Source: a virus. From it: a DNA stretch of 22,770 nt. Positions 1 to 22,770 of this stretch are shown here, piece by piece. The position numbers were made by a program, and so were the translations under genes. Below the pieces are notes generated by a model. That model saw only the letters and a list, made by a program, of their open reading frames with translations, did not search any database and was not told the DNA's origin. Each line of letters opens with the position of its first letter. Positions within the stretch are counted from its first letter, which is position 1. The DNA lies in IMG/VR virus record IMGVR_UViG_3300044613_002876, positions 1-22,770 of that record; one strand, 5' to 3'.

Positions 1-354
1 ACTGTTTCTGTTGGTAAAAAGCATTATGAAGACATGGCCATGCTAATTTATGAGGAAAGGTTGGCAATGCCAATGATTGATCTTCTTTACGAAGAGCTTA
101 TTGAGCTTAAGATTATGAATAATAATAAGGTAGACCACCCACGCAAAAAATCAAAAGACTTGGCAGATGCCGTCTGCGGTGCCATATTTGGAGCCATATC
201 TCATACGCCACGTAACATTAACGAAGAGGTTGAGATTCACACCTTTAAGGAAAGGCCTAAAGACAGCATTGACAAGGATAGGTCTAACGTGATACAATAT
301 AAACCTTCTAATAAAGATCTAGAAGATTATTTGAGTCAGTTTGACTTAATATAG
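1..354 (+). CDS. Terminase large subunit, C-terminal part (5' end outside window)
   Basis: The frame is open from base 1, so the gene starts upstream and only about 117 C-terminal residues are visible. The segment reading VDHPRKKSKDLADAV matches the conserved end of the RNase H-like nuclease domain of phage terminase large subunits, where the late Asp in the 'SKD-ADA' motif helps bind metal. In that family the protein cuts concatemeric DNA and drives packaging by ATP hydrolysis; the ATPase half would lie outside the window. The last ~45 residues are charged and end at TAG. A strong promoter lies inside this 3' end (269-298). A portal or other packaging protein is less likely. Confidence 0.75.
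   Translation, partial: TVSVGKKHYEDMAMLIYEERLAMPMIDLLYEELIELKIMNNNKVDHPRKKSKDLADAVCGAIFGAISHTPRNINEEVEIHTFKERPKDSIDKDRSNVIQYKPSNKDLEDYLSQFDLI
269..298 (+). promoter_or_regulatory. Strong sigma70-type promoter inside the terminase 3' end
   Basis: A perfect TTGACA (269-274) is followed after 18 nt by TACAAT (293-298), which is preceded by TG and one base (290-292), giving an extended -10. Transcription would start near 305 and leave a leader of about 68 nt before the secreted-protein gene at 373. The element is written in terminase codons. Confidence 0.6.
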
Positions 355-372
355 ATAAGGAGAAACACAACC

Positions 373-1299
373 ATGACTTCACTAAAGAAGCCATTTATTG
401 CTATTGCATCTGCAGTAGCGCTTGCAGCTACAGCTATTTTGGCTGTTCCTGCTAATGCAGCAACCACAGCACTAACTGTTGCTGGTTCTGCTCCTGCTAC
501 AACTGGTACTTCCTCTGCAACTGCTATTGCTCTCCCAGTGCCAGCTGACAACAGCGTAGACTCTGCTGATGTTTTGCGCATCGCTTTGTCTGGCCTAACT
601 GCTGGAAGCAATGTTGTAGTATCTGCTACGAATGCCAAGGTAGTTACTTCAATTACATCTGGCTCCGCTACTGTTAAGGCAGATGCGGGAACAGCTTCGG
701 CAACAATCCCGACTGGGACTGGAACCACTGCTGACGTTTATGTATACACCACTACTACTCTAACTGGATCAGTATCGGTAACTGCAGACAATGCTACTAC
801 CGTTTACTACGTTAAGGGTAACGCTGGTGCTGCATATAACCTAGCGGTAGCTGCGCCAAATGTTGCAAACCTTGGGGCTGCAGTTGAAGTTACTGCAACA
901 GTAACAGACGTATTTGGAAATGCTGTAACAAATGCAACAATTTCCTCTACGGTAATTCGTGGTACGCTTGGATCGTTCTCATATGATGCAACTGACAAGC
1001 GCTATGAAGCAACCCTAACTGCTCCTGCAACTGCAGGTTCAACAGTTATTGCAAACACCATTACTGCATCTGCTGTCGCAGGTCTTGCAAAGCCAGTAAC
1101 TGAGATTATTTCTACAGTTGCCGTTGCAGACCTTGCTGGCCAGGTAGCAGCGCTAGATGCCAAGGTGGCTGACCTTGAGGCAAAGCTTGCTGCTGCTGAG
1201 GCAAAGGCTGTAGATAATCGCAAGAAGTACAATGGTCTTGCAAAGCAGTGGAACAAGAAGTTCCCACGTGCAAAGGTAAAGCTAATTAGCTCAAAGTAA
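373..1299 (+). CDS. Secreted Ala/Thr-rich protein with coiled-coil C-terminus
   Basis: 308 residues. The N-terminus is a clear Sec signal peptide: MTSLKKP, a long Ala/Val hydrophobic stretch to about residue 26, then a PANA-A type cleavage site near 29-30. Residues ~35-150 are low-complexity Ala/Thr/Val/Ser predicted as beta-strand. Residues ~155-245 (NLAVAAPNVANLGAAVEVTA onward) resemble an invasin- or Ig-like beta domain. Residues ~250-280 form a heptad-like coiled coil with VADLEAKLAAAEAKA. The end is basic (KQWNKKFPRAKVKL). There is no lipobox or LPXTG motif. The start is supported by AAGGAG at 357-362. A structural or surface-binding role is possible but not shown. I do not recognise a named family. 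Confidence 0.8.
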   Translation: MTSLKKPFIAIASAVALAATAILAVPANAATTALTVAGSAPATTGTSSATAIALPVPADNSVDSADVLRIALSGLTAGSNVVVSATNAKVVTSITSGSATVKADAGTASATIPTGTGTTADVYVYTTTTLTGSVSVTADNATTVYYVKGNAGAAYNLAVAAPNVANLGAAVEVTATVTDVFGNAVTNATISSTVIRGTLGSFSYDATDKRYEATLTAPATAGSTVIANTITASAVAGLAKPVTEIISTVAVADLAGQVAALDAKVADLEAKLAAAEAKAVDNRKKYNGLAKQWNKKFPRAKVKLISSK

Positions 1300-1313
1300 G
1301 TAAAGATATTGGT

Positions 1314-1346
1314 AAAGGGGAGAGGTATTAAAATGCCCTCCCCTTT
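1314..1346 (+). terminator. Rho-independent-like hairpin
   Basis: AAAGGGGAG (1314-1322) pairs perfectly with CTCCCCTTT (1338-1346). The stem can extend by GG/CC past a bulged A. It sits 15 nt after the secreted-protein stop and before nrdI. Only three T residues follow, as part of the stem, so it may be weak or act as an mRNA stabiliser. Confidence 0.6.
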
Positions 1347-1379
1347 GCCTCACCAAGTTTAAAACAGGAGTTAGAATAG

Positions 1380-1773
1380 ATGTCCATCAACATTGTATAT
1401 TTTTCTAACTATTCTGGAAATACTAAAAGATTGGTAGAAAAAATAAGTGGAGCTGCTACCCGCATTCCTATTGATTGGGACCCTGGCTCTCCTACCGTTG
1501 TTCATAGCGAGTACATACTTGTTGTACCTACTTATGGTGGGGGCAGTGATAAATCTGCAATCCCACGACAGGTTCGACATTTTTTAAATATCGAACAAAA
1601 CAGAGACCTACTACGTGGAGTAATAGGAACTGGAAACACAAACTTTGGGGAACATTTTTGCAAAGCTGCAGAAATGATTTCAAGTAAAACTGGCGTACCG
1701 ATAGTTGCAAAGGTCGAAATCTTTGGGACTGAATATGACGTTGAAAAAATAAAAAAGAGGTTGGAGATACTAT

Positions 1774-1781
<8 letters not shown>
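1380..1781 (+). CDS. nrdI: NrdI, flavodoxin-like activator of class Ib ribonucleotide reductase
   Basis: 133 residues, normal for NrdI. The FMN phosphate-binding loop is [10 protein letters not shown] at residues 8-17, and a second flavin-contact loop is PTYGGGS at about 50-56. In this family NrdI supplies the oxidant that assembles the dimanganese-tyrosyl radical cofactor in NrdF. The gene is preceded by AGGAG (1366-1370) and overlaps nrdE by 8 nt (ATGGATAA), so translation is probably coupled. No nrdH glutaredoxin is present in the window. Confidence 0.93.
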
Positions 1782-4849
<3,068 letters not shown>

Positions 4850-4861
4850 GATAGGAAGTAC

Positions 4862-5242
4862 ATGAAAGAAATCAAACACCTGCACCTAATGGTAAGAGCA
4901 GAAATCACAAACCCAATTAGGACAGAAGAAGATGCAAAAGATTGGCTAAGACGGCTAGTCGATAGAATCGACATGAAGATAGCAGCTGGGCCAATTTCAA
5001 AGTATGTAGATATGCCTGGAAACGAGGGCATAACTGCAACGGTATCAGTAGAGACATCTCATATTGCTTTTCATATTTGGGAAAAGCTTGACCCTATGGT
5101 TATTCAGTTTGACCTGTATACCTGTGGAGACTTAAGCCACATAGACGTTCTAGACTACTTGTCTGAAACCTTTGGCATAGTAGATATGCAGTGGCAGTAT
5201 TTAGATAGACAAAATGGCTTTAAGATCCTAGATCAGTCTTAA
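4862..5242 (+). CDS. S-adenosylmethionine decarboxylase-like protein (SpeD family, phage type)
   Basis: 126 residues. The core matches pyruvoyl-dependent AdoMet decarboxylase: VETSHIAFHIWEK with Ser66 as the expected pyruvoyl-forming residue, His71, and then FDLYTCGD with Cys88. These correspond to Ser63, His68 and Cys83 of the Thermotoga enzyme. The residue before Ser66 is Thr, not the usual Glu. The upstream run DRIDMKIAAGP is like the version found in marine phages and bacteria. The family makes decarboxylated SAM for spermidine synthesis, although some relatives have become ornithine or arginine decarboxylases. It sits 12 nt after nrdF, with AGGA before the ATG, so it is probably in the RNR operon. 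The SpeE-like protein at 12874-13572 could be a partner. Substrate is not certain. Confidence 0.75.
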   Translation: MKEIKHLHLMVRAEITNPIRTEEDAKDWLRRLVDRIDMKIAAGPISKYVDMPGNEGITATVSVETSHIAFHIWEKLDPMVIQFDLYTCGDLSHIDVLDYLSETFGIVDMQWQYLDRQNGFKILDQS

Positions 5243-5268
5243 TTTGTTTTATTTTAAATAAATAGTTC

Positions 5269-5297
5269 TTGCTTTTTTTGCAGTTATTTGGTATATT
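5269..5297 (+). promoter_or_regulatory. Promoter for the secreted protease
   Basis: TTGCTT (5269-5274), 17 nt, TATATT (5292-5297) with TGG in front of it, making an extended -10. The start point should fall at about 5304, which is exactly the ATG, so the transcript is probably leaderless. Confidence 0.65.
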
Positions 5298-5303
5298 ATT
5301 ACT

Positions 5304-6113
5304 ATGAAAACGATAGGGTATGAAACAATGAAAAAAATTATAATTGCTGCCGTTGCACTGCTAGCTGTATTTAGCGTTGCGCCAGCACAAGCAAACAACC
5401 AACCATCCGTAGCGATCATCGATGTAAACTTTGAGTCTCATCTGATTGATGGAAAGGTTACAGAGGTTTGCGTAACCTCTCAGACAATTTGTAACATGTC
5501 TGTAACTCCTAGAAATGCTTCACAGTTTAAAGCATTTAACCACGGAACAGCTATGGCAGATATCGCTAGGGCAAACAATCCATCAGCACACCTGCTTCTT
5601 CTTGAGGCTGGGTCAACTAAGACTGGTGTAATTACTGGAAACCAGTTGCTGACAGCCCTTAACTGGGTAGTAGCAAATGCTGCACAGTACAACATCAAGG
5701 CTGTATCTTTCTCTTATAATGCTGGAAATGGTGCAAGGTGCCTACCATCTTCTCCAGGAGTAAACGTTAACGTTGCTCACACGAACATTGTAAACGCCAT
5801 TGCTGGTTTAAAGAATGCTGGAGTTAAGTTCTATGCATCCTCTGGAAACTATGCAAGCGGAAATAATGTTGACTACCCAGCATGTATCTCTGATGCAGTT
5901 GCTGTTGGATCTAGTCAGTATGTAGGAAGCGCTAAGCTGTCTGACATCCTTTTGTCTGGGCCAGTTTACTCTAGCGCAAAGCTAAAGTCGTCTAGAACTG
6001 CTTTGCAAGGTCTTCACGACTCTTTTGCCGTAACTCTAACAGACAGCAACCCTTTCATGGTAGGCTTTACAACCTCTGTGGCAACAGTAATTGCTGCTGC
6101 TACCAACAAGTAA
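5304..6113 (+). CDS. Secreted subtilisin-like serine protease (S8 family), short form
   Basis: 269 residues from ATG 5304. The signal peptide is MKKIIIAA...APAQA, cleaved near residue 30. The catalytic triad appears as Asp40 (VAIIDVNF), His80 (FNHGTAMA) and Ser258 (GFTTSVAT), with an oxyanion Asn in SSGNYASG. The mature protein is only ~239 residues, shorter than typical subtilases (~270 or more), has no propeptide, and ends 11 residues after the Ser. Two Cys pairs may form disulfides. ATG 5304 lies 6 nt below a -10 box (leaderless); ATG 5328 is the alternative, with a weak GGG-containing ribosome site. It would act outside the host cell or in its envelope. Why a phage makes it is unknown. 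Confidence 0.82.
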   Translation: MKTIGYETMKKIIIAAVALLAVFSVAPAQANNQPSVAIIDVNFESHLIDGKVTEVCVTSQTICNMSVTPRNASQFKAFNHGTAMADIARANNPSAHLLLLEAGSTKTGVITGNQLLTALNWVVANAAQYNIKAVSFSYNAGNGARCLPSSPGVNVNVAHTNIVNAIAGLKNAGVKFYASSGNYASGNNVDYPACISDAVAVGSSQYVGSAKLSDILLSGPVYSSAKLKSSRTALQGLHDSFAVTLTDSNPFMVGFTTSVATVIAAATNK

Positions 6114-6128
6114 ACAAAAGGAACAGCT

Positions 6129-6371
6129 ATGAGCAAGATTGACTTTTCAGAATGGCTTCAGGAAGGAATCACAAATGGATTTTGTGGACCAGCTGTTTGC
6201 TATACACATGATGGTCTACCTCTAAGTGATCAAGAATATACCGAGTTTGAAGATGGAGACCCTTGTGTTCATATCATCAGACTTTATGAAGACACTGAGG
6301 TAAAAGCTGCAGTAGAAGAAAATCACTCTCCATCAATCTGGAGAGCAACGAATAGTGGATTTAGCTTATAG
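6129..6371 (+). CDS. Conserved phage protein of unknown function
   Basis: 80 residues, starting MSKIDFSEWLQEGITNGFCG. The pattern of an acidic start, a CGPAVCYTHDG centre and a DPCVHIIRLYE segment is familiar from short hypothetical proteins of many actinobacteriophages and cyanophages; no function is established. It has three Cys residues but no clear zinc motif. It follows the protease by 15 nt with AGGA ahead of its ATG and is probably co-transcribed. Acidic throughout, no membrane segment, likely cytoplasmic. Confidence 0.75.
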   Translation: MSKIDFSEWLQEGITNGFCGPAVCYTHDGLPLSDQEYTEFEDGDPCVHIIRLYEDTEVKAAVEENHSPSIWRATNSGFSL

Positions 6372-6376
6372 CAAAT

Positions 6377-6448
6377 TCCCCCTTAGCTCAATGGCAGAGC
6401 AGAGAGCTGTTAACTCTAAGGTTCGTGGTTCGAATCCACGAGGGGGAG
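6377..6448 (+). tRNA. tRNA-Asn (anticodon GTT)
   Basis: 72 nt cloverleaf. The acceptor TCCCCCT pairs with AGGGGGA, the D arm is GCTC/GAGC, and the T arm is CGTGG-TTCGAAT-CCACG. The anticodon GTT is at 6409-6411. The anticodon stem has one G-A mismatch at its outer pair. CCA is not encoded. Confidence 0.93.
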
Positions 6449-6502
6449 CTAATGGTGTGGCCCATACCACTCTCACGGGTATGAGATAAAAATGGGCATT
6501 AG
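6449..6502 (+). other. Structured spacer between tRNA-Asn and tRNA-Asp
   Basis: Several nested inverted repeats fill the spacer. CTAATG (6449-6454) pairs with CATTAG (6497-6502). GCCCAT (6460-6465) pairs with ATGGGC (6492-6497). CATACC (6463-6468) pairs with GGTATG (6478-6483); it competes for the CAT at 6463-6465 with the second helix. There is no ORF and it does not fold as a tRNA. It could guide tRNA processing or be a remnant of another element. Confidence 0.45.
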
Positions 6503-6575
6503 GCTCCATAGCTCAGTTGGTTAGAGCACTACCCTGTCACGGTAGGGGTCGCCAGTTCAAGTCTGGTTGGAGTCG
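6502..6575 (+). tRNA. tRNA-Asp (anticodon GTC)
   Basis: 74 nt. The acceptor GGCTCCA pairs with TGGAGTC (one G-T pair). The anticodon stem CTACC/GGTAG encloses GTC at 6536-6538. The T arm has the usual TTCAAGT loop and the discriminator is G. CCA is not encoded. The next gene starts 28 nt downstream after a clear AGGAAGG site. Confidence 0.93.
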
Positions 6576-6603
6576 CTGGCAGAAAAGCCAATAGGAAGGA
6601 AAC

Positions 6604-6801
6604 ATGGAAAGCACAAAGAGAAGTTTAATCAAGACACTGAGCTGGGAGTTCGTGCACCTGGTTATCATAGCAGGAGTAATCTTTATAATCACAGGCAAGT
6701 GGGAGTATGCTAGTCTAGGAGCACTTGTTTACATTGCTTGGGAGGCTCTGGCATATTTCATTCATGAGCGTATCTGGGCCAGATTTGTAAAGATTAAGTA
6801 A
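6604..6801 (+). CDS. DUF2061 small membrane protein
   Basis: 65 residues. The start ESTKRSLIKTLSWE and the end FIHERIWARF are the two conserved ends of DUF2061. Two transmembrane segments lie between, at about residues 17-31 and 36-53. The family has no known biochemical role. It lies 15 nt before katG and directly after tRNA-Asp, with AGGAAGGA as ribosome site, so it may be co-expressed with katG. Confidence 0.83.
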   Translation: MESTKRSLIKTLSWEFVHLVIIAGVIFIITGKWEYASLGALVYIAWEALAYFIHERIWARFVKIK

Positions 6802-6816
6802 TTAGAAAGAGATAAT

Positions 6817-8970
6817 ATGGCAGATATTAATGAGTGTCCAGTTGACCACGGTCAGCATGGATCAAAAACAAAAGCTTCAAGTTCAAGAGGCACAACAAAT
6901 AAAGACTGGTGGCCTAATCAAATTTCATTAGAGCCACTGCTTCACAATAATCCTAAGAGCAATCCTATGGATGATGACTTTAACTATGTTGAAGAGTTTA
7001 AGACACTAGACTTGGCAGATGTAAAGAAGGATATTGTTCAAGTCATGAGGACATCGCAAGAGTGGTGGCCTGCAGACTACGGACACTATGGCCCACTGTT
7101 CATTAGAATGGCTTGGCACTCTGCTGGAACATATCGTGTTTCAGATGGCCGTGGAGGTGGCGGACAGGGACTACATCGCTTTGCCCCACTAAACTCCTGG
7201 CCAGACAACATTAACCTAGATAAGGCCCGTAGACTTTTGTGGCCAGTCAAGCAGAAGTACGGTCGCAAACTCAGCTGGGCTGATCTAATGATTCTAGCAG
7301 GGAACGTTGCTCTTGAAGACATGGGCTTCCCTACCTTTGGATTTGCAGGAGGTCGTGAAGATGTCTGGGAGCCAGACAACACCTATTGGGGTGACGAGAC
7401 TGAGTGGCTAGCAAGCAAGCGGTATGACGAGTCAAGAGAAGCAAGCACACTAGAGGATCCTCTTGCTGCAGTGCAGATGGGGCTGATTTATGTAAATCCA
7501 GAAGGACCAGATGGCAATCCAGACTTTAAGCTGGCTGCTGCAGATATTCGTGAGACATTCGGACGAATGGCTATGAATGATGAAGAAACTGTAGCTCTTA
7601 TTGCTGGAGGACACGCATTTGGAAAGACTCATGGAGCGGGACCTGCCTCGCAGGTTGGACCAGAGCCAGAAGCTGTTGACGATCTTGCTGCAGTTGGATT
7701 AGGCTGGAAAAACTCCCAGGGCAAGGGACACTCAGAAGACACCATCTCTTCTGGTCTAGAGGTTACCTGGACGCCAAATCCTACTCAGTGGGATAACGAC
7801 TATCTAAGGCTAATCTATAAGTATGATTGGGTACCAGAAGAATCTCCAGCAGGAGCTAAGCAGTGGGTTCCATCTAACTTTGAGGCACAAGATGCAGCTC
7901 CTCATGCACACCTTGAAGATGTAAAGGTTGTTCCAAGAATGCTTACTACTGACCTTGCGCTAAGGTTTGGTGACGAGGAGTATGACAAGATTTGTAGAAA
8001 GTTCTTGGAAGACTTTGAGTACTTTACAGATGCATTTGCACGTGCATGGTTTAAGCTAACCCACAGAGATATGGGACCAAGATCCAGGTACCACGGCTCA
8101 GAGGTCCCAGCAGAAGTTCTTCTGTGGCAAGATCCTGTGCAGAGTGCACCAGTCCCAGACGAGACCGCCATTGAAAAAGCAAAAAAGCTTATCGATGGCC
8201 TAGACGTTAGCAATGTGGACTTAATTAGGCTTGCCTATGCCTCCGCCTCTACTTACAGAAACACTGACAAGAGGGGCGGTGCAAATGGTGCAAGGATTGC
8301 ATTCTTGCCTCAACGATCATGGCCAGTAAACTCTTCTGTTCTTGCAACTCTAGATGCGGTTCAAGAGGTTCGTAATGAAATGGGAAACCAGATGTCATTG
8401 GCAGACCTGATTGTTTTAGCTGGAACATATGCACTAGAAAAGGCCTCTGATACTCGTGTTGTATTTACTGGTGGTCGTGGAGACGCCACGCAGGAGCTGA
8501 CAGATATAGAGTCATTCAACTATCTATATCCAGTTGCAGATGCATTCGTTAACTGGTCTCATAAAGAGTTTGCTGATTCATTAGACAAGTCATTAATTGA
8601 AAAGGCAACCTTGCTAGGTCTTACTCCTCCAGAGATGACAGCTCTTTATGGAGGACTACGATCTTTGGGAATCCCGTCTAACGGTAGGGGCGTCCTAACA
8701 GACAATCCAGGAACTCTGTCTAACGACTTCTTTATTAATGTCCTAGATATGAATACTGAGTGGAAGGCATCTGAGGATAGCCTATACAACGGCTTCGACC
8801 GTAAGACAAGGGACCTTAAGTGGACCGCTACAAGATCAGATATGGTATTTGCTTCAAACTCTGTACTAAGGGCTTACTGCGAAGTATACGCCTCAAGCGA
8901 TGGACTAGAAAAGCTAAAGAAAGACTTTTCTAAAGTTTGGACAAAGCTGATGAATTCCGACTTGTTCTAA
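6817..8970 (+). CDS. katG: Catalase-peroxidase KatG
   Basis: 717 residues, full length with both the catalytic N-terminal and the degenerate C-terminal peroxidase domain. It converts hydrogen peroxide to water and oxygen and has peroxidase activity, using heme b in the cytoplasm. Distal heme residues are Arg97, Trp100 and His101 ([11 protein letters not shown]) and the proximal ligand is His266 ([10 protein letters not shown]). The covalent Met-Tyr-Trp adduct needed for catalase activity is complete: Trp100, Tyr225 (LIYVNPEG) and Met251 (RMAMND), with the same spacings as the mycobacterial enzyme. There is no signal peptide. The gene, with DUF2061, sits between two tRNA pairs. KatG is very unusual in a phage, and the protein looks functional, not decayed. 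Base use resembles the neighbouring genes. Confidence 0.97.
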
Positions 8971-9006
8971 CAGACTATCCTGGGCAAGATATAAAACTGC
9001 CCTCAT

Positions 9007-9078
<72 letters not shown>

Positions 9079-9081
9079 CAG

Positions 9082-9157
9082 GGTCCGTTGGAGTAGTGGT
9101 TATCTCGTCTGCCTTTCACGCAGAAGAACACGGGTTCAAGTCCCGTACGGACTGCCA
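9082..9157 (+). tRNA. tRNA-Glu (anticodon TTC)
   Basis: 76 nt including an encoded CCA end (9155-9157), the only one of the four tRNAs with CCA. The acceptor GGTCCGT pairs with ACGGACT (one G-T pair). The anticodon stem TCTGC/GCAGA encloses TTC at 9115-9117. It lies 3 nt after tRNA-Thr, so the two are surely co-transcribed. Confidence 0.93.
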
Positions 9158-9163
9158 TCATTA

Positions 9164-9172
9164 TGATAAAAT
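9164..9172 (+). promoter_or_regulatory. Extended -10 element before the JmjC-like gene
   Basis: TGA-TAAAAT, with exactly 6 nt between the hexamer and ATG 9179, the same geometry as other sites in the window. No recognisable -35. Read-through from the tRNA genes is also possible. Confidence 0.45.
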
Positions 9173-9178
9173 GATTCT

Positions 9179-9751
9179 ATGATAAATTATGAAGACTTTA
9201 AGCAAAAGGTAGATCAGGCAATACTAGACAAAACAGGTTTTCTGTTTAAAGGTTTTCTTAGCAAAAACGATACCCCAACCTGGAGTGATCTATTAAACTG
9301 CTTGCACCAGGAGTCTCAGGAAAGCGATGCTAAAGACTTAAGCTCTAAAGAAAAAGCTTATGGAAATGTTCTCTTATCAGACAATCTTTATCTATCATCA
9401 CACTTAGATAATACAAAAGCATCAATTCACTTTCCTAAAATAGAGGAAATGTTAAATAGCATTAGAGAAAAAACTAATATTAACATAATGCTAGTGGGGC
9501 CAAAGATATGTATAGGCCCACACATTGTTGACTTTCACGTAGATTCTTGGCATGCCTTTGCCCTGCAGTGTGAGGGAAAAGCAAAGTGGGTTCTGTCAAA
9601 TTCTAAAGATTCGGAATCTGCATCTTACCTAGAAGAGTTTTACCCAGAGCCTGGAGACCTTTTGTTTTTCCCACAGGGCCTATGGCACAGAATAGAGACC
9701 CAGGACTCAGTCAGAGGCGGACTACAGTTTAACGCTCAGATTATTAGTTAA
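9179..9751 (+). CDS. JmjC/cupin-4-like Fe(II)- and 2-oxoglutarate-dependent oxygenase
   Basis: 190 residues. The metal-binding triad is visible as His120-x-Asp122 (DFHVDSWHAF) and His170 (LWHRIE). The surrounding pattern 'LQCEGKAKWVL ... PEPGDLLFFPQGLWH' is the hallmark of the cupin-4/JmjC fold of ribosomal oxygenases and related hydroxylases. Such enzymes hydroxylate protein or small-molecule substrates in the cytoplasm using iron, oxygen and 2-oxoglutarate. The N-terminal 100 residues carry no feature I recognise. No SD sequence is evident; the ATG lies 6 nt below a -10 box, implying leaderless expression. The substrate is unknown. Confidence 0.72.
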   Translation: MINYEDFKQKVDQAILDKTGFLFKGFLSKNDTPTWSDLLNCLHQESQESDAKDLSSKEKAYGNVLLSDNLYLSSHLDNTKASIHFPKIEEMLNSIREKTNINIMLVGPKICIGPHIVDFHVDSWHAFALQCEGKAKWVLSNSKDSESASYLEEFYPEPGDLLFFPQGLWHRIETQDSVRGGLQFNAQIIS

Positions 9752-9814
9752 TGTAAAAATGTCTTATAATTGATAAGAAAGTATTTTAACTAATTTAATC
9801 TGGAGTGATATAAG

Positions 9815-11647
9815 ATTAAAAATAAAGTAGGAAGAATTATCGCTGCCCTTACCCTGGCATTCTTTCCAGTGTTTGGCATATCCGATATTGCAAATGCAAA
9901 TTGCGTAAACCCAGGTCAGGTAGCTGCTGTAGCAGCTGCACAACAGGCCTCTTCATCTGAGCCAGTGGTTGTAGAAATCAACACCTGTGGTGGAGACGAT
10001 GTCTCTTATCAGGTCCCACTGTCCGTCAATGTTACATTTGATGGAGTAAGCTATAACAGCATCTATGCCACAACAAATTCAGTAATCACCTTTGGCAGGC
10101 CAGACGGTACTTATTGGACCTACCCAAGCACACCTTCGATTTCACTATACTCTTTTGACTGGGTGGTATACCCACAATGGAGAAGCGATGAGCACTTAAT
10201 CATTAGATCTTCTGATGGAGGGTTCCAGGTAGATATTTCTGCCAGACCTATCTGGCTACAAAATACGCCAGAGCCAACTAATATCGTCATTACAGCTGCC
10301 ATTCTTTCAGACGGTACGGTAGCCATGGCTTACACTTTAAGTGGCCCAGAATATCCACAGAATAATCCAAGAACTGGTGTGCGTCTAAACGATGGAACTG
10401 TTGTAGACTTTGAAACATATGGAATTCAGGAAACAGAAGAGACTCCAGAGCTAGCACCAGAGCCAACTACTGAATCGCCCTTTGTTCCAGAGCCAACTCC
10501 AACACCCACAGAATCCCCTACAGTATCCCCAGAGCCAACTCCAACACCCACAGAATCCCCTACAGTATCCCCAGAACCAACTCCTACGCCCACAGAGTCT
10601 CCAACACCAACTCCTACCCCATCTGTAAGTGCTCCAGTTGTTCCAGAAGGTGCCACAGTAGTTCAGGAAAACTCTAGCTTTTCAGTAGTTGCCCCACAAG
10701 GACAAAGAGTTGCAAGCGTTTCGGGATATTACGGAGACCCTGATGACGGAACTCGTGGCCAAGACGTTTCATCAATTTTATTTGACCTAATTGGCGGATC
10801 AACCTCTGCAACAGTTGAGGTATCAAATATTGTATTTGGAAACGATCCAGCACCTGGAACCCCAAAAGTTCTTATTCTTCTTGTAGTTTACGAGGATATT
10901 CCAGTTACTCCAGCTCCTACTCCTGAGCCAACGCCTGAACCTACCCCAGTTCTTCCTGTCGTACCGCCCGTTGAACCTGTCGTACCGCCAACCATACCAG
11001 TAGTCCCAGAGCCAGAACCGTCCCTGGAACCAGTGCCAGAAGAAACGACCACACCAGAGCCAGTGGAACCAGTGCAACCAGAAGAGCCAACCACAGAACC
11101 TGTAGAGCCCTCTCCAGAGCCTGTTGAACCAGGGCCTTTGCCTGAGCCATCTCCTGAGCCAGTTGATCCTGAACCTTCACCTGAACCATCTCCTTCTGAA
11201 GAAGAGTCTATCACATCTGCCGAAGATTTACCAGTAGACATTTCGCCAGAAGAGCTTATGTCGGTAAACTTGGAAGAGATCGTGCCAACAGAGCTGACTG
11301 CTGAACAAGCAGAAGCGCTAGTTGAGGCAGCCCTAGCGGTCTTTGAGACAGCAGAGCAGGGTTCTGAAGAATATGAGCAGGCCCTAGAAGCCTTAATGGT
11401 TGCAGCTCAGCAAGATGACATTGTATTAGACGAGTCCCTTGCAGCTGTGCCTCTCCTAGGAGATGCCCTTGAGGGGGCTGTAGAGCTTGTAAACTTTTTG
11501 GGTAATGCTGGAGCAGACATGAGTCCGCAAGTTAGAGAAACTTCGGAGAAGGTAGTGGTTACAGCAATTGTTGCAGTCCAGGCAGCACTGTCTGCAATCT
11601 CTATAAGTGGAATTGCAACTACAATAAACATAAGGAACGGATCATAA
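9815..11647 (+). CDS. Large secreted Pro/Thr/Glu-rich protein, probably starting at ATT
   Basis: About 610 residues. The first ATG/GTG-type start in frame is GTG 9869, but that would remove most of the signal peptide. Reading back in frame to ATT 9815 gives [20 protein letters not shown], a proper Sec signal cleaved after ANA, and TGGAG lies 9 nt before the ATT. Residues ~50-200 look like a beta-sandwich domain. A Thr-Pro linker of 14-residue repeats follows (~205-275), then a second small beta domain (~280-365), a Pro/Glu/Val-rich linker (~370-465), and an acidic helical end with a final hydrophobic segment that could insert in a membrane. No sorting motif. Function unknown; surface attachment or host-envelope interaction is plausible. 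A hairpin (TCTTAT/ATAAGA, 9763-9779) and a TATAAT (9765-9770) lie upstream. Confidence 0.72.
10487..10602 (+). repeat. 42-bp tandem repeat coding for a Thr-Pro linker
   Basis: Two identical 42-bp units (10487-10528 and 10529-10570) are followed by a third, diverged unit. Each codes for [14 protein letters not shown]. The exact identity of the first two units suggests recent duplication or slippage, so linker length may vary between related phages. Confidence 0.85.
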
Positions 11648-11648
11648 T

Positions 11649-12047
11649 ATGTATGAATATAGAGTAAAGAGGGTTGCTGGCATAGTCGATGGGGATACAA
11701 TCGATGTAGACATAGATCTTGGGTTTAATATTTCTTATTCTCAAAGAGTCAGACTTGCTGGAATAGATACTCCAGAGTCAAGAACAAAGGATAAAGAAGA
11801 AAAAGCCCTAGGTCTTGAGTCAAAAGAGTTTTTAAAAAAGGCAATTTCTTCAGCAAAAGATGTTGTTATTAAAACAGAAAAGCCAGACTCTTCAGAAAAA
11901 TATGGAAGAGTCTTGGGATGGGTATTTCTAGACGGATCAAACAAATCAATCAATGAAATAATGATTGATGAAGGATATGCCTGGAGCTACCTTGGAGAAA
12001 CCAAGGTTAAGGATTTTGATTTACTAAAATCAAAACGTAAAAAGTAG
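11649..12047 (+). CDS. Staphylococcal nuclease-like protein (thermonuclease family)
   Basis: 132 residues. The SNase/OB-fold motifs are present: VDGDT with Asp16, RVRLAGIDTPE with Arg35, Asp40 and Glu43, and YGRVLGWV with Arg87, so the catalytic set is complete. The family cleaves DNA and RNA with calcium. No signal peptide is present, so it probably acts in the cytoplasm, perhaps in host DNA breakdown. The ATG is one base past the stop of the preceding gene, with AAGGAACGG upstream, so the two are likely coupled. The basic tail ends KSKRKK. Confidence 0.87.
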   Translation: MYEYRVKRVAGIVDGDTIDVDIDLGFNISYSQRVRLAGIDTPESRTKDKEEKALGLESKEFLKKAISSAKDVVIKTEKPDSSEKYGRVLGWVFLDGSNKSINEIMIDEGYAWSYLGETKVKDFDLLKSKRKK

Positions 12048-12055
12048 GAGGAAAA

Positions 12056-12235
12056 ATGAAGAAGTTCTTACAGGGTCTTTTTAAAGACATAGTAGACCAG
12101 TCTTGGACTTTGCTTGGAATGGTTGTTGCCTGGCTGGTTTTGGAGGGAAGCGCTAAAGACCTAACTGGTATGCTTATCCTGATTACCCTAGGTATCTGGG
12201 TTGTGACCTATCCAATCAGAAACAAGAGCGAGTAA
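12056..12235 (+). CDS. 59-residue two-helix membrane protein (possible holin-type)
   Basis: A short gene preceded by a perfect AGGAGG, 8 nt after the nuclease stop. The protein begins MKKFLQGLFKDIVDQ and has two hydrophobic helices, at about residues 18-30 (WTLLGMVVAWLVL) and 37-51 (TGMLILITLGIWVV), and a basic end. Size and topology would fit a small holin or a phage membrane protein, but it is not next to either peptidase gene. No homologue family is recognised. Confidence 0.75.
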   Translation: MKKFLQGLFKDIVDQSWTLLGMVVAWLVLEGSAKDLTGMLILITLGIWVVTYPIRNKSE

Positions 12236-12245
12236 TAAAGAGAGA

Positions 12246-12251
12246 TATAAT
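12246..12251 (+). promoter_or_regulatory. -10 element directly before the lipoprotein gene
   Basis: A consensus TATAAT lies exactly 6 nt before ATG 12258. No TG extension and no clear -35. No SD sequence precedes the ATG, so the transcript would be leaderless. Confidence 0.5.
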
Positions 12252-12257
12252 ATAGAT

Positions 12258-12560
12258 ATGAAAAAGAAAGTATTGGGACTTATTTCTGCTGCATTTCTAA
12301 CAATTACCCTCTCTGGATGCGGCTATGACGGTCATTATCGGTACCCCTGCCAGGATCCAGAAAACTGGGAAAAAGTAGAGTGCAAGCCTCCAGTTTGTGA
12401 GGCCTCTGGTACATGCCTAAAAGACCTTCTTGGCTACGATCCATTTGCTCCAGAATCTGATACAATAGAAGAAGATCAAACCGTAGACGAATCTACTAGC
12501 TCCGAAGAGGTAGTCGTAGAAGAAGAGTCTGAAACAGTAGAGGAAAATGTAAATGGCTAG
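12258..12560 (+). CDS. Small lipoprotein with acidic tail
   Basis: 100 residues. A type II signal peptide is clear: MKKKVLGLISAAFLTITLSG with the lipobox LSGC, so Cys21 should be lipidated and the protein anchored on the outer face of the host membrane. The mature part contains four further Cys residues in two close pairs (~31-52), probably disulfides, then a Glu/Asp/Val-rich tail from residue ~67. Some phage lipoproteins block superinfection, and this is a reasonable guess here, not shown. It overlaps the next gene by 8 nt (ATGGCTAG). Confidence 0.8.
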   Translation: MKKKVLGLISAAFLTITLSGCGYDGHYRYPCQDPENWEKVECKPPVCEASGTCLKDLLGYDPFAPESDTIEEDQTVDESTSSEEVVVEEESETVEENVNG

Positions 12561-12870
12561 AGGTCGCAGATATACTTCATCAGAACTAGAGGCTAGACTT
12601 AAGTTTAGTCTCGGACTGATCCTTGGATCTATTCTGTTAATGACTGCAATAGGAATCTTGTACGCTTTAATTTTTGTGACTCAGCCAATTGGAGCTCAGT
12701 CTGAGAACGACAAGATGTTCTTCAATGTATTGGGAAGCATTGCAACGTTTATTACTGGAACACTAGCAGGAATTCTGATTGGTCAAAACAATGGTAGCCA
12801 AACAGAAGCATCTGTCGTTGAAGAGGCTCCAGAAGAACTTGCTATCGAAGACGGCGAAGAGCAGCAGTAA
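12553..12870 (+). CDS. Phage membrane protein, two transmembrane helices
   Basis: 105 residues. Basic N-terminus (MARGRRYTSSELEARLK), helices at about 18-42 and 55-79, and an acidic tail (EEAPEELAIEDGEEQQ). The type recurs in actinobacteriophages as an unnamed membrane protein, often near lysis genes. It is translated from an 8-nt overlap with the lipoprotein gene and followed immediately by a strong terminator, so the two form one short operon. A holin-related or membrane-modifying role is possible. Confidence 0.75.
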   Translation: MARGRRYTSSELEARLKFSLGLILGSILLMTAIGILYALIFVTQPIGAQSENDKMFFNVLGSIATFITGTLAGILIGQNNGSQTEASVVEEAPEELAIEDGEEQQ

Positions 12871-12871
12871 T

Positions 12872-12897
12872 CACTATCTGTAAGGATAGTGCTTTTT
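12872..12897 (+). terminator. Rho-independent terminator
   Basis: CACTATC (12872-12878) and GATAGTG (12885-12891) form a perfect 7-bp stem with a 6-nt loop, followed by C and five T residues. It closes the lipoprotein operon. The hairpin also contains the last codons and the stop of the convergent minus-strand gene. Confidence 0.85.
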
Positions 12898-13572
12898 GTA
12901 TAAGTATAGATATTGAACTATTTTTTCCTGCTCAATACTTAAAAGATACTCATTTCCCTCAAAATAATCCTTAATAAAGTCTTGCCATTTTTTATAAACT
13001 TCTGACGGATTTTCTGAGAGCATTAGGGCAATGTCTTTTGTGTGTTCATTTTTAGGGTAGACCTTTTTAAAAAACAACAACTCTATAGACCATGGCCAGA
13101 AGTGCTTGTGCTTTATTCTTTTTGAAATAGCGTTCATGTCGTTTACCTTCCACTCCCAGGTCTGTTTTTCATAATGATCTGGCAGCAGACAATCATACTC
13201 TTCTTCTGGGGCATATGTTGTAGCGTCATCTTTAATAATCTTAACTTTGTCGCTTACCCTGTTATTCTTTAAAAAAGCATCAATAATATCCTGCTCTTTT
13301 TCGATAACAGTAATTGATTCTACTTCTTGTTTTGCGTCTAGGGCTTTGAGCAAGATACCAAAGCCAAGCCCAGTAATCAGAACACGGCCATGGGCAATTT
13401 CATACTGAGAGTATAGGTTATCAAAGGCATCGGAGAAATCTGCAAAAACCCCCATCCACTGAACATTATCATAATACAAACGGTACGATCTATCTGTGTG
13501 AGAGAAGGATATCTTTACCCTGCCATATGTTCCAGGCACTATTCTGGGTATGTTCGCTAAGTTAAGAGACAT
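12874..13572 (-). CDS. Rossmann-fold methyltransferase / spermidine-synthase-like protein
   Basis: 232 residues from ATG 13572, chosen because a TGATATAAT box lies 7 nt upstream; a longer frame reaching 13680 would run through that promoter and the divergent gene. The nucleotide-binding loop is GRVLITGLGFGILLKAL (~80-96), followed by the acidic strand end SITVIEKEQDII and a further KDDATTY... YDCLLPDHYE region, the order seen in spermidine synthase and related SAM-dependent enzymes. The key Asp-rich catalytic motif of true SpeE is only partly matched. It is the only minus-strand gene in the middle of the window. With the SpeD-like protein it may form a polyamine step; otherwise it is a methyltransferase of unknown target. 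Confidence 0.68.
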   Translation of the reverse strand: MSLNLANIPRIVPGTYGRVKISFSHTDRSYRLYYDNVQWMGVFADFSDAFDNLYSQYEIAHGRVLITGLGFGILLKALDAKQEVESITVIEKEQDIIDAFLKNNRVSDKVKIIKDDATTYAPEEEYDCLLPDHYEKQTWEWKVNDMNAISKRIKHKHFWPWSIELLFFKKVYPKNEHTKDIALMLSENPSEVYKKWQDFIKDYFEGNEYLLSIEQEKIVQYLYLYKKHYPYR

Positions 13573-13579
13573 ATCTACA

Positions 13580-13588
13580 ATTATATCA
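13580..13588 (-). promoter_or_regulatory. Extended -10 promoter of the minus-strand methyltransferase gene
   Basis: On the minus strand TGATATAAT, 7 nt before ATG 13572. The mRNA would begin at or next to the ATG. It is 24 nt from the divergent plus-strand box at 13612-13620, and the same nine bases occur in both. Confidence 0.6.
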
Positions 13589-13611
13589 TTCGACAGGATT
13601 TTTATTATTAA

Positions 13612-13620
13612 TGATATAAT
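13612..13620 (+). promoter_or_regulatory. Extended -10 promoter of the endolysin gene
   Basis: TGATATAAT, start point expected near 13627, followed by GAGGAG (13627-13632) and ATG 13640. This gene therefore has a very short leader with a good ribosome site, unlike the leaderless ones. Confidence 0.6.
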
Positions 13621-13639
13621 TATTTTGAGGAGATATATT

Positions 13640-14464
13640 ATGACTACACCAAGACTACCGCTTTCTGGAAAGCCAGGCAAAGACTGGAAAGTGACAAGCT
13701 ACATGGGCTGGAGAATACACCCAGTTCATAAGACTAAAAAGCATCACAACGGCACAGACATTATCTATACTAATAAAAAGGATAACAGAATTTACGCACC
13801 CTACGCTGGAACTGTTACGTACGCTGGGCCATCAAAAACTAAGAAAGATAACGGGGAGCCAGGCGGGTTCGGCTACTACGTAAAGATTACCCACAACATT
13901 AATGGAGAATTCTATAGCTCTCTATATGCTCACCTAGAAAAAGGATCTTTTGAGGTTAAGCAGGGAGATAAGGTAAAGCCAGGAGACGTTCTGGGCGTAA
14001 TGGGGACCAGTGGCATGAGTACTGGAGTACACTTGCACTGGGAAATCTGGAAGGGCCAGTCCCATGGTTGGACAGACAACGGCAAGGGCTTTGTTGAGCC
14101 TATTGAGTTTATGAATGCAGTTATTGCCTTAAATGGTGCAGCAGCATACGCAGATGTTGCATCAACTAGTTCAAACAAGGCATCCTCTCCAGTAACACCT
14201 GGGGCATCTGTAAAAGTTGACCCACCAGCTTCTCTATCTGACAAGCCAAAGTCTGCCCCCAAGGCGTCGGTACAGCCAGCAACCAAGAAGCCTGCCACCA
14301 AGCCAGCAGCAAAGAAGTCAACAAAAACTCATAGTGTTGTTCATGGAGAAACTCTTACTGGCATTGCTCGCAAGTATAAAACAACTGTGGAAGCCCTTGT
14401 AAAGATTAATGGCATCAAAAACCCAAATCTAATACTTGTTGGTCAAGTAATTAAGCTCCCATAG
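13640..14464 (+). CDS. M23 endopeptidase with LysM domain (endolysin-like)
   Basis: 274 residues. M23 zinc ligands are seen as His36-x3-Asp40 (HHNGTD) and His133 in HLHWE (His131 also conserved), with Tyr-Ala-His98 as the further active-site element. The catalytic domain spans ~15-165. A Pro/Lys/Ala-rich linker (~170-228) leads to a C-terminal LysM domain (HSVVHGETLTGIARKYKTTV, ~229-274) that binds peptidoglycan. It should cut cross-links in the host wall at lysis. There is no signal peptide, so export would need a holin; a holin-like gene follows. The GAGGAG site supports ATG 13640. A longer frame upstream overlaps the divergent gene and is not used. Confidence 0.9.
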   Translation: MTTPRLPLSGKPGKDWKVTSYMGWRIHPVHKTKKHHNGTDIIYTNKKDNRIYAPYAGTVTYAGPSKTKKDNGEPGGFGYYVKITHNINGEFYSSLYAHLEKGSFEVKQGDKVKPGDVLGVMGTSGMSTGVHLHWEIWKGQSHGWTDNGKGFVEPIEFMNAVIALNGAAAYADVASTSSNKASSPVTPGASVKVDPPASLSDKPKSAPKASVQPATKKPATKPAAKKSTKTHSVVHGETLTGIARKYKTTVEALVKINGIKNPNLILVGQVIKLP

Positions 14465-14466
14465 TC

Positions 14467-14495
14467 TTGACATTCTATTGCTGTAGTGGTACAAT
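14467..14495 (+). promoter_or_regulatory. Consensus sigma70 promoter before the holin-like gene
   Basis: TTGACA (14467-14472), 17 nt, TACAAT (14490-14495), with TGG extending the -10. Start near 14502, giving a leader of about 65 nt. The 12 bases TAGTGGTACAAT are identical at 20981-20992. Confidence 0.8.
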
Positions 14496-14501
14496 TATTG
14501 C

Positions 14502-14533
14502 ATTGATTCTCTACTTAAGGGTATGGAATCAAT
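14502..14533 (+). promoter_or_regulatory. Hairpin in the holin leader
   Basis: ATTGATTC (14502-14509) and GAATCAAT (14526-14533) are perfect inverted repeats that begin right at the predicted transcription start. The loop is 16 nt. A 5'-terminal stem of this kind could stabilise the mRNA or bind a regulator. The ribosome site AAAGGA lies downstream of it, free. Confidence 0.5.
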
Positions 14534-14567
14534 AACTATTTTAATTAAAACAAAGGAATAATTAATT

Positions 14568-14894
14568 ATGAATCTAACACCAGAAGTTCGAAAGTCAATT
14601 TATGGACTTGTTGCTGCAGGAGTTCCTGTGCTAGTTATTATCGGAGCAATCAGCGACGATGTTGCACAGCAGGTTCTAACAATTGCAGCTGCTGTACTAG
14701 CAGTGGGAGGATCTTCCCTGGCTTTTGCTAACGTAACTCCGTCTAAGAACAAGGACCTTGGAAAGGCCATCGTAGATGTCGTAGAGGCCGTTCAGAAGTC
14801 TGCTGGAACTGGCAAGGTTGCGTCTTCGGATATCAAGAAGCCAGCCGCTAAGAAGGCCACAGCTTCAACTAAAAAGGCTTCCCCAAAGAAGTAA
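14568..14894 (+). CDS. Holin-like membrane protein
   Basis: 108 residues. The start MNLTPEVRKSIYGLVAAGVP resembles small membrane proteins found beside endolysins in mycobacteriophages and related actinophages. Two hydrophobic helices lie at ~12-28 and ~32-56. The tail is Lys/Ala/Pro-rich (KKPAAKKATASTKKASPKK), strongly basic as in many holins. It follows the M23 endolysin but has its own promoter, so timing may be set separately. Holin function is inferred from topology and position. Confidence 0.72.
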   Translation: MNLTPEVRKSIYGLVAAGVPVLVIIGAISDDVAQQVLTIAAAVLAVGGSSLAFANVTPSKNKDLGKAIVDVVEAVQKSAGTGKVASSDIKKPAAKKATASTKKASPKK

Positions 14895-14900
14895 CTAATT

Positions 14901-15083
14901 ATGGCGGTATATGAATATCGCTGTGGAGACTGCGATACCCCGCATGTAAAAGTGCGGGGTATTACAGAACCAGAGCCAGATTATTTTTGCGATAACTGTA
15001 ATAAAAAACTAGTTAGAATTTATTCATCTGTTGGTGTCACTTTTAGTGGCAGTGGTTTTTATTCAACAGATAAAGGAAAGTAG
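14901..15083 (+). CDS. FmdB-like zinc-ribbon protein
   Basis: 60 residues. The N-terminus MAVYEYRCGDC and the second pair YFCDNC give a CxxC...CxxC zinc ribbon, and the end VGVTFSGSGFYSTD matches the conserved 'F-GSGFY-TD' tail of the FmdB/zinc-ribbon-8 family. FmdB proteins are thought to be regulatory, but direct evidence is poor. It lies 6 nt after the holin-like gene and is probably in its operon. Such short zinc proteins are common in actinophages. Confidence 0.85.
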   Translation: MAVYEYRCGDCDTPHVKVRGITEPEPDYFCDNCNKKLVRIYSSVGVTFSGSGFYSTDKGK

Positions 15084-15084
15084 C

Positions 15085-15327
15085 ATGAAGACTGAAACTA
15101 TACAAGAAGTAGAGTTAACAGCTAATGATAGGTGTGACACTGGAAATTGTGGTGCCCAAGCTTATGTAAAAGCAATTGGAGTCTCTGGAGAGCTTTTGTT
15201 CTGTGCACATCACTACAATCTTATTGTTGATAATGCCGTTGGCTACGACAAGATGATGAAGTTTGCGTATCAAATAATTGATGAACGTGAAAAGCTAAGC
15301 TCAAATAATCGACTAATAGAAGACTAG
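15085..15327 (+). CDS. Small zinc-binding protein (DUF7455-like)
   Basis: 80 residues from ATG 15085, which follows AAAGGAAAG; the longer frame reading from 15031 overlaps the FmdB gene. The motif DRCDTGNCGAQAYV... ELLFCAHHYN resembles the actinobacterial DUF7455 pattern 'DRCD-CGA-A-V ... LLFC-HH', with Cys17, Cys22, Cys40 and the two His as likely zinc ligands. The function of the family is unknown. A shorter relative is encoded at 17642-17809. Confidence 0.75.
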   Translation: MKTETIQEVELTANDRCDTGNCGAQAYVKAIGVSGELLFCAHHYNLIVDNAVGYDKMMKFAYQIIDEREKLSSNNRLIED

Positions 15328-15344
15328 TTTAGGCAGGTTTGCAT

Positions 15345-15683
15345 ATGAGCACCAGTGATGACGAGTATCTACAAGATTTAATTCTGTCTGGTGCGGTAGA
15401 GTTTGCTGGCATAGACCCCGTAACTGGAGAAATGCTTTACTCTATCACAGATAAGCTGAGGTCTCAGGACCCTAAAATGTATGATAGGTTTAATGACTTA
15501 TTCTACAAAGAGGTTATGAAGCTTTGGGAGCTAGGGTTTTTGGACATTAATATATTTGAAGAAAATCCCCTGGTTCACCTGCTAAAGAAAGCCTTTGATC
15601 CAGTAGAGGTGGCTAAGCTAGATGCTGACCACAGAAACACTTTACAAGAAATAGTTCGTGCATTTCGTGAAAACAATGGCTGA
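15345..15683 (+). CDS. Conserved phage hypothetical protein
   Basis: 112 residues from ATG 15345, with AGG 7 nt upstream (TTG 15339 is the alternative start). Mostly helical, acidic, no membrane segment. The sequence from SGAVEFAGIDPVTGEMLYSI to KEVMKLWELGFLDINIF resembles small proteins encoded near structural or lysis genes of actinophages; none has a known role. Part of the run of short genes from 14901 to 17623. Confidence 0.72.
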   Translation: MSTSDDEYLQDLILSGAVEFAGIDPVTGEMLYSITDKLRSQDPKMYDRFNDLFYKEVMKLWELGFLDINIFEENPLVHLLKKAFDPVEVAKLDADHRNTLQEIVRAFRENNG

Positions 15684-15694
15684 GAGGTGACTAG

Positions 15695-16120
15695 GTGGAA
15701 TACTTAATTGGAGCAATAGTCGCAACTGCAAGCTTATTTGTATTGGCAAAGATCTTTTCTAAGACTGTCAATGAGCCAATTATGAGAGTTCGCTATAGAC
15801 AAAGTCACATATTTAGCCTCCTGGGGACCTCTCTATTCTCTATCGAAGAGGGCATGGGCAGAAAAGAGCTAACGACTCAGTCTACCAAGTTCTTTGATAG
15901 CAGACACCAAAAGGTTCTATTCTTTAAAGGCAAGGCCTACTGGATAAAGGATAACTCTATATACTCAGCAGAATTGGTCAACGGAATCGTAGACGAAAAA
16001 TCCACAAAAACACTTGACATTATGTCTATGGATAAGGTAGAATTAAAAGACATGATGTTTATTGTAGACAAGCTAAACGAAGGGCAGAACAGAAATGATC
16101 TTGGGAATTCATGGAAGTAA
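15695..16120 (+). CDS. Membrane-anchored phage protein of unknown function
   Basis: 141 residues from GTG 15695, with GAGAGG about 7-12 nt upstream. One N-terminal transmembrane helix (residues ~3-19, YLIGAIVATASLFVLAKIF) is followed by a soluble domain that looks beta-rich (HQKVLFFKGKAYWIKDNSIY) and then helical. Its end overlaps the next gene by 26 nt. No known motif. Confidence 0.7.
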   Translation: MEYLIGAIVATASLFVLAKIFSKTVNEPIMRVRYRQSHIFSLLGTSLFSIEEGMGRKELTTQSTKFFDSRHQKVLFFKGKAYWIKDNSIYSAELVNGIVDEKSTKTLDIMSMDKVELKDMMFIVDKLNEGQNRNDLGNSWK

Positions 16121-16445
16121 AAACTTCAATGACTATAACATATTCCTATCTGGAATGGCCAGAGCATTGTACTCAATGAGGGACTCAGAAAATAGAGAGT
16201 TTGTAATATTTTCTGCAGGACCGTATCGTGTAACGCAGATGGCAGAAGAATATTTGAATGTTTCAAACTTTAAGTCAAGAGGAATAAAGACAAAGCTAGT
16301 GCGTGTCCCTCTTAAATGGTTTAAGACAAATCATCCAGTGGTTGATCAATTTGCATATTTTTGCAACGCTAAAGAATCAATCCCAGAAATCGTTAACTTC
16401 TTATCTGCAAAAGATATCAAAAACGATGTTTATAGGTATCTATAA
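16095..16445 (+). CDS. Small SLOG/DUF2493-like Rossmann protein (tentative)
   Basis: 116 residues. The start MILGIHGSKNFNDYNIFLSG resembles the GSR-f-d nucleotide-binding strand of SLOG/DUF2493 proteins, followed by a helix and a second strand EFVIFSAGPYRVTQMAEEY, where that family has its 'sGgA-GaD' loop. The match is partial: the loop reads SAGPYR. Role unknown; SLOG proteins bind nucleotides. The gene begins inside the previous one, with GAAGGG about 10 nt upstream. Confidence 0.6.
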   Translation: MILGIHGSKNFNDYNIFLSGMARALYSMRDSENREFVIFSAGPYRVTQMAEEYLNVSNFKSRGIKTKLVRVPLKWFKTNHPVVDQFAYFCNAKESIPEIVNFLSAKDIKNDVYRYL

Positions 16446-16501
16446 TTTAGCAAGCGGAATGTGCAATGCTAAATAAAAATAATAAAAACATAGGAAAGAT
16501 C

Positions 16502-16720
16502 ATGTTAGTAAAGTCTCTTGAAAAGATGGAATCAATCGTTCGAGGCAACAAGAGGTTGTCCTGGGATGGATGGGATGTAATTCTAAGAATTCCAGACTAC
16601 TCTGCTTGGAAGAAGCGTGATGGAGTTTTAGTATCTGGAAAGTGGTATGTTCAAAAAAGATACCCAGTTTCTGAAAAGGGATGGTCTGTACCAGAGGGAT
16701 TCCTAAACAAAAATGGATAG
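16502..16720 (+). CDS. Conserved phage hypothetical protein (DGWDV type)
   Basis: 72 residues from ATG 16502, which follows AGGAAAG; an in-frame ATG at 16466 would add 12 residues. The core SLEKMESIVRGNKRLSWDGW and SGKWYVQKRYPVSEKGW is a pattern often met in actinophage genomes; no function is known. Rich in Trp and basic residues, perhaps nucleic-acid binding. A TATAAT lies at 16441-16446. It overlaps whiB by 8 nt (ATGGATAG). Confidence 0.72.
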   Translation: MLVKSLEKMESIVRGNKRLSWDGWDVILRIPDYSAWKKRDGVLVSGKWYVQKRYPVSEKGWSVPEGFLNKNG

Positions 16721-17003
16721 TGGCAAGTGGAAAGATGATTCCTCTTGTCGTGATTATGATACTAATTTATTTTTTGATACATACGAAGAAGACGAACTCT
16801 TACGTCCAGCTATAGACCAGCTTTGTTCTGGGTGCCCAGTAGCAAGGCAGTGTTTTGCTGTGGGCATCTCACAGAAAGAGTGGGGTGTTTGGGGTGGTGT
16901 ATACCTAGAAGCTGGAAAAATATCAAAAGAATTTAATCGTCATAGAAATAAGAAGGACTGGGCAAAAACCTGGGAAGTTCTTACAATGGATAAGGGGAAG
17001 TAA
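16713..17003 (+). CDS. WhiB-family iron-sulfur transcription regulator
   Basis: 96 residues. The four cluster ligands are Cys12, Cys38, Cys41 and Cys47 (C...C-x2-C-x5-C) and the GVWGG turn is at 58-62, followed by a basic segment (EFNRHRNKKDWAK) for DNA contact. WhiB proteins occur only in actinobacteria and their phages; they bind a 4Fe-4S cluster, often partner the main sigma factor and respond to redox or nitric oxide. A phage copy could redirect host transcription or block a host WhiB. Coupled by an 8-nt overlap to the gene before it. Confidence 0.92.
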   Translation: MDSGKWKDDSSCRDYDTNLFFDTYEEDELLRPAIDQLCSGCPVARQCFAVGISQKEWGVWGGVYLEAGKISKEFNRHRNKKDWAKTWEVLTMDKGK

Positions 17004-17007
17004 TTAG

Positions 17008-17253
17008 ATGTATACGGACGAGATGAGGAGAGCAGTCAGGTCCCTAGATCACTATAGCCCAAAGGGCTTTGGTGTCAAGATAGTTGACAACGACAACTTC
17101 CTAACAGTCGTTGCTCCAGAAAAAGAGTTTTTTAGTTTAGCAGACAGGGACAAGAGACTTGCAATAGACTACATGGTCAGAGTAAAGAAGGCTCTTGAGC
17201 AAAACGGCGCAATAGTTCTTTTGGTTAGAGAAGGCGGTAAACCAGATGCCTAA
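17008..17253 (+). CDS. Conserved phage hypothetical protein
   Basis: 81 residues, 4 nt after whiB, with AAGGGGAAG upstream. The mixed alpha/beta pattern MYTDEMRRAVRSLDHYSPKG ... IVDNDNFLTVVAPEKEFFSL is seen in small actinophage proteins. No membrane segment or metal motif. It overlaps the next gene by 8 nt (ATGCCTAA). Confidence 0.7.
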   Translation: MYTDEMRRAVRSLDHYSPKGFGVKIVDNDNFLTVVAPEKEFFSLADRDKRLAIDYMVRVKKALEQNGAIVLLVREGGKPDA

Positions 17254-17623
17254 CCTATTTGATGTCCTGGCACTAATAGTTATTGCGATTATTATTTCTG
17301 TTTTAGTTGTAGACAACTTTAGAATTAGGCATAAGTACAAGAAAAGCCTGATGGCAATGGTTCAGCTAGAAATTGACAAGATGGCGGTAATTGACAACCT
17401 AGAAAAGTCTGTCAAAGAGAATGAGCTTACTCGCTCTGATGGATTCATAAGGTTTTTGTCTGAGTCAAGAGATGCTGCATTTGAATACATTGAGTCTGCA
17501 CAGCAAGACATCTCTGACTTTATTGCTAAGGCAGATCCTGTTTTTTCAAAAGTCGCAGACGAAGAAGCAATCAAAGCATATAAAAAGATAAAGGAACTTC
17601 TTCCAAATAAGACACAAGACTAG
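17246..17623 (+). CDS. Membrane-anchored coiled-coil phage protein
   Basis: 125 residues. One N-terminal transmembrane helix (residues ~5-24, FDVLALIVIAIIISVLVVD), a basic stop-transfer stretch (RIRHKYKK), then long helices with heptad-like spacing (MAVIDNLEKSVKENEL; AFEYIESAQQDISDFI). The topology, a short external end and a cytoplasmic coiled coil, is reminiscent of spanin- or tail-chaperone-like phage membrane proteins, but nothing specific is recognised. Last gene of the 14568-17623 run. Confidence 0.72.
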   Translation: MPNLFDVLALIVIAIIISVLVVDNFRIRHKYKKSLMAMVQLEIDKMAVIDNLEKSVKENELTRSDGFIRFLSESRDAAFEYIESAQQDISDFIAKADPVFSKVADEEAIKAYKKIKELLPNKTQD

Positions 17624-17626
17624 TCA

Positions 17627-17635
17627 TGCTATAAT
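17627..17635 (+). promoter_or_regulatory. Extended -10 promoter
   Basis: TGC-TATAAT with exactly 6 nt to ATG 17642; it begins within 4 nt of the preceding stop. No -35 match. It implies a leaderless mRNA for the 55-residue zinc protein. Confidence 0.55.
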
Positions 17636-17641
17636 ATTAGA

Positions 17642-17809
17642 ATGCTAGGACTAAAGAACAATGCAGACAATTTGGACTGCCTCAATGGATTATGTGCAAT
17701 CTCTCGCTGCGAAAATGATGCAACAGTCATATTTGAATCTACAGACAGGGAGCTGTCTGTTTGTTCCTTTCACTTTGATGTCCTGGAAAAGGGCCTAAGC
17801 CTTTGGTAA
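17642..17809 (+). CDS. 55-residue putative zinc protein, DUF7455-like short form
   Basis: Begins MLGLKNNADNLDCLNGLCAI and ends at TAA 17807-17809. The layout Cys13-x4-Cys18, Cys23 and later SVCSFHFDVL echoes the protein at 15085-15327 (CDTGNC ... FCAHHYN), so the two are probably related, with Cys and His as zinc ligands. There is no SD sequence; the ATG lies 6 nt below an extended -10 box. Its short length would hide it from most gene callers. Function unknown. Confidence 0.7.
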   Translation: MLGLKNNADNLDCLNGLCAISRCENDATVIFESTDRELSVCSFHFDVLEKGLSLW

Positions 17810-17836
17810 TTCGGGCTATTGCTTTTCCCTGAGTTG

Positions 17837-17845
17837 TGATATAAT
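17837..17845 (+). promoter_or_regulatory. Extended -10 promoter of hsp20
   Basis: TGA-TATAAT; start near 17852, leaving a leader of about 50 nt that ends in AAGGAG (17887-17892). TGCC/GGCA can form a small hairpin in the leader. A TTGCTT lies 15 nt upstream of the -10. Confidence 0.6.
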
Positions 17846-17901
17846 TAACATGCCTGCCATTTGGGGGCAATTAACTCGCTTAATATAAGGAGATGATACA
17901 T

Positions 17902-18300
17902 ATGGTTATTTTTAATGACCCATTTATTGGAAACCTTGCTCAGGAATTTGAGAAGGTATTCTACACAGGACAGCCATCAAAGGCAACTTACCCACCATAC
18001 AACGTCAACAAAATCTCAGACGAACACTACGTCTTAGAGTTTGCCGTTGCTGGATTTAACCAGAAAGGCATTGATATCTCGGTAGAGAAGGACGTGCTAA
18101 CAGTTAAGGGTGAGCGTCAGGAGGACGAGGGTGCCAACTATGTTCACAAGGGCATTGCGGGACGCAAGTTCTCACGATCATTTAGTCTGCCAGAATACTT
18201 TGAGGTAGACAGGGCATCTATGATTGATGGAATCTTGTACATTGATTTGTACAAGCGTGTTCCAGAAGAAAAGAAGCCAAAGAAAATAGAAATCAGTTAG
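17902..18300 (+). CDS. Small heat shock protein Hsp20
   Basis: 132 residues from ATG 17902, chosen because AAGGAG lies 9 nt upstream; ATG 17893 is too close to it. The alpha-crystallin domain runs from about residue 25: YVLEFAVAGFNQKGIDISVE, LTVKGER, then GRKFSRSFSLPEYFEVDRAS and the dimer-interface strand IDGILYIDLYKRVPEEKKPKK. Hsp20 proteins hold unfolding proteins for refolding. The C-terminal IxI tail motif reads IEIS. Phage hsp20 genes are known mainly from cyanophages. It has its own promoter and terminator. Confidence 0.93.
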   Translation: MVIFNDPFIGNLAQEFEKVFYTGQPSKATYPPYNVNKISDEHYVLEFAVAGFNQKGIDISVEKDVLTVKGERQEDEGANYVHKGIAGRKFSRSFSLPEYFEVDRASMIDGILYIDLYKRVPEEKKPKKIEIS

Positions 18301-18311
18301 CAACAAGCTCC

Positions 18312-18340
18312 TGGGCATGAGCAAAAAGGCCCACTTTTTT
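18312..18340 (+). terminator. Terminator after hsp20
   Basis: TGGGC (18312-18316) pairs with GCCCA (18329-18333) and is followed by C and six T residues. The loop is 12 nt. It ends 1 nt before the next promoter. Confidence 0.6.
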
Positions 18341-18341
18341 C

Positions 18342-18350
18342 TGCTATAAT
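18342..18350 (+). promoter_or_regulatory. Extended -10 promoter with two leader hairpins
   Basis: TGC-TATAAT; start near 18357. The leader holds GTTCC/GGAAC (18359-18363, 18370-18374) and TTAC/GTAA (18381-18384, 18389-18392); the second touches the AAGGAG ribosome site (18391-18396) and could tune translation of the peptidase. Confidence 0.6.
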
Positions 18351-18401
18351 GAGACTACGTTCCATAAAAGGAACATAATTTTACTCGTGTAAGGAGAAAA
18401 A

Positions 18402-19043
18402 ATGGCAAAAACACAGTACCCCATAGATGGCAAAAAGGGCAAAGCTTGGAAAATCACAAGCCCCTTCGGATGGAGGATACATCCCATCGAAAAAACGAAA
18501 AAACATCATAACGGCGATGACATCTGGGGATCAAATCCTAAGATATACTGCGAAGCGTGGCACGACGGAACAGTTGTGTATGCTGGAACCTCAAAGTTAA
18601 AAAACTCAGATGGCTCTCTTGGCGGTGTCGGATACTACGTTGATCTTCGTTCTAAGATTGACGGCAAGTGGTATGTAACAAGATATGGCCACATGGCAGA
18701 GGGTTCTTTAAAGGTTAAGACTGGTCAAAAGGTTGAAGCTGGAACAATTCTTGGAATCATGGGGAACACTGGTGCCTCAGCTGGAAGACATTTGCACTTT
18801 GAAATTGTTGAGGGAAGAGTTCATAGGTGGGACCTAAATGGCAAAGGATTTGTTAGTCCAATTGCTTTCGTAGAGGCTGTAATGGCCTTTGAAAAGCTTA
18901 AGGCATCTGCAGCTGAGATAACTCCAGACGATGGTGCTCCAAGTGAGGCTGCTCCAAGTCTAGATGTTGATCATCTAACAGCAAAGAAAAAGCCAGGGAA
19001 GAAGAAGAAACTTGTAAACCCTGTTCCAGGCTTTAAGAAATAA
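18402..19043 (+). CDS. Second M23 endopeptidase, without LysM
   Basis: 213 residues. Clearly a paralogue of the endolysin at 13640-14464: both begin with G-K-G/D-W-K-T-S, GWRIHP and KTKKHHNG-D. Zinc ligands His36 and Asp40 (HHNGDD), His97 (RYGHMAE) and His132 (HLHFE) are kept. The C-terminus is different: a linker of Ala/Pro/Glu and a very basic end (KKKPGKKKK... GFKK) in place of LysM. It may be a virion-associated wall-cutting enzyme for entry, given the structural genes downstream, or a second lysin. AAGGAG precedes the ATG. Confidence 0.9.
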   Translation: MAKTQYPIDGKKGKAWKITSPFGWRIHPIEKTKKHHNGDDIWGSNPKIYCEAWHDGTVVYAGTSKLKNSDGSLGGVGYYVDLRSKIDGKWYVTRYGHMAEGSLKVKTGQKVEAGTILGIMGNTGASAGRHLHFEIVEGRVHRWDLNGKGFVSPIAFVEAVMAFEKLKASAAEITPDDGAPSEAAPSLDVDHLTAKKKPGKKKKLVNPVPGFKK

Positions 19044-19046
19044 TAC

Positions 19047-19052
19047 TATAAT
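19047..19052 (+). promoter_or_regulatory. -10 element of the candidate small RNA
   Basis: Consensus TATAAT beginning 4 nt after the peptidase stop. With the 6-7 nt spacing used elsewhere, transcription would begin at about 19059, immediately before the long stem. No clear -35. Confidence 0.5.
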
Positions 19053-19058
19053 ATAAAC

Positions 19059-19146
19059 GTCCCCTATACAGGACAAGGACGCAAACTTAGGATGAGTAGT
19101 TACCATTTTACAAAGCGGCCAGATGTAGGTTCTGTATAGGGGTTTT
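19059..19146 (+). ncRNA. Candidate structured small RNA, ends paired
   Basis: CCCCTATACAGGAC (19061-19074) pairs with GTTCTGTATAGGGG (19129-19142): 14 consecutive pairs, one of them G-U, directly followed by TTTT. Inside, GGACGC is followed far downstream by GCGGCC (19115-19120), five pairs with one mismatch, and GTAG/TTAC can close an inner loop. With TATAAT just upstream and T residues just downstream, the whole 125-nt gap between two genes looks like a self-contained transcription unit for an RNA of about 88 nt. It is too long-range for a simple terminator. No known RNA family is recognised; it contains no hammerhead core. A leader or attenuator for 19170 is an alternative, although that gene has its own -10. 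Confidence 0.6.
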
Positions 19147-19157
19147 AATATTAGTAG

Positions 19158-19163
19158 TATAAT
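19158..19163 (+). promoter_or_regulatory. -10 element before the structural gene at 19170
   Basis: TATAAT with exactly 6 nt to ATG 19170. It is preceded by TAGTAG, close to the TAGTGG that precedes the -10 boxes at 14490 and 20987. Confidence 0.5.
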
Positions 19164-19169
19164 CTTACT

Positions 19170-19454
19170 ATGACTATACACGCAACCATTAGCCTGTCCA
19201 GTGGGACAGCCACAAGACTCACACCTAACGGAATTCATTCTGGAATGGACATTACTATTCAGAATGTTGACTCTGCTGCCTATGTTTACATCGGTGGTGA
19301 AGATACTTTAAATTCTGAAAATTTCGGATACCGACTGAATCCTGGCTCAGCTATTTCTTTTGAGCTGCCAGGAACAGATGCGTTATATGCAACTACTGAC
19401 GCAGAACAATCGTATGTTGCAGTGCTAAAGACTAACTTAGAGAGTGGCAACTAA
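19170..19454 (+). CDS. Small beta-rich phage structural-type protein
   Basis: 94 residues. An all-beta sequence (IHATISLSSGTATRLTPNGI; SAAYVYIGGEDTLN; GSAISFELPGTDALYATT) of the sort found just upstream of tail-fibre genes in actinophages, probably a minor virion protein or fibre-associated decoration protein. No SD sequence; leaderless start predicted. Its stop overlaps the next ATG by one base (TAATG), so the fibre gene is translationally coupled to it. Confidence 0.65.
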   Translation: MTIHATISLSSGTATRLTPNGIHSGMDITIQNVDSAAYVYIGGEDTLNSENFGYRLNPGSAISFELPGTDALYATTDAEQSYVAVLKTNLESGN

Positions 19455-20983
19455 TGGCTAGATTTTCTGGCGGGGCAGGCGGAGGCTCTGGAATTCCAGG
19501 ACCAACTGGTCCAGCTGGTGATTCCGCATACGAAATTGCAGTAGCCAATGGTTTTGTTGGTACAGAGCAAGAGTGGTTAGATTCTCTTGGTGGTGGCGGA
19601 ACTGCAAACATTGCAGACTTTATTTTTACAGATAATGACTGGAATAGCTCAATAACTCTTCCAGGCGATAAGAGTATGAAAATTGAAGCAGGAGCAGATA
19701 GCGATCTATACCTAACTGCTGGAGATGACCTTTACATTCAAACTCTTGGAGCAGGAGATGATATTCATCTTGAGGCAGCAGACGATATTAGATTCTCAGC
19801 AGGACACGAAAATGCTGAGTCTGAAACAGCTTATTACTGGAGAATGGATTCAGAAGGAAAGTTCCAACTTCCTGGTGCAGGGTATATTGAAAATCCACTA
19901 AATAGTTCTGGTGACGGATCTGGAAATGACACACTTAAACTTGTTCCAGATGACGATTTAATTTGGAATGGTGGAGATCAGTATATAATTATTGACCCAA
20001 CTGGACCAAACCACATTCACATTCGTGCAGGTGGAGTACAAGATTATTCAAATGCAGACTTAATCCTTGGCGGAGAGCGTGCAGGAGTTCGTGTTTCTGA
20101 CACAGACGGAACCACTGTTGTTCAGTCAAAGCAAGAAGATTACGTTTGGACATACCAGAATATTGGCCAGGGAGATCAGATCTATGTAGTAGCGACTGCA
20201 ATGGCTGAGCCAGACATTAATGACTTTACAATCATCAATGGTCAGAAGCATATAATTACTAGCGTAATTAGAGATGAACCAAATGGAACTACTTCTTATG
20301 AAACTACCCCAAGTATTGGTTTTATACAAAATGCCAACTATACATTCACTAGAGATAACGGAACTCATTTCTGGAACTTCAACAAAACAGGTTACCTAAA
20401 TGGACCTACAGAAACAGGTTATCTACGTGTCACAGGTATTATAAATGATGACGGTAATTTAGAAGTTCAGGCAGATCAAAATCTTGTTATTAGTGGTGGA
20501 GAAAGTAACGGAGAGTACTTACATGACTCATCTAATCCAAACAACCAAATTGCAACTATTGGAGATATCTCTAATTCAGCACCAGTAGAAGTGTCATTTA
20601 CAGTTAATGGCGGTACTGCTGGAACACAGCCAACCTTTAACGGAGCCCCACTTTTCACTGGAAATTATGTTAAGACTGGCCCACTAGTTCACTTTGAGAT
20701 TCAGGTAGATATGGATAATATTACTAACTTTGGAACTGGACAATACTACGTTGACTTGCCATTTAATGCTAAGTACGCTTACCAGCTTAATGATGGGTGC
20801 CTGCACGATATATCTGCAAACAATCAGTATTCGGTAGGTGGCCATGTCCAGGCAGGAACAAACAGGCTATTCCTAAATTACACTGGATCAAATGGTCAAG
20901 ACGAGCTCTTCACCCACAGCACACCAGTCACCCTTAACGTAGCAGACAACTTCCACATTTCTGGTACATATATAGCCGAATAG
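19454..20983 (+). CDS. Tail fibre or minor tail protein with collagen-like start
   Basis: 509 residues. A short Gly-rich start leads to GIPGPTGPAGDSAYEIAVAN with FVGTEQEWLDSL, a widespread phage-fibre motif of a collagen-like repeat followed by a small helical element. Residues ~50-320 are repetitive beta-strand (DLYLTAGDDLYIQTLGAGDD; NLVISGGESNGEY), as in trimeric fibre shafts. The last ~120 residues (PVEVSFTVNGGTAGTQPTFN onward) look like a compact beta-sandwich, the likely receptor-binding tip. It would recognise the host surface. Confidence 0.78.
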   Translation: MARFSGGAGGGSGIPGPTGPAGDSAYEIAVANGFVGTEQEWLDSLGGGGTANIADFIFTDNDWNSSITLPGDKSMKIEAGADSDLYLTAGDDLYIQTLGAGDDIHLEAADDIRFSAGHENAESETAYYWRMDSEGKFQLPGAGYIENPLNSSGDGSGNDTLKLVPDDDLIWNGGDQYIIIDPTGPNHIHIRAGGVQDYSNADLILGGERAGVRVSDTDGTTVVQSKQEDYVWTYQNIGQGDQIYVVATAMAEPDINDFTIINGQKHIITSVIRDEPNGTTSYETTPSIGFIQNANYTFTRDNGTHFWNFNKTGYLNGPTETGYLRVTGIINDDGNLEVQADQNLVISGGESNGEYLHDSSNPNNQIATIGDISNSAPVEVSFTVNGGTAGTQPTFNGAPLFTGNYVKTGPLVHFEIQVDMDNITNFGTGQYYVDLPFNAKYAYQLNDGCLHDISANNQYSVGGHVQAGTNRLFLNYTGSNGQDELFTHSTPVTLNVADNFHISGTYIAE

Positions 20984-20992
20984 TGGTACAAT
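20984..20992 (+). promoter_or_regulatory. Extended -10 promoter before the 321-residue protein
   Basis: TGG-TACAAT, 6 nt before ATG 20999. The 12 bases TAGTGGTACAAT are identical to those at 14484-14495. It overlaps the end of the fibre gene. Confidence 0.6.
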
Positions 20993-20998
20993 ATAGTC

Positions 20999-21964
20999 AT
21001 GCCATATCACGTTGGAGAAAAGGGATCGTACGGTTGCTCAGGCTACCCTGCGGTAAAAGATGATGGAACCGTAATGGGTTGCCACAAAACAGCTGAAGAA
21101 GCAGCTAATCAAATTTATGCTATTAATCAATCAGAAGGCAACATTGGAGACAAGGGCGTTGGCATCGAAGACCCACAAGAGTGGCCAGTATCTAAGGCGG
21201 ATCCATGCTGGGAAGGCTATACTCAAAGAGGCATGAAGCCAGGCAAGGGTGGAAGAATGGTTCCAAACTGTGTTCCAGTTTCTAAAGCAGAGTCTCCAAT
21301 TACTGAGGGAGATTTTGTTATTGCAATGACAACCGAGGGACCAGTCGTTGGCCAGGTTGAGCATATCATGGTTGAGGGCGGAACATACGGTCAGCCAGGA
21401 AATCCTTACGCTGTAGAGTCTACTCCAGAAAATCCAGCCGTAGCCATTAGAATGCTAGAGGAAGAAGATGGAGTATACTACTATACCCCATATTCTATCG
21501 GAGCGCTAATGTCTGATATACAAAGAATTAACATGCCAAATATTAGTATGGAAGATTATGAAGATGATGAATATATGGATAAAGCTGAAGGCTACTCTCC
21601 TCCTGCTGGGGCTCGTTCTGCTGCTCGTCGTGCTATCAAGTTCAAAGAAGATGGCAAGGCCAAAGGCGCAGGAACTGCAGTTGGATGGACACGAGCTAGA
21701 CAACTGGCTAATGGAGAGACACTATCGCTAAGCACTGTAAAGCGTATGTATTCTTACTTTTCTCGTCACGAAGTAGACAAGAAAGGCAAGGACTGGGGTA
21801 ACACAGCCAATCCGTCTAATGGGTACATTATGTGGCTTGCCTGGGGCGGAGATGCTGGGTATTCTTGGTCAAGAAAGATAGTCCAAAGAATGAAAGACAA
21901 GTATATCTTTGCTGACTTCGGAAAAGACTATACAAAGTCTAAACCTCTTAACGATATTTTTTAA
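20999..21964 (+). CDS. Modular phage protein, three conserved segments, function unknown
   Basis: 321 residues. Three segments can be told apart. Residues ~1-48 (KGSYGCSGYPAVKDDGTVMG, CHKTAEEAANQIYAIN) hold a Cys pair and a segment found at the ends of actinophage capsid-maturation proteins. Residues ~66-98 carry DPCWEGYTQRGMKPGKG with a Cys pair, preceded and followed by short VSKA repeats. The last segment (~198-310), starting SPPAGARSAARRAIKFKEDG, with GWTRARQLANGE, TVKRMYSYFSRHE and IMWLAWGGDAG, is a known phage-associated domain without a role I can name. The middle (~100-170) is beta-rich. Probably virion-associated; leaderless start predicted. Confidence 0.7.
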   Translation: MPYHVGEKGSYGCSGYPAVKDDGTVMGCHKTAEEAANQIYAINQSEGNIGDKGVGIEDPQEWPVSKADPCWEGYTQRGMKPGKGGRMVPNCVPVSKAESPITEGDFVIAMTTEGPVVGQVEHIMVEGGTYGQPGNPYAVESTPENPAVAIRMLEEEDGVYYYTPYSIGALMSDIQRINMPNISMEDYEDDEYMDKAEGYSPPAGARSAARRAIKFKEDGKAKGAGTAVGWTRARQLANGETLSLSTVKRMYSYFSRHEVDKKGKDWGNTANPSNGYIMWLAWGGDAGYSWSRKIVQRMKDKYIFADFGKDYTKSKPLNDIF

Positions 21965-22097
21965 ATAGTTCCAATATCTCGTTTGAGTATTTTTCGTAAT
22001 CTATTTCTATAATAAGATTGCCATCAATTAGCTTGTGAACCTTTATATCTTTGCCAATCTCAAATAATATATTTTTAATCTCATCTTCAAGACTCAT
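21948..22097 (-). CDS. Short ORF, 49 residues, acidic/basic helical
   Basis: Starts at ATG 22097 inside the end of the HNH gene (11-nt overlap) and ends 17 nt inside the convergent plus-strand gene. The protein begins MSLEDEIKNILFEIGKDIKV, with a short beta segment (NLIIEIDYEKY) and a basic end (LFKKYR). A purine-rich AGAGAG lies upstream. The longer in-frame version to 22190 would overlap the HNH gene in another frame and is less likely. Function unknown. Confidence 0.55.
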   Translation of the reverse strand: MSLEDEIKNILFEIGKDIKVHKLIDGNLIIEIDYEKYSNEILELFKKYR

Positions 22098-22368
22098 TCT
22101 CTTGCTCTCTCTGGTAGGTCCTAATCTTGTGACAGTTTGCACAAACAACGTCACATTTCTTGACTTCTGACCAGGCCGCTTCTGGCCCATAAGTTCTTAA
22201 TACTCTGTAGACAACATCTATTTTTGTTTCTTCAGGCCTGTGATCAAATTCTAAGACATAATGCGGAAAGTGATTTCTACAATCTGCGCAGCCGTGTTTC
22301 TCTTTATAGAGGTGCAATTCCTCTAAAACCTTATGCAATTCTTTACGCTGTTTGGCAGACTTTACCAT
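22087..22368 (-). CDS. HNH-type endonuclease-like protein
   Basis: 93 residues. Zinc ligands CADC (Cys27, Cys30) and CANC (Cys76, Cys79) flank the core LEFDHR with Asp42-His43, and the final His80 is in CHKIRT; this is the order of the small HNH fold with a zinc-binding frame. Such proteins nick DNA and are common in phages, both as homing enzymes and as packaging partners of terminase. It is encoded on the minus strand, with a TGATATAAT promoter close upstream. Confidence 0.82.
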   Translation of the reverse strand: MVKSAKQRKELHKVLEELHLYKEKHGCADCRNHFPHYVLEFDHRPEETKIDVVYRVLRTYGPEAAWSEVKKCDVVCANCHKIRTYQREQENES

Positions 22369-22376
22369 ACAGGACT

Positions 22377-22385
22377 ATTATATCA
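22377..22385 (-). promoter_or_regulatory. Extended -10 promoter of the minus-strand HNH gene
   Basis: TGATATAAT on the minus strand, 8 nt before ATG 22368, so the mRNA is leaderless or has a one-base leader. The same nine bases occur at 13580-13588 and 17837-17845. Confidence 0.6.
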
Positions 22386-22389
22386 GCTG

Positions 22390-22770
22390 TTATAGCTTAA
22401 TTGCCTTAGCGAATACAACCCTGGAAGCCATCTTTGATGCGCTAATAATTGCAATAGGAGCAGCAACGCTTAGAGTAATACCTGCCCACATCCTAGGCTC
22501 TACCCAATCCCACTGCCAAAAATCAAAGGTATGAAAAGCATTAGCAAGAACTGCAATGCCACCAAAAGCAATCATTCCTATAAGAGCACCGCCAGTTTTT
22601 TCTGGGTTACCATCTTCATCAATTCGTGATGCTAGGACTAGGTATGCAATCAAGAACAATAGATACATAAGCTCAATGAAAAAGAAGAATAGCCCTGCCA
22701 TCCATGCCTGTGACAGTCCAACAAATGTCGCAACAGACGTAATGCCGTTAAACGATACTATTGCAGATGA
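22390..22770 (-). CDS. Multi-pass membrane protein, partial (N-terminus outside window)
   Basis: The frame stays open to the right edge with no stop, so the gene continues beyond it; the visible part is 126 residues. It has hydrophobic helices at about residues 8-43 of the fragment (TSVATFVGLS... LLFLIAYLVLA), ~58-78 (GALIGMIAFGGIAVLANAF) and ~92-110 (MWAGITLSVAAPIAIIS). The 'A-LAN' helix followed by a Trp-rich loop and a final Pro-containing helix recalls DUF2637 membrane proteins of actinobacteria, but the match is weak. ATG 22701 is an internal Met, not the start. Confidence 0.65.
   Translation of the reverse strand, partial: SSAIVSFNGITSVATFVGLSQAWMAGLFFFFIELMYLLFLIAYLVLASRIDEDGNPEKTGGALIGMIAFGGIAVLANAFHTFDFWQWDWVEPRMWAGITLSVAAPIAIISASKMASRVVFAKAIKL

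Follow-up and report, generated by a model that had tools for sequence, protein, structure and literature searches.

KatG is a bifunctional haem catalase-peroxidase, and the likely role of this enzyme is the removal of peroxide. Peroxide limits the culture of the dominant freshwater actinobacteria. Cultures of the acI group required added catalase, and KatG has been described as a common good (PMC7527133). The KatG of the acI bacterium 'Ca. Planktophila rubra' contains all known active-site residues, yet was reported to provide no functional catalase, and haem synthesis is unrecorded in acI (PMC7527133). On the viral side, katG has been reported on viral contigs from Lake Mendota (Zhou et al., as cited in PMC12713726) and from the Elbe estuary (PMC13390420). 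PMC6802176 lists oxidative-stress genes of freshwater phages, with KatG or catalase unnamed in its main text, and the description of two cultured acI phages of ~39 kb each (PMC10202952) leaves katG unmentioned. Because the Lake Mendota and Elbe reports precede this analysis, the gene described here adds to a viral katG that is already in the literature; what is added is a virus-specific lineage and a placement within tRNA arrays. The window, i.e. the entire stretch of 22,770 nucleotides that was analyzed, spans positions 1 to 22,770 of the IMG/VR record IMGVR_UViG_3300044613_002876.

Distribution of katG among viruses

Among 50,697 phage records, only seven matched KatG, all with ~54% identity or less, and none of these is established as a genuine phage: they comprise two contigs of Salmonella genomes, three short pieces of E. 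coli or Salmonella phage records that lack annotation, and two Acinetobacter entries. A single scan of IMG/VR, for comparison, yielded 145 katG loci. The view that katG is very rare in phages, expressed in an earlier note on this DNA, thus holds for the isolate records but not for environmental viruses. Of the 145 loci, 80 were retrieved, and 77 of the encoded proteins fall into virus-specific clades; the other three (L072, L073 and L078) group with cellular KatG.

Some of the katG-carrying contigs, together with one terminase relative, also encode tmRNAs, with tag peptides such as ANSQSAFALAA. These phage-encoded tmRNA genes are located at 10089-10419 in L005, 8476-8807 in L006, 6057-6357 in L009, 9409-9707 in L024, 15926-16256 in L036 and 11165 (minus strand) in L308.

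The katG gene and its product

The katG reading frame of the window (6817-8970, plus strand) encodes 717 amino acids with no internal stops; the span 6604-8970 originally given corresponds to katG together with the adjacent DUF2061 gene. Domain search identifies two copies of PF00141, i.e. the duplicated peroxidase domain. The protein clears the cut-offs of the KatG models of NCBI at the equivalog and subfamily levels: it scores 970.5 bits with TIGR00198 (cut-off 770.25; residues 19-717) and 1052.1 bits with NF011635 (cut-off 981).

The key residues were located by aligning the protein to solved KatG structures, with the B. pseudomallei numbering as the reference. On the distal side of the haem, R108, W111 and H112 of the reference correspond to R97, W100 and H101, and D141 of the reference corresponds to D130. 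The reference residues Y238, M264, H279 and W330 are matched by Y225, M251, H266 and W318, and D389 and R426 by D379 and R417. Accordingly, the proximal His-Trp-Asp of the haem pocket (H266, W318, D379), the Met-Tyr-Trp residues (M251, Y225 and W100, whose cross-link is itself invisible in sequence) and the Arg switch (R417) are all in place. The haem-pocket residues R97, W100, H101, H266, W318 and D379 are invariant across 229 aligned sequences, and the 10 key catalytic positions of the haem pocket, the Met-Tyr-Trp triad and the Arg switch are identical in the window and in all 76 of its viral-clade relatives. Judged by the models and by every residue examined, the ORF reads as a complete, full-length KatG with intact haem and Met-Tyr-Trp residues, as originally proposed. 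Intact residues do not prove activity, however, given that the KatG of 'Ca. Planktophila rubra' is reported to be non-functional as a catalase.

The dN/dS ratio of katG is 0.08 in the comparison with L004, a 75.7 kb contig that is the diverged relative of the window, and ~0.08-0.11 wherever it is computable, these values being approximate because dS is at least 1.7, with synonymous sites near saturation. The low ratio to L004 points to maintenance of the protein and indicates that katG is under purifying selection. The AlphaFold model, built from a shallow alignment, is weak (pLDDT 67.8) and adds little; its top hits in the PDB are KatG structures throughout, yet at a TM score of 0.47 and an rmsd of 22. 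The counts of promoter and terminator motifs that could belong to katG are no higher than in shuffled sequence, and the search for direct repeats around the gene, as a possible scar of mobility, found no exact ones of at least 9 bp.

Viral origin of the window

The possibility that the contig is an assembly chimera, or host DNA wrongly called viral, is brought up by the three IMG/VR katG contigs whose KatG groups with cellular homologs, and for these three host contamination is retained as an explanation. For the window, the evidence is of a different kind. The entire window is found at 100% identity within a separate IMG/VR record of 72,326 bp, possibly the same population assembled a second time and thus not fully independent. 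In L004, whose source metagenome is not that of the 72 kb record, the region is ~80% identical and katG, at the same locus, is 81% identical. A chimeric joint at 6600 or 8970, which the earlier note named as the observation that would undermine its case, is therefore very unlikely, and with phage genes on both sides of katG host contamination is rejected as well; taken together, we put the chance of either artefact close to nil. The requested check of the flanks accordingly places katG in genuine viral DNA.

The 72 kb contig encodes a DnaE-like polymerase that is closest to those of Streptomyces phages (55%), a UvsX-like recombinase, a terminase and tail proteins. In the window, all on the plus strand, domain and model searches identify a class Ib ribonucleotide reductase, with the flavodoxin gene nrdI (1380..1781), the large subunit gene nrdE (1774..3888) and the small subunit gene nrdF (3899..4849). 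The phage context includes an endolysin-like protein with M23 peptidase and LysM domains (13550..14464) and a holin-like protein (14568..14894); a WhiB-like regulator, a marker of actinophages, is encoded at 16713..17003 (PF02467, 46.3 bits), and an SNase is encoded as well.

Several further features of the window were observed. A gene for an AdoMet decarboxylase-like enzyme of the polyamine pathway (4862-5242) adjoins nrdF, and an Hsp20/alpha-crystallin gene (17893-18300) is a second stress-related gene of this phage. Two tandem repeats, of 42 bp (10487-10596) and 39 bp (11105-11194), lengths that are both divisible by three, lie inside the gene for a 592-amino acid unknown protein, which is placed differently in the relatives.

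The tRNA array

Upstream of katG, the tRNA array includes tRNA-Asn (GTT, 6377..6449) and tRNA-Asp (GTC, 6502..6576), followed by the gene for a small membrane protein of 65 amino acids (6604..6801; DUF2061, PF09834, E-value 3.3e-12). Downstream, tRNA-Thr (TGT, 9007..9079) starts 36 bp after katG and is followed by tRNA-Glu (TTC, 9082..9157); all these genes are on the plus strand, and the tRNAs were identified with ARAGORN and Rfam. The adjacency of the DUF2061 gene and katG between two tRNA pairs, as described earlier, is thus present in the window, but the pair is not conserved. In L004, tRNA genes stand between the two genes, with tRNA-Thr and tRNA-Glu upstream of katG, unlike in the window, and DUF2061 is also found in contigs without detected katG. 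The DUF2061 protein was therefore dropped as a functional partner and is considered a neighbor.

Association with tRNA genes extends beyond this locus. Of 25 dereplicated contigs with tRNAs, 19 have a tRNA gene no more than 200 bp from katG, where random placement would give 0.84; since the contigs are related to one another, the probability calculated for this excess is not to be taken literally. The gene order near katG varies among many of the katG contigs. Furthermore, among 18 loci from close relatives with nrdF, tRNA-Asn and tRNA-Thr, 16 are without katG, the two that carry it being the 72 kb contig that includes the window and the contig of L004. The frequent adjacency to tRNAs, combined with the sporadic presence at the same site in close relatives, bears out the cargo-like character proposed for this site and indicates that actinophage tRNA arrays carry katG as optional cargo.

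Phylogeny of viral KatG

The closest full-length cellular KatGs are ~60-62% identical to the window protein, among the matches listed. In a FastTree phylogeny of 229 sequences, which omits the identical L003 copy, the window protein, 76 of the 79 other viral KatGs and one sequence from an acI-family genome form a clade with support of 0.99. IQ-TREE analysis of 92 sequences under a mixture model resolves two viral clades, each with support of 100: clade I, which includes the window, and clade II, which adjoins the acI-family genome sequence (L406). The comparison with host KatG suggested by the earlier note thus places viral KatGs in two supported, largely virus-specific clades. Constraining all viral KatGs to stay together improves the likelihood by 27.5 units (p-AU 0.754), so a single virus lineage is allowed by the data and fits better but is not proven; both trees are quick searches, and L057/L058 form a long branch.

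The second viral clade is nearest to acI group A KatG, with 65-69% identity. The L406 gene (8978-11137), whose product lies beside clade II, is on an acI-family genome contig that was rejected as viral given its cellular genes (ABC transporter, PEP-utilising enzyme, BenE, CobS) and the lack of a match among phage records. With an acI-family KatG on a contig of cellular genes, exchange of KatG between cells and viruses, in either direction, is likely in this part of the tree. Within the same contigs, KatG is less similar than NrdE and NrdF, most clearly in L057 (53% versus 85%), which suggests that KatG was acquired separately, was replaced or changes faster. A broader scenario, which we offer tentatively and consider possible but doubtful, is that actinophages possess their own old KatG lineage that derives from one acquisition from an actinobacterial ancestor, spread via phage tRNA arrays and helps hosts that have lost their own KatG, or have an inactive one, to resist peroxide.

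Host and proposed role

WhiB is encoded in the window and in its two long relatives (the 72 kb contig and L004); among the 16 long katG contigs checked, 14 have it. Together with the DnaE-like polymerase, this regulator makes an actinobacterium the most likely host. The narrower assignment to freshwater acI, made in the earlier note, fares less well: acI is one plausible candidate, but an acI KatG clearly stands out as the nearest cellular relative solely for the second viral clade, not for that of the window. Besides, only 3 of 101 acI-family genomes contain a strong match to the phage class Ib NrdE, which either weakens the case for acI as the host or implies that the reductase came from elsewhere.

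The reading that we favor, and regard with considerable confidence, is that the window katG is a phage auxiliary metabolic gene for a haem catalase-peroxidase, carried as optional cargo in an actinophage tRNA array and protective in infection. Here we infer expression, haem loading and activity, as well as a benefit for phage or host and the precise identity of the host. The gene would be translated in the host during infection, and the protein would take up host or scavenged haem; in acI, without recorded haem synthesis, this would have to be scavenged haem. The Met-Tyr-Trp cofactor would then form, and the enzyme would break down hydrogen peroxide in the infected cell, so that host metabolism and the supply of phage DNA precursors by the class Ib ribonucleotide reductase could be kept running until lysis. 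KatG thus probably protects the infected cell from hydrogen peroxide.

Other roles can be envisaged for the same protein. It might be kept for a peroxidase or another side activity and not for catalase, an explanation put forward for the acI enzyme with its low activity; a related acI group A enzyme is reported to be inactive as a catalase (PMC7527133). The invariance in the viral clade of the Met-Tyr-Trp triad and the Arg switch, which are needed for catalase, argues against this, but the same residues are invariant in acI group A too, which weakens the counterpoint; on balance, we find this explanation unlikely. Alternatively, KatG could serve in counter-defence, clearing an oxidative burst mounted by the host against infection. 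The patchy presence of katG among close relatives, typical of genes under host-specific selection, and the Hsp20 gene of the phage are compatible with such a role, but a defence system or peroxide burst is not known for this phage-host case, and we deem it improbable.

The main benefit could also come after lysis, with released KatG lowering external peroxide for susceptible neighbors as a public good. This possibility draws on the catalase requirement of acI cultures and on the notion of KatG as a common good noted above (PMC7527133), but the cost would be borne by the phage while all neighbors gain, and it presumes an acI host, itself only plausible; we consider it quite improbable. Protection of the infected cell remains the preferred reading. 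The conserved actinophage KatG lineage makes virus-supplied catalase in infection testable, and the viral set offers clean sequences with which to assay activity and map transcripts.

Comparison with known KatG systems

With bacterial KatG (HPI, TIGR00198; B. pseudomallei structures, e.g. 5l05), the window protein shares the two-domain length, the haem ligand, the distal Arg-Trp-His, the Met-Tyr-Trp residues and the Arg switch, but its identity to the full-length cellular KatGs among the matches listed does not exceed ~60-62%. The acI (Nanopelagicales) group A KatG, e.g. that of IMCC25003, is among the nearest cellular relatives but forms its own cellular clade apart from the viral clades. The katG genes on viral contigs of Lake Mendota (work of Zhou et al., described in PMC12713726) and of the Elbe estuary (PMC13390420) likewise come from fresh or low-salinity water; in the accessible parts of these sources, they are described without a tRNA-array site, a virus-specific clade or a link to WhiB, the features that characterize the lineage presented here.

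Follow-up and report, generated by a model that had tools for sequence, protein, structure and literature searches.

Bacterial trans-acting antisense small RNAs are, like the phage RNA considered here, short, provided with their own promoter and terminator, and discontinuous in their target pairing. The phage RNA differs from them in its predicted target, two fixed positions within helices 69-71 of an rRNA instead of an mRNA, and in a conservation that persists when the order of its parts is circularly permuted and that follows the host phylum. Guide RNAs of the box C/D and H/ACA classes are likewise small, address conserved rRNA sites and leave nucleotides unpaired at a fixed place. Unlike them, the phage RNA belongs to bacterial phages, has no known enzyme partner and showed neither guide boxes nor pocket architecture: inspection of sequences and folds by eye, together with Rfam, gave no box C (RUGAUGA), box D (CUGA), ACA tail or pocket hairpins. 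Phage T4 RNA C and RNA D are comparable as stable phage RNAs encoded in a tRNA cluster, and we know of no function for either; rnaC and rnaD contain neither the conserved block described below (motif A) nor an evident variant of it, and no common sequence block was found. Antisense PNAs directed against helix 69, the same 23S helix, inhibit growth of E. coli and, as far as the citing account describes them, are synthetic oligomers with a single site (Kulik et al. 2017, cited in PMC7038079). A natural rRNA antisense exists in chloroplasts, where an RNA complementary to 5S rRNA destabilizes that rRNA when overexpressed; it is organellar and nonviral, concerns a different rRNA and lacks a two-site design (PMC3017836). 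Searches of the open-access literature turned up no account of any phage RNA with complementarity to 23S rRNA. To our knowledge, no phage RNA is aimed at rRNA, and we rate the target and the design as new and the mode of action, antisense pairing, as familiar.

The stretch of DNA analyzed (the window) is virus record IMGVR_UViG_3300044613_002876, 22,770 nt in length, whose relevant features are collected in Table 1. An actinobacterial host is indicated by the presence of a WhiB-like gene, WhiB being an actinobacterial marker; among 14 control genomes, the family was found only in that of Corynebacterium glutamicum. Read by eye, the window also contains two big open reading frames (ORFs) resembling the pair of ribonucleotide reductase subunits (1774-4849) and, odd for a phage genome, a 717-amino-acid ORF resembling catalase-peroxidase (KatG; 6817-8970). 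A total of four tRNA genes (6377-6575 and 9007-9154) flank the KatG-like gene.

Table 1. Features of the RNA gene and its surroundings in the window
Feature	Position	Strand	Basis or remark
WhiB-like protein, host marker (Actinomycetota)	16713..17003	+	PF02467
M23 peptidase, upstream neighbor (context only)	18402..19043	+	PF01551
RNA gene promoter, -10 element (TATAAT)	19047..19052	+	TATAAT-like box in 75/75 main-type relatives
P1 closing stem, 5' arm	19061..19074	+	fold, covariation
Segment GACAAGGA	19072..19079	+	complementary to 23S UCCUUGUC (~1941-1948) by comparison with the Streptomyces sequence L260; weak, partly within P1
Motif A, CUUAGGAUG-AG-UAGUUACC	19086..19104	+	antisense to 23S helix 69 plus 3' flank; strongest pairing position across the entire Streptomyces 23S
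Motif B, GCCA-GA-UGUAGGU	19118..19130	+	antisense to 23S 1961-1974; lesion C1967-A1970; 3' end overlaps P1
P1 closing stem, 3' arm, also the terminator stem	19129..19142	+	fold, covariation
T tract (TTTT), terminator tail, after GGGG of the stem	19143..19146	+	T tract in 57/75 relatives
Small protein of unknown function, downstream neighbor (context only)	19170..19454	+	weak match to phrog_30212, unknown function

Positions 19059-19146 are, on the sequence evidence, a small RNA gene without an Rfam family. A preliminary description had proposed such a gene here, of no recognized family, with a 14-bp closing stem and its own promoter and terminator, and all of these elements held up. The stem (P1) pairs exactly as described, with 13 Watson-Crick pairs and one G-U enclosing a 54-nt loop, and the minimum free energy of the element was -31.3 kcal/mol, whereas shuffles averaged -18.7 (z = -4.36; 0 of 200 shuffles as stable). 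Compensatory changes in the stem, which that description had named as a check, were present among the roughly 90 relatives listed: the subgroup that includes the window showed two-sided changes at 5 of 12 pairs, another subgroup at 7 of 11, and the covariation score was reached by 0 of 500 shuffles. Among the 75 main-type elements listed, the 24 nt preceding the stem contain an exact TATAAT in 55 (control, 1.3%) and a five-of-six match in the other 20 (control, 8.5%); at least 5 T occur in the 8 nt after the stem in 57 (control, 21%). The GC-rich stem followed by a T tract is that of an intrinsic terminator, with a loop far above the usual length, and the element has, at the sequence level, both the promoter and the terminator of a trans-acting antisense RNA. 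Rfam 15, at gathering and relaxed thresholds, returned only tRNAs in the window and 10 relatives, the best subthreshold match reaching 13.3 bits against a cut-off of 51.1. The one structural detail that fell away was an inner pairing (GGACGC/GCGGCC) with a small inner hairpin, which is unconserved in relatives; conservation is much stronger in the loop than in the stem, and the loop interior is mostly open, conserved sequence.

Relatives were first gathered through the proteins neighboring the element. Downstream of the M23 gene, the element was absent in most of them and several had a short-loop terminator only; two loci (L037 and L052) had a long-loop element there with the common block CUUAGGAUG[G]AUUAGUUACC. 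Motif A was thus spotted first as a conserved block of the relatives, and its complementarity to 23S helix 69 was recognized afterwards. A pattern search of viral contigs with this block, allowing a gap of 2-3, gave at least 120 stretches, and among the matches listed about 90 distinct elements have a common closing stem of 10-14 bp; the small RNA gene is present in at least 100 uncultured-phage sequences. The same pattern in some 85,000 prokaryote genomes gave only 6 unconvincing matches that lack the context and look like chance, and the cultured phage genomes in the collection searched contained no member, the sole match, in Arthrobacter phage PinkFriday, being a ribosome-binding-site look-alike. 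Searching viral contigs with a stem arm alone returned chance matches, except for the same virus. The invariance of motif A is partly imposed, because most relatives were gathered via its pattern; the stem, blocks B and C, the second family described below and L031 are tests free of that search. Covariance models found six members, the window's included, among the loci collected without block A, and L031, likewise retrieved without motif A, has one change within it that still leaves a G-U pair with 23S.

In the main subtype, block A is followed by block B, and in a tRNA-cluster subtype B precedes A and P1 closes straight after A; a GC-rich subtype also has B then A, and another lies directly after a tRNA-Ile gene. 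The A-B and B-A orders are related by circular permutation, with stems closing both. In L034, L035, L039 and L047, the terminator stem that follows the M23 match is of the same kind but lacks the long loop, which suggests that the antisense loop has been gained or lost inside an existing terminator. At nine loci downstream of the M23 match (L028, L029, L032, L034, L035, L039, L040, L047 and L049), a conserved leader, ACGCUGAAAAGCGGUAAYRACGCACAUUCCAAAUAAUUAUGGAAAAC, precedes the next gene and is a possible cis-regulatory RNA.

Reverse-complemented, the invariant loop block, CUUAGGAUG-(lesion)-UAGUUACC, corresponds to helix 69 of 23S rRNA and its 3' flank (1910-1929) in the actinobacterial form (23S positions here follow standard E. 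coli numbering, consistent with PMC1190176). The window's motif A gave a duplex of -24.2 kcal/mol with the Streptomyces 23S and -19.6 with that of E. coli, and by our own estimate 17 matched bases with a small gap would arise somewhere in rRNA by chance at about 1e-6. Two other readings of the block were rejected. A minimal ORF (AUGGAUUAG, M-D-stop) exists in some copies, and two-base gaps, the window's included, break its frame; a decoy, at the DNA level, of a homing-endonuclease site in rDNA is excluded by a site center that is always altered. Elsewhere in the window, a tail-fiber-like gene contains CATTCGTGCAGGT (20020-20032), a 13-nt exact antisense to 23S at about chance level.

A second 23S site emerged when motif A and P1 were removed. 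In a 6-mer profile of 26 dissimilar relatives so treated, the top 23S antisense site was 1957-1974, with a score of 25 (mean, 1.9; standard deviation, 2.3; z ~10); the next separate peak scored 13 and the sense strand 11 or less. With 34 relatives of all subtypes and P1 not excluded, this peak persisted at 48 (mean, 5.7; standard deviation, 4.2), the H71 stretch (1944-1958) was almost empty, and a weaker peak at 1932-1943 reached 33, near the sense-strand maximum of 32, so that a third segment is only suggestive. Local alignment with A masked placed the best match inside 1925-1985 in 20 of 94 elements versus 3 of 470 shuffles; sliding duplex energies over the whole 23S were discarded as too noisy because stem remnants dominate them, and the 6-mer profile gave a clearer signal than the alignment. 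The profile and the alignment thus indicate that the loops carry two independent predicted antisense segments to neighboring 23S sites flanking H71, the complementarity at conserved bases exceeding chance. In the window itself, motif B is short (4 + 7 bp, one of them G-U) and shares pairs with P1, so that it could bind only if P1 opened at its innermost, weakest part.

Both duplexes are interrupted at a fixed internal place, so that neither forms a long uninterrupted helix. The motif A duplex is broken at U1917-C1920 in every RNA among those listed, by deletion (gap of 2-3) or by insertion or substitution (gap of 4-7), and block B is broken near C1967-G1968 in most subtypes inspected; one guess is that the lesions avoid RNase III. 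The sole perfect copy of motif A (L283) is part of a real 23S rRNA gene, and this contig of the viral collection is therefore probably misassigned to viruses.

The actinobacterial 23S sequences (L260, Streptomyces; L261, Arthrobacter) read GGUAACUA-UAA-CCAUCCUAAG at the motif A site, whereas those of E. coli and Azospirillum read CCGUAACUA-UAA-CGGUCCUAAG. Rewriting the block for non-actinobacterial 23S (CUUAGGACC..UAGUUACGG) led to a second RNA family with the block CUUAGGACCG...UAGUUACGG, found in L246, L247, L248 and L253 and then in L281 and L282; matches to CUUAGGACC in L244, L245, L249, L252, L254 and L256 were set aside as coding or chance. The A duplex of the second family gave -33.3 kcal/mol with the E. 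coli 23S versus -19.1 with that of Streptomyces, and the actinobacterial motif A has the opposite preference. RNA and target covary between hosts, GAUGG facing CCAUC in the actinobacterial form and GACCG facing CGGUC in the others, with the host assigned by WhiB only. WhiB was present in 12 of 21 records with CUUAGGAUG, the window included and mostly long, versus 0 of 4 records with CUUAGGACCG, 2 of which are short; the contigs are nonindependent samples, and individual hosts rest on this marker. By eye, four sequences of the second family form three hairpins with invariant loops, including block A and GGAGUCGUGCCC, and their stems differ in a compensatory manner, e.g., ACACC/GGUGU versus ACUCAC/GUGAGU; their single-sequence folds were no better than shuffles. 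In the middle hairpin of L246, L247, L248, L253 and L281 the loop is invariably GGCUGCU; its complement, AGCAGCC, occurs at about positions 265 and 1072 of the E. coli 23S, a 7-mer match that is possibly chance.

We consider it likely that a widespread class of phage RNAs grips helices 69-71 of 23S rRNA by two-site interrupted antisense pairing, circularly permuted and matched to the host phylum. Under the mechanism we favor, a phage small RNA of about 85 nt would begin just after the TATAAT box, end at the P1 terminator and be held shut by P1, which would display the loop as a trans-acting antisense RNA against domain IV of the host 23S rRNA. The helix 69 loop with its 3' flank (1910-1929) would be the partner of motif A, and 1961-1974 that of motif B; the intervening H71 hairpin would stay untouched. 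Bound in this way to the intersubunit face of 50S subunits, whether nascent or free, the RNA would most likely block late 50S maturation or 30S joining (bridge B2a), by which the phage would gain control of host ribosomes. From the observed anatomy, conservation, covariation, two-site complementarity and phylum-matched rewriting, we infer expression and actual pairing in the cell. That 23S rRNA is the real partner seems to us very likely, and the mechanism taken whole is probable, if by no wide measure; inhibition of assembly or subunit joining is its tentative part, which may well prove otherwise. One point against binding is that mature ribosomes contain helix 69 in folded form, in which it may be inaccessible. 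Phages need working ribosomes, so that simple inhibition would have to be time-limited or aimed at new subunits. Published work on the target site is consistent with such an effect: besides the growth inhibition by PNAs against helix 69 (PMC7038079), mutations in that helix impair translation or 70S formation (PMC1190176), subunit association is lost upon mutation of helix/loop 70, and the actinobacterial toxins MazF-mt3 and MazF-mt6 cleave 23S in helix/loop 70, the latter in the 50S subunit and not in the 70S ribosome (PMC5408214).

That last observation also lends support to another idea, that on free 50S subunits the RNA shields helices 69-71 from host toxins or defense nucleases cleaving in this region, sparing translation during infection. 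MazF-type enzymes cut UUCCU in helix/loop 70, both binding sites flank that stretch, and some relatives also have GAAUUUCGCU or AGGAAUUUCG, complementary to 1932-1943. UUCCU is, however, poorly covered by the window and many relatives, the best conserved sites lying on either side of it, and the presence of such toxins in these hosts is unsupported; we regard this protective role as unlikely. Slightly less favored is a role in helix 69 modification, with the RNA positioning an enzyme or shielding a nucleotide and the lesions marking the target nucleotides. The constancy of the lesion sites, U1917-C1920 and about C1967-G1968 whatever the lesion sequence, would fit, as would the heavy modification of helix 69 and, as far as the source describes it, the action of TlyA on 23S rRNA and its link to ribosome assembly (PMC12805891). 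Against it stand the variable sequence and size of the lesions among relatives and the absence, on inspection, of guide-box features and of a partner protein, and we judge it rather improbable.

The preliminary description, whose interpretation is partly supported, had suggested a regulatory, sponge or packaging-type RNA, and a small structured RNA adjoining virion genes in the window would suit a sponge for a host small RNA or protein, or a packaging RNA. A packaging role is nevertheless unsupported, because relatives sit in tRNA clusters and beside varied genes, and complementarity to 23S accounts for the conserved sequence, indicating the ribosome rather than packaging or a simple sponge; we give either role very little credence. 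Least probable of all, in our estimation, is that we are dealing with nothing more than a long-looped intrinsic terminator whose match to rRNA is coincidental. The four loci that have a plain short-loop terminator in the corresponding position after the M23 gene speak for it, but the loop is conserved far above the stem, all main-type relatives listed have their own promoter, and two adjacent 23S sites are matched, the second alone at z ~10.

Phages take over host transcription and tRNA pools, and the site on the intersubunit face is one that some antibiotics and synthetic PNAs target. If real, the RNA preferred here, antisense to 23S domain IV, would be a natural antisense agent that inhibits or modulates this face of the ribosome and would offer a direct route to testing phage control of host ribosomes. 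The match between RNA and host phylum could, moreover, make motif A useful for predicting which host group an uncultured phage infects.
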